A stretch of DNA of 64,000 nucleotides from Candidatus Eiseniibacteriota bacterium. GTDB taxonomy: Bacteria > Orphanbacterota > Orphanbacteria > Orphanbacterales > Orphanbacteraceae. A program made the translations under genes and the position numbers. Of the stretch, positions 1 through 64,000 are shown piece after piece (within the stretch, counting starts at the first letter, position 1; each line of letters starts with the position of its first letter). The stretch is taken from assembly GCA_029262235.1 (NCBI GenBank), contig JAJCZU010000003.1, positions 1-64,000 on the forward strand, read 5' to 3'. The notes beneath the pieces were generated by a model that was not told the DNA's origin, made no database searches, and saw only the letters and a list, made by a program, of their open reading frames with translations.

Positions 1-1
1 G

Positions 2-1522
2 ATCGATTCGGCCGCCTCCGGAGATGTCGTCGAACTTGCGGACGGGCAGTATGAGGGCATGGGAAATGGAAACCTCGATTTTCAGGGAAAGAGCATCATA
101 CTTCGCTCGGAAAGCGGCGTAACCGAGGACTGCGTTCTCTATGGCTACTCGAGTCCCTATTTCCGCGCATTTGATTTCCATTCCGGGGAACCTCCGGAGG
201 CAGTTGTCGAGGGAATCAAGATCCGGGGGTTCGGTGGTTCAGGCATCAATAATGGTGCCGGGATCCTGTGCAGGAACGGGTCCTCCCCGACGATCCGCAA
301 TTGCTGGTTCGGCTCGAACGACGTGTGGTCCGGGAGTGGCGGAGGAATGGCGATTATCGAAGGCTCGGCACCGAGAATCATCGATTGCGTCTTCTACCGG
401 AACTATGCCTCCCGATTTGGTGGCGGCGCCTACTGTTCAGGGGCTTCTCCGCGTTTCGAGAATTGCCTGTTCGATGACAATTTCTGCTTTGACGGTGGGG
501 GGCACGACCCTTCCGACTACGATGGCCGTGGGGGTGGTCTTTACGCCGGCACATCCGCGTTCACGCTAGTGAGTTGCGAATTCATCGGCAATAACGCTGT
601 CTATGGGGCGGGATTGGCCATCGGGCCTGGCTGTACCCCTGACTTGACCGATGTAGCGTTCAGGGACAACAGCGGGAATCCCGCCTATGGTGCCGGACTC
701 TGGACAATGAACCTGACCCACGAGTTTCGCGGGCTTCTGTTTCATGGAAACAATGCGAGCCGGGGGGGAGCTGTCGCTGCGTACCGTTCCACTCTTATCT
801 TTAGCGAGTGTACGTTTTCTGGTAACCGGGCATATAATTCCGGATCACTTCTGTACTCGGAATCTACGAACATCAATCGAACAACCTTCTCGAAGTGCCT
901 GATTGTCACACACAGCGATAGGAACGAGACAGTCGACTGTGGCAGTGGAACGAGTGTGGATGTCGCCTGTACGAATATCTGGAGAAGCACGGGAACCAAT
1001 GGGTGGGACGGTTGCCTGGTGGGTCTGGAGGGAGTGGACGGAAACTTCTCGGCTGACCCTGAATTCTGTGATCGGAGTACGTGGGACTACAGGCTCAAGC
1101 GGAACTCCCCGTGCCTGGCTGGCGCGCATCCGGACGGCGCCGACTGCGGGACGATCGGCGCGTTTGGCCAGGCCGGTTTCGCCGATTGTCGAATCGTGGA
1201 CATGGCCAAGACTGTGGAGACTGCGGAGACTGCGGAGAGTGCGGGGTCGGCCCTTCCTCTGACTGGATCGCTCCAGGTGTCTCCGACCCCGGCCAGAGGG
1301 GAAGTCATGCTCTCGTACTCTGGGAAGAACAGTGATCTGGCTGTGGAGGTCTACGACATTGCCGGTCGCCTGGTCCGGTCATGGCAGCCGGCGGGGTTCC
1401 AGGGATCGGTTGTCTGGGATCGAACCAACCGCAATGGGGAACTCGTGGCGGCTGGAGTCTATTTCGCGCGGCTCATAGACGGTGACGAAGTGATGACTGT
1501 GAGAGTGACTCTGGTCCGGTGA
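2..1522 (+). CDS. Secreted right-handed beta-helix repeat protein with FlgD/T9SS-like C-terminal domain (5' truncated by window edge)
   Basis: The frame is open upstream of the ORF-track ATG at 59 (IDSAASGDVVELADGQYEG-MGNGNLDFQGK), parallel to the paralog at 4671-6017 (AIDSASAGDTILVFPGTYSGPNNRDLNFGGK). C-terminus VYDIAGRLVRSW...VAAGVYFARL...VRVTLVR. Confidence 0.85.
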   Translation: MDSAASGDVVELADGQYEGMGNGNLDFQGKSIILRSESGVTEDCVLYGYSSPYFRAFDFHSGEPPEAVVEGIKIRGFGGSGINNGAGILCRNGSSPTIRNCWFGSNDVWSGSGGGMAIIEGSAPRIIDCVFYRNYASRFGGGAYCSGASPRFENCLFDDNFCFDGGGHDPSDYDGRGGGLYAGTSAFTLVSCEFIGNNAVYGAGLAIGPGCTPDLTDVAFRDNSGNPAYGAGLWTMNLTHEFRGLLFHGNNASRGGAVAAYRSTLIFSECTFSGNRAYNSGSLLYSESTNINRTTFSKCLIVTHSDRNETVDCGSGTSVDVACTNIWRSTGTNGWDGCLVGLEGVDGNFSADPEFCDRSTWDYRLKRNSPCLAGAHPDGADCGTIGAFGQAGFADCRIVDMAKTVETAETAESAGSALPLTGSLQVSPTPARGEVMLSYSGKNSDLAVEVYDIAGRLVRSWQPAGFQGSVVWDRTNRNGELVAAGVYFARLIDGDEVMTVRVTLVR

Positions 1523-1543
1523 GTCCCGGGTGTGGACGCGTTC

Positions 1544-3019
1544 CTACGATTCGAGAGGAATGTCTTCTTTGGAGCGCTCGTGGAAGAGAGCGTCCTGGGC
1601 GGCGGCGACCGCGTCGCGCAGCAGATCGCCGAGCGCGAGGAACGTATCCTCGCTGTCAGCCTCGTAGAACAGGCTCACGGTGCGTGTTTCGGGCTCGTGG
1701 CGCACCACGCCCCATCCGCCGGGTGCGGATACGCGGATCATGCGGTCGTGATCTTCGAGAATGCCTTCGATAAACGGTTCATCTTTTTTCGCCTCACGCA
1801 GAATGTCGCCGAGCGTGTTCAGGATCGAGCGCTCGTCGCGGAGTACCACGCGCTTCAGGGGCGACTGGAAGCGCTCTTCGTGCGGGATCAGGTCCCGCAG
1901 CGTGGCGCCGGCCTTCTCAGTCCGCACGCGGGCCAGATACTCCACGAGGCGCAGCGAGGCGTACGTGGCGTCGTCGAAGCCCAGAAACCGGTCGGCGAAG
2001 TGATAGTGCCCCTCGTAGCTCCCCGCCAGCTTCACGTTACCCATATGCACGAGATCCATGCGGGCCGTGTGGCCTGACGAAACCGTCAGCAGGCGCCCGT
2101 TCCAAGACCGTACGCATGCGTCGAGCAGGTCCGTCCGGCGCAGGTCGCTCGCAACGCGCGCGCCGCGACATCGATCGCCGATCGACTGCGAAAAGAGCAG
2201 GAAGAGCAGATCCGGCCGTACGAGTTCGCCCGTATGATCGAGAACGCGCAGGCGGTCGCCGTCGCCGTCGATCAGAATCCCCATGTCGGCGTTGGCCGCG
2301 CGCACCGTGGCGCCCACTTCCCGCGCCCACGAGGCGTCATTCGTGTCGAAACGCGCGGTTTCGGAGCGCGCGCCCGTATTGCAGCTGTATTTCACGATGC
2401 GACAGCCGAGCCGCTGCAGCAGCTGCGGGCACGTCAGCGAAGACGCGCCGTTTCCGGTCGAAACCACGACATGAACGGGCTTCTTTTCGATGGTCTTGCG
2501 GATCGGTTCGAACTCACGCTCGAGCGCGCGGATATAGTCGGGGATGAAGTGCAGGCCCGTGACCTGGCCCATCATCGGAAGAATCGGCGTGTTCGGGAGC
2601 GCGCGGCTTTGCGAGACCACGTATTCCGTGACGCTCGCGTCGAGCGGCTGGCGGCCCATATAGAGGCGGGCGCCGTTCCATCCGGTAGGCCTGTGTGACC
2701 CTGTAATGACGATGCCGCCCTCGAGCTTCAGGCTCCGAATGGCGTAATAGAGTACGGGGGCGGGCACGAGCCCGAGGTCGAGCACGTGGATCCCTTCGGC
2801 CGAAAGGCCGCGGATCAGGCCGTTTGCGAGCGCCGGGGATGTGGAGCGGGCGTCGTGCGCCACGGCGATGCGGGCGCGTTCGCGCTTCGTCGCGTAGCGT
2901 TCCTTGACCAGCTGGCCGAATGCCCGTGCGAGGCGCGTAGTACAATCCGGCTGGAACGACAGTTCCGTAAGACCGCGAACTTCGTTATCCTCGACTACGA
3001 GTTTGTAAGGCTCACGCAT
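1544..3019 (-). CDS. Phosphomannomutase/phosphoglucomutase-like alpha-D-phosphohexomutase
   Basis: VITGSHRPTGWNG (variant of the TASHNP phosphoserine loop), metal loop DGDGDR, overall phosphohexomutase layout. Confidence 0.8.
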   Translation of the reverse strand: MREPYKLVVEDNEVRGLTELSFQPDCTTRLARAFGQLVKERYATKRERARIAVAHDARSTSPALANGLIRGLSAEGIHVLDLGLVPAPVLYYAIRSLKLEGGIVITGSHRPTGWNGARLYMGRQPLDASVTEYVVSQSRALPNTPILPMMGQVTGLHFIPDYIRALEREFEPIRKTIEKKPVHVVVSTGNGASSLTCPQLLQRLGCRIVKYSCNTGARSETARFDTNDASWAREVGATVRAANADMGILIDGDGDRLRVLDHTGELVRPDLLFLLFSQSIGDRCRGARVASDLRRTDLLDACVRSWNGRLLTVSSGHTARMDLVHMGNVKLAGSYEGHYHFADRFLGFDDATYASLRLVEYLARVRTEKAGATLRDLIPHEERFQSPLKRVVLRDERSILNTLGDILREAKKDEPFIEGILEDHDRMIRVSAPGGWGVVRHEPETRTVSLFYEADSEDTFLALGDLLRDAVAAAQDALFHERSKEDIPLES

Positions 3020-3099
3020 TCCCGTTTCTCCGTTTGCGAGCGAGTTCTCGGCTCGTACACGAAGATTCGGACCGGAAAGGGAGATCCTTGAACGATTGT

Positions 3100-4470
3100 A
3101 TGAAATCGGCTCTGTTATGCCTCGGGGCGGTCCTTTTGACGATCGGATGCGCGGCTCGCGACCAGGGGCCCGAGAAACCGAACGTGGTTCTGCTCGTGAT
3201 CGACACGCTTCGGCACGATCGCCTGTCGAGTTACGGCTACCCCCACGAAACCTCGCCGTTCCTCGATGAACTCGCCGACGCCGGCGCGCGTTTTACGAGC
3301 GCGTTCAGTCCGTCTTCGTGGACCTCGCCCTCGACCGCGGCTCTCATGACGAGCACCTACCCGTTTCAGAACGGCGTCGTGCTGAACCTTCACTCGATTC
3401 AGCTCATGCAGACGAAGTCGATCGAGATCGACATCAATCGCATTCCGGACGAGGCCGAGACACTGGCCGAGATGATGCAGCGCGCGGGCTACCGTACCTA
3501 CGGGCTCGCGGACAACATCAACGTGAGCGAAGCGATGGGGTTCGAAGCCGGGTTCGATTTCTTCCGCACCGAGGAATACATCGGCGCCGAGGAGATCGCG
3601 GCCATTGCGCGCGGCCTGGGCGACGAACTGCGCGGGCTCGAGGATCCGTACTTTCTCTATCTGCACTTTATGGATCCGCACGTTCCCTATCATAGAAAGC
3701 AACCGTGGTTCGATCAGTTCGTCGGCGAGCGCGATGACGTGACGCCCGAAGACGCCGCGAAGGAACTGCTCGTCGACCCGAGCCGCCCGAACCCCGTTCT
3801 CGAAGTCGCGTACGACAGCGAGATTCGTTTTCTCGACGAGACACTGCGCACGCTGTTTACGGACCTGGGGCTTGATGAAAACACGCTTCTTGTCGTGGTC
3901 GGCGATCACGGCGAAGAGTTCTGGGAGCATGGAAAGGTGGGGCACGGGCAGTCGCTTTACGACGAGCTGATTCGCGTCCCGCTGTTCGTGTACGGACCCG
4001 GCTGCGGTGTGCCCGGCGGGCGCGTGATCGACGGCGACGCGTCGCTGCTCGACGTGATTCCGACGATCGCCGAGCGCGTTGGCGTCGAGCCGCCGCCTAA
4101 GGCGCAGGGGCGTTCGTTCTGGAACGCGATGCGGACAGGAAAGAAGCTCGAAGAGCGCACGCTTTACGCGCATCTCGTACGCAAGAGTGCCGAGCATATC
4201 GGCGCGTTCGACTTGACGCTGTTCGGAGTGCTGACGCCCGAATACAAATTTCTGCATTCGAGCCGCGGCGAAAAGAAGCTATTCGATCGCGCGGCCGACC
4301 CCGGCGAGAAGCAGAATCTTTCGTTTGCGAAGAAAGATGTGACCGCGGAATTCACGAAGACCGTGAAAGCGATCGAGGCGGCGGGAACGCTGTTCGACGC
4401 AGAGTCGGCGCCGGTCACGCTGGATTCGGCACAAATAGAACATTTGAAGGCGTTAGGATATATCGATTAG
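3100..4470 (+). CDS. Sulfatase-like (alkaline phosphatase superfamily) lipoprotein
   Basis: Lipobox-like MKSALLCLGAVLLTIGC; KPNVVLLVIDTLRHDRLSSYGY; VVGDHGEEFWEHGKVGHGQSLYDE. Internal ATG at 3100 preferred over the ORF-track start at 3034. Confidence 0.85.
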   Translation: MKSALLCLGAVLLTIGCAARDQGPEKPNVVLLVIDTLRHDRLSSYGYPHETSPFLDELADAGARFTSAFSPSSWTSPSTAALMTSTYPFQNGVVLNLHSIQLMQTKSIEIDINRIPDEAETLAEMMQRAGYRTYGLADNINVSEAMGFEAGFDFFRTEEYIGAEEIAAIARGLGDELRGLEDPYFLYLHFMDPHVPYHRKQPWFDQFVGERDDVTPEDAAKELLVDPSRPNPVLEVAYDSEIRFLDETLRTLFTDLGLDENTLLVVVGDHGEEFWEHGKVGHGQSLYDELIRVPLFVYGPGCGVPGGRVIDGDASLLDVIPTIAERVGVEPPPKAQGRSFWNAMRTGKKLEERTLYAHLVRKSAEHIGAFDLTLFGVLTPEYKFLHSSRGEKKLFDRAADPGEKQNLSFAKKDVTAEFTKTVKAIEAAGTLFDAESAPVTLDSAQIEHLKALGYID

Positions 4471-4482
4471 TGGGAGCACGGG

Positions 4483-4582
4483 GGCCTGCAATGCAGAGGG
4501 GCTCCCCTCGACCGCGAGTCCTGGCCAAATGGCCAAGTACGGAGGCCTCGCGGATCCGGGGAGCCCCTCTGCCTTGCAGGCC
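4483..4582. repeat. 25-bp inverted repeat (1 mismatch) with inner 7-bp stem, between convergent genes; possible bidirectional terminator or palindromic element
   Basis: GGCCTGCAATGCAGAGGGGCTCCCC (4483-4507) versus GGGGAGCCCCTCTGCCTTGCAGGCC (4558-4582); inner CCGCGAG...CTCGCGG and TGGCCAAATGGCCA in the loop. Confidence 0.85.
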
Positions 4583-4670
4583 GCGCGCTCACACTATTCT
4601 TGGTGGTGGTTAGGAGGGGGAGGCGGAAGGAAGGGGGAAGGGATAGGAGCAGGAGTGAGAGGAGGGACAG

Positions 4671-6017
4671 CTATCGGATCAGGACGAGTTTCTGGGACGT
4701 GCGGGATTCGGCGAAAGTCAGAGTGGCAAAGTAGACACCGCTGGGAGCGGGAATGCCGGTATTCATTTGGCCATCCCATATGACTGAGCCTCGGCCGGCT
4801 GGCATGAGTTTGTGGAGGAGTGTGCGAATGGTTTGCCCCACGGCATTGTGAATCTCGATGTGAACGAGTCCCACCTCCTTGATTCTGAAACGAATCGTAG
4901 TGCTCGGATTGAATGGCGAGGGTGCCGGCGGTGATAGAATGGCCAGAGTCGGATTGACCGGTGATGTGATTCTCACATTCGTTGCTGTCTGACATCCCAC
5001 TTCACCGTAGCCGAAAGCGCCGATCTGACCCGGCCATTGGTTATCGCACAGCGTGTCAGCCGCAAGTGGCGACAGGGAGTCGATCGCGAAGTTGCCGTCT
5101 GTGAATGGGGCCAGTTCGGCCGGAGGAGCGTCGCAGAACATGGGATCGGATTTGTTACAGAATATGTAGAGTCCGTTGATCCCGTCGACTTCGCTACTGT
5201 CGATGCGACTGCAAACCCCGTGTACCCGAGAACTCCCCCACTGCTCGCCATCGTTTCCGTAGTCAGCGGCCTTGTTTTCCGCAAGAATTACCGTGTAGGC
5301 CTCGAAATCAAGAGATGAGCTCACAAGAATCCCACCTCCTGTCCGCTCAGCGTAGTTCGACGCGATCGTGCACCAGCAAAGAAGGAGGCGTCCGTCCTGA
5401 AACGAAGATTGCGCAATGCCGCCACCGGTGCCGCTCCCGGTCGACTTCACAGCGCGATTGCCGCTGATTAGTGTCGAGCAGATCTCGGCCTCGACTTCGA
5501 CACCCGTGCAGGCGATACCGCCACCTTCACCCGCGATGTTCCCGCTGATCCGGCACGCGTAAATCTTCGTGCCGTTTGAGTCGTCGATCAGGATACCCCC
5601 GCCGAGCCCGATGGCTGTGTTCGATTCGATCCGGCACTCCCGGATTGTGGCAGTGGACTGATCGAGCAGAATGCCGCCGCCGCGGTCGGCGCTTCCGTTC
5701 CGAATCGTGAATCCGCGGATCAACGTCCCGTTTACACTTTCGCCGTTTTCGAGCGTGATGCCGCGGGACTGAGAGTCGCAATCGATCACGGTGACTGCTG
5801 CGCCTCCGGTGGAAAGGAGAACCAGGTTCTTGCCGCCGAAGTTGAGATCGCGATTATTCGGACCGGAATAGGTTCCTGGAAAAACGAGGATTGTGTCACC
5901 GGCGGAGGCGGAATCGATTGCCGTTTGAATGTCGGAATAGGTCGTAGGTACTTCCAAGAGTGCCGCACTTGAACCGGTTGCGGCGAAAAGAAGCAGAATG
6001 GACAAGTAGCGCTTCAT
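4671..6017 (-). CDS. Secreted right-handed beta-helix repeat protein with FlgD/T9SS-like C-terminal domain
   Basis: Signal peptide MKRYLSILLLFAATGSSA; beta-helix repeats (GGGILLDQS, GGGILIDDS, GGGIACTG); C-terminus TSQKLVLIR. Confidence 0.85.
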   Translation of the reverse strand: MKRYLSILLLFAATGSSAALLEVPTTYSDIQTAIDSASAGDTILVFPGTYSGPNNRDLNFGGKNLVLLSTGGAAVTVIDCDSQSRGITLENGESVNGTLIRGFTIRNGSADRGGGILLDQSTATIRECRIESNTAIGLGGGILIDDSNGTKIYACRISGNIAGEGGGIACTGVEVEAEICSTLISGNRAVKSTGSGTGGGIAQSSFQDGRLLLCWCTIASNYAERTGGGILVSSSLDFEAYTVILAENKAADYGNDGEQWGSSRVHGVCSRIDSSEVDGINGLYIFCNKSDPMFCDAPPAELAPFTDGNFAIDSLSPLAADTLCDNQWPGQIGAFGYGEVGCQTATNVRITSPVNPTLAILSPPAPSPFNPSTTIRFRIKEVGLVHIEIHNAVGQTIRTLLHKLMPAGRGSVIWDGQMNTGIPAPSGVYFATLTFAESRTSQKLVLIR

Positions 6018-6076
6018 GGTCGAAGCTAATTGTAGCATAGACCTCACGGCGACTGTGATTTTCTGGACAGTCGTGA

Positions 6077-7189
6077 TCAGCCGAATTCCTCTTCCATCGC
6101 TTTGAGTCCCTGTTCGACGCTTGCGTCGCCGCCGTCGCGCGCGAAGATCGCGCGGTGGGAGCCCCAGTCTGGCGTGTAGCGGAACGGCGGCGCGGTGCGG
6201 AAGAAGCCGATCGTCGGTGTGCCGACTGCGATCGCGACGTGCCGGATGCCGGTGTCGTTCCCGACGTAGAGACGGGCGGCGCGGGCGATTTCGATAGGGG
6301 AGCGGGTGTGATGTGAATCGTTGGCAGCAGAATCGGGGGCTGTCGGGTCCGAAGCAGCGCGATCCGCAGGCAACCTGCCCGTTGATGCGATGATCGATGC
6401 GCCGGTTGCGGCAGCGATGCGCGCGCAGCGTTCGCGCTCCCAGTCAGCAGTTCCCGGCCAGATCGCGTGATCGTGTTTCGGAAACCGTGCGCGTGCTTCA
6501 CGAATCAGATTGATGAATGAATCTTCTGGCCAGCTTTTGGCTTGTGTCGACGCTCCTGTGAAGTAGAGAACGGGGCCGGTTGGTGCGTCGCCGTCGCGGC
6601 GGGATCGGTTCACGTCGGGAGTCTCGGCCGCGGTAGAGCGCTGGTTTCCGCCCCAGCCGAAGTCGGGCGGCCACTTCGCCTCGTGCCCGAACAGATGCAG
6701 AAAATCCAGAAACACTTCGGCTTCGAACTTGTACTCGGTGCGCGGAATGGCGAGGTCGTAGAGCACGCGGTGCCACGACCGATGCTGGAATCCGAGCTTC
6801 AGTTTCGCGCGCGTGAAGCGTGTGATCCAGAACGAGCACGTTGTGGCGGTCAGGTCGAAGAGAAGATCGTGGGGCCCGAGCGTGCGGAACGGACCGGCGA
6901 TCCCCTTCAGTACGGCGCCGTTCGTGTTCATGCCGGGGGAGACGTGGGTGCCGATATCGAGATCGTCGTAAACCCAGGGCCATTCGCGGCCGTGCTCGAC
7001 GGCGAGAGTGACGTTCGCATGGGGAAACAGCCGCCGCAGCTCGATCAGGAACGGGCGGGTGAGCACGAGGTCGCCGAGGGCGGCGTGCTTGATGACGGCG
7101 ATGGAACGAACGCTTTCGGGCGCGAGCGCGGGCACGATTTGCTTCGCGCGCGGCGAGATCCGGAGCTTCTTGTCGTACCAGAGTTTCAA
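6077..7189 (-). CDS. Glycosyltransferase family 9 (heptosyltransferase-like)
   Basis: IAVIKHAALGDLVLTRPFLIELRRLFPHANVTL; YVGNDTGIRHVAIAVGTPTIGFF. Confidence 0.85.
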   Translation of the reverse strand: MKLWYDKKLRISPRAKQIVPALAPESVRSIAVIKHAALGDLVLTRPFLIELRRLFPHANVTLAVEHGREWPWVYDDLDIGTHVSPGMNTNGAVLKGIAGPFRTLGPHDLLFDLTATTCSFWITRFTRAKLKLGFQHRSWHRVLYDLAIPRTEYKFEAEVFLDFLHLFGHEAKWPPDFGWGGNQRSTAAETPDVNRSRRDGDAPTGPVLYFTGASTQAKSWPEDSFINLIREARARFPKHDHAIWPGTADWERERCARIAAATGASIIASTGRLPADRAASDPTAPDSAANDSHHTRSPIEIARAARLYVGNDTGIRHVAIAVGTPTIGFFRTAPPFRYTPDWGSHRAIFARDGGDASVEQGLKAMEEEFG

Positions 7190-7941
7190 AGCGATCGAAG
7201 GGAGAAGCCGCCGTCGGCGTTCACGATTTCGCCGACGAGCCAGTCTGCCGCAGGTTCGGTGAGCATGCCGACGACGCGGGCGACTTCTTCGGCGGTCTGG
7301 ATCGTGCCGCCGGGCGTTTTTTCGCGGGCGGCGCGGGCGACTTCGTCACGGTTCGGGAAGAGATCGAGGGAGCGCGTTTCGACGACGCCGGCGGAGACGG
7401 CGTTCACGTTGATCCCGCGCGGCTTGAGCTCGACGGCGAGATAGCGAACGAGTGCTTCGAGCGCGGCTTTGCTGGCGCCGATGGCAGCATATTCGGGCAG
7501 CACGAAGCGGGCGCCGAAGCTCGTAATGGCGATGATGCGGGCGTGAGGGCGGCCGCCCATGAGCGGCGCGGCGCGCTGGGCGCTCAGCAGAAACGACTTC
7601 GCGTTGGTTTCCATGGCGCGGTCCCAGTCATCGCCGGTGAGCTCGAGGGCGGGCTTCATGACGCCCATGGCGGCGTTGGCGACGAACACGTCGAGGGCGC
7701 CCCATTCGCGCTTTGTCCACGCAAAGAGTTTGTCGAGGTGCTCTTCGCGCCCTACATGCGCGCGTATCGAGAGGGCCCGCACGCCGCGTTCTTCGATCGC
7801 GGCCTTGGTTTCTGCGGCCGCCGTGCGATTCGACAGAAAGCAGAACGCGACGTTGTAGCCGCGGTCGGCGAGTTCGAGGGCGATGGCGCGCCCGATTCCG
7901 CGGGAGCCGCCGGTCACGAGAGCGAAGCGATCTTGCGCCAA
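7186..7941 (-). CDS. SDR-family enoyl-ACP reductase, FabL-like
   Basis: FALVTGGSRGIGRAIA; DVFVANAAMGVMKPALELTGDDWDRAMETNAKSFLLSAQRAAPLM; SKAALEALVRYLAVELKPRGINVNAVSAG; FPNRDEV. TTG start at 7941 with SD AAGGAG about 10 nt upstream. Confidence 0.75.
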   Translation of the reverse strand: MAQDRFALVTGGSRGIGRAIALELADRGYNVAFCFLSNRTAAAETKAAIEERGVRALSIRAHVGREEHLDKLFAWTKREWGALDVFVANAAMGVMKPALELTGDDWDRAMETNAKSFLLSAQRAAPLMGGRPHARIIAITSFGARFVLPEYAAIGASKAALEALVRYLAVELKPRGINVNAVSAGVVETRSLDLFPNRDEVARAAREKTPGGTIQTAEEVARVVGMLTEPAADWLVGEIVNADGGFSLRSL

Positions 7942-8021
7942 AACGTGTACTCTCCTTACATTGGTGTGCAGGGGCGCATTCGGGCGCCCCGCCAGAGTGC
8001 AATCAGACGAACGGATTCTCG

Positions 8022-8414
8022 ATGAACGAAACGTCAGACAGCAAGAATACAACAGAGAAGCGGGTGCGGATCACCTATCTGCCGTCGGGGATCGTGGTCG
8101 AGGCGCGGGAGGGGACGGACCTTCTGACGGCGGCGCGCGAGAACGGGGTCCCGATCGCGACGCAATGCCTGGGCGAGGCGCGGTGCGCATCGTGCATGGT
8201 GGAGGTGATCGAGGGTGAGGAGAACCTGAACAAGATCAAGCCGGACGAGCGCCATTCGATTACGCGGAAGTCCTATCGGCTCGCTTGCCGCGCACGCGCG
8301 TACGGCGCTGTTACCGTACGCTGCGTGCACGACCCGAGCGTCGCGAAGAAAGATCCGGGCCTAGGGGAAGATTCCCATTTCGAGGTAGGAGGTACCGACT
8401 TTTTCGATCGCTGA
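8022..8414 (+). CDS. 2Fe-2S ferredoxin (adrenodoxin-type Cys spacing)
   Basis: TQCLGEARCASCMVEV (C-x5-C-x2-C) plus LACRARA; ATG at 8022. Confidence 0.85.
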   Translation: MNETSDSKNTTEKRVRITYLPSGIVVEAREGTDLLTAARENGVPIATQCLGEARCASCMVEVIEGEENLNKIKPDERHSITRKSYRLACRARAYGAVTVRCVHDPSVAKKDPGLGEDSHFEVGGTDFFDR

Positions 8415-9791
8415 TATGTAAGCCGCGGTACGCAGGCTGTTCAGACCCTTCTTCTTGTTTCTGATCTCACGAATTTCCCTGTACGCATCGACCATCGTCT
8501 GCTCGAGCCCGGAATGCACGAGCGCGGTTTCGTCGACACCGGCGACAAGGCGTTCCTTCAGTCCGCGCGGGTATCTCTTGTCGACGAGATCTTCGGTCGC
8601 GTCGAGCAGGCTCAGGCGCTTCCGTTCATTGATGCGTTTTTCGAGCCGGCCGAACCGCATGTGCGAAAGGTTCTTGCTCCATTCGAAGTACGAAACCGTA
8701 ACACCGCCCGCGTTCATGAAGATGTCGGGCAGAATCAGAACGCCCTTTTTCAGAAGATGCGCTTCAGCGGTCGGCGTGGTCGGCCCGTTCGCCGCTTCGG
8801 CCAGAATCTTCGTCTTGATGTTTTTCATGTTCGTCATGTTGATCTGATTCTCGAGCGCGGACGGGATCAGGATGTCGCATTCGACTTCCAGACAGTCGGT
8901 CCCCTTCTTGGTTGTCTTCGTGCCCGGAAAGCCCGTGATCGAGCCGGTGCGCTTCCGGTACTTGACGAGCTCGCTGATGTCGATCCCCTTGGGATTGTGG
9001 ATCGCGCCGTCCCACTCGCCGATCGAGACGATCAGTGCGCCGTCCTCTTCCTGCAGCGTGCGCGCGGCGTGGTACCCCACGTTCCCGAGACCCTGCACGG
9101 AGACCGTCTTGCCTGCGAGGGTCGTGTCGAGCCCGAGCTTCGCCATGTCGCGCTTGTGCGCGAAGACCTCACGCAGCGCGTAGACGACGCCGAGCCCGGT
9201 CGCCTCGCGACGGCCCCGGATCCCGCCCTGCGTCAGCGGCTTTCCGGTCACGCAGGCGAGGTTGTCGAGCCCGCCGGGATTGAACGTGTCGTATGTGTCG
9301 GCGATCCACGCCATCTCCCGTTCGCCGGTTCCGTAGTCGGGTGCCGGTACGTTGACGCCGGGTCCGATAAACCCTTTGCGTACGAGCTCCATCGTGTAGC
9401 GGCGCGTGATGCGCTCGAGTTCATCCTTCTTGTAATCGCGCGGCCGAATCTTGACGCCGCCCTTCGAGCCGCCGAACGGCACGTTCACGATCGCGCACTT
9501 GTACGTCATGAGGCCCGCGAGCGCCATCACTTCGTCCTGCGTCACCATCGAGCTGTACCGGATGCCGCCCTTGAGCGGTTTCTTGTGATGCGAATGCTCG
9601 GCGCGCCATCCTTCGATGAGCTGGTATTCTTTGCCGATTCTGGCCGGGAACTGCACGTAATACACGTTGTTGCATGCCCGGATCTGCTTCAGCAGACCAT
9701 CGGGCAGATTGACGTGGTTCGCGGCCGTGTCGAATTGCTGGTAGACGATATGATTGAGGTTGAGATCTTCTGTAACGGTACGCCGGGCCAC
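8361..9791 (-). CDS. gdhA: Glu/Leu/Phe/Val dehydrogenase (glutamate dehydrogenase)
   Basis: LKGGIRYSSMVTQDEVMALAGLMTYKCAIVNVPFGGSKGG; VSVQGLGNVGYHAA; AEAANGPTTPTAE. GTG start at 9791 preceded by AGGAGG. Confidence 0.93.
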   Translation of the reverse strand: MARRTVTEDLNLNHIVYQQFDTAANHVNLPDGLLKQIRACNNVYYVQFPARIGKEYQLIEGWRAEHSHHKKPLKGGIRYSSMVTQDEVMALAGLMTYKCAIVNVPFGGSKGGVKIRPRDYKKDELERITRRYTMELVRKGFIGPGVNVPAPDYGTGEREMAWIADTYDTFNPGGLDNLACVTGKPLTQGGIRGRREATGLGVVYALREVFAHKRDMAKLGLDTTLAGKTVSVQGLGNVGYHAARTLQEEDGALIVSIGEWDGAIHNPKGIDISELVKYRKRTGSITGFPGTKTTKKGTDCLEVECDILIPSALENQINMTNMKNIKTKILAEAANGPTTPTAEAHLLKKGVLILPDIFMNAGGVTVSYFEWSKNLSHMRFGRLEKRINERKRLSLLDATEDLVDKRYPRGLKERLVAGVDETALVHSGLEQTMVDAYREIREIRNKKKGLNSLRTAAYISAIEKVGTSYLEMGIFP

Positions 9792-9979
9792 TGAACTCCT
9801 CCTGTGGACGATCGATCCGTGCAAGATGTCGCAAGTCCCCGAAGCATGCTGGCCAACCCGGGGCCGAATGGACGCATCATACCCTGAAAAGAGGCGGAAG
9901 GGGACGGGGAAAAAGGAAGGAAAGGGAGTGCGCCCGCCGGTGACCGGCTCGTCGGCGAAATCGTGAACGGCGGGGCGTC

Positions 9980-10951
9980 TCAGGCGGGCGGCGTCATTCC
10001 CGCTTTCGCGAGCAGCTCGCGGGCGGCCTGTGTCGGCGTGATCGATCGCGCGGTCACGGCGCTCTCGGCCGCCTCGAGCGCGGCCTTCATGTCGGGGCGC
10101 GCCCGGAAGGAATCGCGAAGGCCCTCGTCGATCATGTCCCAGAGCCACCGCTTCGCCTGGGCGGAGCGCCGCTTCTCGAACGTTCCGGTTTCGCTCTCCG
10201 TGTCTTTGTGCAGAACGATTTTTTCCCAGAGGGAGGCCAGACCGTCGGAGGTGAGTGCGCTGACCGAGAGGACGGGCGGATCCCAGGTCTCGCTTCGCGG
10301 CCGCAGATAGCGGAGAGCGGCGCGATAGTCGCGCTCGGCGGCGCGGGAACGGGCGAGGTTGTCGCCGTCGGCTTTGTTCACCGCCAGAACGTCCGCGAGT
10401 TCGATGATGCCGCGCTTGATCCCCTGGAGTTCGTCGCCTGCGCCGGGGAGGAGCAGCACGACGAACGTGTCGACCATCTCCGCCACCATCGTTTCGCTCT
10501 GGCCGACGCCCACGGTTTCGACGAGCACGATGTCGAAGCCGGCGGCTTCGCAGAGCAGAATCGACTCGCGCGTTCTGCGCCCGACGCCGCCGAGCGTGAG
10601 CGCGCTCGGGGAGGGGCGGATAAACGCTTCTTCGCGCACGGCAAGTTCTCCCATGCGGCTCTTGTCGCCGAGAATGCTCCCGCCCGAGAGCGAGGACGTG
10701 GGGTCGACGGCCAGCACCGCGACCTTGTGTCCTGACTCGATCAGCTGCAGGCCGAGCGTGTTGATCAGCGTGCTCTTGCCGACGCCCGGGATGCCGGTGA
10801 TGCCGACGCGATGGGATTGACCGGTGTTCGGAAGGAGAGTGGCGAGCAGTTCCTGGGCCGCGGCGATATCGGAGGGGCGTGTACTTTCGACAAGCGTGAT
10901 GGCGCGTGCGAGCGCGGTGCGGTCGCCGTTCAGAATTGCGGCGGCCGTCAC
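9980..10951 (-). CDS. meaB: Methylmalonyl-CoA mutase-associated GTPase MeaB
   Basis: [61 protein letters not shown]. Confidence 0.95.
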
Positions 10952-13917
10952 GACGGGGGGCTTTCGCTGCCTGCGTCGCTTTCGCTGCCTGCGTCGCTTT
11001 CGAGCAGGTCGAGCAGGGCGAGGGCGGCCTCGGCGATCACGGTTCCGGGGCCGAAGATCGCCACGGCGCCCGCCTTTTCGAGCGCCTCGTAATCCTGGGG
11101 CGGCACCACGCCTCCCACGATCACTTTGATGTCGCCGCGCCCTTCGGCTTCGAGCGCCTTGCGGAGCGCGGGGACGAGCGTAAGATGTCCGGCCGCGAGC
11201 GAGCTGACGCCGACGAGATGCACGTCGTTCTCGACCGCCTGCCGCGCGGTTTCCTCGGGTGTCTGAAAGAGGGGGCCGATGTCGACGTCGAACCCCAGGT
11301 CCGCAAACGCGGTGGCGATGACTTTCTGGCCGCGGTCGTGGCCGTCCTGGCCGATCTTGGCGACGAGAATACGCGGGCGGCGTCCACTCGCCTGGCCGAA
11401 CGCGGCGACGCGCTCGCGCGCCGTCTCGACTGTTTTTGATCCGCCGTCTGCGCCCATTTCGCCTGCGTACACTCCCGAGATCGAATGCGTAACTGCTTTG
11501 TGACGTCCGAACGTCCGCTCGAGCGCGGCGGTCATCTCGCCCACCGTCGCCTCGGCGCGTGCGGCATCGACGCTGAGCGCGAGCAGGTTGCCCTCGCCCG
11601 TCCTTGCCGCCGCTGCCAGCGCCTCGAGCGCCGCGTCCACTTTGGCCGAATCGCGCTCCGAACGCAACTTCTCGAGCCGCGCGATCTGGGTTTCGCGCAC
11701 TTTGGCGTTATCGATGCGGAGCACGTCGACGGGATCTTCCTCGCCCTCGCGCAGCCGATAGCGGTTCACGCCGATGATAGCCTGCTTCCCCGAATCGATC
11801 CGCGCCTGCGTGCGCGCCGAGGCCTCTTCGATGCGCAGCTTCGGGATCCCCTGCTCGATCGCGCGGGTCATGCCGCCGAGCTCGTCGATCTCCCTGATAT
11901 GCGCTTCAGCCTTCTGCACGAGCTCATGGGTCAGGCGCTCGACGAACCAGCTGCCGCCCCACGGATCGATCACGTCGCATGACCCCGACTCTTCCTGGAG
12001 CAGAATCTGCGTGTCGCGCGCGATCGACGCGCTGAAGTCGGTCGGCAGCGCAAGCGCTTCGTCGAATGAATTCGTGTGCAGCGACTGCGTATGCCCGTGC
12101 ACGGCGGCCATTGCCTCGACCGAAGTGCGCACGACGTTGTTGTAGACGTCCTGCGCGGTCAGCGACCATCCCGACGTCTGACAGTGCGTGCGGAGCATGA
12201 GCGACTTCGGGTTCTCCGGCGCGAACTCGGCCTGCATGAGCCGTGCCCACAGCAGTCGCGCGGCCCGCAGCTTCGCGACTTCCATGAAATAGTGCATGCC
12301 GATAGCGAAAAAGAACGAAAGCCGCGGCGCGAAGTCGTCGACCGCGAGCCCCGCGGCCACGCCCGTGCGCACATATTCGATGCCGTCGGCCAGCGTGTAG
12401 GCGAGTTCGAGGTCGGCCGTCGCGCCCGCCTCCTGCATGTGATACCCCGAAATCGAAATGCTGTTGAAGCGCGGCATGTGATTCGATGTGTACTCGAAGA
12501 TGTCGGCCACGATCCGCATCGAAGGACCGGGCGGAAAGATATACGTGTTCCGCACCATGAACTCTTTGAGAACGTCGTTCTGAATCGTGCCGGTCAGCCG
12601 GTCGGGCGCGACGCCCTGTTCTTCGCCCACCACGATGTAAAGCGCAAGGATCGGCAGAACCGCGCCGTTCATCGTCATCGAAACGCTCATCCTGTCGAGC
12701 GGGATCCTGTCGAACAGAATGCGCATGTCGAGGATCGAATCGATGGCGACACCCGCCATGCCGACGTCGCCCGTGACGCGCGGGTGATCGGAGTCGTAGC
12801 CGCGATGTGTGGCGAGATCGAAGGCGACCGAGAGCCCCTTCTGACCGGCGTCCAGATTGCGGCGATAGAACGCGTTCGACTCTTCGGCCGTCGAAAAGCC
12901 CGCGTACTGACGAATCGTCCACGGACGGCGCAGGTACATGGTCGTGTACGGCCCCCGCACGAACGGCGCGAACCCGGGGTGCCCGCCGAGATGGTCGACG
13001 CCGGCAATGTCTTCCTGTGTGTAGCGCGGACGGATCGTGATCCCTTCGGGCGTTACGTCGGGAGCACCCGTCGACTGCATGGCATTCGTCGCTCCCGCTG
13101 CACTCAGCGCTTCCGCCGTGTTCGGGAGCTGGTCGTATGCAAGATCGCGAAGCGCGTCCGGCGCGTTCGCGCGCGCGATTTCCCATGCGCTCTGCGCGAT
13201 GCGCGTCGTCATTTCTTCTACATAATAGGAGCCGGCGGCGGGATCGAACGTGCGCCCCACGTGCGCCTCTTCCATCAGGATGCGCGGCGTATTGAGCGCG
13301 AGCCGGCGCGCGAGCGGGGTGCCGCCCTTCTCGTGCGAGTCGAACGGCTCGACGGTCACGAGCTCCGCGTTCCCCGCGAGACCGGCAAACGCCTGGGTCG
13401 TGCCGCGCAGCGCGTTCCGCCACGGCTGGCCCTCTCGATACGATTCGTGCGAAGTTGTGCTGCGATACGTGATCGGCCCGTGGCGAAGCCCGAGCGCCCG
13501 CACCACTTTGAAAACGAGAATGCGGGCCGCGCGAAACTTCGCGATCGTCAGAAAAATGTCCTGGTGAGACGTAAGCGTAATCGCGCCTTCGATCATGGGC
13601 GGGGGGCCGGCGGGACCGGACGGATCCGCAGCCGCGATCTCGGTGAACAGGTCTGTGAGAATCGCGGCGAGTTCTTCAGACGAGGTCTTTTCTTCGGCGT
13701 GCGCGACAGCATCGGACAGATCGATCGGGATCGATTCGCCGAGGCGTCCGTCAGGAGAGTCTTGCTCGTTGATGTACGGCACCGGTTCGAACGGCCCCGG
13801 CGCGCTCGCTTCCGTGTAGAGCGGCTCGCGGTCGAGCCCGTCACGATGCGAGCGGAGCGACTCGAACGGGGTCTCCCCCAGCTCTTTCAGTACGCGTTCT
13901 TTCCAGCGATCGGTCAA
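10948..13917 (-). CDS. Methylmalonyl-CoA mutase, single chain with C-terminal B12-binding domain
   Basis: [51 protein letters not shown]-terminal [26 protein letters not shown]. Start assigned to the TTG at 13917, 20 nt after the icmF stop; the longer ORF-track extension is spurious. Confidence 0.9.
10961..11002. repeat. 18-bp tandem repeat (2.3 copies) at the 3' end of the methylmalonyl-CoA mutase gene
   Basis: ctttcgctgcctgcgtcg x2 + ctttcg; encodes [13 protein letters not shown]. Confidence 0.9.
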
Positions 13918-13937
13918 GGAAGTCTCGTGATTGGGGG

Positions 13938-16900
13938 TTACATGTTGCGGCGGTACTGGCCGCCGACCTGATACAACGCGGACGAAATCTGCCCGAGCGA
14001 GGCGACTTTCGTAACCTGCATGAGCGATTCGAAGATGTTGCCGCCCTCGACCGCCGTCTTCTTGAGGTCCGCGATCGCGCCCTCGATCGTGCTTTCGTTC
14101 CGCGCCTGAAACGCACGAAGCGAGTGAATCGCGTATTCCTTTTCGTCGGTCGTCGAGCGGATGACTTCCTCGGGAATGATCGTCGGCGATCCCCTGGAAT
14201 CGAGGAACGTGTTGACGCCGATGATCGGCATGTCGCCCGAGTGCTTGCGCGACTCGTAATAGAGCGACTCTTCCTGAATCTTCGTGCGCTGGTACATGCG
14301 TTCCATTGCGCCGAGCACGCCTCCGCGTTCCGAAATCGACCGGAACTCCTCGAGTACGGCCTTCTCCACGAGGTCCGTCAGTTCGTCGATGATGAACGCA
14401 CCCTGCAGCGGGTTCTCGTTCGACGAAAGGCCGAGTTCCTTGTTGATGATGAGCTGAATGGCAAGCGCGCGGCGCACGCTCTCTTCGGTCGGCGTCGTGA
14501 TTGCTTCGTCGTATGCGTTCGTGTGCAGCGAATTGCAGTTGTCGTTCAGCGCGTAGAGCGCCTGGAGCGTCGTGCGAATGTCGTTGAACGCGATCTCCTG
14601 CGCGTGGAGCGAACGTCCGCTCGTCTGCACGTGATACTTGAGTTTCTGGGAGCGCGCGTTGCCGCCGTACTTCCTGCGGATCGCCTTCGCCCAGATTCGG
14701 CGCGCGACGCGGCCGATCACGGAGTACTCCGGATCGAGCCCGTTCGAGAAGAAGAACGAGAGGTTCGGCGCGAAGTCGTCGATGTTCATGCCGCGTGACA
14801 GATAGTACTCGACGAACGTGAAGCCGTTCGCGAGTGTGAACGCGAGCTGCGTGATCGGGTTCGCGCCGGCTTCGGCAATGTGATAACCCGAAATCGAAAC
14901 CGAGTAGAAGTTGCGCACGTTCTCGCGAATGAAGTAGTCCTGAATGTCGCCCATCATGCGCAGCGCGAATTCCGTCGAGAAAATACACGTGTTCTGCGCC
15001 TGATCCTCTTTCAGGATGTCGGCCTGTACCGTGCCGCGCACTTTCGTGAGCGTGTCGGCCTTGATCTTTTCGTACGTTTCGCGCTCGAGCACTTCGTCGC
15101 CGGAGACGCCGAGCAGCATCGTGCCGAGGCCGTCGTTCCCTTCGGGGAGATCGCCCTGGTAATGCGGGCGGGGAGCGCCGCGCTTCGCGTAGAGCGCGTC
15201 GATCTTCAGCTCGACCTCGTCGGTCATGCCGTTCGCGCGGATATACGTTTCGCACTGCTGGTCGATCGCCGCGTTCAGGAAGAACGCGAGCAGCATCGGC
15301 GCGGGGCCGTTGATCGTCATCGAAACCGAAGTCGACGGGTCGGCGAGATCGAAGCCCGAGTAGAGCTTCTTCGCGTCGTCGACCGTCGCGATGCTGACGC
15401 CCGAGTTCCCGACCTTGCCGTAGATGTCGGGGCGCGGGTCGGGATCTTCGCCGTAGAGCGTCACCGAGTCGAACGCGGTCGAGAGCCGCTTCGCCGGCAG
15501 GCCCTTCGATACATAATGAAAGCGTTTGTTCGTGCGCTCGGGGCCGCCTTCGCCCGCGAACATGCGCGCGGGGTCTTCGCCCTGGCGCTTCAGCGGAAAG
15601 ACACCGGCGGCGTACGGGAAGTGCCCCGGCACGTTTTCGGTCAGGATCCAGCGCAGCACGTCGCCCCAGTCGCGGTACTTCGGCAGCACCACCTTCGGGA
15701 TCTTGAGACGCGAAAGCGACTCGCTGTAGAGATCGAGCTTGATCGTCTTGTCGCGCACTTTGAATTCGTACTGGTCGGCCGTGTAACGCGCGCATGTTGC
15801 CGGCCAGTTCTGCAAATGGCCCTTGCAGTCGTAGTCGAGGCGCGCGAGAAGTTCGTCATACTTCGTGATCAGGGCGCGCACGGCGTCCGAGTCATCGTCA
15901 CGCGCGTCGATCGGCTGTGCGACCGGCTCGTCCGGGGCGGGCCCGCCGCTCGGGGCCACGCCCTTCGCCGCAACCGGTGCCGTCGTTTCGCCGCGAAGCG
16001 AGTGAATCGCACCCGCCAGCCTGTACATCTCGGCAGCAGTCGCGGACTGCGCGTCGACGAAGCGCGCGTACTCGTCGCTGTTCTCGACGATCTCGGCGAG
16101 ATAGCGCACGCGCTCGGGCGGAATGATGTGCTGCTTCTGGCTCATCTTGTCCGAGATCGCGAAGCTCGATGCGAGATCCGCCCCCGTACGTTCCACGATC
16201 TTGTCGAGCAGCGCTTTATAGAGCCGGTGCATGCCGGGATCGTTGAACTGCGACGCGATCGTGCCGTATACGGGCAGGCTGTCGTCTTCCGCGTCGAACA
16301 TCTGGTGATTGCGTTTGTACTGCTTGCGCACATCGCGCAGCGCGTCGAGCGAGCCGCGCTTTTCGAACTTGTTGATCGCGATCATGTCGGCGAAGTCGAG
16401 CATGTCGATCTTCTCGAGCTGCGTCGCCGCGCCGTACTCGGCCGTCATGACGTAGAGCGAAACGTTGCTGTGCTCCACGATCTCCGTGTCGCTCTGCCCG
16501 ATGCCCGACGTTTCGACGACGATCAGATCGAACCCGGCCGCTTTGCAGATGTCGATCGACTCCTGCACATGCTTGCTGAGCGCGAGATTCGACTGGCGCG
16601 TGGCGAGCGAGCGCATGTAGACGCGCGGATTGTGAATCGAGTTCATCCGAATGCGGTCGCCGAGCAGTGCACCGCCCGTTTTGCGCTTCGAAGGATCAAC
16701 GCTGATCACGGCGATCGTCTTCTCCGGGAAGTCCGCCAGGAAGCGGCGCACGAATTCGTCGACGAGCGACGACTTCCCCGCGCCCCCCGGACCCGTGATG
16801 CCGAGCACCGGAATCTTCCTGCCCGTCGTCAGCTTTTCGATCTCGGCTGCGAAGCCGTCCGCGTCGGTCGGGAAGTTCTCGGCGACCGAGATAAGCTGCG

Positions 16901-17396
16901 CGATCGACCGCGGGTCCCGCTTCGAAAGCGTCTCCCACTCGCCGTTCACGGGCGGCACTTTCGTCTGGAAATCGCACTTCGCGAGCAGGTCGTTGATCAT
17001 CCCCTGGAGGCCGAGCTCGCGGCCGTCGTCAGGCGAGTAGATGCGGTCGATTCCGTACGCGTGCAGCTCTTCGATCTCGGTCGGCAGAATCGTGCCGCCG
17101 CCGCCGCCGAAGAGCCTGATGTTCGCGCCGCGTTCTTTCAATAAGTCGTGGATATATTTGAAGTACTCGACGTGGCCGCCCTGGTACGACGTGATCGCGA
17201 TCCCCTGCGCGTCTTCCTGAATCGCGCATTCCACGATTTCGAGCGCCGACCGGTTGTGCCCGAGATGAATGACCTCGGCGCCCGACGCCTGCAGAATCCG
17301 TCTCATGATGTTGATCGCGGCGTCGTGGCCGTCGAACAGCGAGGCCGCGGTCACGATCCGGATCGGGTGCTTCGGTTTGTATGCTTCAATCTTCAT
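13938..17396 (-). CDS. icmF: Fused isobutyryl-CoA mutase IcmF (B12-binding / GTPase / mutase large domain)
   Basis: N-terminal B12 domain ([32 protein letters not shown]), central G-domain [17 protein letters not shown]-terminal mutase domain ([29 protein letters not shown]). Confidence 0.93.
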
Positions 17397-17486
17397 AACT
17401 TCAATCGCTGAAAGGGGTTTACACGGGGCAAACGGGTGCCCGAATCAGTATAGCACCAAACGCGGCGCATCCGGTAGGATCGATCC

Positions 17487-18080
17487 ATGGCGCGCGCCCC
17501 TTCATTTAAGAAGATTCACAGCGACATTCTTAGCTGCACAGTCTGCGCCGAGCATCTGCCGCTCGGCCCCCGCCCCGTACTCCAGATCAACCCGAAGGCG
17601 CGCGTACTGATCGCGGGCCAGGCGCCCGGAAGCCGCGTGCACGAAACCGGCGTCCCGTTCCAGGATCCGTCCGGCAATCGGCTGCGTGACTGGATGGGCG
17701 TTGATGAGGATGTGTTCTACGACGCGAAGCGGATCGCGATTCTGCCGATGGGGTTCTGCTTTCCGGGCACGGGGAAGTCAGGTGACCTGCCGCCGCGCCC
17801 CGAGTGCGCCGAAGCGTGGCGCGAAGCCGTGCTCGCCAAACTCGTGAACATCGAGTTCACGATCGTGCTCGGAAAGTACGCGCAGGATTATCATCTGGCC
17901 GGCGACGGCCGCGCGAAGCGCTCGGTGACCGATGTCGTCGCAGACTGGAAATCGCACTGGCCAGAGGCGCTTGCACTCCCGCATCCCAGCCCCCGAAATC
18001 AGATCTGGCTCAAGAAGAATCCGTGGTTCGAGAAGGACGTGCTGCCGAAGCTGAAGCGGCGTGTGAAGGCGCTGATCTGA
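17487..18080 (+). CDS. Uracil-DNA glycosylase superfamily protein
   Basis: VLIAGQAPGSRVHETGVPFQDPSGNRLRDWMGV; IVLGKYAQDYHL; LPHPSPRNQIWLKKNPWF. Confidence 0.8.
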   Translation: MARAPSFKKIHSDILSCTVCAEHLPLGPRPVLQINPKARVLIAGQAPGSRVHETGVPFQDPSGNRLRDWMGVDEDVFYDAKRIAILPMGFCFPGTGKSGDLPPRPECAEAWREAVLAKLVNIEFTIVLGKYAQDYHLAGDGRAKRSVTDVVADWKSHWPEALALPHPSPRNQIWLKKNPWFEKDVLPKLKRRVKALI

Positions 18081-18113
18081 GCGAAGGTCTGCGGAGGGGG
18101 GAGGCGACCGGAG

Positions 18114-19670
18114 CTAGCGAATCACCGTCAGCTTGTGCGTCTCCGTACGTGTTCCGAAGTTGAATCGCGCGAAGTAGACGCCCTTCGCGACCGCGCGGCC
18201 GGATGCGTCGTCGCCGTCCCAGGTGAGGGTGCCCGGCGCAGCTTGCCCTGCCGCGCCATCGCTGATCGAGGATCGAATCGACCGCACCATTCTACCCCGA
18301 ATATCGAACACGTCGATGCGCGCAACCGGAGTTCCCGGCACAATCGCGAATGCGAACGTGCGCGTGCTCGGGTTCGGCGAAACGAGCACGCGAAGCCCGC
18401 TTGCGGGGAGCGCATTCGTCGTGCCGGCATCGCCTGCTTCCCCCATGCCATCCGCAACATATGTCGGCACGTCACGCGTCAGTCGTACGATGTTGTTCCC
18501 GCGTTTCGCGATGATGCGCGGGACATCGCTCGCGTCGAGGTTCAGGAAGGGCGCGCCGAGGTCCTTCGAGTCGGCAATGAGTTCCTGCACCCAGACGCTG
18601 TCTTCGACCCTGCTGTAGACCAGCATGCCGAGTGTCGGGCAGTAGAGGGAGCACGGGTCAGCAGGTCCAGGCGGACCGAACGTGCAATAGAACGCGCAGT
18701 TGTCACAGAACGGACTGCCGAGTGATCGCGTGAAGAGAGTGTGCGGCTCGAGCATCGAGTCGAAGTCCCAGCTCTTCGCGGTCCGATCAAACGGATACTC
18801 TCCCGGTGCGCTGACCCCGCCGACCGACCAGTTCCCTGCCGATCGCTCGCGAATCCGCGCGTACCCGTCTCCGCAATCGATACCGTCAAGGACATATTCC
18901 GAACTCAGGACTCGCAGGGAACCGTCGGGGAGCGATCTCAGGTCGAGCAATGTCATGCTCCAGTCGAAGTCATTGGCGATCGTATCCAGAGGCGATGTGG
19001 GAAATGGCGGGCTCCCTCGCACGAGATAGCTCGGATTCGATCCGACGCGCATATGGGCGACGACGTGCACGGAATCCGATGCGTCGACCGCGATGACGGC
19101 GCTCTGAGTCCTGGTCAGGAGAGCGATGCTGTTGCAGCTCCAGTTTCCGATCCCCTGATCGCTGCAGTAGTAACTCGTGTCGCCGGGAGAGTCTGTCGAA
19201 GAGAAGGCCGCGTGCGGGTTGCTCGCGGAATCGAAGGCCAGCGACACCGAGTAGGGCGTGGTTGTGTCGACGAGCGCGGATTGCCACGCGGCACCCGTTC
19301 GGCGCGCGAAGTAGAGATCGCCGAATGCCCTCATGAGCACTCCGAGATCGCCGTTCGGCGCAACCTGGATATCCATGGCCCCGAATCCGCTGCCCGTCAT
19401 GATCGTGTCGAAGATGATCGAGTCCCCGACGACCAGGCCATGGATCGCGTCGTTGCCTCCCGTAAGTACGAGGTGAAGGGCTTCGCTCGAATCGGCCACC
19501 ACGTCTCGCAGCTTACCCGTGAACGGGGCGAGCGTCTGTTCCTGCCATGTGAAGTCGGCGGAAGCAGGATTCGGGCCTGACATGGATCCAAGCAGAATCA
19601 GAAACGCCGCGCCAAGCGCCTGTCTCATTGCCTGCGGTCCAGCTGCGCGGAGAGTGTCGCGGAGGTACAT
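18114..19670 (-). CDS. Secreted protein with FlgD/T9SS-like C-terminal domain, paralog A
   Basis: Signal peptide region; FTWQEQTLAPFTGKLRDVVADSSEALHLVLTGG; Cys cluster SPFCDNCAFYCTFG...CSLYC; C-terminus THKLTVIR. Confidence 0.8.
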   Translation of the reverse strand: MYLRDTLRAAGPQAMRQALGAAFLILLGSMSGPNPASADFTWQEQTLAPFTGKLRDVVADSSEALHLVLTGGNDAIHGLVVGDSIIFDTIMTGSGFGAMDIQVAPNGDLGVLMRAFGDLYFARRTGAAWQSALVDTTTPYSVSLAFDSASNPHAAFSSTDSPGDTSYYCSDQGIGNWSCNSIALLTRTQSAVIAVDASDSVHVVAHMRVGSNPSYLVRGSPPFPTSPLDTIANDFDWSMTLLDLRSLPDGSLRVLSSEYVLDGIDCGDGYARIRERSAGNWSVGGVSAPGEYPFDRTAKSWDFDSMLEPHTLFTRSLGSPFCDNCAFYCTFGPPGPADPCSLYCPTLGMLVYSRVEDSVWVQELIADSKDLGAPFLNLDASDVPRIIAKRGNNIVRLTRDVPTYVADGMGEAGDAGTTNALPASGLRVLVSPNPSTRTFAFAIVPGTPVARIDVFDIRGRMVRSIRSSISDGAAGQAAPGTLTWDGDDASGRAVAKGVYFARFNFGTRTETHKLTVIR

Positions 19671-19688
19671 CGAAGTGTTGTCCTTTGG

Positions 19689-21215
19689 TTAGCGAACGAC
19701 CGTCAGCTTGTGCGTTTCTGTGCGTGTTCCAAATTCGAAGCGCGCGAAGTAGACGCCCTTCGCCACCGGGCGGCCGGAAGCGTCGGCGCCGTCCCAGGTG
19801 AGGGCGCTCGCGCTCCCGGTAGTTGCGCCATCATCCGACGAGAGTGTGCGGACGCGCCGTCCACGGATGTCGTAGATATCGATGACTTCGAGCGAGGCAC
19901 CGGGAGAAACCGCGAACGAGAATACCCGCGCGCTCGGGTTTGGTGATACGAGAACGCGGAGACCGTTCGAGGGGAACCCGTCGGTCACGCCGTCTGCTTG
20001 CGCATCACCATCGGATCCAAGCACGCCGGTCGACACATCGCGCGTGAAGAGGACGATATCCGTTCCTCGCCGCCCCAGTACGCGCGGAACGCCGCCTGGG
20101 TCGAGGTCGAGAAGGGCGCCGTTCGTGCTGTCCGCCCCCGGGATGAACTCTTCCACGAGCACACTGTCGACCATGCGACTGTACCGGATGATTCCGGTCG
20201 TGGAACAAATGGCAGCACATGCGGGATCGCCGCTCGGAAAGCCGAACCAGCATTCCAGGTCACACGCGCTGCAAAAGGGTGAGCCGAGCGTACTGACGTA
20301 GATCGCGTGCACCTCGTCGTTCTCATCAATGTCGAAGCCCTGTGGGGCACGCCCGATGGGATAACCTCCCCCTGGCTCGTGAATGCCGGCGCCGGTCCAG
20401 AGGCCGCTGCGGGAATACATCATGGCTTCGGCTCTCTGACAGTCGACTCCGTCGATGTCCAGGTTGGATGCCAGTACATGGAGAGAGCCGTCTGACGACA
20501 GCCGCGTTTCGACAGGCTCAGAAAAGCCGGGACTGAAGACCGCGATCGTTTCGAGGAGAGCGGGCAAGGGCAGTATCAAGTCGAGAAGCACACTATTGTC
20601 GTCCTGGAAATCGTCGGGCCCCGCTATATTCACTGCTGCGTGAAGGGTGTCGCCGGGTGTGATGGCAAGTCCGCGCGCGTTCCAGACCGTGATGCTGTCC
20701 GCATGGAACTTCGTGCAGGACCAGCCGCCGCCACCGGGGCTGCAGTAGTACCCGATGTTATTGCGCTCGTGGATCGCATGCGCGTTGTTGCCGGAGTCGT
20801 AGGCGAGCGCGAGAGTAAGGGCCCTCGTCGAGTCAACCGTGGCCGCGCTCCATGTTCCTGATGATCGTTCGATCAGGATGATCTGGTCGGCCGTGTCGTC
20901 GCTGAACAGGATTCCCAGGTCCCCGCTGGGCGCCACCTGTATGTCGAGAAGGGGCCCGATACTCGAAGTCGTATAGATGGTTTCGACCTGCGCGCTTCCC
21001 CCGGAAAGCTCCCCGTGGAGCAGGTGACCGAATCCCGATGTCGCCGTAAAGTGGAGGACGCCGCTCGAATCGTACACAGCGTCGAGGCGCGAGCCGGCAA
21101 TTCCGGACGCCAAGATCTGCTCCTGCCATGTGAAGTCGGCGGAGACGGGGTTCGGGATGGTAATCAGCGCAAGGAGGGTTACGAGTACAGCCGGAATGTG
21201 GGCCGATTTCCTCAT
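19689..21215 (-). CDS. Secreted protein with FlgD/T9SS-like C-terminal domain, paralog B (tandem duplicate of paralog A)
   Basis: FTWQEQILASGIAGSRLDAVYDSSGVLHFTAT; SPFCSACDLECWFG...CAAIC; C-terminus THKLTVVR. Confidence 0.8.
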   Translation of the reverse strand: MRKSAHIPAVLVTLLALITIPNPVSADFTWQEQILASGIAGSRLDAVYDSSGVLHFTATSGFGHLLHGELSGGSAQVETIYTTSSIGPLLDIQVAPSGDLGILFSDDTADQIILIERSSGTWSAATVDSTRALTLALAYDSGNNAHAIHERNNIGYYCSPGGGGWSCTKFHADSITVWNARGLAITPGDTLHAAVNIAGPDDFQDDNSVLLDLILPLPALLETIAVFSPGFSEPVETRLSSDGSLHVLASNLDIDGVDCQRAEAMMYSRSGLWTGAGIHEPGGGYPIGRAPQGFDIDENDEVHAIYVSTLGSPFCSACDLECWFGFPSGDPACAAICSTTGIIRYSRMVDSVLVEEFIPGADSTNGALLDLDPGGVPRVLGRRGTDIVLFTRDVSTGVLGSDGDAQADGVTDGFPSNGLRVLVSPNPSARVFSFAVSPGASLEVIDIYDIRGRRVRTLSSDDGATTGSASALTWDGADASGRPVAKGVYFARFEFGTRTETHKLTVVR

Positions 21216-21322
21216 GATGCGCGTATCATACCACGCAAAGTTTTAAAAGTCAATCGATTGCGCGTCCTGCGCGTTGCGTTCTTCACGATTCGCACTACGC
21301 ATCGCGTTCTTCGTGACGCCTG

Positions 21323-22549
21323 TTAGGCATCGCGCTCGAACTTGATGCCGATCGATCCCCACACCTTATAGATGTCGACGGAGAATTCGTCGGCTTCGTA
21401 CTGCGAATACTTCAGCATGCCGGAGACCGGGCCGAAGATCGCGCGGCTGAGCGCTGCGCCCCACTCGCGTCCGTAATGCGCGCTCGTCTGCTCGGAGTAG
21501 AACTCGTGATAGACGAGCACGAGCTTCGCATTCTCGATCGGGATCGCGATCGTGCCGTACGCGTCGACAAGACCGTTCGCGGGCGTGGAAAGGAAGCGGT
21601 CGGTCCAGCCGTTGAACGCGTGAAGCGTGGCGAGCGGAGTCTGGAACGCGTACTCACCGTTGCCTGACAGCACTTCGGTCGCTGCATGAACGCCGATGCC
21701 GCGCGCGACCGCGCTCAGATCGAGCAGCGCGTAATACGAGCGACTGACTTCGCTTTCGCTCCTGTAATCGTTCTGCTGGGCGACTTCGGCCGTCACTCCC
21801 ACTTTGCCCTGCGCGACCGCCCGCTCCTGCGAGCAGCGCAGCCCGAAGTTCGCGTGCGAGGCCGCCCCGGCGTCGATGATGTCGATCAGATGCGCGTAGG
21901 CCGTGATCGCGCCTTGCCCGACGGGACGCGTGTAGTGCAGCACGTCGGAGAAGAGCTCCGCGCGCGCTCTTGCAGCAAGCGGATGGTGCGCGCCGAAGAT
22001 CCGATTCGCACGAATCCAGTGCCCGTACGTCAGCTTACCGCCGACGCCGGCCGGGAGCGCGATGGCAACAGCGAGACCGTCGAGCGTCTGCTCGTTCTGC
22101 CGCCAGCCTACGTTTCCGAAGAAGCGATGATTGTCGAGCGTGAAGCGCTGCTTCCCGACCTTGAAGCCGGACCCCGCGCGCGCCCACGCGATATACGCCT
22201 GGTTCATCTCGGTGTCTTCGGGATCGATGACGACGGGAAGAGCGCCGCGGCCGTTCGCCGTGCTGTTGTACGCGTCATCTCCGAGCGCGCGAATGTCTTC
22301 CATCTCGGCGAACAGATACGCATTCCGGTACGACGGCGTCTGGTACCCGAGCCGCAGGCGGATCGTCGAAGCCGCGGCCGTCGCGTCCAGATTCTCCTGG
22401 TCGACGTACTCGGCGCGATAACGCACGTCGACCGTTACCTTGCCGGTGTTATCGGCGTGCGCGCCGGAAGTCATCGAAAGCGCGAACAGTGAAGCCACGA
22501 CGGCAAGCCGGGGAAGGCGAGCGGAACTCGATCGCGAAAGCGGACGCAT
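21323..22549 (-). CDS. Outer-membrane porin (alginate-export-like beta-barrel)
   Basis: Signal peptide MRPLSRSSSARLPRLAVVASLFALSMTSGAHA; VDVRYRAEYVDQENL; FKVGKQRFTLDNHRFFGNVGWRQNEQTLDG. Confidence 0.7.
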   Translation of the reverse strand: MRPLSRSSSARLPRLAVVASLFALSMTSGAHADNTGKVTVDVRYRAEYVDQENLDATAAASTIRLRLGYQTPSYRNAYLFAEMEDIRALGDDAYNSTANGRGALPVVIDPEDTEMNQAYIAWARAGSGFKVGKQRFTLDNHRFFGNVGWRQNEQTLDGLAVAIALPAGVGGKLTYGHWIRANRIFGAHHPLAARARAELFSDVLHYTRPVGQGAITAYAHLIDIIDAGAASHANFGLRCSQERAVAQGKVGVTAEVAQQNDYRSESEVSRSYYALLDLSAVARGIGVHAATEVLSGNGEYAFQTPLATLHAFNGWTDRFLSTPANGLVDAYGTIAIPIENAKLVLVYHEFYSEQTSAHYGREWGAALSRAIFGPVSGMLKYSQYEADEFSVDIYKVWGSIGIKFERDA

Positions 22550-22583
22550 GGGGGTCTCCTCGTAGGAATTCACGTGAACAGGA

Positions 22584-23192
22584 TCAGGGCGTGAAGAGAT
22601 CGGTCGCGTTCTCCTCCACATGGCACTGCTGACAACGTGCGCGCTCGGGATGCGAGCAGCGGATCTCTTCGCGCGCAGCAGGCCCGGCGTGACAGGCGTA
22701 GCAGTTCTCGCGCATGAAGACGGGATGGGGGATAACGGGGGGCGTCATGTCGTTCAGACGCCGGCCGCGTCGCAGATCCTGGGCGAGCCCGCGAAAGTCG
22801 CTCGCGACGAAGATCTCGTCCGTCTCGCGAAAGACATGACACTGCCGGCACCGGGCGATGTCCGACAGCCCGGCCGTCACGGCGTGAGGCATCGGGGGTG
22901 CAAAACCGACGCCTTCCACCTGCATGCCGCGGTCGTTGTGGCAGCTCATGCACTCTACGCCGAAGTTCTGGTGGGGGATCACCGGGGGCGCGCCGTCGTA
23001 GCCGCGCCGTTCCGCGCGTTCGCGGGCGCTTGTCTTCGCCACGGTACGCGCGTCGCCCCGGGCGCCGTCTTTCTTCGCGTCGTCTCCGCGCCCGCAGCCG
23101 GCGAGTGCGCTGATCGCGAGCAGGCTGACGACTGCCAGCGCGCGCACGCCTGCCGGCGCTATCAAGACTCGAAGTCCGGGTTTTTGCTTCAT
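22584..23192 (-). CDS. napB: NapB-like nitrate reductase cytochrome c subunit with four CxxCH motifs
   Basis: Two modules: APPVIPHQNFGVECMSCH...CRQCH and TPPVIPHPVFMRENCYACH...CQQCH; immediately downstream of napA. Confidence 0.8.
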   Translation of the reverse strand: MKQKPGLRVLIAPAGVRALAVVSLLAISALAGCGRGDDAKKDGARGDARTVAKTSARERAERRGYDGAPPVIPHQNFGVECMSCHNDRGMQVEGVGFAPPMPHAVTAGLSDIARCRQCHVFRETDEIFVASDFRGLAQDLRRGRRLNDMTPPVIPHPVFMRENCYACHAGPAAREEIRCSHPERARCQQCHVEENATDLFTP

Positions 23193-23200
23193 CGCTTGGC

Positions 23201-25549
23201 TCACACGCGTTCGACGCGGACGGCGCACTTCTTGTAGTCGGGCTGCTTGCTGATATTGCACATGGCGTCGAGCGTCAGTTCGTTGATGAGATAATGTTCG
23301 TCGAAGAACGGCACGAAGACGGATCCGACGGGGGGCTTGCCGCGGCCGTCGACCTTCACGTCCATCTCCATCGATCCGCGCCGCGACACGAGCTTCACGC
23401 GGTCACCGCTCTTCACGCTGAGCTTCGTCGCATCCGCGCGATTCAGTTCGACATACGCTTTCGGTACAGCCTGATGCAGCTGTTTCACGCGCCGCGTCAA
23501 CGAGCCCGTATGCCAGTGTTCGAGTACGCGCCCCGTGCAGAGCCAGAACGGGTAGTCCGCGTCGGGCTCTTCCGCGGGCGGATGATACGGGCGGAACCAG
23601 ACCGCGGCTTTCTCGCCGTATCCCTTCGCCTTGTAGAAGTGCACGCCCTTGCTCTTCTTCACGTACGGATCGTAGCCTGCCGCATAACGGTAGAGCGTCT
23701 CCTTGCCGTCGACGACGGGCCAGACCATGCCGCGCGTTTTGCGAAGCTGGTCGTAGCTCGCGAGGTCCTTGCCGTGGCCCAGACCGAAGCTGCGATACTC
23801 CTCGAACATCGGCTTGTGCCAGGCGTCCTCGGGCCAGGGGAACAGATGCCCCATGCCCATACGCTTCGCGACCTCGATGATCTGCCACGCATCTTCCTTC
23901 GCTTCTCCCGGCGGTTCGACGAGTTTGTCGAAGTGCTGCGTGCGCCGTTCGGAGTTCCCGAACGCGCCTTCGCGCTCGATCCACGCTGCGGCAGGCAGCA
24001 CGAGGTCCGCCGCTTCGGTGGTCGGCGTCGGATAGATGTCGCTCACGATCAGAAAGCGTCCGTCTCCGGGCTTGCGATCGATGCGATGCAGGTTCGGCAT
24101 CGTGACCCAGGGGTTCGTCGTCTGCACCCACATGACTTTCACGTCGCCGCGCATGAACGCGCGGAACATGTCGGTCGCGTGATAGCCGGGTTTCGCGGGG
24201 ATCGTCCCTTCGGGCACGCCCCAGATCTTCTCGGCGATGTCGCGGTGCTCCTTCTTCGTAACGACCATGTCGGCCGGAAGACGATTGGCGAGCGTGCCCA
24301 CTTCGCGCACGGTGCCGCACGCGCTCGGCTGCCCCGTCAGCGAGAACGGGTTCGAGCCGGGACGCGAAATCTTGCCTGTCACAAGGTGCAGGTTCGTGAT
24401 CAGGTTGTTCATCCAGGTGCCGCGCGTATGCTGATTGACGCCCATGCACCATAGCGAAATCGTGCCGCGGCTCTGGTCGCCGTACATCTCCGCCAGCGAG
24501 CGAAGCTGAGCCTCGGGGACGCCGCTGATCTTCGATACGTGGGCCGGCGTGTACTCGGAGACGAGCTTCTTGAACTCGTCGATGCTCGAGTCGCGCGTTT
24601 TGTCCTGGAACGTGTAGTGTTCGGCCTGATCGCCGTAACAACCGAATCCGATCTCCTCGAGGTCTTCGATCCCGCGTTTGAACACGATGTTTTCTTTGAT
24701 GAACGCGTTGTCGAGTTTCCCGCTCTCGATCAGCAGATGCAGGATGCCGTTCGCGATGGCGAGGTCGGACCCGGGCCGGAACTCGACGTACATGTCGGCG
24801 TAGTCGGTTGTCGCCGTGCGTCGCGTGGCGAGGTCGATGATGCGCACGTTCGGCTTCTTGCGCTTCGACTCGAGTATGCGCGAGAAGAGCACGGGGTGCA
24901 TCTCCGCCATGTTGTTGCCCCACATGATGAAGTCGTCGCCCTCTTCGAAATCTTCGTAGCATCCCATCGGTTCGTCGCTCTGGAACTGCGTGACGAATCC
25001 CATCACGGCGCTCGCCATGCAGAGCCGCGCGTTCGGTTCGATGTTGTTGCTGCGCATGCCGCCCTTGAACCATTTGAGCGCGGCGTAGCCGTCGAAGATC
25101 GTCCACTGCCCGGACCCGTAGATCGCAACCGACTCGGGCCCGCTCTCTTTCAGCGCTTCCTGATACTTCGACGCGATCAGGTCAAGCGCGTCGTCCCACG
25201 AGATCTTCTCCCACGACTTGCCGTCGGCCCCGCGCTTCATCGGATGCGTCAGGCGATCCTTGCCGTAGAGCATGGCCGGCAGGTGGTATCCCTTCACGCA
25301 AAGCAGTCCCTTGTTGACCGGGCTTGCCGTGTCGCCGCGGACAGCCATGACCTTGCCGTCTTTCACGCCCGCCTCGACGCCGCAGCCCGTGCCGCAGTAT
25401 CGGCACGGCGCCTTGCCCCACGTGAGATCCGACGGATTGATCGCTGACTGGCCTTCAGCAAACGCTTTCGCCTCGTCTTTATGCGCCTGCGAGAACGCCA
25501 CGATTCCCGTGCCCGTTCCGAGTGCCTGGATAAAACGTCTTCGATCCAC
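23201..25549 (-). CDS. napA: Periplasmic nitrate reductase catalytic subunit NapA
   Basis: Tat-like MDRRRFIQALG; [4Fe-4S] CRYCGTGCGVEAG...KGLLCVKGYHLPAMLYGKDRLTHPM; NIEPNARLCMASAVMGFVTQFQSDEPMGCYEDFEEGDD; MGVNQHTRGTWMNNL. Confidence 0.93.
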   Translation of the reverse strand: MDRRRFIQALGTGTGIVAFSQAHKDEAKAFAEGQSAINPSDLTWGKAPCRYCGTGCGVEAGVKDGKVMAVRGDTASPVNKGLLCVKGYHLPAMLYGKDRLTHPMKRGADGKSWEKISWDDALDLIASKYQEALKESGPESVAIYGSGQWTIFDGYAALKWFKGGMRSNNIEPNARLCMASAVMGFVTQFQSDEPMGCYEDFEEGDDFIMWGNNMAEMHPVLFSRILESKRKKPNVRIIDLATRRTATTDYADMYVEFRPGSDLAIANGILHLLIESGKLDNAFIKENIVFKRGIEDLEEIGFGCYGDQAEHYTFQDKTRDSSIDEFKKLVSEYTPAHVSKISGVPEAQLRSLAEMYGDQSRGTISLWCMGVNQHTRGTWMNNLITNLHLVTGKISRPGSNPFSLTGQPSACGTVREVGTLANRLPADMVVTKKEHRDIAEKIWGVPEGTIPAKPGYHATDMFRAFMRGDVKVMWVQTTNPWVTMPNLHRIDRKPGDGRFLIVSDIYPTPTTEAADLVLPAAAWIEREGAFGNSERRTQHFDKLVEPPGEAKEDAWQIIEVAKRMGMGHLFPWPEDAWHKPMFEEYRSFGLGHGKDLASYDQLRKTRGMVWPVVDGKETLYRYAAGYDPYVKKSKGVHFYKAKGYGEKAAVWFRPYHPPAEEPDADYPFWLCTGRVLEHWHTGSLTRRVKQLHQAVPKAYVELNRADATKLSVKSGDRVKLVSRRGSMEMDVKVDGRGKPPVGSVFVPFFDEHYLINELTLDAMCNISKQPDYKKCAVRVERV

Positions 25550-25552
25550 GAT

Positions 25553-27202
25553 CTAATCCCCCGTCGCCGCGTCGTCGCCGTAGCGGTCTTTCATCGCGTC
25601 GCGCACGCGCTTCGTGAACTCTTCCGCGCCCTGCTCGAACCATTCGTGTTCGGGGCGCGCGAGAATTTCGTCGATCACCGCGTGCACCGGAGCACCTTTG
25701 CCCGTCAGTCCCGAACGGCCGCCGTGGTCCGCGATCTCGCGCGCCTGCGGAATGAGTTCCATGTAAAAGCGTTCGGCCACTTCGTACATGCCGTGCCAGT
25801 GCGTGTAATCGGGCGCCATCATCGAAGCGCCGTGCCGCGCGCGCCGGCCCTCGTGATGCCACAGGTAGAACCATGTGAACTCGATCTCTTCGTCGAACGC
25901 GGTCGGCGTCAGCAGGTTCGCCTCGCGCAGCGCGTTCATGATCTTCGTGCCCGACTTCGCGAACTTCTCGTTGTAGAGAATCACGAGGTCGTCGTACTGC
26001 GTGTAGAACGAGTTCACGTAGTCCGAAGTGTGGCAGTGCGAACACACCTGCTTCATGCGGCCGCGCTTCTCCTGCCACGTATCCGTGGTGAGCGCCGCGC
26101 GCTTCGCGGGATCCGTTTCCTTCACGATCTGGCCGTTGATGTCGGTGTCCATGTGCACGGAGATCGGCGGACGGTTCGTCCACGAAATGCGCTCGCCCGG
26201 ATCGTGCGTGACCTTTCCGTCGTTGCGTGAATGGCCCGACATATGGCACGTGGCGCAAGTCGGGGCCTGCGCGTAGTCTTCGCCCAGCACCCAGTGTGCG
26301 GCGTCGAGATTCATCTCGTCCTTCAGGTCGCGATATGCCACGCCGTGCTTCGACTCTTCGTAGATTTCCTTCTGCGGATGGTCGGGGCCGAGATGGCACT
26401 TGCCGCAGTTCTCGGGCTGGCGCGCGCGCCTGGGAGAGAAATCGTGGCGCGAATGACACGCGCTGCACGAACCGCGTGAGCCGTCGAGGTTCAGCCGGCC
26501 GATCCCCGTGTTCGGCCATGTGCTCGCGTGAAACTTCGGCTTGCCGTCCTTGTCCTTCATGATATTCGCGACAGCGTCCTGATTCGTCGGATGACCGTTT
26601 TCATCGGGCTCGAGGTCGTCGACCGTAATCATGCCGCCGTCGCTGCCCGTGAGCGCGACCTTCGAGCCGTGACACTGCTGGCAACCCGAGAACGCGCTAG
26701 CGCCCCCGTTCACCATTGTCACGTCACGTCCCGGCGTCGGCGAATGCGGATTGAAGTCGACCCGCGAACCTTCGACGACCTCCGCCAGGAAGTTGTCGAG
26801 CGACGCCAGGATGTTCCCCGCTTTCGAGTGATGGCTCTTCTGGAACTCGGCCGCCTCCGTCACGTGACAGCGCGAGCAGTCGCGCGGCGTCACGACCGTG
26901 GCGATCAGCTTCCCGAAATGCTCGAAGCCGTCGGCGTCCAGCTTGTCCGCCTGATGACATTCGTAGCAGCCCACGCCTTTCTCGGCGTGCGTGCTCCCTT
27001 CCCAGTGCGCGATGATGCCCGGATTCGACTGTGCGTGGCATTGCACGCACTGCTGCGAACTCGCGGGCGCCTTGACGTGCGCCTCGGTCAGCCCGGCCTC
27101 TTCCGCGCGCCGCGTCACTTCCATGTACTGGACGAGCACGAGCGAAAGCAGAAAGATGATGCCGAGAACGGCGATGATGACTCGCTTCATATCGAGTGTC
27201 AT
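25553..27202 (-). CDS. Octaheme hydroxylamine oxidoreductase (HAO)-family cytochrome c, N-terminally membrane anchored
   Basis: Eight CxxCH motifs (CVQCH, CYECH, CSRCH, CQQCH, CSACH, CGKCH, CATCH, CSHCH); HAO-like tail FYLWHHEGRRARHGASMMAPDYTHWHGMYEV; TM segment VIIAVLGIIFLLSLVLV. The upstream part of the 1035-aa ORF is spurious. Confidence 0.88.
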   Translation of the reverse strand: MTLDMKRVIIAVLGIIFLLSLVLVQYMEVTRRAEEAGLTEAHVKAPASSQQCVQCHAQSNPGIIAHWEGSTHAEKGVGCYECHQADKLDADGFEHFGKLIATVVTPRDCSRCHVTEAAEFQKSHHSKAGNILASLDNFLAEVVEGSRVDFNPHSPTPGRDVTMVNGGASAFSGCQQCHGSKVALTGSDGGMITVDDLEPDENGHPTNQDAVANIMKDKDGKPKFHASTWPNTGIGRLNLDGSRGSCSACHSRHDFSPRRARQPENCGKCHLGPDHPQKEIYEESKHGVAYRDLKDEMNLDAAHWVLGEDYAQAPTCATCHMSGHSRNDGKVTHDPGERISWTNRPPISVHMDTDINGQIVKETDPAKRAALTTDTWQEKRGRMKQVCSHCHTSDYVNSFYTQYDDLVILYNEKFAKSGTKIMNALREANLLTPTAFDEEIEFTWFYLWHHEGRRARHGASMMAPDYTHWHGMYEVAERFYMELIPQAREIADHGGRSGLTGKGAPVHAVIDEILARPEHEWFEQGAEEFTKRVRDAMKDRYGDDAATGD

Positions 27203-27239
27203 GAGGGCGATCCGCTCCTTTACTTTCTGGCGCTGGTGC

Positions 27240-27307
27240 GCGACGTTCTTCGCACTAATGTGCGACGTTCCCCGCACTAATGTGCGACGTTCCCCGCACA
27301 TTAATGT
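27240..27307. repeat. Three tandem 22-24 bp repeats with embedded palindromes between cytochrome b and HAO-like genes
   Basis: gcgacgttcttcgcactaatgt / gcgacgttccccgcactaatgt / gcgacgttccccgcacattaatgt; CGCACATTAATGTGCG (27295-27310) is a perfect 16-bp palindrome. Confidence 0.9.
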
Positions 27308-28350
27308 GCGACGAGGCCTTCCCAGACGGTCAGCGCGACAATCGCGAAGACGCCGAGAATACCGAGCCAGACGCTGAACTCCGAGGCGGGCCAGCGTTTC
27401 CGGATCTGTTCGTCGATGAACGGCCAGATGAACATGGTGAATACGATGAATCCCATGCTGAGAATCGCCGCGGTGCGCGACATCAGCTTGAGCCATCGGA
27501 ACGTGACATATAAAAACCATTCCGGTTTGATCACTTCGGGTGTGACGAGCGGATCCGCGCGCGGGCCCATGGTGGCGGGCAGTATCGTCGCAAGCGCGGA
27601 AAGCAGAATCATCAGAATGAGGCCGATGGTGAGTTCCGTATAAAGATGATCGGGGAAGAAGTTGAACGTCTTCTTCTCCTGTCCGACTTCGTCCTTGAAT
27701 TCGAACTCGGTGATGCCCTGGATGCGGATCACGGTGATGTGAAGGGCGACGAGCATCACGATCGCGACCGGCAGTACGGCCGCGTGCAGCACGAAGAAGC
27801 GTGAGAGTGTGTTGCGATTGTATTCGTCGCCGGCCAGCAGCATCCGCTTCATGAGTCCGCCGACGATGGGCACGCTGTCGGTGATGTTGCCGCCGACCGT
27901 CGCTCCCCAGTACGAGAGCTGCTCGTATACGAGGCTGTAGCCGGTGAAGCCGGTCACGAGCGTGCAGATCAGAAGCAGCATGCCGATCATCCAGTTGATC
28001 TCGCGCGGTTTGCGATACGCACCCGTGAAATAGACGCGCATCTGATGCAGGATCACAGCCGCGACCATTAGTGTGGCCGCCCATTTGTGCACGCTGCGCA
28101 GATACCAGCCGAACGCCGCTTCGTTCGTAATGTAAGCGACCGACTCGTACGCCGCCTCGGGCGTCGCGTTGTAATAGAACGCGAGCAGAATGCCGGTCAC
28201 GATCTGCACGACGAACAGATACGCGGGCGTGCCGCCGAGCGCGAACCACCAGCGCTTCAGATGATTCGGAACGGGTTCGTTCGTCATCTCCCGCAGCTGA
28301 TCGCCGCGAATCGGGAGCCGTTCGCCGATCCATGCAAGGGGGGATTGCAT
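27301..28350 (-). CDS. Cytochrome b (b6/subunit IV-like fused) of a Rieske/cytochrome b complex
   Basis: RWWFALGGTPAYLFVVQIVTGILLAFYY; RSVHKWAATLMVAAVILHQMRVYFTGAYRKPREINWMIG; FVLHAAVLPVAIVMLVALHITVIR; PEVIKPEWFLYVTF. Confidence 0.92.
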   Translation of the reverse strand: MQSPLAWIGERLPIRGDQLREMTNEPVPNHLKRWWFALGGTPAYLFVVQIVTGILLAFYYNATPEAAYESVAYITNEAAFGWYLRSVHKWAATLMVAAVILHQMRVYFTGAYRKPREINWMIGMLLLICTLVTGFTGYSLVYEQLSYWGATVGGNITDSVPIVGGLMKRMLLAGDEYNRNTLSRFFVLHAAVLPVAIVMLVALHITVIRIQGITEFEFKDEVGQEKKTFNFFPDHLYTELTIGLILMILLSALATILPATMGPRADPLVTPEVIKPEWFLYVTFRWLKLMSRTAAILSMGFIVFTMFIWPFIDEQIRKRWPASEFSVWLGILGVFAIVALTVWEGLVAH

Positions 28351-28947
28351 CTAGGCGCGCTCCTCGGGTTTCACGAAAAGGCACGGGTCGTGTCCGGGGC
28401 CGCGCGTGTCGCGCTCGCCGGCGGCCGCAACGACGACGCCCTTCTGCGCGACTCCGTTCGACGCCAGGTATTCGGTCGGCACCTGAATGTAGAGAAGTCC
28501 GTTTTCCACTTTGAGCGGGTACTGCGGCAGTGACTGGTGCGCTTCGGCCGGGGGGCCGTGCGTCGCCACGCCGTCGGGATCGAACACACCATTGTGACAC
28601 GGGCAGAAGAACCGGTTGTTCTGGGGCTCCCACGAAACTTTGCAGCCGAGATGCGGGCACGTCGAAGAGAGCGCGAGAAAGTCTTCGGACGTGCCGGTTC
28701 GTCCGCGCCGCGTGATCGTCACGGGTGCGCCCGCCGGCGTCTTGTAGTCGATCGAATCGTTTGTGGAGATTTCGCGCGTCGGCTTCACGAGCAGCCAGCT
28801 CTGGCGGCTTCCGCGAGCGGGGTAGAGGAATCGGCCCGCGAATGCGGCGAACGTGCCGTAGCTTGCGGCGAGCGCGCCGAACATCATGAATCCGAACGAG
28901 CGGGAGAGAAAGGACCGGCGATCCGGCCCCGTGCTTTCCTGATTCAA
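28351..28947 (-). CDS. Rieske 2Fe-2S protein of the cytochrome b complex
   Basis: STCPHLGCKVSWEPQNNRFFCPCHNGVFDPDG; N-terminal Tat-like RRSFLSRSFGFMMFGALAASYG. Confidence 0.92.
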   Translation of the reverse strand: MNQESTGPDRRSFLSRSFGFMMFGALAASYGTFAAFAGRFLYPARGSRQSWLLVKPTREISTNDSIDYKTPAGAPVTITRRGRTGTSEDFLALSSTCPHLGCKVSWEPQNNRFFCPCHNGVFDPDGVATHGPPAEAHQSLPQYPLKVENGLLYIQVPTEYLASNGVAQKGVVVAAAGERDTRGPGHDPCLFVKPEERA

Positions 28948-28960
28948 AACCGCCTCCGCT

Positions 28961-29374
28961 TCAGTCGCGGAATCCCTTTACGACATCCGCGAGTGTTTGC
29001 TTGTCGATATTGTCTTCGAAGTCTTTGCGAATCCGTCCCCAGTGCTCATGCAGCGCGCACGAGTTGACGCCCGAGCACTCGGGAAGGCCGAGCACACAGA
29101 TCGTCGTGAAGTCGATCGGGCCGTCGATACATTCCACGACCTGGCGGATACGAACCTTCTTCGGATCGACTGCCAGCTGATAACCACCCCCGCGCCCTTT
29201 GCGCGTCAGAACGAGCCCGCAGGCGCGAAGGGAGTGGAGGATTTTCGGGAGAAATGACGGCGGGATCTCTTCCGCCTCCGCGATATTGCGCCCGAGCACC
29301 GGCCCTTCCCCGTAGCGTTTTGCCAGATGAAGCGCGGCCCGCAGAGCGTATTGCGCGGTCGGAGAGTAGATCAT
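28961..29374 (-). CDS. Rrf2-family transcriptional regulator (IscR/NsrR-like Cys triad)
   Basis: MIYSPTAQYALRAALHLAKRYGEGPVLGRNIAEAEEIPPSFLPKIL; TRKGRGGGYQL; CVLGLPECSGVNSC (C-x6-C-x5-C). Confidence 0.9.
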   Translation of the reverse strand: MIYSPTAQYALRAALHLAKRYGEGPVLGRNIAEAEEIPPSFLPKILHSLRACGLVLTRKGRGGGYQLAVDPKKVRIRQVVECIDGPIDFTTICVLGLPECSGVNSCALHEHWGRIRKDFEDNIDKQTLADVVKGFRD

Positions 29375-29414
29375 GGCCGACTCGCTTTCTCTCGCTGTGA
29401 TCAGACCCGCCCGG

Positions 29415-29434
29415 ATTATAGGACTCGCAAGTCC
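29415..29434 (-). promoter_or_regulatory. Candidate -10 box (TATAAT) abutting a GGACTTGCGAGTCC palindrome upstream of the Rrf2 gene
   Basis: Minus strand reads GGACT-TGCG-AGTCC-TATAAT about 41 nt before the Rrf2 ATG. Confidence 0.6.
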
Positions 29435-29568
29435 AGTGATCCATGGAAAAGCGCAGGGCGACCAATTGTAACTGTCTATGCGACCGGCGGGGCGCGGGTG
29501 GAAGAAGCTATGGGTTGGCGCAAGGGAGGCGGAGTACGATCGAAGGCGCACCGGAGAAGGAGACACTC

Positions 29569-30006
29569 ATGCCTGACGAAATCATCGTTCGTCCGTACAC
29601 ATCCCCCGATGAAGACGCCGTCGTCGCACTCTGGGAGCGCACGTTTCCTGACGACCCGCCCTGGAACGAACCGCGAGCGATGATCCGCAGGAAGCTGCGC
29701 GTGCAGCCCGAACTGTTCCTCGTGGCGAAGGCGGAGGGAGATCGTCTCGTAGGTACCGTACTCGCCGGCTTTGACGGCGTGCGTGGCTGGATCCATCATC
29801 TGGCCGTCGACGATCGCGAGCGACGCGCCGGGGTCGGTACGAAGCTCATGCGCGCGGCCGAGGAAGGATTGAGGTCGATCGGTTGCCCGAAGGTGAACCT
29901 GCAGGTGAGGGCGACGAACGCGGAAGTGATCGCGTTCTATCGCGCGCTCGGGTACGTGCTCGAAGATCGGGCGGCCCTGGGGCTCAGGCTGGGTATTGAG
30001 ATCTGA
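29569..30006 (+). CDS. GNAT family N-acetyltransferase
   Basis: IHHLAVDDRERRAGVGTKLMRAAEEGLRSIGCPKVNLQVRATNAEVIAFYRALGY; ATG at 29569. Confidence 0.88.
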   Translation: MPDEIIVRPYTSPDEDAVVALWERTFPDDPPWNEPRAMIRRKLRVQPELFLVAKAEGDRLVGTVLAGFDGVRGWIHHLAVDDRERRAGVGTKLMRAAEEGLRSIGCPKVNLQVRATNAEVIAFYRALGYVLEDRAALGLRLGIEI

Positions 30007-30052
30007 CTGCGTGCTCGATGAGCTCTGTATGTTTGACATGTGATAGGATGAA

Positions 30053-31576
30053 GTGGTTATGAATCAGTCACGCTGTCTCCTCGGCTTGCTTCTGCTGCTC
30101 GCGACCCCACTCTCGGTTCCGGCGACGGAGTACGGCTGGCGCGCCGTAACGCTGGACGATGACTTTCCCGGCTCGCTGCTCGACGCGAAGGTAGACTCGC
30201 TCGGCCGCCTGAATCTGCTGGTTGATCGCGACAACCTTCTACAGCACGGCTTCTTCCAGCAGGGAGAGCTGTTTCGCCCCGATATACTGTGGGCCGGAGA
30301 TTTCAACCGTCCCCGGATGGAGATCCTCCCGGACGGCAGCCCCGTGATCGCATTCAGCAATCCCGACTCGCTCCTGCTATGGGCCGAATGGGTGCCGGAC
30401 GAAGAGGGGGTGCCCGGCCCGGGCGGGAGCCCGATCCCGAGCCACGAGGGTCACTGGGAAACTTCCGTGATCGACTCCGGGGGCGGCGGCAGCTTTGATG
30501 TCTGGGCAATGGACATGACCGTCGATCTCGCGGGCACTCCGCATGTCGTGATCGATGCGAGCGTGGATGATGGGAGGTTTGTTTACTGGCGCCGTCCGGG
30601 CAAGGACTGGCTCAGGGCTGACCTTTTCGACGGCGATACGACCAAGTACTGGAGTTCCGGTGCCAACATGGTTACCGACGCGGGCGGCCAGGTTCACCTC
30701 TTCGCGAGTGTCGTCGGGGTCAGTGAGTATGACTACAAACGCGTTACTGTCGATGCATTGCTGCCGCAGGAAACTCTTGCCGACACGTTGATCAATGAAT
30801 CATGCTTCGACGAGCACGGAGTCTGCAACTACACCGGGCTGGCCCGCGTTCGACTCGCGGAGAGCGGAGAACTGACGGCGATGACAAGGAACGCTTCCGG
30901 CGTAGGATTTCGCCGCGAAGTTGCAGGCGTCTGGGAGGTCCAGGGTTTCGACACGACTGCTGTCCCGTCGTCTCCCCTGATCTACTCCGCGGCAGGCGGC
31001 CCGCCTCACGCGCTCGTGCCATGGTCGAAACGAGACTCGGCACTCCCTGTCTTCTGCAAGTTCCCCTATGGAACTTGTCTGCCGGAGCCGTCTCCGGGCT
31101 GTGAACTCTGGTGCGAATTTGAAGATTATGTCGGTTATTACTATTCTGAAGGCGGTACCTGGAAGTGGGATCGCCTGTCGGCCGATGTCCGGGGTGTTCT
31201 CGTTTATGACGAAGCGGGCTTCCCGATGATTGTGGGGGCTCTCGACGGGAAACTCATTGCCTATCGCCGGGACTCGCCCACGTCGATCGCCGGCGGCCAA
31301 GAGGGTGCAGTCGGATCGAGCCTTCGCGTCGTGCCCAATCCGGGGCGCAGCGAGTTTCGATTCCGGATTACGGGGAACCGCGCGATCCGAACTGCCGAAG
31401 TCTATGATGTGCGCGGCAGAAGAGTTGTTGCGTTCGAATGGAATGGCGGTCGATCTGAATTCCAGTGGGACGGTCGCGATGCCGACAGGCGCCGGGCAGC
31501 GCAGGGGATCTACTTCGTCCGCATCGATCTGACTGACGGCGAGAGTCTCGTACGCAAAGTAACGCTGCTTCGCTGA
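30053..31576 (+). CDS. Secreted protein with FlgD/T9SS-like C-terminal domain, paralog C of 18114/19689
   Basis: Signal peptide; EYGWRAVTLDDDFPGSLLDAKVDSLGRLNLLVDRDN; CKFPYGTCLPEPSPGCELWCEF; C-terminus VRKVTLLR. Confidence 0.75.
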   Translation: MVMNQSRCLLGLLLLLATPLSVPATEYGWRAVTLDDDFPGSLLDAKVDSLGRLNLLVDRDNLLQHGFFQQGELFRPDILWAGDFNRPRMEILPDGSPVIAFSNPDSLLLWAEWVPDEEGVPGPGGSPIPSHEGHWETSVIDSGGGGSFDVWAMDMTVDLAGTPHVVIDASVDDGRFVYWRRPGKDWLRADLFDGDTTKYWSSGANMVTDAGGQVHLFASVVGVSEYDYKRVTVDALLPQETLADTLINESCFDEHGVCNYTGLARVRLAESGELTAMTRNASGVGFRREVAGVWEVQGFDTTAVPSSPLIYSAAGGPPHALVPWSKRDSALPVFCKFPYGTCLPEPSPGCELWCEFEDYVGYYYSEGGTWKWDRLSADVRGVLVYDEAGFPMIVGALDGKLIAYRRDSPTSIAGGQEGAVGSSLRVVPNPGRSEFRFRITGNRAIRTAEVYDVRGRRVVAFEWNGGRSEFQWDGRDADRRRAAQGIYFVRIDLTDGESLVRKVTLLR

Positions 31577-31613
31577 TTGACCGGCACCGGGCACACAACC
31601 TGGTCGATGCGCG

Positions 31614-33170
31614 CTACCGAACCAGTGTCACGCGCCCCGTCGCAGTCACGCCGTCACCAGTTTTTGCACGCACGAAATAGACGCCTGCCGCGACGCGATC
31701 CCCGCGCGCGTTCGTGCCGTCCCACGTCAGATCGAGACCTGGTGCGCCTGCATGCCCGCGATGCAGAGCTCGTACGAGACGTCCGTTCGCCGAATAGATC
31801 GCCACATCAACCACGTCTTCGGACAGCAGTGCCAGCGAGAACCTGGTCGTCCCCGTGAACGGGTTCGGCTCGGCCCGCGTGATCGTGAGCGCGCGATCCG
31901 CAAGATCCGCCGGCCGCACATCCGTCGCCGTCGCGTCGGGCACGAGCTTCCAGAGCTCGCCGGTCGTGATGCGGTTCTCGCTGAAGTAGAGCTCGCCGGC
32001 GTTGTCCTCGTTGATCGCCACGATCAGCGTCAGTGACCCGCCCGCGTCCGGCGCCATGTTCGCGGTCTCGTCTACGAAGTTCACGAGCGTGTCGCCGAGA
32101 ACGTTCGCCGACCAGATCGGATAGTTCGGGAAGCACGTGTCGGTGAAGATGTATTTCCCGTAGAGCGAAGGGATCGCGTTTCCGCGGTAAACGGTGCCCC
32201 CTACGACCGAAGCGCACGCGGGCCCGTGATCGTAGTCGTAAATCGGCTTTGTGAACTTCGGGTCGAAGCACAGGGGATCGAGCGTGTCACGGCAAGCGGT
32301 TCCTTCCATCACGGACCAGCCGTAATTCTCGCCGCCCGTGCTCGCGGCCGGCTGGAAGTTGATCTCCTCTTTCTTCACCTGCCCGACATCGGCGACATAA
32401 AGATCGCCGGTCACGCGATCGAAGTTGAAGCGCGCGGGATTCCGGAGGCCGAACGCCCAGATCTCGTCGAGAGTGCCGGTCGAGTCGACGTACGGGTTGT
32501 CGGGCGGGATCGCGTAGTTGCGCCCCGGGTCGCCGGGGAAATCGTCGCCGTTCACGTCGAGCCGCAGCATTTTACCGAGCAGCGTGTCGGGCACCTGCGA
32601 AACACCCGATGGCGCGCCGCCGCCGTCGCCGAGCCCGAGGTAGAGGTAACCGTCGGGCCCGAACAAAATCTGCGCGCCGTTGTGATTCGACTGCGGCTGA
32701 TGAACTTTGATGATCTGGTGCGCGCTCGCACTGTCGGCGCTGTCCGGGTTCGCGCTCACCGTGTAGCGCTCGACGATCGAAAAGCGCGTCGGCTTCGTGA
32801 CGCCGACCGTGTAGTAAACGTAGAAGTAGCCGTTCGTCTCGTAGTCCGGATGGAACTGCATCGAAAGCAGCCCCTTCTCGCCCTGCTCCGCCGACTCGAC
32901 GATGCCCGTGATATCGAGGAACGGCTCCGCCTTCACCGTGTCCGCTTCGAAGATCGAAATCGTGCCCGCCTGCCCCACGATGAACAGCCGCTCGCTCTCG
33001 CCCGGCGGCTGCGCGACGTAAAGCGGGCGCGCCAGGTTCTGCGCGAGGCGCTGCATGGTGTACTGCGCGGGCGCAGGCGCGGGGGAGAGGGTGAGTACGA
33101 GAGTCGCGGCTGCCAGTATCAGCGTGAGCAAGCTTCGATGGGTTCGAGAATGGCGGGGACGGGCGTACAC
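31614..33170 (-). CDS. PQQ-dependent sugar dehydrogenase (glucose/sorbosone dehydrogenase-like) with FlgD/T9SS-like C-terminal domain
   Basis: GLLSMQFHPDYETNGYFYVYYT; SNHNGAQILFGPDGYLYLGLGDGG; IWAFGLRNPARFNFD; VGQVKKEEINFQPA; C-terminus GRVTLVR. Confidence 0.88.
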   Translation of the reverse strand: MYARPRHSRTHRSLLTLILAAATLVLTLSPAPAPAQYTMQRLAQNLARPLYVAQPPGESERLFIVGQAGTISIFEADTVKAEPFLDITGIVESAEQGEKGLLSMQFHPDYETNGYFYVYYTVGVTKPTRFSIVERYTVSANPDSADSASAHQIIKVHQPQSNHNGAQILFGPDGYLYLGLGDGGGAPSGVSQVPDTLLGKMLRLDVNGDDFPGDPGRNYAIPPDNPYVDSTGTLDEIWAFGLRNPARFNFDRVTGDLYVADVGQVKKEEINFQPAASTGGENYGWSVMEGTACRDTLDPLCFDPKFTKPIYDYDHGPACASVVGGTVYRGNAIPSLYGKYIFTDTCFPNYPIWSANVLGDTLVNFVDETANMAPDAGGSLTLIVAINEDNAGELYFSENRITTGELWKLVPDATATDVRPADLADRALTITRAEPNPFTGTTRFSLALLSEDVVDVAIYSANGRLVRALHRGHAGAPGLDLTWDGTNARGDRVAAGVYFVRAKTGDGVTATGRVTLVR

Positions 33171-33224
33171 GGTGCCTCCGTTCGGATGGGTCGTCGATGT
33201 CGTACGGGGGAGGGTGCCGTCATT

Positions 33225-33280
33225 ATAGCAGATGCCGAATAGCAGATGCCGAATAGCGGATGCCGAACAGCGGATGCCGA
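33225..33280. repeat. Four tandem copies of a 14-bp unit (atagcRgatgccga)
   Basis: atagcagatgccga x2, atagcggatgccga, acagcggatgccga; upstream of the sugar dehydrogenase gene. Confidence 0.92.
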
Positions 33281-33297
33281 CGATGCTGGCGACCGGA

Positions 33298-33341
33298 GGG
33301 CGGTTGCCTGATATGGCAACGCCGCCCCGGTGAGGGGCGGC
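33298..33341 (-). terminator. Adjacent/overlapping hairpins downstream of 33376-33861 gene
   Basis: GTTGCC-TGATAT-GGCAAC followed by GCCGCCCC-GGTGA-GGGGCGGC; no T tract, so terminator function is tentative. Confidence 0.45.
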
Positions 33342-33375
33342 GCGCTGCGATGTCTTCGAGGCGAGAGTCGCGGTG

Positions 33376-33861
33376 CTAACGGAACAGCGTTTTCACGCTA
33401 CCCCAGCTGGTGCCTTCCGTGCCGGTCGGGGCCTGGAACGTGAGCGTGATCGAACCGCGGTTATCGCCGCATGGTGTGTCGTGAATGTGAAACGTCACGT
33501 TGCTTGCCACGCTCAAAGTCAGCGGCCATACGGTGCCGTTCGCCGCGGCCTGAGCGGCGGCCGACGTCAGGTACGCCCCGCCGGGCCCGAGCGCGACATC
33601 CTCTGCCGTCGCGGCAATAAAGGCCCGCACGGTTGCGCGCCAGGGTGTCGCGTTCTGATTGTCCGAAGACCAGGGAGAGTAGGCCCCCGACGTCCATTCC
33701 ACCATGTACGTGCCCGCTCCGAGCGCGAGCGTGGGACCTGGGTGGCTTCCGCCCGCGGCCGCGCAGTGGGAGGCCGGATTCACGACGACGACCTGCGCGT
33801 CCGAGACACCGGGAACGAGAAGGCAGAGTACGAAGAGTACAAGGGGTAGCAGTTTTCTCAT
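33376..33861 (-). CDS. Small secreted protein of unknown function
   Basis: Signal peptide MRKLLPLVLFVLCLLVPGVSDAQ; GAGTYMVEWTSGAYSPW; FHIHDTPCGDNRGSITLTF. Confidence 0.65.
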   Translation of the reverse strand: MRKLLPLVLFVLCLLVPGVSDAQVVVVNPASHCAAAGGSHPGPTLALGAGTYMVEWTSGAYSPWSSDNQNATPWRATVRAFIAATAEDVALGPGGAYLTSAAAQAAANGTVWPLTLSVASNVTFHIHDTPCGDNRGSITLTFQAPTGTEGTSWGSVKTLFR

Positions 33862-33958
33862 CGATCGACTCCTGATGTTGTTCTTAAGCAGTGATAGCGA
33901 TTCCCTGTCGACAGGGTATCATAGAAAAATTCCTGGATGTAGAAACTGATTGGGGTTC

Positions 33959-35143
33959 TCAGTCGGAAAAGCGCGCGGCGATCCTGCGATACGCGTCGCG
34001 AAACGGCATGCCTTCCTTTACGAGCTGGTACGCCTCGGCCGTAGCGAGAACTTCCTCCGTTACGGCCGCTCGGCACGCCTCTTCGTTCACCGTCAGCCCG
34101 TCGAGCACGGCCGCCATCACGGAAAGACACGCACGCGTCCGTTCGAGGCCGTTCATGACAGGCTCTTTCGTGAACTGACCGTCTCTGTGATAACCGGACA
34201 TCAGGTTCGCCATCACGCTTTTCGCCTGCAGTTCCTCGCCGACCACCATATGATAGGAGGCGCGGATCAACTCGAGCACGTCGGCGTTCTTCTTCTGCGG
34301 CATGATGGAGCTGCCGGTACAGAGCGTCTGATCGATCATAAGAAACCGGAATTCGTCCATCGTGAACAGCAGCAGATCGGACGCAAGACGGTTCAGGTCG
34401 AACAGAACCTGCGAACACGCGTGAAGAATCGCGGCTTCGAACTTACCTCGGCTCAGCTGCGCATACATCGGGTTCTTCGTGACGCGCTTGAAGCCGAGCT
34501 CGCGCGCCGTCATGTCGCGATCGATGTCGAATACGGGAACACCGAAGCCGGCGGCCGTTCCGAGCGGGGACTGGTCCACGAGTTTCAGCGTCGATTCGAT
34601 CCCCGCGATGTTGTCGTCCGCGGCTTCCGCGAAACTCCCGAGCCACATCGCGATCGAACTCGGCATGGCCTTCCGCATGTGCGTGTAACCCGGCATCGGA
34701 ATCTCACCGCTCGTTTCGATCAGCGCACCGAGCGCGGCGCGATAGTCCAGGATGCCGGCGCGAATCTGCGCGAGCTGCTCCTTCTCGTAGAGCCGCATCG
34801 CAACGAGCACCTGGTCATTCCGCGAACGCGCCGTGTGGATCTTCTTGCCGACGTCGCCGTATTGATCCGTGAGCCAGCGCTCGATCGCCGTATGGCCATC
34901 TTCCTCTTCGGGCGTGATCACAAACTCGCCCTTACTGTGAAGGTCGATGATCTTTTCGAGCCCCGAAACGAGCGTGTCGCGCTCATCACCCGTAAGCAGT
35001 TCGATCTTGTGAAGCATGTTCGCGTGCGCGATCGAAGCGCGGCAGTCGAACGGGATCAGCTTCTCGTCGAGCACACGATCCCTGCCCGCCGTAAAACGGT
35101 GAATCTCCCCGAGCACGTCGTAACCCTTCTCCCAGAGCTTCAT
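33959..35143 (-). CDS. argH: Argininosuccinate lyase
   Basis: [40 protein letters not shown]; start ATG overlaps the argG stop. Confidence 0.95.
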
Positions 35144-36375
35144 CGCGACACCTCTTCCTTGTGCTTCACGATCGCGCGGTGCGCCTTCAGCCGAATGCCG
35201 TGAATCTTGATGAAGCCTTCGGAGTCCTGCGGATTGAAGCCCCCCTCGATATCCATGCTCGAAAGATCCTTGTCGTAGAGCGAGCTCGTCGACTCGCGCC
35301 CGGTCGGATACACATTCCCCTTGTAGATCTTGAGAAACACGGTGCCGTCGATCCACTCCTGGCTCTTGTCGATCGCCGACATCAGAAAGTCCATTTCAGG
35401 GCTGAACCAGAAGCCGTTGTAGATGAGTTCCGAGAACTTGGCCGAGAGCATGTTGCGCAGCTCCATCACTTCGCGGTCCATCGCGATCCCCTCGATATCC
35501 TTGTGCGCGCTATGCAGGATCGTGCCTCCCGGCGTTTCGTAAATGCCGCGCGACTTGATGCCGACAAAACGGTTCTCGACCATGTCGAGGCGGCCGACGC
35601 CGTTTTCGCTCCCCACTTTGTCGAGGTACTGAAACAGCGCGAGCGGCGTTTCATGAATCGTGCCGTCGTCGCGGTTCTCGACGCGGATCGAAATGCCGTC
35701 CTTGAACGTGATTGCGAGCCGTGTCACGCGGTCCGGCGCGTTCTCGGGCGAAACCGTGCGCGTGTAGATGTCTTCCGTTGCCTCGTACGCCGGATCTTCG
35801 AGCACACCTGCCTCATGACTGATATGCAGCAGGTTGTCGTCTTCGCTGTACGGCTTCCCGCGCGTGCTCTTGATTTCGATCCCGTGCTCTTCGGCGTAAT
35901 TGATGAGATCCGTGCGCCCTTTGAAACGCTCGAGGAACGATTTCATCTTCCAGGGCGCGAGGACCTTGATCTCCGGGTTCAGCGCGTAGTACGAAAGCTC
36001 GAAGCGAACCTGGTCGTTCCCTTTGCCGGTCGCGCCGTGCGACACATACCCGGCTCCCTCGCGCGCGGCGATCTCGATCTGGGCTTTCGCGATGATCGGC
36101 CGCGCGATCGCGGTCCCGAGAAGATAGCGCCCCTCGTAGAGCGCGTTCGCTTTGAACGCGGGGAAGATGTAGTCGGTGACGAATTTTTCCTTGAGATCTT
36201 CGAGGTAAACCTTAGAGGCCCCGATCGCCAGGGCCTTCTTTCGCGCGGCTTCGAAATCGTCGTCCTGACCGACATCGGCGATGAACGCGACGACGTCATA
36301 GCCTTCTTCAATCAGCCACTTGAGAATGATGGAGGTGTCGAGGCCTCCGCTGTAGGCCAGGATGACCTTGCTCAT
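35140..36375 (-). CDS. argG: Argininosuccinate synthase
   Basis: [64 protein letters not shown]. Confidence 0.96.
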
Positions 36376-36569
36376 GATCTGTCTCCCCGCGCGGTTTCGC
36401 GCGCCGCCGCTGTGTGTGATCTGAAAAGGGAAGGAAGTATACCACCGGGAAAGCGGGGGGAGTAACAGATGCGGGGCCGGCGTTGCCTACGGGGTGAACG
36501 CGACAACTTCGATGTTCGGGGGGCTCAGTAGCTGTAGTTCAAAAATTGGGTGCTTTCGTCGAGCCCCGA

Positions 36570-37577
36570 TCAGTCCTGATCGACTCCACCGTGCTGCAGA
36601 ATCTCCGCCACTTCTTCGTCGCTCAACTGTGTCCTTCGAACCCCCTGGGAGGTGCCATCGATCTGCCACAAGTAGTGATCCCGCAGTTCCGAGGGCGTCA
36701 TCTCCAGGTCAGCGTACAAGCGCCGCAGCCCCTGTTCCGTGATGATGAAGATGGAAGTCTTCGCGCGATGAAGCACATCGTGAGCGAATCGGACCCGGTC
36801 CCATGCCCTCATGAACTGCCTCTCGGCCTCCGTCGGAGTGACTTCCTCGCTGGGTTTGATCGGGATTGCAATGGGGAGATCTTCGCGGATATCGATCCCG
36901 GCCGTTATGTTGTTCGCGGGATTCCACGGGACTTTGAGATAGTTGCTTGCCCACACGGGAAGTTCGTCCTGAATCACGAGATTGCCGAGGTCGGCACGCT
37001 GCTCGATGTAGCGCTCCACAACGGCTTTCCTTGCCGCTTCCCGTGACAAGCCGCGCGACCATCGATGCACCTTGTAAGTGCTGTCCAGATCCCACCTGAG
37101 CTTGGATCGCAGGTGCACTGATCTATTGAGCGCTTCCCGGATCGTGATGTCCTCCGTTCGTACCAGCGAATCCACGAACGGAATCTCGAGGAAGTTCTTC
37201 CAGTGATTTTTCGACTCCGGTCCGGCGCGCAGCGGCGCGATCGGCATACCGCAATAGCGCAATGTGTCTCGAAGCTGCCAGGATACGAAGCATGAATCGC
37301 GGATGCGTTCTCCGCTGACGAAGAAGAAATCGTCTTCGCTGATTCTGAGAACGGACGTGAAACCGGTGGGGACGCCTTCCTCGAATGCGGGGAACGGGCT
37401 CTCCATGGTGAGAGGGGCCAGGCTTACGGAGAGGGTCTCGCCAGTCTCGAACAGGAATGTCTCCGCCCGCGCGAGGGAGGGAAGCCCGAGCAGCAATGAG
37501 ACCGAAAGGAGGATAAGCGAAGTACGAGTGCCCAGCTGTGTCAGAATGAGCAGGCGGCGTGCTACGGTTCGATTCAT
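36570..37577 (-). CDS. Secreted hypothetical protein
   Basis: Signal peptide (LILLSVSLLLGLPSLARAE); no family recognised. Confidence 0.65.
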   Translation of the reverse strand: MNRTVARRLLILTQLGTRTSLILLSVSLLLGLPSLARAETFLFETGETLSVSLAPLTMESPFPAFEEGVPTGFTSVLRISEDDFFFVSGERIRDSCFVSWQLRDTLRYCGMPIAPLRAGPESKNHWKNFLEIPFVDSLVRTEDITIREALNRSVHLRSKLRWDLDSTYKVHRWSRGLSREAARKAVVERYIEQRADLGNLVIQDELPVWASNYLKVPWNPANNITAGIDIREDLPIAIPIKPSEEVTPTEAERQFMRAWDRVRFAHDVLHRAKTSIFIITEQGLRRLYADLEMTPSELRDHYLWQIDGTSQGVRRTQLSDEEVAEILQHGGVDQD

Positions 37578-37630
37578 GTGAGAACTATACTCACAAAGCT
37601 GGAAATCGAAAGGTCCGAAACGTGCGGCGG

Positions 37631-38131
37631 CTAACCCTCGACCGGAGCGCCGCTCGCATGGTCATGCACGATCAGCCAGCGCCCGTCGATCTTGCGTACG
37701 ATGAGTGTGAAGTAGCCGTCCATTGCGAGATTATCGTGCTCGTAGCGCCAGCGGGCTTCCGCAGTCGCCATATCCTTCGTGATCACGTCGATCTCGAGAT
37801 CCCGGTACGAGATCTTGCCCATGAGCGCGGGATTCGCGAACATCGCCCGCAGGCGGCCATCGATCGCTTCCCATCCGACGCTCACCTGCTCGTTGAAGAT
37901 GTGCTTCGTCTTGCTCGATCGCCAGTAGTAAGCCATGTAGGCACCAAGGTTGCCGCTGTTCCACGCCTTGCCCTGCGCGTCGATCATGGCCTTGATGCTG
38001 ATCGTGCTTTGATTCTGCAGGAGCTCACCGGGCGCGCCGGAACCGCTGGTGCATCCGAACGTGAAAGCGCCTGATGTCGCGACCAGAGCGAGAGCCGCGA
38101 ACATCCGCATTCTTCTCATCATACTCGTCAT
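37631..38131 (-). CDS. NTF2-like/SnoaL-type lipoprotein
   Basis: Lipobox ATSGAFTFGC; AMIDAQGKAWNSGNLGAYMAYYW...GYFTLIVRKIDGRWLIVHDHAS. Confidence 0.75.
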   Translation of the reverse strand: MTSMMRRMRMFAALALVATSGAFTFGCTSGSGAPGELLQNQSTISIKAMIDAQGKAWNSGNLGAYMAYYWRSSKTKHIFNEQVSVGWEAIDGRLRAMFANPALMGKISYRDLEIDVITKDMATAEARWRYEHDNLAMDGYFTLIVRKIDGRWLIVHDHASGAPVEG

Positions 38132-38136
38132 ACCCA

Positions 38137-39528
38137 CTAGTTCTCTTTGAGCGCCGCCACGAGATCGATCATGTTCTGTTTCGCGTCGCCGAAGAACATC
38201 AGCGAGTTGTCGAGCGCGAAGAGCGGGTTTGGGATGCCCGCGAAGCCAGGCGAAAGCGAACGCTTCACAATGATCACGGTGCGCGCCTTGTCGCAGTCGA
38301 GAATGGGCATGCCCGCGATCGGGCTCGTGGGATCCTCGCGCGCCATCGGGTTCACGACGTCGTTGGCGCCGAGCACGAGCGCGACATCGGTCTGCGGGAA
38401 CATCGGATTCGCGGTGTCCATTTCGAGAAGGTCGTCGTAAGGGACGTCGGCTTCGGCCAGCAGCACGTTCATGTGCCCCGGCATGCGGCCGGCGACGGGA
38501 TGGATCGCGTACTTGACGTCGACGCCGCGCGACTTCAGAAGATCCGCCAGTTCGCGCACGGTGTGCTGCGCCTGCGCGACCGCGAGACCGTAGCCGGGCA
38601 CGATCATCATGCTCTGAATGCCGTCGAGCATCATCGCGAGTTCGTCGGCCGAAGTCTGCTTCACCTTGCCCGCGTAGATTTCGTCGGCGCCGGCTACCAC
38701 GCCGCCGCCTGCGACATCGTCGCCCCAGGTGCCGAAGAGCACGTTTCTGAGCGAGCGGTTCATCGCCTTGCACATGATCATCGTGAGAATGATGCCCGAA
38801 GCGCCGACGAGCGAGCCGGCCACGATGAGCACGATGTTCGAGATGACGAACCCCGTGGCAGCCGCCGCGATCCCGGAGTACGAGTTCAGCAGCGAAACGA
38901 CGACCGGCATGTCCGCGCCGCCGATGCCGATTACGGCCAGGATGCCGAGGATCGACGCCGCGATCATCAGGTACCAGTAGAACATGATGTTCGTCGGGTC
39001 CATGACGATCATGACGATGCAGAATACACATGCGGCCGCGACGAGGAGCTTCACGAGCTGTTCGCCCGGATATTTCGCGTCGCCGATGTCGCCGCGCAGT
39101 TTGCCGAAGGCCATGAGGCTCCCGGTGAGCGTTACGGCCCCGATCAGGCCCGAGAGGCCCGCCGCGATCGTGAACTGGATTGCGGGCACGCCGCTCGGCA
39201 CGCCTTTCACGAGTTCGCCCCCTGCAACGAGGGCCGAGGCGACGCCTCCGAAGCCGTTGAAGAGAGCGACGAGTTCGGGCATCGCCGTCATCTGGATGCG
39301 GATCGCGAGGACCGCGCCGACGATCGTGCCGATCGCGATCCCGGCGACGATCCACTGATACGTAAGAACGTTCTGGTCGACGAGGGTTACCACGATGGCA
39401 AGGAACATCCCCATCGCGCCGAGCCGGTTCCCCCGTACGGCGGTGCGCGGGTGTGTGAGTCCCTTGAGGCCCACGATGAACAGGACCGAGGCGACGAGAT
39501 AGGCGATCTTGATCAGAGCGTCGTTCAC
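38137..39528 (-). CDS. pntB: NAD(P) transhydrogenase subunit beta
   Basis: IVPGYGLAVAQAQHTVRELADLLKSRGVDVKYAIHPVAGRMPGHMNVLLAEADVPYD; LVLGANDVVNP. Confidence 0.95.
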   Translation of the reverse strand: MNDALIKIAYLVASVLFIVGLKGLTHPRTAVRGNRLGAMGMFLAIVVTLVDQNVLTYQWIVAGIAIGTIVGAVLAIRIQMTAMPELVALFNGFGGVASALVAGGELVKGVPSGVPAIQFTIAAGLSGLIGAVTLTGSLMAFGKLRGDIGDAKYPGEQLVKLLVAAACVFCIVMIVMDPTNIMFYWYLMIAASILGILAVIGIGGADMPVVVSLLNSYSGIAAAATGFVISNIVLIVAGSLVGASGIILTMIMCKAMNRSLRNVLFGTWGDDVAGGGVVAGADEIYAGKVKQTSADELAMMLDGIQSMMIVPGYGLAVAQAQHTVRELADLLKSRGVDVKYAIHPVAGRMPGHMNVLLAEADVPYDDLLEMDTANPMFPQTDVALVLGANDVVNPMAREDPTSPIAGMPILDCDKARTVIIVKRSLSPGFAGIPNPLFALDNSLMFFGDAKQNMIDLVAALKEN

Positions 39529-39535
39529 GATTGGC

Positions 39536-39832
39536 CTAGCCCTTCTTCTTGAACATGGAAAGCATGCGGTTGGTGACCATGAAGCCGCCGACCACGTTCA
39601 GCGTGGCGAAGACAACGGCCGCGAAGCCGAGATACGTGGTCAGCGGGTTGCCTTCGGCGCCGTGACCGGCGGAGAGGATCGCGCCGATGATCGTGATGCC
39701 CGAGATCGCGTTCGCGCCGGACATGAGCGGCGTGTGCAGCGTGGGCGGTACCTTCGTAATGATTTCGAACCCGACGAAAATCGCCAGCACGAAGATCGTA
39801 AACAGCAGGATGAACAGTGACAGAGGATCCAT
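39536..39832 (-). CDS. pntAB: NAD(P) transhydrogenase alpha subunit, membrane part
   Basis: LAIFVGFEIITKVPPTLHTPLMSGANAISGITIIGA. Confidence 0.93.
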   Translation of the reverse strand: MDPLSLFILLFTIFVLAIFVGFEIITKVPPTLHTPLMSGANAISGITIIGAILSAGHGAEGNPLTTYLGFAAVVFATLNVVGGFMVTNRMLSMFKKKG

Positions 39833-39841
39833 GTTTCGCTC

Positions 39842-41008
39842 CTATCCTTTTGCGATCGCGTCCTTCACCATCGGGTGAACGACTTCGCCGCCTTTTGCGA
39901 CGAGCGAACCCTTCGTAATTTCATCTTCGAGATCGAGTTCGATCGAACCCTCTTTGCCGAGATGCAGCAGGAACGTCTGGATGTTCTTCGCGTACATCTG
40001 GCTCGCGTGAAACGGGAGCTGGCTCGGCAGATTGAGCGTGCCCACGATCGTGACGCCGTGCACTTCGATCGTTTCGCCCGGCTTCGTGAGGTCGACGTTG
40101 CCGCCCTTTTCCGCCGCGAGGTCAACGATGACCGATCCCGGCTTCATCCCCTTCACGACGTCCTCGCGAATCAGAATCGGCGACTTCTTGCCCGGCACGG
40201 CCGCGGTCGTGATCACGACGTCGGCCGCCTGGATCACACCGGCCATGAGCTCGGCCTGCTTCGCCTTCTGCTCGTCGGTGAGCTCTTTCGCGTAGCCGCC
40301 TTCGCCTTCGCCGCCGCCGACATCGAACTCGACGAACTTGCCGCCGAGCGATTCGACCTGCTCCTTGACCGCCGGGCGCACGTCGTACGCCTGCACGACC
40401 GCGCCGAGGCGCTTGGCCGTCGCGATCGCCTGCAGCCCGGCGACTCCGGCGCCGAGCACGAACACGTGCGCGGGCGAAATCGTTCCTGCGGCCGTCATGA
40501 ACATCGGGAAAAACTTCGGCAGCTTCGTGGCCGCGATCAGCACCGCCAGATAGCCGGCCACGCTCGCCATCGAGCTCAGCACGTCCATGCTCTGCGCGCG
40601 CGTGATGCGCGGCATGAGCTCCATGCCGAAGACCGTGGCGCCCGATTTCGCGAGGGCCTGCATTTCGTCGGTCGCGGCAAGCGGGTCGAGCATGGCGATC
40701 AGTATCTGGTTCGCGCGGAGAAGAGCGACGTCTTCGGCTCCGTGCGCCGGATTCGCGCCCGGGCCGCGCACCTGCGTTACGATTTCGGCGAGCGAGAAGA
40801 TCGCCTTGCGGTCGTCGACGAGGCTCGCGCCCTTTCCTTCATACTCGGAGTCGGGATAGCCGGCTGCGATGCCGGCGCCCTTCTCGATGAGCACTTCGTA
40901 GCCGGCCTTCGTAAGCGCGGATACGGCCGCGGGAACGAGCGCGACTCTTCTTTCGTTCGGATACGTCTCTTTCGGAACTCCGATTTTCACGGGCGAACCT
41001 TCCTGCAT
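39842..41008 (-). CDS. pntAA: NAD(P) transhydrogenase alpha subunit, NAD-binding part
   Basis: VPKETYPNERRVALVPAAVSALTKAGYEVLIEKGAG; VFVLGAGVAGLQAIATAKRLGAVVQAYDVRP; PILIREDVVKGMKPGSVIVDLAAEKGGN. Confidence 0.95.
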   Translation of the reverse strand: MQEGSPVKIGVPKETYPNERRVALVPAAVSALTKAGYEVLIEKGAGIAAGYPDSEYEGKGASLVDDRKAIFSLAEIVTQVRGPGANPAHGAEDVALLRANQILIAMLDPLAATDEMQALAKSGATVFGMELMPRITRAQSMDVLSSMASVAGYLAVLIAATKLPKFFPMFMTAAGTISPAHVFVLGAGVAGLQAIATAKRLGAVVQAYDVRPAVKEQVESLGGKFVEFDVGGGEGEGGYAKELTDEQKAKQAELMAGVIQAADVVITTAAVPGKKSPILIREDVVKGMKPGSVIVDLAAEKGGNVDLTKPGETIEVHGVTIVGTLNLPSQLPFHASQMYAKNIQTFLLHLGKEGSIELDLEDEITKGSLVAKGGEVVHPMVKDAIAKG

Positions 41009-41096
41009 GATTTTCGTTGCGACATGAGTGCGGTGAGCCGTGTGGAGTTTTCCTCACGAGTCATGGGACGTCAACGGATTTCTGGATCCGCCCGCC

Positions 41097-41756
41097 TCAG
41101 GAAGCGCGCTTTGCGCTCTGGATCATTCCGAGGAAGCCGTCCCGGTGCGCGTTCATGACAGCCTCGGGGCCGACGCCCTTGAAAAACCACGGGCCGCCCG
41201 GGCCTTCGATCACGGCTCCGATCAGGCGCCAGTTCTCTTCGTTGTACGCGGGCGCGCCGGGCATGGCGCTCACGTAGCGGCCATTGACTTCGATCGTCGA
41301 CACGCGAAACTCGCCGACCTGCATCTGCTCGGTCTTCGCGACCTTCATCGGGTCGGATCCGTCCGGCTGCTGGAACTGACCGGCCCAGCGGCGCAGATTC
41401 GCGTCGACTCCACCGCCGCCTCCGGCCCCGAAGTGAAACAGAGTCACTTCCCCTTTGCTATCAGGGATTCCCGAAGGGAGGGAGTACTGTGCTTTGCGCA
41501 TCGAGGAGCTCGGCACCTCCGCGAGCCACCCTTCCGGCACCTTGTAGGCGATGCCCGCCTGCGCGGCGTAGCCCTTTTCGAGCGCCGCGGGGGCCGTCGT
41601 GCCTGCCGCCGGCTTCGGGGCTTCGGCGTGATCCCCGTCATGGACCGTGCCGTCCGCATGGGTGTGCGTGGCCGCGGTTTCGGTGTTTTCCTTCTTCGCG
41701 CATCCGAAACCGAATGCGACAAGCATTGCGAGGGACAGAATCCCGAGACGAAACAT
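41097..41756 (-). CDS. Hypothetical lipoprotein
   Basis: Lipobox LAMLVAFGFGCAKK; His/Asp-rich linker ATHTHADGTVHDGDHAE. Confidence 0.7.
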   Translation of the reverse strand: MFRLGILSLAMLVAFGFGCAKKENTETAATHTHADGTVHDGDHAEAPKPAAGTTAPAALEKGYAAQAGIAYKVPEGWLAEVPSSSMRKAQYSLPSGIPDSKGEVTLFHFGAGGGGGVDANLRRWAGQFQQPDGSDPMKVAKTEQMQVGEFRVSTIEVNGRYVSAMPGAPAYNEENWRLIGAVIEGPGGPWFFKGVGPEAVMNAHRDGFLGMIQSAKRAS

Positions 41757-41792
41757 GCTGTTCTCCTTTAGTCAATCGATCCCGCCGCCCGG

Positions 41793-42992
41793 TCAGGCCC
41801 GGGAAGCGGTCTTCGAACCGTACTTTTCCAGATAGCGATGCGCCACTTCCGCGAGCATCTCGACGGCGAGAGGAAGCGATCCTTCGTCGAAGTCGAATCG
41901 CGGCGAATGGTGCGGATGATCTTTGCCCTCTTCGTGATTCGCGGAACCGACGAAGAAGAAACACCCCGGTACATGATGCAGAAACTCGGCGAAGTCTTCC
42001 GCGCCGGTCGTCTGCTCTTCCACTATATTGTCTTCGCCCACGAGCTCGACCGCGATCTCGCGCACGAGCGCGGTCATCTCCGGATCGTTCTCGACGGGAC
42101 GGGTAGCCCTTTTGTAGTCGATCTCGACCGTGCAGTCAAACGCATGTGCCGTGCGCTCCACGATCTCCTGGAACAGCCCGGGGATCCCTTCCCACACTTC
42201 GTCGTCGAACGTGCGGATCGTTCCCGCGATCGTAACGGAGTCGGGAATGACGTTATACGCGTCGCCGCCGTGGATCTGGCTCACCGTGACGACCACGGGC
42301 GTAAGCGGGTTCACGATGCGCGACGCGATCTGCTGCACGGACGTGATCACGTGCGCGGCGGCGAGAACGGGGTCGCGCCCCATGTGCGGCTGCGCGCCGT
42401 GGCACCCTTCGCCGAAGATGTCCACCGTGAACAGGTCGGCCGCGGCCATCACCGGGCCGGGCGTCACGCCCACGACACCCGTCGGCATGTAATTCCAGAG
42501 GTGCAGGCCGAATGCGGCGTCGACTTTCGGGTTTTCGAGCACGCCTTCTTCGATCATCGCCTTCGCGCCGTCGCCGACCTCTTCCGCAGGCTGAAAGAGA
42601 AACTTGATCGAACCGCGCTTCGGGCGCTTGATCTTCAGAAGCTGGCGCGCGGCGGAAAGCGCGACGGACGTATGCCCGTCGTGTCCGCAGGCGTGCATGT
42701 TGCCGTCGACCACCGATTTGTATTCTTCCTCGGACTCCTCGAAGATCGGGAGCGCGTCCATGTCGGCCCGGATCAGCACGCACGGCCCTGGCTCCTCCCC
42801 TTCGAGCAGCGCAGTGACGCCCGTCTTCGCGATGCCGGTGACGGGGGAGAGGCCGAGCGACTTCAGCCGTTCGATCACGATGCCCGCCGTGCGCTCCTCT
42901 TCGAACGCCGTTTCGGGATGCATGTGAAGGTCCCGCCGCGTTTCGATCAGCTCGCGCTTCTCGTCATCGTTCAACTTGAATTGCGTGGTCAT
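41793..42992 (-). CDS. M20 family amidohydrolase (N-acyl-amino-acid / IAA-amino acid hydrolase-like)
   Basis: RRDLHMHPETAFEEERTA; MHACGHDGHTSVALSAARQL; LFQPAEEVGDGAKAMIEEGVLE. Confidence 0.92.
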   Translation of the reverse strand: MTTQFKLNDDEKRELIETRRDLHMHPETAFEEERTAGIVIERLKSLGLSPVTGIAKTGVTALLEGEEPGPCVLIRADMDALPIFEESEEEYKSVVDGNMHACGHDGHTSVALSAARQLLKIKRPKRGSIKFLFQPAEEVGDGAKAMIEEGVLENPKVDAAFGLHLWNYMPTGVVGVTPGPVMAAADLFTVDIFGEGCHGAQPHMGRDPVLAAAHVITSVQQIASRIVNPLTPVVVTVSQIHGGDAYNVIPDSVTIAGTIRTFDDEVWEGIPGLFQEIVERTAHAFDCTVEIDYKRATRPVENDPEMTALVREIAVELVGEDNIVEEQTTGAEDFAEFLHHVPGCFFFVGSANHEEGKDHPHHSPRFDFDEGSLPLAVEMLAEVAHRYLEKYGSKTASRA

Positions 42993-43678
42993 GCGATCTC
43001 CTCCGGAAGAATCCGGGTGTGTGTTTCTTTCGCGCCCGCGTGCTCCGAAAGGAGGGACTCGAATTCCTGCACGGCTTGTTCCATCTCATCGCGGCTGCAT
43101 GTGGCGCTTGATGCATAAATGACACCGAGCACGCGCGTCGTATCGTCTTTCAGTTTCGTGAGCATCGAATCCTTGACCGGGTTGGCGAGGGCCGGGCCGC
43201 CCGCCCGCGCGAGCGAAACGAGGCCGGCGACTTCGATCACCTGCTCCGCGCTGTTGAACACGTAAGACTCGTCCTCTGCGCCGAGTCGAATGACGAGCCC
43301 GCCCGATGCGTCGCCCGGAACCGCGACCGCGCGATCGAGGTCGACGACCGAAATCGGAAACGCGGTGCGCAGCGAAACCAGGTTGTTACTGTCTACGATG
43401 TTGTTCACGAAAGGAAACGTGCCTTTGCCCGCGCAGCCCGCGAGGTATTCGCTCGCCGGCTTGTTGCGGCCCGCCGGCTTGAAACCGCCCGCGCGCAGCA
43501 GATCGCGGATCGCCAGCTTTCGTGCCGGGTCGGGCCACTCGGCCGCGGCCTTCTCGGCGATCAGGGCATCCAGCTTCGCGCGCAGGGCATCGCCTGACTC
43601 CGCGACAGTAATCCCCGCCGCTTCCACCAGTCCCGCGATCAGAAGCGGGATATCGCCCTCGATCCGCACATCATGCAT
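42989..43678 (-). CDS. B3/4 (PheRS beta-like) domain protein
   Basis: VNNIVDSNNLVSLRTAFPISVVDLDRAV; AGGPALANPVKDSMLTKLKDDTTRVLGVIYAS; starts over the DUF1028 stop. Confidence 0.8.
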   Translation of the reverse strand: MHDVRIEGDIPLLIAGLVEAAGITVAESGDALRAKLDALIAEKAAAEWPDPARKLAIRDLLRAGGFKPAGRNKPASEYLAGCAGKGTFPFVNNIVDSNNLVSLRTAFPISVVDLDRAVAVPGDASGGLVIRLGAEDESYVFNSAEQVIEVAGLVSLARAGGPALANPVKDSMLTKLKDDTTRVLGVIYASSATCSRDEMEQAVQEFESLLSEHAGAKETHTRILPEEIA

Positions 43679-44658
43679 CAGTCTTCGATCCGCGCTTCGA
43701 GAATGATCTGGTCGACGAGCGCTTTTCCCTCGGGCGTGGCCGGAATGATCCCGGCCGGCTGCAGACGTCGCAGTACTTCGACCCATTCTTCGCCCTGGCC
43801 GAATACCTTCTGAAAGATCGGGATCGACTCCGCGACATGGCCCGCCGTGGCGAGCGTAACGGCCTGCCAGAAGAGTACCTCCGGATTCCCGGGCAGCAGC
43901 TCGGCGGCGCGCGCGTACTCTTTGCCCGCAAGGGCCATGTCGCCCTTTTCGATCGCGAGATCGCCGCGGTTCATGCTCTCGTAGGCGCGGTGCACGTCGA
44001 GCAGGCGCGCGAGTTCGGCGATCGGCTCGGCGTGGTCTTCGACGCGCAGGTCGAGCACGCGGTCGGCCCACGGGCGGCCCGTTCCTTCGCCCTTCACGAT
44101 CAGCATGGCCGCCGACTGTTTGCCGCGGATGTCGCCGCCGGCTTCCTGCGCGGCGCTGAGCGCGGCCATCATGCGCGTGGCGAGGTCGCCGCTCGTTTCT
44201 TCGAACGCGTGCGCCATCGCGGGGACGACGTTGTCGCTCACCATCAGGTTCGCCTGCACGCTGAACTGGAGCCCCACGATCTGGCCCGCCGCGGCGATGC
44301 AACGGTCGCCCGTGTGCGCGGCCACGTTCCCTTCGTCATCGATCATCGCAACCTGTCGCACGGCGCTTGCGGCGTCCGCTTCGAGCAGCGCACGCAATGC
44401 GTCCTCGGCGCTCATTCCCGTGCGCATCAGGTCGAGGCCGCGCGGACCGTACGCCGGGTCGGCGAGCGATTGCGTGGCGACGGCGCCGACGCCGGCTTCC
44501 GCCCACGTCACAACCGTGCCGACCGAGAACCAGTGGGATTGTACGGCAACGCCCATTTCGCCCGTTGCGGGATCGCGGGCCACGATCGAGTAAGTCGCTT
44601 CGGCCGCGGTTACGCCTGTCAGCGCGATCGCGAGCAGGGCCGATCGGAGAAGACGCAT
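43678..44658 (-). CDS. DUF1028 family (Ntn-hydrolase-like) secreted protein
   Basis: TYSIVARDPATGEMGVAVQSHWFSVGTVVTWAEAGVGAVATQSLADPAYGPRGLDLM; GDRCIAAAGQIVG. Confidence 0.88.
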   Translation of the reverse strand: MRLLRSALLAIALTGVTAAEATYSIVARDPATGEMGVAVQSHWFSVGTVVTWAEAGVGAVATQSLADPAYGPRGLDLMRTGMSAEDALRALLEADAASAVRQVAMIDDEGNVAAHTGDRCIAAAGQIVGLQFSVQANLMVSDNVVPAMAHAFEETSGDLATRMMAALSAAQEAGGDIRGKQSAAMLIVKGEGTGRPWADRVLDLRVEDHAEPIAELARLLDVHRAYESMNRGDLAIEKGDMALAGKEYARAAELLPGNPEVLFWQAVTLATAGHVAESIPIFQKVFGQGEEWVEVLRRLQPAGIIPATPEGKALVDQIILEARIED

Positions 44659-44762
44659 GCCGTCCCTTCCATAATAGTAGAAGCAGAAGTGTCAACGGAT
44701 TGTAAGGCGAGGTCGGGGCGAGGCGCAAGGCCCCGCCCCCAAGGTCCTGGGGACCGATGAGG

Positions 44763-47465
44763 CTACCGTACGAGCGTAACCTTGAAATTGCGCGTCTGTT
44801 CGCCGGCCGTAAGGCGCACGAAGTAGAGCCCCGCAGCCGCTTCGTGGCCGGAGCCGGTCCGGCCGTCCCAGGCGAGGATCTGGCGCCCGGCAGGAAGGAG
44901 CCCGCGATAAAGCGAGCGGACGCGCCGTCCGCTCATGTCGAATACGTCCGCGCGAACCTGCATCTGCGACGGCAGAGCGAAGCGGACCGTGGTATTGCCG
45001 GCGAACGGATTCGGGTGTGCGGGTGCGAAGGAAACCGTATTCACGGGGCGCGTGTCGCCGACTCCCGTGCTGATATCGGTGTTGAAAGACCGGGCCGCCG
45101 CGAACGGGCTGCGCTCTTCGGCATCTTCGCTGAACGCGCGCCACCAGTACTGGCCGGCCGGGAGAACGGGTGAAACCGTCCAGCTCGTCTGGCCCGCGCC
45201 TTCGGAAACGCCGTTCGTCGCACGGAGCAGGTTCGTGAGCAGCGAGTCGCCGTAGACGCGGAATCCGTACGTCAGCGGGTTCGCCTCGGGATCGATCGCG
45301 TTGTCGACCACGAGCGTCGCGTTCTGCGGGACGCCGGTCGCGCCGTCCGCGGGCGATGCGAGAGCCGGCGCGGCGGGGGGATTGTTGCCCGTGCCGTCGT
45401 CCAGGATGTAGAGCTCGTCGAATCCGCCCTCCACGATATCGCCGCCGCTCGTTCCGTCCGCCGCCTGGATCCGAAGCATCACATTGGCGGGTACGCCGCC
45501 GAGCAGCGAGTCGAGGTCCGTGTCGAAAGTCGTCCAGAGCGCGGAACTCGTCACGTCGCCGATCGAAACGAGATTGGTCGGGAAGCTGGCGCCGCCGTCC
45601 GTGGACAGATCGATGGAGAAGAAGTCACCACTGTCGTCGCCCTGGTCGCGCTGTCCGAAGAAGTATTGAAACGCGAGCCGCACGTTGGTCACCGCGCCCA
45701 CGGCGAAGTTCGGCGACCGAAGCGCGGCCGTTCCGCCGTCGACATCATCGACGCCGAGCGCCGTGTTCTGGCCCGTGATCCACGCGGTAGTGCCGGGCGC
45801 CGGCGTGGCATCGTCTTCGGGCTGGTACGTCGTTCCGTTCGGATCGATCAGCACCCACTGGCCCGTGCCCGCGTTATCGGTCGGGTCGGCTCCCCAGCCC
45901 GCGCCCCCCGACTCGAAATCGTCGGCCACGATGCTCGGAAGCGTCCCCACGACGAGCTTCACGGTTTCCACGTTCATGCCGGCGTTGTCCCACGTCGTCG
46001 TGATCGTGAGGTCGACCGCGTGGCCGTCCGGAGTGGCCGCGTCGACACTGAGCGAGAACGGATCGCCGCCGTTGCTTCCCGAACCGCCTGCGACGATCGA
46101 GCCGTACGAACTCGTCGCGTCGAGAATTTCGACGTAGGAGTCGTCCGACGTCACCGTGACGGACACGGTGTTCGCGTCGACCAGGACCCCCTTGTTGTCG
46201 AGCGTCAGGGTAAGGTCGGCCGTTTCGCCCGGGTCGAGATCGCTGTCGCCGTTTCCGCCCGAGATCACGGTCGCGACCGCGGTTACATACGACCCCGCGA
46301 CGAGCGAAAGGTAGATGTCGGGATAGAGCATTTCGGAAAGAAGCTGCGGAATTTCACTTTCGTTCGGCCAGAAACCGGTGCCGCCGACTTCGGTCGTGAA
46401 CGCGATCACTTCGCTGTGATTCGTCGTATCGCCGTACGACCAGTCGAGCATGCCGCCCGATGCGAGGTAGTTCACGATATCGAACGCGTTCCCGTGCCCG
46501 TAGCCGTTGAACTCGTTCATGCCGGTCGCCACCGCTTCGAACGTCGCGATGTCGGGCGGGTCTACCGTCGTCCATCCCCACGGATGAATCGTCGCACCCA
46601 CGACACTGTGGTACGAGTTGTGCGTCACGAACTCGCGCCCGTTGATGAAGTCGCGCATCGCCTGCGTTTCCAGTTCCGAGAATGCGCCGGCCCCGCGGAA
46701 CGTTTCGTCGCACTGGTTCGTGCTCGAGCCGGACCCGCCCCAGTCGATGTCGTAATTGCGGTTCAGGTCGACGCCGGCGCAGCCGCCGCCGTTCGGGTTC
46801 CGGTTCTTGCGCCAGAGCCCGCCGCCCGAAGGGTTCGTCGACTCGTTATAGAGATAGCCGTCGGGGTTCACGATCGGCACGAACCAGATCTCGCGGTTCT
46901 CGACCAGAAACGTCGCCTGCGCATCGGTGCCGTAGTTCGCACAGAGATGACGCATGAAGTTCAGCACGACCGATACCGTAATCGTCTCGCGCGCATGGTG
47001 CAGCGCGTCGAAGAGCACCTCGGGTTCGGCTTCGTCGCTGTTCGGATTGTCGCTGATCTTCATCGCCCAGAGCGTATTCCCCTCGAGCGTCGTTCCGATC
47101 GAGTCCTTGTCGGTCGTGATGGACGGATGGGCCGCGTGCAGCGAGTCGAGAAAATCGACCATTTCGGAGTACGTGTAGAACTGGCCGAAGTTGGGACCGA
47201 GCTTTGCCGTCTCGGCGTAGTGCGTTTCGAGATCATCCACGCGGATCGTGACCGGAATCCCGCGGTTCATGAGTTCCTGCGTCAGTGCGGGGCGCGAAAG
47301 AAGGCGCATCCACTCGCCGTCCTTCTTCTTCATGAGCTCCAGATCGGGCATGTCTTCAAAAACAGCAAGATCGGTTTGCCACGGAATCTGGATCTCCTGA
47401 TAAGATCCTGCCATGACCGCAGCCGGGATGAGCAAAAACGCGAGAAGGTTCGCGATGAGTTTCAC
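44763..47465 (-). CDS. M14 zinc carboxypeptidase with FlgD/T9SS-like C-terminal domain
   Basis: ALHHARETITVSVVLNFMRHL; GVDLNRNYDIDWGG; THNSYHSVV; C-terminus FKVTLVR. Confidence 0.9.
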   Translation of the reverse strand: MKLIANLLAFLLIPAAVMAGSYQEIQIPWQTDLAVFEDMPDLELMKKKDGEWMRLLSRPALTQELMNRGIPVTIRVDDLETHYAETAKLGPNFGQFYTYSEMVDFLDSLHAAHPSITTDKDSIGTTLEGNTLWAMKISDNPNSDEAEPEVLFDALHHARETITVSVVLNFMRHLCANYGTDAQATFLVENREIWFVPIVNPDGYLYNESTNPSGGGLWRKNRNPNGGGCAGVDLNRNYDIDWGGSGSSTNQCDETFRGAGAFSELETQAMRDFINGREFVTHNSYHSVVGATIHPWGWTTVDPPDIATFEAVATGMNEFNGYGHGNAFDIVNYLASGGMLDWSYGDTTNHSEVIAFTTEVGGTGFWPNESEIPQLLSEMLYPDIYLSLVAGSYVTAVATVISGGNGDSDLDPGETADLTLTLDNKGVLVDANTVSVTVTSDDSYVEILDATSSYGSIVAGGSGSNGGDPFSLSVDAATPDGHAVDLTITTTWDNAGMNVETVKLVVGTLPSIVADDFESGGAGWGADPTDNAGTGQWVLIDPNGTTYQPEDDATPAPGTTAWITGQNTALGVDDVDGGTAALRSPNFAVGAVTNVRLAFQYFFGQRDQGDDSGDFFSIDLSTDGGASFPTNLVSIGDVTSSALWTTFDTDLDSLLGGVPANVMLRIQAADGTSGGDIVEGGFDELYILDDGTGNNPPAAPALASPADGATGVPQNATLVVDNAIDPEANPLTYGFRVYGDSLLTNLLRATNGVSEGAGQTSWTVSPVLPAGQYWWRAFSEDAEERSPFAAARSFNTDISTGVGDTRPVNTVSFAPAHPNPFAGNTTVRFALPSQMQVRADVFDMSGRRVRSLYRGLLPAGRQILAWDGRTGSGHEAAAGLYFVRLTAGEQTRNFKVTLVR

Positions 47466-47576
47466 GGGGTGACCCTTTCGTCGGGATCGAGACGATTTCG
47501 GTTGATATTTCGATGGGAGAGACTTGGGAAACGATTGAGAACATTTATGTTACCATACATGAAGGAGGATCGCAAG

Positions 47577-48515
47577 TTGTTAGCACGCCGGACTGTGGGA
47601 TTGCTGCTGGGCGCCGTTCTTCTCGTGGGATTCGCCTGCGGCCGTGAGGGAGGAAACCGCACGATCCCTCACGAGGAGGCCGTTCACACGCTGAACGGGG
47701 CGGATCTCTTCGTTCGCGTGATCGGAACCGGGGAGCCGATCGTGGTGCTGCATGGCGGCCCGGGCCTCGACCAGAGCTACTTTCTGCCCCAGATGAACGG
47801 GCTCGCCGAAACGCACACTCTCATCTTATACGACCAGCGGGCGAGCGGCCGAAGCGGCGCCGCCTTCGATTCCACCGGCATTTCGATCGACCTCTTCATC
47901 AAAGACATCGACGCGGTGCGCGCCCACTACGGGATCGATCGCATGAATCTCATGGGGCACAGCTGGGGCGGATTTCTGGCGATGCTCTATGCGATTCAGC
48001 ATGCGGACAAGCTGAACTCCCTGATTCTCGTGAGCCCGAGCCCGGCGAGTTCCGCGATGCGGAACGAAGAATCGCAGCAGCTGGCCGCGCGCCTGGCGGA
48101 AGAAGATCAGGCCGAGCGCGACTCGATCATTCAGTCTGCGGGATTTCAGAACGGGGATCCGGCCGCGTACGAAGACTTCTTCCGCGTGTTCTTCCGCAGC
48201 GAGTTCTATAACCCCGAACGGATCGACGAGCTGACGCTGACGCTTCCCGATAACTTCATCGCCAACAGCCGCCTGCTGCAGTATCTGGCCCGCGATCTTG
48301 CCGTCTACGACATCCACAATGCGCTCGAAAGCGTCGAAGTCCCGGCGCTCGTCGTGAACGGGGAGAGTGAGTCCGGTCTCGCAAGCGGCCGGAAGATCAG
48401 CGAACATCTGCCGCACGCCAGGCATGTCGTTCTCGAGGAGTGCGGTCATTTCCCGTTCATCGAAAAGCCCGCGGAGTTTTTCGGAGCGGTGAATACTTTC
48501 CTCGACTCGCACTGA
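47577..48515 (+). CDS. Proline iminopeptidase-like alpha/beta hydrolase lipoprotein
   Basis: VVLHGGPGLDQSYFLPQMNGLAETHTLILYDQRASGRS; NLMGHSWGGFLAMLYA; TTG start at 47577, 8 nt after AGGAGG; lipobox VLLVGFAC. Confidence 0.85.
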   Translation: MLARRTVGLLLGAVLLVGFACGREGGNRTIPHEEAVHTLNGADLFVRVIGTGEPIVVLHGGPGLDQSYFLPQMNGLAETHTLILYDQRASGRSGAAFDSTGISIDLFIKDIDAVRAHYGIDRMNLMGHSWGGFLAMLYAIQHADKLNSLILVSPSPASSAMRNEESQQLAARLAEEDQAERDSIIQSAGFQNGDPAAYEDFFRVFFRSEFYNPERIDELTLTLPDNFIANSRLLQYLARDLAVYDIHNALESVEVPALVVNGESESGLASGRKISEHLPHARHVVLEECGHFPFIEKPAEFFGAVNTFLDSH

Positions 48516-48749
48516 CCGGGGCCGGCCTCCGCGCGCCGGCCCGTCACTTCGGCCACTCGATCATTTTGACCGGTAATCCTTACTGATTGTCGCCTTTTCG
48601 CCTTCCCTTACTCTCTGTTCAGTTCCGCCAATCTCTCTAATCCTATGCATTACACCGAATTGCGTGGAATCGAGTGTTTCGGCACGCTTCCTGCAGTTTA
48701 CAAGTCATGCAAGCGCAGACAATCGAAACTTCAGCGAAAGGAAATCAAC

Positions 48750-49112
48750 ATGAAGACGATGACGAAACCGACTCTCGTGCTTTCAGCAGGCACCCTCAAG
48801 GGGAACGGCGTGAAAAACCCGGGCGGCGAAGACCTCGGCAAGATCGAAGACATCATGATCAACACGAGCTCGGGCCACGTTGCCTATGCCGTGCTCTCGT
48901 TCGGCGGGATCCTCGGAATCGGCGACAAGCTGTTCTCGATTCCGTGGTCGCTGCTGAAGGTCGACACGGAGAAACACTGCTGCGTTCTCGACGTGGACAA
49001 GAAGCTCCTCGAAAACGCACCGGGGTTCGACAAGAAAGACTGGCCGAACTTCAGCGACATGACCTGGCACGACAAAGTACATTCGTACTACGGAGTTAAG
49101 CGCGTCTGGTAG
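48750..49112 (+). CDS. PRC-barrel domain protein
   Basis: VKNPGGEDLGKIEDIMINTSSGHVAYAVLSFGGILGIGDKLFSIPWSLL. Confidence 0.85.
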   Translation: MKTMTKPTLVLSAGTLKGNGVKNPGGEDLGKIEDIMINTSSGHVAYAVLSFGGILGIGDKLFSIPWSLLKVDTEKHCCVLDVDKKLLENAPGFDKKDWPNFSDMTWHDKVHSYYGVKRVW

Positions 49113-49197
49113 TGCCGACTGATTCTGGGGCGGGGGGTTCATCCCCCGCCATCCCGAAGCCGAGGACATCAGGGGAAAATCGTTCGAGGAGATCGTC

Positions 49198-49584
49198 ATG
49201 GAATGGGTCATCACCACATCGGAACTGATCGTCGCGATCATGGCCGTCGCGACCGTGTTCGGCGCTATCGCCATCTACCGGCTGTCGACGGAAGTGCAGC
49301 GCACGTCGCGACGCGTCAACAGCATTCTGAGCCGGCTCGAGCCGGTCGTCGACGAGACGATGCGAGAAGTCAATGCGGAGGTGCGGGAGATCCGGCGCCT
49401 GACCGGCCGGCTCAACCAGATCGCCGATCATAGTGAACGACTGGTCGACTCCGTGACCGCGACCGCGATCCCGCTTGTCGAAGACGTGGAACGGATTCGC
49501 CAGTCCCGGCGCTACGTAGCCGCGGCAGCCAAAGGCGTCGCCGCCGGCTTCCAGTCATGGCATCGGACACGGAACGGTTCCTAG
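49198..49584 (+). CDS. Small membrane protein (DUF948-like)
   Basis: N-terminal TM followed by coiled-coil VQRTSRRVNSILSRLEPVVDETMREVNAEVREIRRLTGRLNQIADHSERLVDS. Confidence 0.6.
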   Translation: MEWVITTSELIVAIMAVATVFGAIAIYRLSTEVQRTSRRVNSILSRLEPVVDETMREVNAEVREIRRLTGRLNQIADHSERLVDSVTATAIPLVEDVERIRQSRRYVAAAAKGVAAGFQSWHRTRNGS

Positions 49585-49654
49585 CAGTAGGGGCCGTCCG
49601 GAAACCGAAAATGAATGCGAATCGAAGAAACCGTTGATCGAAAGGACAATCAAA

Positions 49655-50002
49655 ATGAGTGACCGTGAATCCAACAGCAAGCATGGCTCGATCGGAGCGA
49701 TGCCGTTCCTGATCGGGGCGCTTGTCGGTGGCGCAGCAGCAATACTGATGGCGCCCGACCGTGGCGTGAACACGCGCAAGCGCCTGAAGGAAGGAGCCCG
49801 CCACATCTACAAATCGGGCGAGGAAGCCGTGCTCGACGCGCGGGACGCTGTCAAAGACAAAGCGGAAACGCTGAGCGACGCCACGCGCGAACGTGTCGAA
49901 GACGTCGCAGAGACGGCGGGTACGCAGGTCGATGCGATGAAGACGGCCATGCGCCGGGGCAAGGAAGCGTTTGAGGAAGAGCTCGAGAAGAAATCGGCCT
50001 GA
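49655..50002 (+). CDS. YtxH-domain general-stress-type protein
   Basis: FLIGALVGGAAAILMAPDRGVNTRKRLKEGARH followed by amphipathic Lys/Glu/Ala helix. Confidence 0.8.
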   Translation: MSDRESNSKHGSIGAMPFLIGALVGGAAAILMAPDRGVNTRKRLKEGARHIYKSGEEAVLDARDAVKDKAETLSDATRERVEDVAETAGTQVDAMKTAMRRGKEAFEEELEKKSA

Positions 50003-50086
50003 TGGGGGGATTTCCCCATCGCCGCGCCCCAAGAGCGGCCGGGCGGGCATATTTACTACCCCCGTCGATCCGGCTGATGCCGCCTG

Positions 50087-51586
50087 CTAGTAGGTCGGCA
50101 TCTCCGGGTCGATTTCGCGGGCCCATGCCAGAATGCCGCCCTGCACGTTCTTGACGTTCTTGAAACCCTGGTACGCCAGAAACATCGCGACCTGGGCGCT
50201 CCGCGCTCCCATCTTGCAGTGGCAGATGATCTCTTTCTCCCGGTCGAGTTCTTCGAACCGCTGGGGAATCTCGACCATCGGAATCCGCGTGGTCCCCTCG
50301 ATCGCGCAGATGGCAATTTCATGCGGGTCGCGCACGTCGAGTACGACGAAACCGTTTCCGCCCGCCTGCATGCGCTCGGCGAGCGTGCTCACATCGATGT
50401 CCGTCGGGAATACGACTTCCGCTTCCTGTCCGTCCTGCAATGCAGTCTCCTGTTCTTCGACCATCTTGAATACTTCGCGATTCGTCTCCTGAGACGACTG
50501 CGCGCCGGGCACACCACAGAACGCTTCGTAGTCGATGAGCTCGGTCACGGTCGGGTTCTCGCCGCACACGGGGCACGCCGGGTCACGGCGCAGCTTGAGC
50601 TCCCGGAACGTCATCTCCAGCGCATCGTACAACAGGAGACGGCCGGCGAGCGAGCGCCCTTTCCCGAGCAGGATCTTGACGACCTCGGTCGCCTGAATCA
50701 CGCCGATGAGTCCGGGCAGAATCCCGAGAACGCCACCCTCGGCGCACGAAGGAACGAGTCCGGGCGGCGGCGGTTCGGGATAGAGGCACCGATAACAGGG
50801 ACCGCCTTCATGATGAAACACGGAAGCCTGCCCTTCGAAGCGGAAGATGCTGCCGTACGCGTTCGGCTTCCCGAGCAGCACGCACGCGTCGTTCACGAGG
50901 TAGCGCGTCGGGAAATTGTCGGTGCCGTCGGCGATCACGTCGTAGTCTCGAAAAAGCGCGAGCGCGTTCTCCGACGTCAGGCGCACTTCATGCGTGTCGA
51001 TCTGAATGTGGGGGTTGATGTCCGCCAGGCGGCGCCTCGCCGAATCGAGCTTCGCGCTTCCCACGTCTGCCGTGCCGTGCAGGATCTGGCGCTGCAGGTT
51101 CGAATGATCGACGACGTCGAAGTCGATGATGCCGATGCGGCCGACACCGGCCGCCGCCAGATAAAGCGCCATCGGCGAACCGAGCCCGCCCGCGCCGACG
51201 AGAAGGACGGAACCTGCCTTCAGGCGCTTCTGTCCGTCGATCGTAACCTCGGGCATGATCAGATGACGGCTGTACCGCGCAATCTCCTCCTTGGACAGAT
51301 CGACGTCAGGCGCGCCCCCGGCGATGCTGGGGACGATACTCACTTCGTCGCCCGGGGCAAGTGGCGTGTCGCGAAGCGCGAGATTGCGGATGTCTTCGGC
51401 GTTCACGTACACATTGACGAAATTGCGAAGCTCGCCGTCCTCCTGATAGAGGTGCTTCGCGAGTTTCGGAAAGCGCGCCGTGAGAGCCGTCAGCAGCCCG
51501 CCTACGTCGCGTCCGTCTAACTCGACCGTCGAAGCGCCGTCCGCAAAGGGGCGGAGAGGAGTGGGGATGAATACCTTTATCGCCAT
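50087..51586 (-). CDS. Fusion: MoaD/ThiS/CysO ubiquitin-like sulfur carrier + MoeB/ThiF E1-like enzyme + rhodanese
   Basis: N-terminal MAIKVFIPTPLRPFADGAS...APGDEVSIVPSIAGG then APDVDLSKEEIARYSRHLIMPEVTIDGQKRL...GAGGLGSPMALYLAAAGVGRIGIIDFDVVDHSNLQRQILH; CYRC/CPVC zinc Cys pairs; rhodanese ICHCKMGARSAQ. Confidence 0.9.
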   Translation of the reverse strand: MAIKVFIPTPLRPFADGASTVELDGRDVGGLLTALTARFPKLAKHLYQEDGELRNFVNVYVNAEDIRNLALRDTPLAPGDEVSIVPSIAGGAPDVDLSKEEIARYSRHLIMPEVTIDGQKRLKAGSVLLVGAGGLGSPMALYLAAAGVGRIGIIDFDVVDHSNLQRQILHGTADVGSAKLDSARRRLADINPHIQIDTHEVRLTSENALALFRDYDVIADGTDNFPTRYLVNDACVLLGKPNAYGSIFRFEGQASVFHHEGGPCYRCLYPEPPPPGLVPSCAEGGVLGILPGLIGVIQATEVVKILLGKGRSLAGRLLLYDALEMTFRELKLRRDPACPVCGENPTVTELIDYEAFCGVPGAQSSQETNREVFKMVEEQETALQDGQEAEVVFPTDIDVSTLAERMQAGGNGFVVLDVRDPHEIAICAIEGTTRIPMVEIPQRFEELDREKEIICHCKMGARSAQVAMFLAYQGFKNVKNVQGGILAWAREIDPEMPTY

Positions 51587-52044
51587 TTCGAATGCTCCCT
51601 TCCCGCACGCATGGGCGATTCCTGCACCGTGATGCGCTCCTCGAGAAATTCTTCGCGACTCTCGCTGAGCAGCCACGAGTAGACCTCGCGCGGGCGTCCG
51701 TTCACGATCGAAACGATGAGATAGGAGAACGAGGGCCACGCGTGCGTGCGATCGAACTCCGACGGCCGGGCGGGGTGGTCCGGGTGCGAATGATAGACTC
51801 CTAAAATATCGACGCCGGCGGCCCGAGCGTCCTGCTCCATCTCCCATACGTCTTTCGGTTCAATCAGATAACGCGTGGTCTGCCGGGCTTCGTCGAACTC
51901 GTTCGACACCGGGCGAACGGCGTGTACGACGCGGTCATTCCCGAGCGTGGCGCCGAGCAGAAACCCGCAACACTCGTTGGGGTAGCATGCGGCGCCGTGC
52001 CGCCTGATCAGCCCGATCTGCGCGTTCGAAAAATAGATCGCCAT
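51577..52044 (-). CDS. JAMM/Mov34-MPN metalloprotease (Mec+-like)
   Basis: NECCGFLLGA; GVYHSHPDHPARPSEFDRTHAWPSFSYLIVSI (HxHP...S...D JAMM signature). Confidence 0.88.
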   Translation of the reverse strand: MAIYFSNAQIGLIRRHGAACYPNECCGFLLGATLGNDRVVHAVRPVSNEFDEARQTTRYLIEPKDVWEMEQDARAAGVDILGVYHSHPDHPARPSEFDRTHAWPSFSYLIVSIVNGRPREVYSWLLSESREEFLEERITVQESPMRAGREHSKWR

Positions 52045-52047
52045 TCG

Positions 52048-52971
52048 TCACTCCTCGTTCCAGAAACTATCGCTCATGTATCGTTCTCCACCATCGCAAA
52101 GCACCGTCACGATCGTGCCCGATTCGAGCGTCCGCGCGATGCGAAGCGCCGCCGCCACATTGGCCCCGGACGAAACGCCCGCGAAGATGCCGAGCCTGCG
52201 TGCCATCGCGCGCGCCGTCGCCTGCGCTTCTTCGGTTTCGATCGTGACGTTCTCATCGGCAAGCCCGTCGTCGTAAATCGCGGGAACGAGCGCGCTCCCC
52301 ATATGTTTCAACCCCTCGAGCCCGTGCCACGGAGAATCCGGCTGCATGCTGACGAGTCGCACGTCGGGGCGCGCCTCCCGCAGTGCCCGCCCGGTGCCCA
52401 CGAATGTGCCGCTCGTACCGAGCCCCGCCACGAAGTGCGTGATCCTGCCCTGTGTCTGCGCCAGAATTTCAGGGGCAGTCGTGTGATAGTGCGCTTTCCA
52501 GTTGTCGTCGTTCGCGTACTGGTTCGGGTAGTACCAGCGCTCCGGAGAACGCGCGTACAGCGCCCGCGCTTCGTGAATCGCGCCGTCGATCATCTCGCCG
52601 GGATCCGTCAGCACGAGCCGCGCTCCGTAGGCGCGCAACGTCGCGAGCCTTTCCTGTGACGCGTTCGCAGGCAGGCAGAGCACGACTTCGTACCCTCTGG
52701 CCGCTCCGATCATCGCGAGCGCAATGCCCGTGTTCCCGGATGTCGCTTCGAGAATCGCCTTTCCCGGTCCGATTTCTTCGCGTCGCTCCGCTTCCTGAAT
52801 CATATTGAGAGCGGGACGATCCTTGATCGATCCGCCGGGGTTCAAAAACTCCGCTTTCGCGAGAATGCGGACGCCCGGACGGATCGAGACGTCGAGTGAA
52901 GTCAGTGCAAAGAGAGGAGTGTTGCCGATTCGGTCCAGAAGCGTCGGAATTCGATCCGTTGCGGTACGCAT
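52048..52971 (-). CDS. cysM: Cysteine synthase, CysM/O-phosphoserine sulfhydrylase-like
   Basis: ILAKAEFLNPGGSIKDRPALNMI; EATSGNTGIALAMIGAARGYEV; VAGLGTSGTFVGTGRAL; GVSSGANVAAAL. Confidence 0.9.
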   Translation of the reverse strand: MRTATDRIPTLLDRIGNTPLFALTSLDVSIRPGVRILAKAEFLNPGGSIKDRPALNMIQEAERREEIGPGKAILEATSGNTGIALAMIGAARGYEVVLCLPANASQERLATLRAYGARLVLTDPGEMIDGAIHEARALYARSPERWYYPNQYANDDNWKAHYHTTAPEILAQTQGRITHFVAGLGTSGTFVGTGRALREARPDVRLVSMQPDSPWHGLEGLKHMGSALVPAIYDDGLADENVTIETEEAQATARAMARRLGIFAGVSSGANVAAALRIARTLESGTIVTVLCDGGERYMSDSFWNEE

Positions 52972-53236
52972 AGATGTCCGTCCTCGAGGGGGGCGCGATC
53001 TGCGCCGATCGGGGCGGGCGGCTCCGTAGATCGATTGGCTTCAAGCATACGACCTGATTCGCCCGCTTGGCAACCCCCTGTCGGATTTCCAGTCCTGGCG
53101 GACGACGTTGCGTCCGGAGCGTAATCTTGTGACAATATGCCCATTCGGGTGGTCAGTGACCATGTAAGCAGGAAACGGGCGTATTCACGTCTTTGTTCCG
53201 ATATTCAACATGTCCCGCTCTGGAAGGATCACAACC

Positions 53237-53836
53237 ATGTCTTTAGTAGAAATGCTGATGTCGCAGCTCGGCGGCGGCAATCTCTCGTCTCTCAGCAAGG
53301 AAATCGGGTCTGATGAAGGCAAGACGGGCTCGGCCGTGGCCGCGGCGCTCCCGATGCTGATCAGCGCGCTCGCACAGAACGCGTCGAAGCCCGAAGGAGC
53401 CGCGTCGCTCCACAAGGCGCTCGAGAAGGATCACGACGGCAGCGCGCTCGACCAGCTGACCGGACTCTTTTCCAAGGCCTCGACCAAGGACGAAGGCGAC
53501 GGCATCCTGAAGCACGTGCTCGGGAACAGCCGCCCGCAGGTAGAAAAAGGGCTTTCGAGTTCGACCGGGCTCGACTCCGGTTCGTCCGCGAAGCTGCTCG
53601 CGATGCTGGCGCCCATGGTGCTCGGCGCCATCGGAAAAGCGCAGCGCCAGAGCAACATGGATTCGAATCAGCTCGCCGGTTATCTCGGCGGGGAACGCGA
53701 AGAAGTGCGCAAAGTCGCGCCGCGCAGCCTCGGTGCGCTCGAGTCACTGCTCGACGCCGACGGCGACGGCGATCTCGATATGAGCGACATCATGTCGCAG
53801 GGCGCGGGACTCCTCGGAAAACTCTTCGGTCGCTAG
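53237..53836 (+). CDS. DUF937 domain protein
   Basis: VAAALPMLISALAQNASKPEGAASLHKALEKDHDGS; LLAMLAPMVLGAIGK; C-terminal LDADGDGDLDMSDIM. Confidence 0.8.
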   Translation: MSLVEMLMSQLGGGNLSSLSKEIGSDEGKTGSAVAAALPMLISALAQNASKPEGAASLHKALEKDHDGSALDQLTGLFSKASTKDEGDGILKHVLGNSRPQVEKGLSSSTGLDSGSSAKLLAMLAPMVLGAIGKAQRQSNMDSNQLAGYLGGEREEVRKVAPRSLGALESLLDADGDGDLDMSDIMSQGAGLLGKLFGR

Positions 53837-53862
53837 ACCGGATACGAAAGGAAGGTAGCGAA

Positions 53863-54339
53863 ATGGGACTCATCAGTTTCGTAAAGGGAGCAGGCGAAAA
53901 GCTCCTCGACAAGATGACGGGCAAGGATCAGGAGAAACTGAACGCGAAGGAAAGCGTCGAGGTTGCGGGCCATCTCACGAAGGTCGTCAACACGATGGGC
54001 TTCGAAGTGCAGGACCTCGACATCAAATTCGATGCCGAAACCGACACGGCGACGGTAGCCGGCAAGACCGACTCGCAGTCGGCGCGTGAAAAGATCGTAC
54101 TGCTCGTCGGGAATACGCAGGGCGTGGCGAAGGTCGACGACCGTCTTACCGTCGAAACGCCGTCACCGGAAGCGACGTACTACACGGTGGTAAGTGGCGA
54201 TACGCTCGGTAAGATCGCAAAGGCGCATTACGGGAACGCGATGAAGTACCCGGTGATCTTCGAAGCGAACAAGCCGATGCTGAGCGACCCTGACAAGATC
54301 TACCCGGGCCAGGTTCTTCGCATCCCCGCGATCGACTAG
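53863..54339 (+). CDS. BON + LysM domain protein
   Basis: MGLISFVKGAGEKLLDKM; YYTVVSGDTLGKIAKAHYGNAMKYPVIFEANKPMLSDPDKIYPGQVLRIP. Confidence 0.9.
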   Translation: MGLISFVKGAGEKLLDKMTGKDQEKLNAKESVEVAGHLTKVVNTMGFEVQDLDIKFDAETDTATVAGKTDSQSAREKIVLLVGNTQGVAKVDDRLTVETPSPEATYYTVVSGDTLGKIAKAHYGNAMKYPVIFEANKPMLSDPDKIYPGQVLRIPAID

Positions 54340-54854
54340 TCCGTCGAGTGCATTTCTTTTGCGCCTGTAAGGTGCGCGTCGGAGCGAGCGGGAAACCAGT
54401 ACCATTCGGATGACTGGGATTTCCCCTTCACGAGCCCTTCGATGCGCGCCCGCAGGCGCTCTTCATCCATCCAGTATATGATCCGCTGCGGAAAGTCGTG
54501 CGCCTTGTTCTCGAAGACCGCGCGGTTTCCTTCCCACTCGATCAGATGAAACGAACTCGCCGGACCGCCGCCCGGGCTTGCCACATAGTAGATCGCGCCT
54601 TCGTCTTCGATGATGCGCAGATATTCGAAGCCGGTACGATTGTCCCGCACCGAGCGGTTCACGCCCGCCATCATTCCGGCGCGCGCGTCCGTCCAGAATT
54701 CCTCCGACAGTCGCCCTTCCGTTTCGTAAACCCAGTGCCCCGTGAGAAAAGCGAGATGGTCCCATCGGAACGGTTCGGCAGCCCGCGCGCACGCGGCCGT
54801 CGCCAGCAGGGCCGCGACCAGAGCCACGACCGCAGTCGCGATACGGAATGTCAT
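54336..54854 (-). CDS. DUF6265-like secreted protein
   Basis: LAFLTGHWVYETEGRLSEEFWTDARAGMMAGVNRSV; NKAHDFPQRIIYW. Confidence 0.8.
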   Translation of the reverse strand: MTFRIATAVVALVAALLATAACARAAEPFRWDHLAFLTGHWVYETEGRLSEEFWTDARAGMMAGVNRSVRDNRTGFEYLRIIEDEGAIYYVASPGGGPASSFHLIEWEGNRAVFENKAHDFPQRIIYWMDEERLRARIEGLVKGKSQSSEWYWFPARSDAHLTGAKEMHSTD

Positions 54855-56059
54855 GATGCCTCCTCGTCGCCCGGATGTTTCGAGTGAAACGTTTCGTAGC
54901 GGTGCTTCGGATCGATGGGCAGCAGAAGGACGAAGCCGGCGAACGTCAGCATCGCCGAAATCGCAAACGGCATGAACGGTCCGAAGGCGTCGTACAGCCA
55001 ACCCATCGAGATTCCGGAGATCGAGCGGCCGAGCCCCGTGATCCCCTGATTCAGCCCCTGAATTTTGCCCTGATCTTCGACATGAGTGTAGCGCGACAGG
55101 AGCGCCGTCATCGAAGGCGTGTTCAGCGACGCCCCGACGGCAATCACGGTAAGCGCCACCCAGAGCCAGACCACCGGGAGGTTCGGGACGAGCAGGGCGA
55201 TGCCGACGGCCGCGAGAAACGTGCCCCATTGCGCGAGAAAAACTTCGCCCAGCTTCGGCACGAGAAAACGGATCGCGCCTCCCTGCACGAGCGCCGAGAT
55301 CAGAAAGTAGAGCGCGAGCGCCTTTCCCGTCTGGGCCACGTCGAAGCCCCAGCGGTCCGCGGCCAGAATGACGAGCGTCCCCTGCAGGACCGATGTGCCC
55401 GTGCTCCCGACGAGCGTCGAGAACAGCATGCGGCCGACGCCGCTGTGAGCGAATGCCTGGCGCCAGAGCCGCAGGCTGTTCGTTCGTCTTCGCAGATGAG
55501 TGGCAACGTGCGGGGCCGTTTCGGGGAGGAGCAGCGCAATGATCAGCGCCCCCCCTTCGAGGCCGATGTTGAACACGCCGATGAACGCGTTCGACGTGGC
55601 GCTGGCGATCAAACCGCCGGCGAGCGGCCCGAGAATGAAGCCGAGACCGGCCGTCGCCCCCAGAATGCCGAGCCCCTTCGCGCGGTCTTCGGGCTTCATC
55701 GTATCCGCGATGATCGCCGTAGCGACCGTGAGCTGCGTGCCGAACAGGCCGACGATCGCGCGCGCGACCAGGAACCATCCCAGCGTCGGCGCGTACGCCC
55801 ACCCCGCGTACCCGATGATCGATCCCAGAATGCCCGCCACGAGAATGGGCTTCCGTCCGATCTTGTCGCTCCAGTCGCCCCAGATGGGCTGCAGGAAGAT
55901 CTTCGGAGCGGCGGTGAAGAAGAAGCAGAGCGTGATATGGAACGCGGTGCCGCCGAGTTCGCGCACGTAATACGCGATGACGGGGAACGTCGCTCCCAGC
56001 GCTACGAGCTCCAGGAGGAGCATGAGCGGAAGCAGTGCCGGGGGACGGTTCGGTTTCAT
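54851..56059 (-). CDS. MFS transporter (TetA-like)
   Basis: GDWSDKIGRKPILVAGILGSIIGYAGWAYAPTLGWFLVARAIVGLFG; LGILGATAGLGFILGPLAGG. Confidence 0.9.
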   Translation of the reverse strand: MKPNRPPALLPLMLLLELVALGATFPVIAYYVRELGGTAFHITLCFFFTAAPKIFLQPIWGDWSDKIGRKPILVAGILGSIIGYAGWAYAPTLGWFLVARAIVGLFGTQLTVATAIIADTMKPEDRAKGLGILGATAGLGFILGPLAGGLIASATSNAFIGVFNIGLEGGALIIALLLPETAPHVATHLRRRTNSLRLWRQAFAHSGVGRMLFSTLVGSTGTSVLQGTLVILAADRWGFDVAQTGKALALYFLISALVQGGAIRFLVPKLGEVFLAQWGTFLAAVGIALLVPNLPVVWLWVALTVIAVGASLNTPSMTALLSRYTHVEDQGKIQGLNQGITGLGRSISGISMGWLYDAFGPFMPFAISAMLTFAGFVLLLPIDPKHRYETFHSKHPGDEEAS

Positions 56060-56333
56060 GACGGCTCATGGTACGGGAGGGAGTGCGGTACCACAAGGAC
56101 GCGCCCGTGGATAACGGGCGGGGCACGAAGAGGAGTGAGCGGGCCCGATTCGATGAAGAGGCCGAATTGATCAGGAATCGCCATTCTTCACGCCTCTGGC
56201 CTTTCGCTGACTCACTCCATGATCCCTCAATTGTCTCGTTCACTGGAATTGAGTATAATAGAGACTCTCCTCTACTCCCGTGCCCGCCCCTCCCGGCTGG
56301 CCGCCAGTTGATCCATTGCATCCCGGGACCGGT

Positions 56334-57881
56334 ATGAAAACAGCCCTTTTCTCCATTCTGCTGCTGCTTCTCGTCGCTCCGCTTGCACAGCCCGGGGCGC
56401 AGCTGCTTCCGGACGGTTTTGCGATCGAACAGATCGTGAAGGGGCCGTTCACGGGGCAGCCGGTCGGCTTCGACATTCTGGCGGACGGCCGGATTCTGTT
56501 CATCGAGCTGCAGGGAAACGTGCGGATCGCGCCAGTGGGCGCCTACCCGATCGCGGGTGACTCGATCCACTCGTTCCCGGACGTTCTCGTCGAGACGGAA
56601 CGGGGGCTGCTGGGAGTAGCGGGCGATCCCGACTGGCCGGACGAACCTTACTTTTACTTCTATTACTCGGGGACGGATTCCGCGTCGCACATCGTACGGT
56701 TCACCGTGACGGGTATCGGCGTGAACCTGCCTACAAGCACCGCCCTGACGCTGACCGAGCGTTATGAAATCCTCACGATTCCTGATTTTGACGGCAGTCA
56801 CAACGGAGGCACGATCCGGTTCGGACCGGACGAGAATCTGTACGTGAGCAACGGCGACGACAAGGATATATGCAGCGCGCAGGATCGCAGTTCATGGAAT
56901 GGGTCGATCCTGCGACTCGACCTGGACGATCTGCCGTCCGCCGGCCCCGGCGGCCCGCCGCCGATAGCGGACATCACGCCGGACGACAATCCGTTCATCG
57001 GGCATGTCGATCAGACCGCGCATTTGATCTGGGCGTTCGGATTGCGCAACCCGTTTCGCTTTACGATCGATGCTGTTACCAACGATGTGTTTGTCGGTGA
57101 CGTGGGGAGCAACACGTGGGAAGAGGCGAACCGCGTGCCGTTCGACAGCGCCGGCACGAACTTCGGCTGGCCCTGGTTCGAAGGGCCCGACCCGAATAAC
57201 TTTTGTGACAGTGCAACGGCTTTCACTCCGCCTTTTCACGTGTTCCCGCATATGGAGCCGTTCCCGGCCATTATCACGGGCGGCCCTGTCTATCGCGACG
57301 TGATCGCTTCGGATCTGCGTTTCGGGCCCGCATACGACGGCGACTACTTCTTCATCGAGCCGAATCTGCAGTGGATCGGGCGCGTCAAGAACACCGGAGG
57401 GACATGGAGTGTGCCGCCGCCGGTTCCCGGACAGCCCGACTCCACGAAATGGGCCGACCAGATCGGGGGGTACGCGACGGATATGCAGCTGGGGGCTGAC
57501 GGCGCGATCTATATGATGTACCTGTCGACCGGAACGCTCAGCCGCGGCATTCACCGCATCGTGAGCGACTACACCGCGACCAGCATCGATCCGGGGCGTC
57601 CGCTGTCGCTCATGCGTTCAAGCGCGCATCCGAACCCCGCGCCCGCCGAAGGGACCACGATTCAGTATCGCCTGCCCTCGGACGCAGCGGTCGACCTCGC
57701 GATCTACGATGTGCGCGGCCGCCTGGTCCGCACACTGCGCGCGGGCCGAGCCACGAACGGCTCACTTCACTGGGACGGGCGCGCCGAAAGCGGACGCTCC
57801 GTCGCTTCCGGCCTCTACTACTACACGATCACGGCACCGAACGGTGTTCGCTCGACCGGCAAAATCTCACTCGTTCGATAG
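56334..57881 (+). CDS. PQQ-dependent sugar dehydrogenase-like protein with FlgD/T9SS-like C-terminal domain
   Basis: GLLGVAGDPDWPDEPYFYFYYSG; SHNGGTIRFGPDENLYVSNGD; WAFGLRNPFRFTID; C-terminus GKISLVR. Confidence 0.87.
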   Translation: MKTALFSILLLLLVAPLAQPGAQLLPDGFAIEQIVKGPFTGQPVGFDILADGRILFIELQGNVRIAPVGAYPIAGDSIHSFPDVLVETERGLLGVAGDPDWPDEPYFYFYYSGTDSASHIVRFTVTGIGVNLPTSTALTLTERYEILTIPDFDGSHNGGTIRFGPDENLYVSNGDDKDICSAQDRSSWNGSILRLDLDDLPSAGPGGPPPIADITPDDNPFIGHVDQTAHLIWAFGLRNPFRFTIDAVTNDVFVGDVGSNTWEEANRVPFDSAGTNFGWPWFEGPDPNNFCDSATAFTPPFHVFPHMEPFPAIITGGPVYRDVIASDLRFGPAYDGDYFFIEPNLQWIGRVKNTGGTWSVPPPVPGQPDSTKWADQIGGYATDMQLGADGAIYMMYLSTGTLSRGIHRIVSDYTATSIDPGRPLSLMRSSAHPNPAPAEGTTIQYRLPSDAAVDLAIYDVRGRLVRTLRAGRATNGSLHWDGRAESGRSVASGLYYYTITAPNGVRSTGKISLVR

Positions 57882-57902
57882 CAAGGGCGCGATTCGCTTC
57901 CT

Positions 57903-57965
57903 GGCCCGACACCAGCGGATGCCGGCCCGACACCAGCGGATGCCGGCACGACGCCAGCGGATGCG
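57903..57965. repeat. Three tandem copies of a 21-bp unit (ggcccgacaccagcggatgcc)
   Basis: Copies at 57903-57923, 57924-57944 and 57945-57965 (last one diverged). Confidence 0.93.
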
Positions 57966-58125
57966 CGACTTCGCGATCCCTGGCCGACCGCCTTTGGCAT
58001 CGCAAGGTCGTGTGTTTTGCGTGTGCTCACTTCTGTTGCCGGAGGATGATACGAAAGTCGGTGCGCCGAAAGGCTTGTCGGCTCAAGCTTGGTCTCGCTT
58101 GCCGCGCATCCGCTGGCGTCGTGCC
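57945..58125. repeat. 23-bp perfect inverted repeat flanking about 135 bp
   Basis: ggcacgacgccagcggatgcgcg (57945-57967) and cgcgcatccgctggcgtcgtgcc (58103-58125). Confidence 0.93.
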
Positions 58126-58378
58126 TGGAGGCGCCGGGCAACGATGAACCGGCCGAACTGGCCCGCTGCCGCGGCACGACAGGGCGAGGGCGGAGCGGAG
58201 GCGTCGGCGCGCGTATCCTCGGAAAGCGTCCTGTCCCCTCCTGATTCTTCACGCTGCAAAGCGAATCGTGAGGCGGGCGGCGGAACACTCCCCCGCAGTC
58301 CCGAGCCCCATTGGAGGCGCCGGGCAACGATGAACCGGCCGAACTGGCCCGCTGCCGCGGCACGACAGGGCGAGGGCG
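58126..58378. repeat. 67-bp identical direct repeat
   Basis: tggaggcgccgggcaacgatgaaccggccgaactggcccgctgccgcggcacgacagggcgagggcg at 58126-58192 and 58312-58378. Confidence 0.95.
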
Positions 58379-58453
58379 AGGAGGAGTGTTTCGTCGCCCA
58401 CGCTGTTGCTCGCCCTCATTGCGAGGGCGAGGAGGAGTGTTCCGCCGCCCGCC
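58272..58453. repeat. 20-bp inverted repeat and 20-bp direct repeat inside the intergenic mosaic
   Basis: ggcgggcggcggaacactcc (58272-58291) inverted at 58434-58453; cgagggcgaggaggagtgtt repeated at 58371-58390 and 58422-58441. Confidence 0.9.
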
Positions 58454-58569
58454 AACCGAACGCTCCGATTCGGGATTTCCCCTCGAATTGTCAGGCTTAA
58501 TTTGCGACCCTCAGGGGGCTGTCATGATTACAGAGGACTCCGGGCGATCCGGAGGCCGGGCGGGAGCGT

Positions 58570-60567
58570 ATGCAGAACTGGACGGGAAAGACGATTGCGG
58601 ATCGCTACGAGGTCCTCGAGAGAATCGGGGATGGCGGGTTCGCGTCGGTCTGGAAGGCGCGGGAGATCAGACCGGGCGCCGAAGTGGCAATCAAGATTCT
58701 GCATGACGAACACGCGGAAGACGAAGCGTTCGTAAAGTCGTTCTTCGAACAGGCCAACCGTTTTGCGAAGTATCGCGACCGGGCGGGCCTCAGCACGGTG
58801 CTGGATTTCGGGACCGACAAGGACACGGGCGCCGTCTATATCGCGATGAGCCTGCTCGGTGAATCGCTCGAAAATCGCCTGTCGACAGAAACGAAACTGG
58901 ACGCGGGCGAATGCAGGCGCCTGGCGCGCGAAGTGTCGTCGGCGCTCGCCGTGCTGCATGCCGACGGTGTCGTGCATCAGAATCTGAACGCCCGCAATAT
59001 CCTCGCCCGCCCGGGCGACGGGCGGTTCGTGCTCACGGATTTCGGCGTCGGTCTCGTCGGCGAAGCGCTCGAGCGGACCGCGCGCACGATGGACCTGAAT
59101 CAGTCGGACATCTGGGCGTACACCTCACCGGAACAGATCAAGTCGGCGACTCCCGAGGAAATCGGCCCCCCGGCCGACTATTATGCTCTCGGGGTGACGC
59201 TCTACCGCGCGGCGACAGGAAGCTTTCCGTTCGTCCCGCGCGTTCCGCAGGTCTTGATGGACCACATCAACGAGCCGCCTCCCGATCCGGCGACGATCGA
59301 GCCCGGGATCGAGCCGAACATGCGTGCCCTGATCCTGCAGTGCCTGGCGAAGGATCCGGCCGCGCGTCCGGGGTCACCGGCGGATGTGGATGCCGCGCTC
59401 AGCGCACCCGTTGCCGGCCCGGCCGCAGCGGGCGGGGGAGGTGGGGGCGCGCGCACCGGTCTGATCGCCGCGGGAATCGTCGCCCTGATCGCCGCGGGAT
59501 TTTTCGGCTTTCGCATGTTCGGCGGCGAGGAAGGGGATTCGTATGCGATCCGTACCGCGCCGGCAGGCGCGATCTACCGGGTTTACGAAGGGGAGAAGCA
59601 GCGTTTCTCCGAAGCGATCCGCAAGGGAACGAGTCCGTCGTCGTTCCAGCTTCCGCCAGGCGCCTATTCGCTCGATCTCGACCTGGACGGGTATTTTTCA
59701 TGGAGCGGCGAACCGTTCGAAGTGGGCCCGGGCGACACGCTGCCGAGCTTCCGGCTCGACCGCAAGAACCGCGTGACCGTCGAGACCACGCCTCCGGGGG
59801 CCCTGGTCGTTCTCCGTGCGATCGAAACGCGCGAAACCAGGAGCGTGGACGGACAGGAGGCGTCGTTTTACCCGGTGCGCCCCGGGCGTTACGAACTCGA
59901 GGCGTCACTCGAGGACTACGACCTCTATCGCGATACGATTACAGTCGCCGACCAGGACCGCACGATCTCCGTCACACTTCCGGAAAAGACAGGCAAGCCC
60001 GTGTGGATCTTCACGCTTCCGGACGGCGCGAGCGTGGCGATCGACGGGACGCCGGTTTCGATTCCCACAAACTGCTTCATCGAAGACGTCCCGTTCGGAT
60101 TTCGCACGTTCACGTTCTCGCGCCTCGGCTACGCGACGTTCGACACGAGCATTGCGATCGTACCCGACGGCGGCGTCGATACGGTTGCGGTGGAGCTCGG
60201 GGAGAGCGCCGATCCCGTGCGTTCGGCGCGGTCGGCGAATCTCAGCGCGGTTCATCGCCTGGTGCGCGAGTATTCCGTCGCGATCGAAAACGAAAACATC
60301 GCCTCTCTGAAGTCTCTGATCCGTGAATTCCCGTCCGAAGAGGAGCGCTTCTGGACGCGTTACTTCGGCGCGGCCGACAGGATCGACGCGACAGCCCTGA
60401 TCCTGCGGCAGGATGTCCGCGAGCGGACGGCGGAACTCGACGTGCGTCTCTTTCTCGACTACCGGGACAAGCGCGGCGCGGCGATGGAGTCGTCACTGGA
60501 ATACACGGTGGAACTCGAAAAGGTGAAGGATGCCTGGCACATCAACCGAACGAAGCCGCGCGGGTAA
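58570..60567 (+). CDS. Serine/threonine kinase-like protein (predicted pseudokinase) with TM segment, PEGA-like repeats and C-terminal NTF2-like region
   Basis: RYEVLERIGDGGFASVWKA; VAIKIL; VVHQNLNARNIL; LTDFGVG; TM GLIAAGIVALIAAGFFGF; PEGA-like TPPGALVVLRAIETRETRSVDG and LPDGASVAIDGTPVSIPTN. Confidence 0.88.
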   Translation: MQNWTGKTIADRYEVLERIGDGGFASVWKAREIRPGAEVAIKILHDEHAEDEAFVKSFFEQANRFAKYRDRAGLSTVLDFGTDKDTGAVYIAMSLLGESLENRLSTETKLDAGECRRLAREVSSALAVLHADGVVHQNLNARNILARPGDGRFVLTDFGVGLVGEALERTARTMDLNQSDIWAYTSPEQIKSATPEEIGPPADYYALGVTLYRAATGSFPFVPRVPQVLMDHINEPPPDPATIEPGIEPNMRALILQCLAKDPAARPGSPADVDAALSAPVAGPAAAGGGGGGARTGLIAAGIVALIAAGFFGFRMFGGEEGDSYAIRTAPAGAIYRVYEGEKQRFSEAIRKGTSPSSFQLPPGAYSLDLDLDGYFSWSGEPFEVGPGDTLPSFRLDRKNRVTVETTPPGALVVLRAIETRETRSVDGQEASFYPVRPGRYELEASLEDYDLYRDTITVADQDRTISVTLPEKTGKPVWIFTLPDGASVAIDGTPVSIPTNCFIEDVPFGFRTFTFSRLGYATFDTSIAIVPDGGVDTVAVELGESADPVRSARSANLSAVHRLVREYSVAIENENIASLKSLIREFPSEEERFWTRYFGAADRIDATALILRQDVRERTAELDVRLFLDYRDKRGAAMESSLEYTVELEKVKDAWHINRTKPRG

Positions 60568-60569
60568 GT

Positions 60570-62033
60570 CTAAGGAAACGTGAGGTCGCGCACTTCGGCC
60601 GTGTCGCGATGAATCATGCGAATGCGGTGGTTGTTCGTGTCGGGCACGAGCAGCACGTCGCCGACCGCGTCGAGACCGCCCGGCTCGAACAGCAGCTCCC
60701 GGCTCCCGTCCCCGAAAAACGTCGTGATGGTCTTCGTCTCCCAGTCGATCCGCTTGACCTTGTTGTTGAACGTGTCCGCGATATAGATCGCGCCGTGCAG
60801 AAATACGGCGCCGAGCGGATGCTGCAGCAGCGCGTCCTCGAGCGGACCGTCCTTGTCGCCGAAGTCGAACAGCCCGCGCCCCATCACCGTGAACACTTCC
60901 ATCTTTTCGAGATCCGCAAAGCGAATGGAGCTCACCTCGCTGTCGGCGAACAGGACGGCGTGACCGAGCGGGGCGAGCGAAGACGGCTGCGCGAGCTGCG
61001 CTTCCTTGAACGGGCCGTCGACGTGATTCTCGTGGCCGGAGCCGACGAGCGGAAAGAAAACGGGGCGCGTCGGCTCGTACGCCCAGATCTGGTGCGCCCC
61101 TGCAACGGAAACCAGAATGACGTCGCCGAGGGCGAGGCAGTCCCATGGTGAGCGCACCGCAAGCTCGAGCGGGCCTTCACCACCGGGGTGCGGTTCCGAG
61201 CCGCCCGTTCCCGCGAGTGTCGTCACGCGTTTCGTCTCGAGGTCGATGCCACGCAGAAGATGGTTTTCGGTGTCGGCCACATACACGACGGTTCCCATAC
61301 GGTCGACTCCCTGGGGTCGGCGGAAACTCGCGGCGTCGTACGCGCCGTCCTGCTTCCCGACGCCTCCGCCGCCGACCGCTTCGTACGACTCGATAACCGG
61401 CCAACCGTCCTTTTCGAATGAAACGTTCGCGAGCAGAATGCGATGATGACCGGTGTCGGTAATGGCCAGAAGCGGTTTGTCATTCTCTTCGCGCGGCGGC
61501 AGCACGCGTACTTTGCCCGGATACGAAAGGAACGATTCCGTGCCGGCATGCGGTTTTGCGAAGACGCGTTTCTCGCTCGCCAGCACGTCGCTGAAACGGT
61601 CCCGTTCGAGAACATCCGCGATGCGCTTTCCGAGGTCGGCCTCGTTCGGCTCACCCGGCATCGTCTGCACGATCTTCCCCTCGGCGTCGATCAGCACGAG
61701 CGTGGGCCACGCGCGAATCGCATACTGCTGCCAGAGGTCGTGATCGCTGTCAACAAGCACGGGGTGATCGATGCCGTGGCGCGCGATCGCGGCGCGAATG
61801 TTGGCGGGATCTTTCTCTTCGTCGAACTTCGCGGCGTGCACACCGATCACATGAAACGGTTCGTCACGAAAACGCTCCTCGAGCCTGTGCAGAACGGGCA
61901 GCACGTGCATGCAGTTCACGCAGCAGTACGTCCAGAAATCGAGCAGGACGACGTGGCCGCGCAGATCGTCCCACGCGATCGGAGCGTCTGTATTCAGCCA
62001 GGTCGCTTCAGTGGGAAAGGAGGGGGCTTTCAT
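60570..62033 (-). CDS. Thioredoxin-fold + NHL beta-propeller protein (NHLRC2-like)
   Basis: LLDFWTYCCVNCMHVLPVLHRLEERF; RRPQGVDRMGTVVYVADTENHLLRGID; LVPDTNNHRIRMI. Confidence 0.88.
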   Translation of the reverse strand: MKAPSFPTEATWLNTDAPIAWDDLRGHVVLLDFWTYCCVNCMHVLPVLHRLEERFRDEPFHVIGVHAAKFDEEKDPANIRAAIARHGIDHPVLVDSDHDLWQQYAIRAWPTLVLIDAEGKIVQTMPGEPNEADLGKRIADVLERDRFSDVLASEKRVFAKPHAGTESFLSYPGKVRVLPPREENDKPLLAITDTGHHRILLANVSFEKDGWPVIESYEAVGGGGVGKQDGAYDAASFRRPQGVDRMGTVVYVADTENHLLRGIDLETKRVTTLAGTGGSEPHPGGEGPLELAVRSPWDCLALGDVILVSVAGAHQIWAYEPTRPVFFPLVGSGHENHVDGPFKEAQLAQPSSLAPLGHAVLFADSEVSSIRFADLEKMEVFTVMGRGLFDFGDKDGPLEDALLQHPLGAVFLHGAIYIADTFNNKVKRIDWETKTITTFFGDGSRELLFEPGGLDAVGDVLLVPDTNNHRIRMIHRDTAEVRDLTFP

Positions 62034-62042
62034 CGTGTGACT

Positions 62043-62969
62043 CTACAATTCGCTGCAGGACGCGCCGTACGAGAAGCAGCTGAAGCAGCGGTGGTGCTTC
62101 ATCGAAACACGCGGCTCCATGCTTTCGCGAAGCGTCGTGCCGAGGTCGTATTCGGGGTCGTCGTCAACGAGGGTGCAGGCGTAAACGCGCATGCCGTGTT
62201 CGCTCTTCACGACCATTTTGCTGAACGCGCACATGAACTTCGCGCGCGTTGCCGCGGTCTGATAGGTCGTCATGCAGTTTTCGGTGACGTGCGGCGTGTC
62301 GACGCGGGCCCCGGGCGGATGGAAATCCGGGAACGATACGATGCGCGCGTCGCTCGGAATGTCGTAGTCGGCGAGCATGGCATGGTACTCGTCTTCCGCC
62401 GCGGCGGTGTTTTCGCCCTTTTCCATCTGGCGCGCGACAGAAACATGAAACCCGAGATCGTGCAGCATCTTCATTCCTTCGAGCGCCGCCCTGTAATTGC
62501 CGGCGCCCCGGCCTTCGTCGTGACGCGCCTCGTCCGCAAAGTCGATACTGACACGAAACGAAATCGGATGCTTCGCTTCGAGCAGCGTCGCGATCTGGTC
62601 GATGCGCCTGTGAACGGGTTCGGTCGCGTTCGTGAGCACGAGGCAGGGAAGGCGATCGGCGGCGTAGCCCAGGATCTTGACCATGTCCTTCGCCACGAAC
62701 GGCTCGCCGCCCGTGAACGAAAACTGCTCGACCCCGAGCTCCATCGCTTCATCAATGAAGGGTTTCACTTCGTCGAATTTGACGAGGCCGAGACGTGTGT
62801 CGCCTGGCTTTGATCCTTCAAGGCAGAACGGGCAGCTCAGGTTGCAGTTCGTTCCCGTGTGAAACCAGAGCTCCTTCAAGGTCTGCGGTTCGATATAGCC
62901 GCGTGCCTTGCCGTCGGGCGTCGTGTGCCACGCCTCGGAGCGGCCCAGGTTTTGCGCCGGGATCGCCAC
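62043..62969 (-). CDS. Radical SAM protein linked to arsM
   Basis: FHTGTNCNLSCPFCLEGSKPG (CxxxCxxC); FSFTGGEPFVAKDMVKIL; Cys-rich tail HHRCFSCFSYGASCSEL; GTG start overlaps the stop of the methyltransferase gene. Confidence 0.87.
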   Translation of the reverse strand: MAIPAQNLGRSEAWHTTPDGKARGYIEPQTLKELWFHTGTNCNLSCPFCLEGSKPGDTRLGLVKFDEVKPFIDEAMELGVEQFSFTGGEPFVAKDMVKILGYAADRLPCLVLTNATEPVHRRIDQIATLLEAKHPISFRVSIDFADEARHDEGRGAGNYRAALEGMKMLHDLGFHVSVARQMEKGENTAAAEDEYHAMLADYDIPSDARIVSFPDFHPPGARVDTPHVTENCMTTYQTAATRAKFMCAFSKMVVKSEHGMRVYACTLVDDDPEYDLGTTLRESMEPRVSMKHHRCFSCFSYGASCSEL

Positions 62970-64000
62970 TAGCAGCAGGCTCCGGACGTGTCTGACGGGT
63001 CGCGCGATTCCTGGAACGGAATCGAGGTGCCGCAGTCGGTGAAGATTCCGTAGTGCGTTTCCCAGTTGCCGATGAATTCGAAGTGCCTCCGAAAACGTGT
63101 GTCGTGGAGCATGCGCCACGTGTTGCCGCAGACGGGAAACACGCGACCCCGGTCGATGTGGTGATGCGCGTCGAGTACGAACATCTGTTCGCTCGCTTCG
63201 AGGCCGCCCTTGTATCGCACGGCCTGGCCGTAATCTTCGCACGCGCTTTCGAGGTCGGCGAGTTTGAAAAGCCGGTACGTGGCCGAGTAGAAGCCGACGT
63301 GTCCGATCTTCTGTACGATCGCTTTCTGTTCGATCGTGAGACGGCGGTCTTCGACGAGACGCGGATCGAGAAAGCCCGTTCGTTTTGCCATGTCGAGGAA
63401 ATCGTTCCAGTACATGGCGCCGCTCAGGCACTCGCCGTAGAGCACGGGGTCTTCTTTTAGATGGGAAGGAACGCGGCGGTCGGCGTAGACGTCGGAAAAG
63501 TAGAGTTCGCCGCCCGGCTTCAGAAGACGGTGCGCCTGACGGAAAACCGACTCTTTGTCGGGCGAGAGATTGATGACGCAGTTCGAAACGATGACGTCGA
63601 AACTTTCGGGTTCGAGGGGGAGCGCGTCGAGCTGTTCGATATATCCCTCGTAGAAGCGGACGTTCGGTTGCGCGTAGCCGAACTGCTTCTGATGGTATTC
63701 GATATGGCGGTTTGCGATGGCGAGCTGTTCGGGCGTCATGTCGACGCCGACCACTTCGCCTTCTTCGCCGACGAGCGCCGAAAGGACGTACGCGTCGCGC
63801 CCGCTCCCCGAGCCGAGGTCGAGAACGCGGCAACCCTTGAGATCGGCCGGCGCGATCAGCCCGCAGCCGTAATAGCGGCTGGCCACTTCGTCATGCACCT
63901 GCCCGAGGATCGCTTTCAGGCCGGCCGGAAGGTCCGTGTCCGTGCAGCAGGCGCTCGTCTGCAGATCATCCTTCGACTGCAGAATCTTGCCGTAATACTC
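62969..64000 (-). CDS. arsM: Arsenite methyltransferase ArsM (5' truncated at window edge)
   Basis: Frame open to the window end: EYYGKILQSKDDLQTSACC...LKAILGQVHDEVASRYYGCGLIAP; VLDLGSGSGRDAYVLSALVGEEGEVVGVDMTPEQL; SNCVINLSPDK; VFPVCGNTWRMLHDTRFRRHF. Confidence 0.92.
   Translation of the reverse strand, partial: EYYGKILQSKDDLQTSACCTDTDLPAGLKAILGQVHDEVASRYYGCGLIAPADLKGCRVLDLGSGSGRDAYVLSALVGEEGEVVGVDMTPEQLAIANRHIEYHQKQFGYAQPNVRFYEGYIEQLDALPLEPESFDVIVSNCVINLSPDKESVFRQAHRLLKPGGELYFSDVYADRRVPSHLKEDPVLYGECLSGAMYWNDFLDMAKRTGFLDPRLVEDRRLTIEQKAIVQKIGHVGFYSATYRLFKLADLESACEDYGQAVRYKGGLEASEQMFVLDAHHHIDRGRVFPVCGNTWRMLHDTRFRRHFEFIGNWETHYGIFTDCGTSIPFQESRDPSDTSGACC

Follow-up and report, generated by a model that had tools for sequence, protein, structure and literature searches.

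What accounts for the dense mosaic of direct and inverted repeats that fills a 688-bp intergenic gap (positions 57882-58569) in the 64,000-nucleotide window, the whole stretch of DNA analysed here? The gap extends exactly from the stop codon (57881) of a gene with GSDH and FlgD_ig domains to the start (58570) of a kinase-PEGA gene, both on the + strand. A sequence-only reading had listed five interlocking repeats within it, all of which are present: a 3 x 21-bp tandem repeat at 57903-57965 (copies 100, 100 and 86%), a 23-bp perfect inverted repeat (57945-57967 / 58103-58125), a 67-bp identical direct repeat (58126-58192 / 58312-58378; 96% over 75 bp), a 20-bp inverted repeat (58272-58294 / 58431-58453; 96%, 20 bp perfect) and a 20-bp direct repeat (58370-58399 / 58421-58450; 93%, 21 bp identical). 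The longest exact repeats of the gap are 67 bp (direct) and 23 bp (inverted), while the maxima in 300 dinucleotide-preserving shuffles were 14 and 13. The same reading saw no coding gene that would explain the gap, and we likewise rejected one, since the open reading frames there (57709-58500 on the + strand and 57821-58363 on the - strand) had no Pfam match. The mosaic consists of two large hairpins, A and B, from a genus-specific set, together with a truncated B and local duplications of their arms. The features of the region are as follows.

56334-57881, + strand: upstream gene with a GSDH domain (Pfam PF07995, E 1.3e-31) and a C-terminal FlgD_ig domain (PF13860, E 6.5e-10)
57903-57965, + strand: tandem repeat of 3 x 21 bp, whose last unit supplies the larger part of A's left outer arm
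57945-57967, + strand: left outer arm of A (23 bp), perfect complement of 58103-58125
57961-58115, - strand (covariance-model sense): element A (model R2, 132.9 bits, E 3.6e-26)
58103-58125, + strand: right outer arm of element A, pairing with 57945-57967
58126-58200, + strand: truncated second copy of B, directly adjoining A's right arm (R1 match 58094-58216, 27.0 bits)
58274-58401, + strand (covariance-model sense): element B (model R1, 97.5 bits, E 1.4e-21)
58370-58399, + strand: first copy of the B right arm region, from the repeat comparison
58421-58450, + strand: duplicate of the B right arm region, pairing with the left arm 58272-58294 better than the first copy does
58570-60567, + strand: downstream Ser/Thr protein kinase-PEGA gene (PF00069, E 5.5e-30; PF08308, E 2.2e-12)

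The upstream start at 56334 is the choice of a codon-based caller, and the open reading frame could begin at 56280. Strands given for A and B are the sense of the covariance model; transcription of the GSDH gene would read the + strand of element A, which begins 80 bp after that gene's stop codon. The truncated B at 58126-58200, together with 58312-58386, is the source of the 67-bp direct repeat.

The units turned out to be dispersed families in the window's own genome and in its congener, which bears out the earlier suggestion of a non-autonomous repeat element. Used as a query, the gap gave 39 matches in its own genome (G000, 95.5% complete), falling in the two parts that we call A and B, and 14 in the second species of the genus (G001, 82% complete); there were no matches in 39 other genomes. 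Two covariance models, R1 built from 22 B copies and R2 built from 21 A copies, have lengths of 127 and 151 positions. The best 150 candidates per genome were scored, hence the counts are lower bounds: at least 24 A and at least 28 strong B in G000, and at least 12 A and at least 18 strong B in G001. Among the matches listed, none fell in the five other family genomes (G002-G006), which are all the further genomes of the phylum compared. The B model also picked up a smaller, related class C (~85 bp), for which a pattern search found at least 25 copies in G000, 2 in G001 and 0 in the five other family genomes; a reversed-pattern control also gave 0. A search of G001 with a class C locus as query brought up, by accident, a fourth class, D, of which a strict pattern returned 25 copies with very similar cores and flanks that differ but are complementary. 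Its layout is GGGTCCTGTCGCGC...CGGCAGGCTCG...GGGGTCCCCG...GGCGCGCCACCC, palindromic, with the flanks private to each locus.

L129:1438-1520 (G000:C3:366537-366619): example of class D
L173:1500-1996 (G001:C193): tandem array of class D, four copies ~139 bp apart after one gene

Among named genomes the sole match to the B pattern was a MAG labelled Gemmatimonadetes bacterium SS_bin_27, which may be G001 itself, and the literature offered nothing relevant on intergenic repeats in Gemmatimonadetes. A phage or plasmid origin was rejected, as the viral contigs, phages and plasmids searched held no element matches. A known Rfam RNA was rejected as well: eight loci gave no match in Rfam 15 at the gathering score, the best weak match near the window elements having an E of 0.79. 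An assembly artefact is unlikely, because the same classes occur at orthologous gene ends in a separately assembled second genome.

In model sense (the window's + strand for B, - strand for A), the common architecture leads from an outer stem through an internal loop, a short stem and a tandem G-A loop to a further short stem, an asymmetric loop and an inner stem, which is capped by a small loop in C and by a large apical domain in A and B. In B and C the asymmetric loop sets CATTGG against ACA or A, and in A it sets AACTTGA against CA; the internal-loop motifs of the conserved core are common to all three classes, and the apical domain of A carries a nearly invariant GCAACAGAAGT. The stems of A and B covary strongly, the observed score being reached by 0 of 500 shuffles in each. 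Single-sequence folding of the window copies was unexceptional (z -0.7, 0.4, -1.6 and -2.0), so the claim of structure rests on covariation. Of the earlier proposal of a structured RNA locus it is the word "structured" that stands.

In all four classes the sequence of the outer stem varies by locus, yet the two arms pair within each locus. Pairing of an element's own arms compared with swapped arms amounted to -58 versus -35 kcal/mol for B, -52 versus -29 for A and -44 versus -27 for C. For class D the Watson-Crick run was 4.64 for own arms versus 2.39, and the largest value in 2000 shuffles was 3.20. Between the same loci of G000 and G001, compensated double changes made up 38 of 198 changed outer-stem pairs, versus 31 of 562 in slid controls, though in this count many of the altered pairs have merely lost pairing or are misaligned.

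Position relative to genes also follows a rule. In 64 cases among A, B and C the model 3' side had a stop codon no more than 100 bp away, compared with 6 cases for the 5' side (p = 2.4e-13); the stops were called by a simple codon-based program trained on the window. For class C alone the numbers were 11 and 3 (p 0.057). A gene therefore reads a stop codon, a few tens of bases and then the reverse complement of the model. With one fixed orientation after the stop, convergent genes can carry an inverted pair, and several convergent gene pairs do carry one element each. In the window, element A obeys this rule and element B breaks it; B may have been displaced. Imperfect palindromes in fixed orientation after a stop codon are also found in integrons, as attC sites, which have conserved ends and a variable middle and lie in cassette arrays. 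The elements here, unlike attC, have a conserved middle and variable ends and belong to ordinary host genes spread over the contigs, including metabolic and regulatory ones (identities judged by eye from protein sequences). We rejected the gene-cassette idea on these grounds.

Behind the stem of A and B we found no U-run (T about 0.08-0.19), and T-runs follow some class C hairpins only. Stems delimited automatically say nothing about U-runs, since A- and T-tracts pair in them. In gene sense, the 60-70 bases after the hairpins of A, B and C are purine-rich (G ~0.4, A 0.25-0.3, T ~0.1), often GGAAGGAAGAGG-like with a recurrent GAGGAATCCGGAGG-like motif. Because of the missing U-run and the purine-rich sequence behind the stem, A and B are not canonical intrinsic terminators. 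They do have a stable GC-rich hairpin with covarying stems shortly after the stop codon in gene orientation.

The fixed place and orientation, the arms shared with plain terminators and the T-runs in some C copies suggest a role at transcript ends. We consider it probable that the elements are genus-specific long hairpin repeats at gene 3' ends that serve as transcript 3'-end structures. The hairpin would form in the 3' untranslated RNA, or in DNA, and would stop the polymerase, block 3' exonucleases, or both. Such elements probably originated in an ordinary terminator hairpin whose apex received a conserved module, by insertion or by copying, and the larger modules (A and B) would in turn have entered the apex of the smaller C. 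Arms would then be duplicated by slippage across the hairpin, which would give the mosaic seen in this window. Termination, mobility and the active strand are what we infer for these elements. If this is true, many gene ends in one genus bear oversized, layered hairpins whose arms change together at each locus. Plain hairpin, small core and large module would then form a natural series for studying how repeats colonise terminators, one that also bears on why palindromic arms stay complementary.

We compared 31 elements of G001 with gene ends of G000. At 22 the class was the same (some of these pairings being judged from one flank only), at 3 it differed, and 6 had no clear counterpart among the compared loci. 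The 22 same-class ends indicate that a large part of the system predates the species split. Of the three class differences, G001:C431:5739 and G000:C3:73087 share terminator arms (GCGAAGGCCGG / CCGGCCTTTCGC-like) around inserts of different class, B at one locus and C at its counterpart; at G001:C528:719 versus G000:C6:131134 a C-type core carries the A apical domain in its apex; and the third (G001:C528:297 versus G000:C6:133831) is based on a short flank match. These ends suggest that modules became nested in a hairpin apex. The nesting of B within terminator arms whose counterparts in the other species enclose a C core, and of an A domain in a C-core apex, also speaks for the main rival to the 3'-end reading. 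According to this rival, the elements are selfish and mobile but non-autonomous, and they home in on the loops of existing hairpins, their flanks being the two halves of the target and any transcript-end role incidental. The very similar cores of class D between different but mutually complementary flanks point the same way, as does the GSDH gene end. In G001 this end has one plain hairpin in a 57-bp gap and then a convergent gene with CxxCH-type motifs; in the window it has 688 bp, two elements and then the kinase gene. The plain-hairpin arms in G001 are, however, unlike those of the window's A, so the two ends are not a clean filled and empty pair, and no clean empty site with a duplication, as expected of MITE-like elements, was found at the compared gene ends. 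A target-site duplication, looked for at the elements, was not identified either. Apex homing is weakened by the lack of any transposase linked to the elements, by the retention of most copies at matching gene ends of both species, which makes recent movement rare, and by the compensated change of arms after insertion. On this evidence we regard it as possible but doubtful. A more elaborate form, in which a non-RAYT recombinase drives the repeated installation of A, B, C and D in the loops of gene-terminal hairpins, where they can nest and are kept by compensated arm change, seems to us rather unlikely.

Partial upstream copies of an arm (at least 14 bp) accompany 11 of 42 B copies and 4 of 34 A copies, and such recurrent duplications account for the tandem and nested repeats of the window. 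These duplications, and the different downstream neighbour of the GSDH gene in the two species, by which the gap coincides with a gene-order difference, give only indirect backing to the recombination hotspot that the sequence-only reading suggested. The recurrent duplications, like the compensated changes in locus-private arms, would also be expected if the palindromes were a mutational product that perfects and lengthens itself through template switching and slippage during replication, with neither selection nor role. We think this improbable, as it leaves unexplained why the core motifs are conserved, why the orientation after stop codons is fixed and why copies were kept so long at orthologous gene ends. 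Genes for trans-acting small structured RNAs, derived from 3' untranslated regions or the opposite strand, are very unlikely: the invariant apical-loop residues in A would suit them, and so would the tandem G-A internal loops that the alignments show in model sense, but there is no Rfam match, a comparison of G.U with A.C picks out no strand, and a role in cis is a better fit for dozens of copies located at ordinary genes.

The 3'-end hairpins can be placed beside several known systems. REP and BIME sequences are described as dispersed extragenic palindromes, often paired or clustered, for which functions in termination and in stabilising mRNA have been proposed (PMC3733652, PMC2817692, PMC3116915); REPs measure 20-40 bp and end in a GTAG or CGTC tag (PMC3733652). 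Our elements resemble REP, BIME and REPIN sequences in their many dispersed extragenic palindromic copies, but they are ~85-155 bp long with locus-private outer stems. Mobilisation by a RAYT, the kind of transposase that moves REP sequences, was rejected: Y1_Tnp (PF01797) had 0 matches in G000 and G001, with positive controls in E. coli and others, and since no RAYT gene was found the elements are not REPs proper. Four of the five family genomes without hairpins do carry Y1_Tnp genes. ERIC, NEMIS, RUP and other stem-loop families are characterised as ~30-200 bp, intergenic, structured, species- or genus-specific and thought to be non-autonomous (PMC2267715, PMC2229807). The present elements share these traits and are of comparable length; going by those descriptions, they are set apart by the fixed orientation after stop codons, the locus-private arms and the several classes sharing one core. 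Paired DNA uptake sequences form intrinsic terminators built from repeats (PMC2267715), to which our hairpins at gene ends are similar, C copies sharing arms and T-runs with plain terminators; A and B differ in being much larger, with conserved loops and without a U-run. Insertion sequences such as IS1397, IS621 and ISKpn1 target REPs (PMC1525189), and our elements would likewise have inserted into palindromes, although unlike these autonomous sequences they carry no transposase. The elements are best read as non-autonomous intergenic hairpin repeats, a variant of the REP/BIME/ERIC kind.

Two further repeats of the window lie outside the gap. One is a long intergenic hairpin at 4483-4582 (40-nt arms, 85% complementary, 20-nt loop) that matched neither R1 nor R2; the other is a direct repeat of 121 nt (18115-18235 / 19690-19810; 88% identical, 1575 bp apart). 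Elements also occur close to contig ends, at distances of a few hundred bases or less, on G000 contigs C1, C7, C8 and C10 (for example C10:120887-121010, C7:187466-187593, C8:411239-411392 and C1:5-127) and on several small G001 contigs. Their presence near contig ends in both genomes suggests that the elements may break assemblies.
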